Below are positions 1 to 6,654 of a DNA stretch of 6,654 nucleotides, in pieces. Both the position numbers and the translations under genes were made by a program. This DNA comes from Gemmatimonadota bacterium (GTDB lineage Bacteria; Gemmatimonadota; Gemmatimonadetes; Gemmatimonadales; Gemmatimonadaceae): positions 1 through 6,654 of the forward strand of contig CANJOX010000180.1 in NCBI GenBank assembly GCA_947475795.1, written 5' to 3'. Below the pieces are notes generated by a model. That model made no database searches. It saw nothing but the letters and a program-made list of their open reading frames with translations, and was not told where the DNA came from. The first letter of the stretch is position 1; each line of letters begins with the position of its first letter.

Positions 1-433
1 AGCGTCGTCGTCGCGCGACGAATAGCTGCGGGACATGTTGATCTGCGACTCGAGCCGGCGCGAACTGTAAGCGTGATGCAAGCGCGATGAGCCTCGCCGA
101 GTCGGCAACGGATGCACGAAACCGAATGGAACAGCGAATCACCGAGCCCGTGCTGTCCACGATAAAGCCGATCAGATTGTCGGTGGTCGCGAGGGGTACC
201 TGAGGCGCAACGTGCCATCGTACGCCGGGAATAAGCTCATAGGAAGTATCGCTACCGGACGCGTGCGTTCGCGAAACCTGCAACTCGGAGAATTGTCCGT
301 TCACGGCGGTTGGATTCAACAGTCTCGCGGGCTGCTCTACGGTACTGGCGAGGTGTGGGCTTGCCTCGGCGCTGCACGCAATCGGCTGGAGCGTACGGAA
401 CGGCACGGCGATAAGCGCAAATGCGAGGAGCAA
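1..433 (-). CDS. Secreted protein with TonB C-terminal-like domain (partial, 3' end beyond window)
   Basis: This minus-strand frame is open from the chosen start to the left edge, 144 codons with no stop. Residues 2-12 (LLLAFALIAVP) are a hydrophobic signal-like core followed by A/S/C residues suited to cleavage near residues 19-24, so the product is probably exported. Residues 88-140 resemble the TonB C-terminal fold: a strand ending in VDSTG (92-96), a helix over about 107-120, then LQFAPARV (122-129) and VPQLFV (134-139), matching the family pattern VDxxGxV...LxFxPAR...VPQ. There is no long proline-rich linker, so this is more likely a stand-alone periplasmic TonB-C-like protein than a canonical TonB. 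The start is uncertain. I chose TTG at 433 because GGGGA lies 4 bases upstream; TTG at 460 and GTG at 532 are in frame, and none gives a normal positively charged n-region. Third positions are less GC-rich than in the dehydrogenase gene. The family call is by eye. Confidence 0.6.
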   Translation of the reverse strand, partial: MLLAFALIAVPFRTLQPIACSAEASPHLASTVEQPARLLNPTAVNGQFSELQVSRTHASGSDTSYELIPGVRWHVAPQVPLATTDNLIGFIVDSTGSVIRCSIRFRASVADSARLIALASRLQFAPARVADQHVPQLFVARRRR

Positions 434-683
434 TGAATCCCCGGGAAATTGAACGGCCAACCAAGCGCTCGGCGAAATCCTGCCAAAGCTGAGAATCGCG
501 GATCGCGCGGATAAAACGTCGCGATTGGGCACATCTAATGCTCGCGCTCTGCTAGGGGGCCCTTCAACAGGATGCACGCAGCGCACGCAGGGAGCAAGCG
601 TGCAATCTATTAACAGCAACGCAAGGTGCGGCGGTGCGCAGCCTGGTCACGCAGCCGAGTCGCGCGCTAAACCCGCGGGTTCG
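434..683. other. Intergenic region between two minus-strand genes
   Basis: These 250 bases separate the 399-residue membrane protein gene from the partial TonB-C-like gene. The frame of the latter stays open back to position 647, so its true start could lie inside this region. I see no convincing sigma-70 promoter, rho-independent terminator or RNA gene. The one structured element is the palindrome at 670-681. Confidence 0.4.
670..681. repeat. 12-bp perfect palindrome just after the operon stop codon
   Basis: AACCCGCGGGTT is fully self-complementary and lies two bases beyond the stop codon (684-686) of the membrane protein gene. It has no loop bases and no T-tract on the minus strand, so it is not a standard intrinsic terminator. 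It could be a protein-binding site or chance in GC-rich DNA. Confidence 0.35.
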
Positions 684-1883
684 CTATCGGCGCTGGAGCC
701 GCGGCGCTTGCTGCGTTTCCTCAAAGCCGTAGAGGAGCCGCACCTCCGATTTTGTATAGACGGGGCCAAAGGCCCCAAGCGACAGCAGCGTTTCGCCGGT
801 CTCCTGACTCACGAACCAGAGCTCGGGTGTCTCCCCAACGTCGAGCTGGACGCGCCAGCACGGGAACCGACCGCTGTAGGTCTGCACGGTATCGACGCCG
901 GCTACGTGCAAATTCAGAAATCGCGGGACGCCGAGCGACATCGCCATGTCGCGCGACTCGCCAATCTGCGCCACTGCTACGCTGCCGCGCCACGTGGCGG
1001 TCAGCGGCAGGGCGCGGAGGAGGAGTCGCATCGCTTGCTCGGTGTGCACGATCGGCCGCGTGGCGTCGAACGCCGTGGTGGTCCGGAGCATCTCGCGGGC
1101 GCGAAACGTGGAGGACGACCGTTGCTCGCGGCGCACGAGGATGGAGTCCACTTCGGTCAGCGTGGTGCCGGTGAAGCGCTGACGCACCACCCCGTCCTCC
1201 CCGATGTGATACACCCGGGACATGGGCTGCAAGGAGGTGGCATCGAGCCACAACGAGTCGACCCGCAGGGCGCGCTGCGCGGCGTCGGGTTCGCGCAGTT
1301 GCCATCCGTGCTCCGTCGTGACGATGAGCCAGAACGCGCGTGCGCCCACCAACCGCCGGGTGGTCTCTTCCTCGTACACGGCGTGAGGCAGCAGGTCGTG
1401 AGAGTCGCTCGCCGAACTACGCACGTAGGTGCGACGGCCCGGGTGAATGCGGGAGGCGTCGAGTCCGGTCACGGGCGCGAACGCCGCGACCGGCCGCGCC
1501 GGCGCGCCTTGGGCCCCGGCTAGCGCAGGCCACGGGGCAAGCAGGGCGACGGGGTTCGACGTGATCGGTGGTGTGGTCGGTGACGTGATCGGTATGGCGC
1601 GGGGCGACGCGCCTGGAGTCCGCCACTGTTGCCAGGACATCGGGACGACCACGCCGAGAGCAGCGGCGACGCCGAGGCGTAGCCACCAGCGCGACGCGCG
1701 ACGGCGCGCGAGGCGAGTTGGGGCGCGGTCGTCGAGAAGGCGGGGCGTCGCGGCGCTAGACGCGCGACTGGCGTGGATCCGTGTCAGAAGGGCGTCCGCC
1801 TCGAAGTCGGGCGTGCCGTTCGTCAGGGTCGCGACGAAGGTGCGCAGCGCGGGGTCGAGCACTGGGTCGATTATGTCGCTCAT
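684..1883 (-). CDS. Single-pass membrane protein, putative anti-sigma factor partner of the ECF sigma factor
   Basis: 399 residues. Residues 1-64 are polar and probably cytoplasmic. Residues 66-84 form one membrane segment (LGVAAALGVVVPM core) preceded by an Arg-rich stretch (58-69), which predicts N-inside topology. A Pro/Thr/Ser linker (about 98-111) leads to a large, probably periplasmic beta-rich domain (about 150-388) with motifs such as VDSLWLDATSLQP (208-220) and ELWFVSQETGE (354-364), reminiscent of DUF3108-like folds; I cannot name the family firmly. Position directly after an ECF sigma factor, with an ATGA overlap, is the classic place for an anti-sigma factor, so binding of the sigma factor by the N-terminal part is the likely role. 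However, the first 100 residues contain no cysteine, so it is not a zinc (HxxxCxxC) anti-sigma. The start is firm: GGGAG lies 7 bases upstream and the ATG overlaps the sigma stop. Translation is probably coupled. Confidence 0.75.
   Translation of the reverse strand: MSDIIDPVLDPALRTFVATLTNGTPDFEADALLTRIHASRASSAATPRLLDDRAPTRLARRRASRWWLRLGVAAALGVVVPMSWQQWRTPGASPRAIPITSPTTPPITSNPVALLAPWPALAGAQGAPARPVAAFAPVTGLDASRIHPGRRTYVRSSASDSHDLLPHAVYEEETTRRLVGARAFWLIVTTEHGWQLREPDAAQRALRVDSLWLDATSLQPMSRVYHIGEDGVVRQRFTGTTLTEVDSILVRREQRSSSTFRAREMLRTTTAFDATRPIVHTEQAMRLLLRALPLTATWRGSVAVAQIGESRDMAMSLGVPRFLNLHVAGVDTVQTYSGRFPCWRVQLDVGETPELWFVSQETGETLLSLGAFGPVYTKSEVRLLYGFEETQQAPRLQRR
1561..1596. repeat. Three imperfect 12-bp tandem repeats in the linker of the membrane protein gene
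   Basis: On the plus strand the units are GTGATCGGTGGT, GTGGTCGGTGAC and GTGATCGGTATG. Read on the minus strand they encode the Thr/Pro-rich linker (ITSPTTPPITSN region) just outside the membrane. The 12-base period keeps the frame, so unit gain or loss would only change linker length. Confidence 0.6.
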
Positions 1884-2452
1884 CGTAAGTCTCCCACGAG
1901 GCGTCGTAACTGGTGGAGGGCGCGGTGCAATCGGACCTCGGACGTGTTGACGGTGATGGCGAGTAGCGCGGCGATCTCGGCATGCGCAAAGCCCTCGACC
2001 ACGCGCAGCACGAAGACCACACGGAGGCGCTCGGGCAGCGTGGCGAGTGCGGCGAGCGCGCGCGCATACGCAACCGGGTCCCCCTCGCGCGGCTCATCGG
2101 TGGGCACGTCGACTTGGCGATGCACCTGATCACGCCGGACCGCGCGTTGACGGCCGAGGAGCGCGGTGCGCACTGTCAGTCTCGTTAGCCAAGCGGCGAA
2201 CTGCCCGCGCTCCTCGTACGTCGCGAGCGCGTCAGGCAGGCGGACGAAGACATCGTGCACGACGTCCTCCGCGTCCGCGGGCGACGCCGTGAGCCGGAGC
2301 GCAATGGCGTACAGCCGGCGTGCGTGGACGCGATAGCAGGCGTCGAGCACGCGGGCGTCCCCCCGTTGGAGATCTGCGACGGACCATGTCGCTGGGGGTT
2401 CGATGGCCGGGGCCGCGAGGGCCGCAGGCTGCAAGGGCATTGGGGAAGGCAT
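1880..2452 (-). CDS. ECF-type RNA polymerase sigma factor
   Basis: 190 residues, the usual size of an extracytoplasmic-function sigma-70 factor. It directs core RNA polymerase to promoters of a specific regulon. Region 2 spans about residues 36-103: the YRVHARRLYAIALRLTAS segment, then DAEDVVHDVFVRL (60-72) as the core-binding and -10 recognition helices, then FAAWLTRLTVR (85-95). Region 4 spans about 133-187: ALATLPERLRVVFVLRVVEG (start near 135), then the helix-turn-helix FAHAEIAALLAITVNTSEVRLHRALHQLR that contacts the -35 element. An acidic, Pro-containing linker (about 113-128) joins the two. The N-terminus has about 25 Ala/Pro-rich residues before region 2; ATG at 2452 is used, with a second in-frame ATG at 2440, and neither has a strong Shine-Dalgarno. 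The stop overlaps the start of the membrane protein gene by 4 bases, so the two are one operon. ECF subgroup not assigned. Confidence 0.93.
   Translation of the reverse strand: MPSPMPLQPAALAAPAIEPPATWSVADLQRGDARVLDACYRVHARRLYAIALRLTASPADAEDVVHDVFVRLPDALATYEERGQFAAWLTRLTVRTALLGRQRAVRRDQVHRQVDVPTDEPREGDPVAYARALAALATLPERLRVVFVLRVVEGFAHAEIAALLAITVNTSEVRLHRALHQLRRLVGDLR
1891..1895 (-). promoter_or_regulatory. Shine-Dalgarno of the membrane protein gene, inside the sigma factor gene
   Basis: GGGAG on the minus strand lies 7 bases before the ATG at 1883, within the last codons of the sigma factor gene. Together with the ATGA stop/start overlap it fixes this start and supports coupled translation. 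It is the clearest ribosome-binding site in the window. Confidence 0.7.
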
Positions 2453-2462
2453 GACAGACGAA

Positions 2463-2488
2463 TAAGGTGCGACGGCCCCGAAACCTTA
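2463..2488. promoter_or_regulatory. Inverted repeat TAAGGT-N14-ACCTTA upstream of the sigma factor gene
   Basis: A perfect 6-bp inverted repeat with a 14-base spacer begins 11 bases upstream of the sigma factor start. On the minus strand the region reads TGTAAGGTTTCGGGG, then a CGTC (also a second CGTC closer to the start). The TGTAAG-like and CGTC elements recall ECF-dependent promoters, which are often autoregulated, but the spacing does not fit the usual 16-17 bases cleanly. It could instead be a dimeric repressor site or chance. Confidence 0.35.
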
Positions 2489-2610
2489 CATCGGGCACCG
2501 GGCGACATGGCCTCTCGACGAGTTCGTGCCGCTGGCAACCCACGCGCGCGAGACGTGTCGCGTGCACGGACGCCAACACTACCGATGTGAGCGTCAATGG
2601 TTCGTTCACC

Positions 2611-2702
2611 ATCTAACGCGCGCGTCTGTCGCGAGCGGACCGCACGATGCTTCACCCTGCGCGGATGGTCGGTCCGCTCGGCAACAGCAAGCCTCGTTAG
2701 GC
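2611..2702 (-). other. attC-like integron recombination site (cassette attachment site)
   Basis: The 92-bp element starts with ATCTAAC (2611-2617, fits RYYYAAC) and ends with GTTAGGC (2696-2702, fits GTTRRRY). The end boxes pair over CTAACG/CGTTAG (2613-2618 with 2695-2700). Next come two unpaired 7-base stretches (2619-2625 and 2688-2694, like the unpaired central spacer), then CTGT/ACAG (2626-2629 with 2684-2687, L-box position), then a 2-versus-3-base bulge, then an 11-bp perfect stem CGAGCGGACCG/CGGTCCGCTCG (2632-2642 with 2670-2680) around a 27-base loop. This order (R'', spacer, L'', variable stem, L', spacer, R') and the length match known attC sites, which IntI integrases recombine as a folded single strand. 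The extra unpaired base is in the right half; by the usual convention this half is R''/L'', so the site would belong to a minus-strand cassette, i.e. the LysM side. No integrase gene or second attC is in the window. Confidence 0.7.
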
Positions 2703-3123
2703 CGCATCACGCGGACGTTGCGTCGAAACAGCCCATCGCGCAACGGAACGGTCACGGCCAGCAGCCGAGTCGGACGAACGCTCGGCGCTCCTCGGTCCCG
2801 GAGCGCGCATGCACGACGCGGCCTCGGTGGCGCGGGGGGTCTACAAGCCCCGACGTCCCGAGGCGTCGCCGCTTCTTCGGCCCCAGCTGTCACGCCAAGC
2901 GGTTGGCGTCCTCGGGCCGAAGAGTCGATCGAAGGGCACGGCGCGTCCAAAGCCCGAGAACGCTCCCGGAATTCACGAGTACTTCTCCGTCAAGCTCCAC
3001 GTGGTCAGCGATTTGAAGCGATGTTATCGGTGCCGTCTGCGCCGCTCTGGGCCAGCGCTCGCCGCTAGCCTTCGAGCAGCTCCACTGCAGCGGCTCAACC
3101 TCACGCCATCGCCCACGCGAACT
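2703..3123. other. Non-coding or degraded stretch between the attC-like site and the LysM gene
   Basis: These 421 bases contain only open frames with Arg/Ser/Pro-rich translations typical of shadow frames in GC-rich DNA. On the minus strand the LysM frame stays open for 77 codons past its TAG stop, to a TGA at 2890-2892, with no recognisable domain. An imperfect hairpin (GAGCAGCT/AGCGGCTC, 3074-3096, one mismatch, 7-base loop) lies 28 bases beyond the LysM stop; without a T-run it is at most a weak terminator. I see no RNA gene. Confidence 0.45.
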
Positions 3124-4050
3124 CTACCAGCGACCCTCCTTGTTCCACTCTTGGTGCTTGATCCTGGCGGTAGCGAGTTCCTGCGCGGTCATCTCCCAGG
3201 GCAGGGGAATGTCGATGTCGATGCCCTCGCGGAGACGGTTGTAATTGCCGCCGATGACGGCGCGGTTACGGTCATAGATGACGGGCCAGCGCCACATTTC
3301 ACCTTGGTAGAACCACTTTGCGAGCAGGGAGAGCGACTCGCCGCCACGGACTCGGTACTTTCGCTTGGTGGCTTTCGCGAATCTGGGAAGCGTCCGGGGA
3401 GGACCAGAGTTGGTCGCGTTGTAGTAGTCGTTCAGGATCTGCTTAACCGATTGCGTGGCGCTACTGCCGCCAACACCCAGCGCGAACGCGAATCGGACGC
3501 CACGCTGATCCGGGCCCGTGACCTGGCTGTAGTTGTTTACCAGTCCGTCAACGATCTTTGCACCAATGATCTTCAGCGTGGCCAGCGCGTCTTGCTTGCT
3601 CTTGTCGGTATTCCACGTATGCACCGCCACAAGCGCGTAGGGCCCAACGACCAGTTCCCACACCACGCTCGAGGCAGCTGCGATCGCCGGCCCTGCGGTC
3701 AAGCCGACAGCCGTCGTGATCAGCGCGGACGAATAGAAGTGCTCCACGTTGGCGATATTGGTGCCCGTCACTTTGACATTGTCGACGCCAAGCACTGTCG
3801 CGATCGACGCTCGCGTGGCGTAAACTCCACCGTCTTTTCTATTGGACTCCGGATGTGGCGTTTCACGTTTTTCGGTTGTCCAGGCGCGCGCCAGGACTAT
3901 CTGGTTGTGAGTGTGTGGCAGCTGCGTCCAGAAACTCATACTCGCCTCGGGCTGCCACGCGTCCAGCGAAGGATTCGCTGCCACGGCCCATGACGTCTCT
4001 GCGATGAGTCGTTCTGCGGGATCGGTGAAGTAGTCTCGCGGATTGGGCAT
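3124..4050 (-). CDS. LysM domain-containing protein of unknown role
   Basis: 308 residues. The C-terminal part (about 231-284) is a LysM module: KYRVRGGESLSLLAKWFYQG, then WRWPVIYDRNRAVI, then LREGIDIDIPLP, equivalent to the usual YxVxxGDTLxxIA...WxxIYxxNRxxI...LxxGxxLxIP. LysM modules bind N-acetylglucosamine-containing glycans such as peptidoglycan, and also occur in phage-tail and injection-system baseplate proteins. The N-terminal 230 residues match nothing I recognise. They include an Ala/Val-rich hydrophobic stretch (about 106-143) that could be one or two membrane segments or a buried helix. There is no N-terminal signal peptide, so location is unclear. The start ATG at 4050 lacks a clear Shine-Dalgarno. 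Codons use more A/T in third positions than the dehydrogenase gene, and with the attC-like site downstream this suggests acquisition. The 141-bp gap to the dehydrogenase argues against tight operon coupling. Confidence 0.8.
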   Translation of the reverse strand: MPNPRDYFTDPAERLIAETSWAVAANPSLDAWQPEASMSFWTQLPHTHNQIVLARAWTTEKRETPHPESNRKDGGVYATRASIATVLGVDNVKVTGTNIANVEHFYSSALITTAVGLTAGPAIAAASSVVWELVVGPYALVAVHTWNTDKSKQDALATLKIIGAKIVDGLVNNYSQVTGPDQRGVRFAFALGVGGSSATQSVKQILNDYYNATNSGPPRTLPRFAKATKRKYRVRGGESLSLLAKWFYQGEMWRWPVIYDRNRAVIGGNYNRLREGIDIDIPLPWEMTAQELATARIKHQEWNKEGRW

Positions 4051-4191
4051 TGTGTGGGTATGTGGATGAGGAAAAACGTCGGTTACACATCAAATGCATC
4101 TGAGCGGCTGCCGTGAACGGTTGGCTTGGCCACTGGAGATCCCCTCACGCGGCGCCGTCGTCACCGCCCGATGTCGAGCAAGCGCCGCACG

Positions 4192-5289
4192 CTACCCCGG
4201 CACGATCAGCGCCTTCACCACCTCGCGGTTGGCCACCGCCGCGAGCGCCTCGTTGGCCTCGGCCAGCGCAAACCGGCGCGACACCGCGTCCAGCCACGGC
4301 AGCTGCCCGCCCTGATGCGCCAGCAGCTGCACCGACCGGTGGAAGTGCGAATAGTCGCACCCCCAGCAGCCGCGGATCTCCACGTGCTTCCGGTTGATCT
4401 GCCAGTGCGGATTGATCGCGATCGGCCCGCCGTCGGTGTACTGCCCCGCCACCACCACCACGCCGCCGTCACGCACGAGGTCGAGCGCCTGCCCCACCGC
4501 CTGCGGATCGCCGGCCACTTCGATCACCACGTCCACGCCCCGCCCGCCGTTGGCGGCCCGCACCGCCGCCACGCGCTCCTCGTGCGGCAGATCGAGCGAG
4601 ACCGCCGCCGTGGCACCCATGCGCCGCGCGAACTCCAGTCGCGCCGCGGGGGCCCCCACCGCAATCACCGACTGTGCACCGGCCAGCGCGCTGAGTGCAA
4701 TCGCCGCCTGCCCCACCGGTCCCGCCCCCAACACGGCCACCGTGGAGCCCAACCGCACCCCGCCGCGTTCCACGGCATGCATCGCCGTCACGAGCCCGCA
4801 GCCGCCCGCAATGAACTGCGCCGGATCCACCGCCGTCGGCAGCCGCAGCAGCTTCACCCCCGGCTTCATCCAAATGTGGTCCGCCCACCCGCCCAGTGGC
4901 CCGTCGGCAATGCCGTACGTGATGCCATACACTTTCCGGTGCGGACAGCGCGTGGTCTGCTTGGTCACCAGACACTCGTAGCACGCGCCGCACGTCTCGT
5001 GCACGTCCAGGAATGTCACCAGATCCCCTTCGCGGAACGGCACCCCCTCGATATCCGTGATCGTGCCGCGGATCTCGGCCAGATGCCCCACCGACACGTG
5101 CCCCGGCACGATCGGGAACGGCACCCCCGCCATCCGGCCGTGATGCAGGTGCACGTCCGTGCCGCACACCTCGGAGTACAACGTGCGCAGCATCGCGCTC
5201 CCCGGCGTGAGCGTGGGCCACGGCAGCTCGCGCAGCTCGAGGGGCTGATGCGGCGCCGTCATCACGGCGGCGCGAACGGTCTGGCTCAT
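4192..5289 (-). CDS. Zinc-dependent medium-chain alcohol dehydrogenase (MDR family)
   Basis: 365 residues, normal for the family. It probably oxidises an alcohol to an aldehyde or ketone with NAD(P)+ in the cytoplasm. The GroES-like catalytic domain holds C42 and H64 (catalytic zinc), the third ligand C164 in GGCGLVT, and the proton-relay residues T44 and H47 in CGTDVH. Structural zinc cysteines are C100, C103, C106 and C115. The Rossmann domain has GAGPVG at 188-193. The second beta-strand of that domain ends in AVG (G212) rather than the Asp that marks NAD-specific enzymes, so NADP use is possible. The common GHE after the second ligand is GHV here (V65). An upstream in-frame extension to 5628 exists, but its translation is Arg-rich and overlaps the divergent gene, so ATG at 5289, giving MSQTVRAAVM, is chosen; no strong Shine-Dalgarno is visible. 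It is divergent from the M24-family gene, suggesting a shared regulator or pathway. Substrate unknown. Confidence 0.92.
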   Translation of the reverse strand: MSQTVRAAVMTAPHQPLELRELPWPTLTPGSAMLRTLYSEVCGTDVHLHHGRMAGVPFPIVPGHVSVGHLAEIRGTITDIEGVPFREGDLVTFLDVHETCGACYECLVTKQTTRCPHRKVYGITYGIADGPLGGWADHIWMKPGVKLLRLPTAVDPAQFIAGGCGLVTAMHAVERGGVRLGSTVAVLGAGPVGQAAIALSALAGAQSVIAVGAPAARLEFARRMGATAAVSLDLPHEERVAAVRAANGGRGVDVVIEVAGDPQAVGQALDLVRDGGVVVVAGQYTDGGPIAINPHWQINRKHVEIRGCWGCDYSHFHRSVQLLAHQGGQLPWLDAVSRRFALAEANEALAAVANREVVKALIVPG

Positions 5290-5461
5290 GATCGGATGGG
5301 GCAAGCGGGAACGTCCGCGGAACAGGCGATCCCGCGGCACCACCGGAAGTATGCGCCGCGCGCGCGGGCACGGCGAGAGCGACCGGCACCGGCCCCGGCA
5401 CCGGCCCCGGCCCCGGCGCCGCACGCATTGACGGCGCGCGTCGCGAGCACTCCATTCCGGC
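5290..5461. promoter_or_regulatory. Divergent intergenic region between the dehydrogenase and M24-family genes
   Basis: The 172 bases separate two start codons facing away from each other, so promoters for both genes should lie here. I see no clear -35/-10 pair and no strong Shine-Dalgarno for either gene. The region is very G/C-rich and includes the hexamer repeat at 5385-5420. Confidence 0.5.
5385..5420. repeat. Six tandem GGCNCC hexamers
   Basis: Consecutive units are GGCACC, GGCCCC, GGCACC, GGCCCC, GGCCCC and GGCGCC, 36 bases without interruption, ending 41 bases before the M24-family start. The run is low-complexity and could vary in copy number by replication slippage. Confidence 0.8.
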
Positions 5462-6654
5462 ATGACTGCTTCTCGCCGCGACTTCGTTCGCCGGATCGGG
5501 CTGGGGCTCGCCGCCTCCGCCTCTGCTGCCGAGGCGCTCAGCGCCCACACGTTCACCAGTGGCCGCGAGGGATCGGAGCGGCTGCTCGTCGAGAATCCGC
5601 GGCATCCCACGCCGGCGCCGGTGGGCACCGACCGGTTGCCGCTGGCGTGGTATCAGGGACAGTCGCGACGGCTGCGCGAGCAGGCACGTGCGCGCGGCGT
5701 GGACGTGATCCTGCTCCAGAGCGACGTCAATTTGGTGTACTTCACCGGCTGCTTCCGCGGCAGCGGCGAGCGCACCACGTGGGCCATGATGCCCACGCGC
5801 GAGACGGACACGGTGTATTGGTTCTCCCCCGCCATCGACCGTGACCTCATCACGTCGTGGTGGTGCACCGAGAACGAGTACTACTTCTGCTATCCGCACG
5901 CCGAGGGCGGCTTCCCCAACCGCGGGCAGCTGGCGAAGGGAGGGCGCGTGGACCTCTGGGCGTGGGTGCTGGGGCAGCTCGCCGCCAAGGGACTCGGCGA
6001 CGCGACCATCGGCCTCGACCGCGAACTCACCCCGTCGGCCCAGCGCACCTTCAGCCGCATCCTCCCCAACGCCGAGGTCGCCGATGTGAGCGACCTGTGT
6101 CTGCGGATGCAGGTGATCAAGACGCCGGAAGAGATCGCGCTCACGCAGCGCGCGTACCGCTACTTCGATCTCGTGCACTGCTTCGCGCGCGACTTTATTC
6201 TGGAGCACGGTACCCGCACCACCGACTATCAGGTGGGCCAGGCGCTGTCGCAGTACGGCATCAACCTCATGATGCGCGACGTGAAACGCGACGGGCGGCC
6301 GCACAGCGCCGTAGGGATGGAAGTCACCGGCAACTACGTGCGCACCGGCGTCGCCACCGCGTACCCGCACCCCAACCAGTTCTTCCACGCGCCCCTGCAG
6401 AAGGGGCAGCCCGTGTACGTGAACTGTGACATCCTCCTGGGCGGCTACGGCGGCGAAGGGTATCGCAACTACATCCTGCGCCCGTCCAACAGCGCGCACG
6501 ACCGCATGTGGCAGGTGGTGGCCGACACCGTGCAGATCATCGTGGAAGAGACCAAGCCCGGTGCCGTGTGCGCCGACATCGCGTACAAGGTGCACGCGTA
6601 CCAGATCAAGCAGGGGATGCAGGAGTTCATCTACCACCGGCCGGGACACGGACA
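5462..6654 (+). CDS. Tat-exported M24/creatinase-family (pita-bread fold) protein (partial, 3' end beyond window)
   Basis: 397 complete codons with no stop before the right edge. Residues 4-9 (SRRDFV) are a twin-arginine motif, followed by RRIGLGLAASASAAEALSA, a Tat signal peptide cleaved near residue 28; the folded protein would be exported. This fixes the start. An N-terminal creatinase/prolidase-like domain (about 58-215) precedes LRMQVIKTPEE (ending at E224), the linker typical of the family, and then the M24 catalytic fold. Visible catalytic-domain landmarks are YPHPN (H303, at the place of the creatinase catalytic His), YVNCD (N321), GGEGYRN (E332-N336) and HRPGHG (H392, H396), where the family's His ligand lies. 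Aminopeptidase P and prolidase have Asp at the first two metal positions; here the first aligns with N321 and the second with a non-Asp, as in creatinase, so a metal-free C-N hydrolase is plausible. The remaining ligand glutamates lie beyond the window. It is divergent from the dehydrogenase. Confidence 0.9.
   Translation, partial: MTASRRDFVRRIGLGLAASASAAEALSAHTFTSGREGSERLLVENPRHPTPAPVGTDRLPLAWYQGQSRRLREQARARGVDVILLQSDVNLVYFTGCFRGSGERTTWAMMPTRETDTVYWFSPAIDRDLITSWWCTENEYYFCYPHAEGGFPNRGQLAKGGRVDLWAWVLGQLAAKGLGDATIGLDRELTPSAQRTFSRILPNAEVADVSDLCLRMQVIKTPEEIALTQRAYRYFDLVHCFARDFILEHGTRTTDYQVGQALSQYGINLMMRDVKRDGRPHSAVGMEVTGNYVRTGVATAYPHPNQFFHAPLQKGQPVYVNCDILLGGYGGEGYRNYILRPSNSAHDRMWQVVADTVQIIVEETKPGAVCADIAYKVHAYQIKQGMQEFIYHRPGHG

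Follow-up and report, generated by a model that had tools for sequence, protein, structure and literature searches.

An integron attC site as the probable left end of an IS91-family insertion sequence in Gemmatimonadaceae

The window analyzed here, a 6,654-nucleotide stretch of DNA from a Gemmatimonadaceae bacterium, contains a solitary hairpin that resembles an integron attC site in an apparently chromosomal context, and thus raises the question of what such a site is and how it came to stand there. A reading of the sequence alone considered it a lone attC, the edge of a cassette array, or a relic. Comparison with related genomes upheld the attC type and revealed what that reading had missed, namely that the site is the terminal hairpin of a multi-copy IS91-family insertion sequence (IS). 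We conclude that the window site is probably an integron attC that forms the left (terminator-end) hairpin of a Gemmatimonadaceae IS91-family insertion sequence with a Y2 transposase. The features of the window are collected in Table 1.

Table 1. Features of the window, with the strand and the evidence for each assignment
Feature	Coordinates	Strand	Evidence and remarks
attC site	2611..2702	(-), attC top strand	1L box GCCTAAC, 2702-2696; 1R box GTTAGAT, 2617-2611
Predicted IntI crossover	between 2617 and 2616		divergence of G036 and the window falls there
Left terminal hairpin of the IS91-family element (terIS position), the attC itself	2615..2702	(+)	sharp edge at AACG; copies with differing flanks
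Decayed IS leader with the start of the transposase gene	2703..2880	(+)	89% identity between 2613-2879 and L077:1501-1767
Second IS fragment (transposase gene)	2868..2908	(+)	2868-2901 corresponds to L077:1962-1995; 2868-2908 to L078:1973-2013
Candidate cargo gene, LysM-type, 308 aa	3124..4050	(-)	weak C-terminal FimV/LysM-like match, NCBIfam 14.8 bits, below the cut-off of 43.45
ECF sigma factor	1880..2452	(-)	Pfam; downstream of the attC; common to G036 from the crossover on
Probable anti-sigma partner	684..1883	(-)	by position; weak DUF3108 match, below cut-off; in the block shared with G036
Zinc-dependent dehydrogenase, chromosomal side	4192..5289	(-)	Pfam; homology to L001 ends at 4159, to L018 at 4190

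Architecture and model score of the hairpin

The sequence-only reading placed the hairpin at 2611-2702, and these coordinates are correct. Both end boxes match the RYYYAAC/GTTRRRY core consensus, as it had claimed, and the architecture that it described is present: (i) R boxes CTAACG/CGTTAG, (ii) two unpaired 7-nt spacers, (iii) L arms with one extra base, extrahelical on one strand, and (iv) an 11-bp perfect inner stem. In the left box ATCTAAC, AAC alone belongs to the repeated element; the preceding letters differ among the copies.

Folding, which had been proposed as a check, gave an unremarkable energy, as shuffled sequences were equally stable in 24 of 200 cases for the plus strand and in 8 of 200 for the minus strand. 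Since the fold energy was ordinary, R1, a covariance model for attCs, was trained on 24 Gemmatimonadaceae attCs located near integron integrases (nine from G074, ten from G157, three from G018, and one each from G017 and G156), none of which comes from the element described here. R1 was made for the present analysis, and all attC scores given here are from this model rather than from the models of IntegronFinder or HattCI. The window site scores 39.7 bits on the minus strand against 9.0 bits on the plus strand, so that the orientation had to be corrected: the minus strand is the top strand of the attC. Under the same default filters, the maximum in the control was 18.0 bits (36 of 76 loci, 557,883 bases), and the next-best score within the window is 15.1 bits. 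The assertion that this architecture is hard to get by chance therefore holds on account of the model score and the conservation in relatives, and fails for the hairpin energy. A possible second attC where the anti-sigma ORF ends (686-800, 15 bits) was rejected; it lacks a GTT core, and five control matches reach at least 15 bits.

The IS ends score from 23.9 to 54.4 bits with R1, a range that overlaps that of the ordinary sites retrieved by similarity to genus-type attCs; this similarity search gave matches in 21 of the 30 genomes of the genus. A genome scan with R1, in which 150 candidates were scored per genome, revealed at least two sites in G036 and at least one in G001. Among close copies of the IS hairpin, a double change was found in 1 of 23 base pairs, a variation too small to count as covariation.

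The insertion sequence and its terminal hairpin

Complete copies of the IS in related genomes are about 1.78 kb long, with a sharp left edge at AACGCCAGCTTCTG, which is the hairpin, and a conserved, sharp right edge near GATTGAAATTCCTATC. Two features expected of the IS91 family are found in these copies: the two ends are distinct and non-identical, with a conserved right end, and the transposase of the complete copy at locus L077 (449 aa; PF04986 and PF14319; NF033538 at 182.9 bits, cut-off 125) is a Y2 enzyme with the IS91 zinc-binding domain. The transposase gene has the hairpin on its 5' side. The copy in the window is decayed: it spans 2615-2908, retains only fragments of the transposase gene, and has no right end. 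Its segment at 2868-2908 matches about 206 bp further on relative to L077, and the window copy is therefore internally deleted.

The nearest relative of the window hairpin is another IS-borne hairpin, with an identity of 0.92. At E values up to 0.001, the window site found DNA matches in 10 of the 30 genus genomes; another copy, used as the query at E values up to 1e-5, matched 23 of the 177 genomes searched in the family. An IS91 transposase of some type is encoded in 37 of 178 genomes of the family, and in 15 of them it scores over the cut-off. No R1 match above 24 bits was found at 17 of 30 transposase loci, many of which are gene fragments; at the inspected transposase loci L161, L165, and L166, the left end of the IS is lost or altered. 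The 674 bp around the window attC had no match in the plasmid collection. For one copy (L117/L221), the flanks are far apart in relatives, and no clean empty site was found.

These sequence comparisons show that many copies of the IS have the hairpin, which scores as an attC; the hairpin of the window is an IS end and of the attC type simultaneously. Conservation of the same 92 bp in relatives as part of some other element, which the sequence-only reading had counted against an attC, was thus observed, the site being an IS end in relatives. Its two other counter-indications, failure of the model search and a lack of further attCs and integrases, the latter judged from related genomes, turned out the opposite way, in favor of an attC.

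Two further arrangements were observed among the IS91-type elements. Loci L216 (G009) and L220 (G150) are possible miniature IS91 derivatives, in which the right end is joined to the left end with the attC and the transposase is absent. A second IS91-type transposase (356-445 bits) adjoins a low-scoring tyrosine recombinase at G031:C1:469985-471019 and 745045-746079, and the same pairing was seen in G022:C11, G059:C86, G050:C50, G176:C74, and G085:C42.

The reverse order of events has to be weighed as well: an IS91-like element could target attCs and insert beside them, so that the hairpin would belong to cassettes and would hitch-hike with the IS later. This would account for the four IS copies (L222, L250, L245, and L241) that bear a cassette-type attC, for the resemblance of the constant IS edge GGCCTAACGATGCTTGCTG to the conserved half of the genus attC, and for the fixed orientation relative to neighboring attCs, which also suits an IS-carried attC: a same-orientation attC lies at most 1.2 kb downstream at 12 of 33 IS-linked sites and an opposite-orientation attC at none of the 33. 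The comparison of the IS-linked L250 with the ordinary site L226:11859 also points this way; the similarity spans the attC (0.83) but is lost further upstream (0.64), and on recount the pair was discarded as support for an IS-carried attC, because it fits an IS arriving beside an existing attC. Several observations argue against attC targeting, however. In many genomes, the IS is accompanied by the same distinctive stem even where the left flanks are unrelated, and copies that have no attC neighbors in the available sequence end at the same base. Out of 33 distinct IS-linked attCs, 29 have another IS-linked attC as the closest relative among the sites examined and four have an ordinary one, a result that is favored by the sample, since many loci were fetched by hairpin similarity. 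Finally, no core site was found at the right ends of the copies inspected, although these flanks might be parts of split cassettes; the lack of a core site also rules out that the IS enters arrays as a normal cassette. Taken together, these data make attC targeting unlikely, though still a serious competitor, and we prefer the reading in which the IS carries the attC as its own end.

In its Y2 transposase with the IS91 zinc-binding domain and in the position of the hairpin 5' of the transposase gene, the element is similar to IS91 and ISCR elements, and its conserved 3' end presumably resembles the oriIS of ISCR. It differs from them in the attC type of its 5' hairpin, and we know of no IS91 or ISCR element described with such a hairpin. 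The terIS of ISCR is likewise located 5' of the transposase gene, according to the available text of PMC13393415. In sul4 modules, attC sites predicted by HattCI were reported, as data not shown, at the end of or right after the gene of the IS91-like ISCR28 (PMC12772301); the accessible portion of that report presents no crossover evidence, and its sites lie at or after the gene end, whereas the attC of the present IS is 5' of the transposase gene. IS1111-attC elements and group IIC-attC introns are also mobile elements tied to attC sites (PMC12444791 and PMC8876359, from the sections available). They insert into or beside an attC, whereas the present element appears to carry one as its end. 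In addition, IS1111-attC elements have a DEDD transposase instead of a Y2 enzyme, and a group IIC-attC intron is a ribozyme with a reverse transcriptase, whereas the window has no Rfam match up to E = 1 and the full copy encodes a Y2 transposase. No description of an IS91 element ending in an attC was found among the papers listed in the literature searches, from which subscription journals were mostly absent.

The junction at the predicted crossover

Genome G036 carries positions 622-2628 of the window at 99.35% identity. Identity was counted separately on the two sides of the predicted crossover: from the GTT onward, 299 of the first 300 bases are identical, whereas the 90 bp upstream have an identity of 0.61 and the sequence further up 0.63 (for 200 random pairs, the mean is 0.61 and the maximum 0.69). 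At this junction, G036 has an ordinary attC of 67.6 bits, located behind genes for a MazE-like antitoxin and a PIN toxin, and the genome encodes an integron integrase over the cut-off (C144:7475-8410). By this comparison, different attC ends are therefore joined to the same DNA at the predicted IntI cut point, G|TT: the alignment shows the window attC connected to the sigma-factor DNA exactly there, and the other attC in the near-identical stretch of G036. The pair can be considered a natural experiment on exchange at a single chromosomal attC. The dehydrogenase side of the window has no match in G036, and the difference is therefore more than a simple cassette swap, or G036 is incomplete. At its other boundary, near 622, the sigma/anti-sigma block common to the window and G036 stops abruptly; an ORF of G036 near this boundary resembles, by eye, an IS3-type transposase fragment.

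Similar comparisons were made elsewhere. The queries of the cassette search started at the core site, and the positions of the breaks were judged from separate upstream and downstream identity counts. The IS-linked loci L114 and L115:1835, the latter an attC with an IS remnant, share 0.82 identity in the 90 bp that precede the crossover and 1.00 in the 300 bp that follow it; compared with L140:17586, an ordinary attC of G157, they have 0.61 and 0.62 upstream and 0.77 downstream. The IS-linked L112 and the ordinary L147:13427 have 0.60 upstream and 0.74 downstream, with the alignment running from 37/39 bp on. Two cassettes elsewhere thus stand behind both IS-borne and unrelated ordinary attCs.

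These junctions bear on two further explanations. In the first one, the hairpin is a rolling-circle terminator that resembles an attC by convergence and on which IntI never acts. IS91 and ISCR elements do end in secondary structures called terIS (PMC13393415, in the text available), and an attC at most 1.2 kb downstream is absent at 21 of the 33 IS-linked sites, with a full GTTRRRY core in just three of these 21 and GTTCG as a common flank instead. Convergence would explain neither why the window and G036 differ exactly at the crossover nor why cassettes behind ordinary attCs also stand behind IS-borne ones, and we consider it very improbable. In the second one, the junction arose by homologous recombination or mis-assembly at a repeat, and the window is uninformative on IntI. 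IS ends and attCs are indeed repeats, and the unmatched dehydrogenase side would fit such an event. Yet the break falls on the crossover and a similar pattern is seen in L114, L115, and L140; moreover, since G036 has no IS hairpin at the junction, no long shared repeat is seen at which the sequences could have recombined or been mis-joined. An origin of this kind appears just as improbable. The data are consistent with IntI catalysis on the IS-borne hairpin.

Neighboring genes and a possible route to new cassettes

In the orientation of the attC, the gene order in the window is dehydrogenase, LysM-type gene, IS remnant, attC, and sigma factor. The site shares with integron attCs and gene cassettes the core boxes, the spacers, the L box with an extra base, the model score, the crossover junction, and the toxin-type cassettes at the corresponding loci of relatives, and differs in that it forms the end of an insertion sequence and that only an IS remnant lies between the gene and the attC. 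The LysM-type ORF ends 422 bp upstream of the attC, and no core site was recognized on its 5' side, either by eye or as an R1 match. Compared with a one-gene cassette with core sites at both ends, the arrangement has the 3' attC, a 422-bp gap between gene and attC, and no recognized 5' core site.

A protein search with the LysM-type product revealed nine relatives: one with 95% and six with 64-69% identity along the full length, the six including proteins named for Quisquiliibacterium and Terrarubrum, and two with 33-34%. No match was found in 16 related genomes. Searches of the order of G016 (300 genomes) and of the class of G001 (295 genomes), run with no positive-control genome, detected no full-length match, although one may have been missed; short C-terminal matches occur in four genomes of each of the two larger sets. 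The protein had no match in plasmids, and in viral contigs two stretches fit a pattern, neither of them confirmed.

The DNA around the dehydrogenase is 96% identical to L001, the closest relative on this side, and 95% identical to L018, both from Gemmatimonadota genomes. In L001, about 930 bp past the same dehydrogenase, a DUF5615 toxin-type gene is followed by an attC of 54.6 bits; the search that found this site detected no attC in L018, L002, or L023. A stretch of about 200 bp upstream of the toxin-type cassette of L001 (approximately 1512-1712) is 68% similar to one in L276 (9573-9774) that precedes a different toxin-type cassette; this is possibly a shared landing region. The dehydrogenase of L002 is 93% identical to that of the window, and L002 is filed as Candidatus Kuenenia stuttgartiensis, possibly a mislabeled or mixed genome bin.

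How genes first gain an attC and become integron cassettes is, to our knowledge, unsettled, and a transposon ending in an attC would provide a concrete, testable route. On the proposed route, the IS would move by rolling-circle transposition ending at the attC-type hairpin, and its landing would deliver an attC, which IntI may then use to take up or exchange cassettes. Once the IS body had decayed, the gene on the transposase side would be left with the attC behind it, that is, as a cassette. The window looks like the last of these stages, with the LysM-type gene, the IS remnant, and the attC, and in this respect its LysM-type gene upstream of an IS-derived attC resembles a nascent cassette. 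L115 shows an intermediate resembling the window, and L120 shows the finished version, in which a cupin-domain ORF ends 66 bp before an IS-derived attC; 44 bp of aligned IS are retained there, and further attCs lie to either side.

A more tentative possibility, to which we give somewhat less than even credence, is that an attC has become the terminator of an IS91-family transposon, which thereby works as a cassette factory. If it is true, each insertion of the IS would plant an attC beside a host gene, where IntI could then load, swap, or excise, and rolling-circle read-through could carry off whole cassettes and stop at the next attC. A transposon ending in an attC would connect IS91/ISCR transposition with integrons through a single DNA site, and solitary attCs scattered outside arrays would be accounted for. 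A practical caution concerns attC finders, whose output may include IS91-type ends.

The suggestion that the site points to cassette traffic in this lineage was borne out: integron integrases over the curated cut-off are encoded in 93 of 179 genomes of the family, in addition to the toxin-type gene and attC of L001. Gemmatimonadota are among the phyla listed as integron carriers in the available text of PMC8618304, and a literature search on integron attCs in Gemmatimonadetes or Gemmatimonas returned nothing. Several integron loci of the family have features of their own. The layout is 'inverted' in L138 (G074) and L140 (G157), where the attCs lie 3' of intI and share its direction. The integrase locus L137 (G139) has a long near-perfect hairpin with CGCAGAG repeats at 16066-16199, which by eye is not of the cassette type. 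In L113 (G031:C1), tandem cassettes near an integrase occupy 10775-13705, with units of about 606 and 509 bp that are more than 99% identical.
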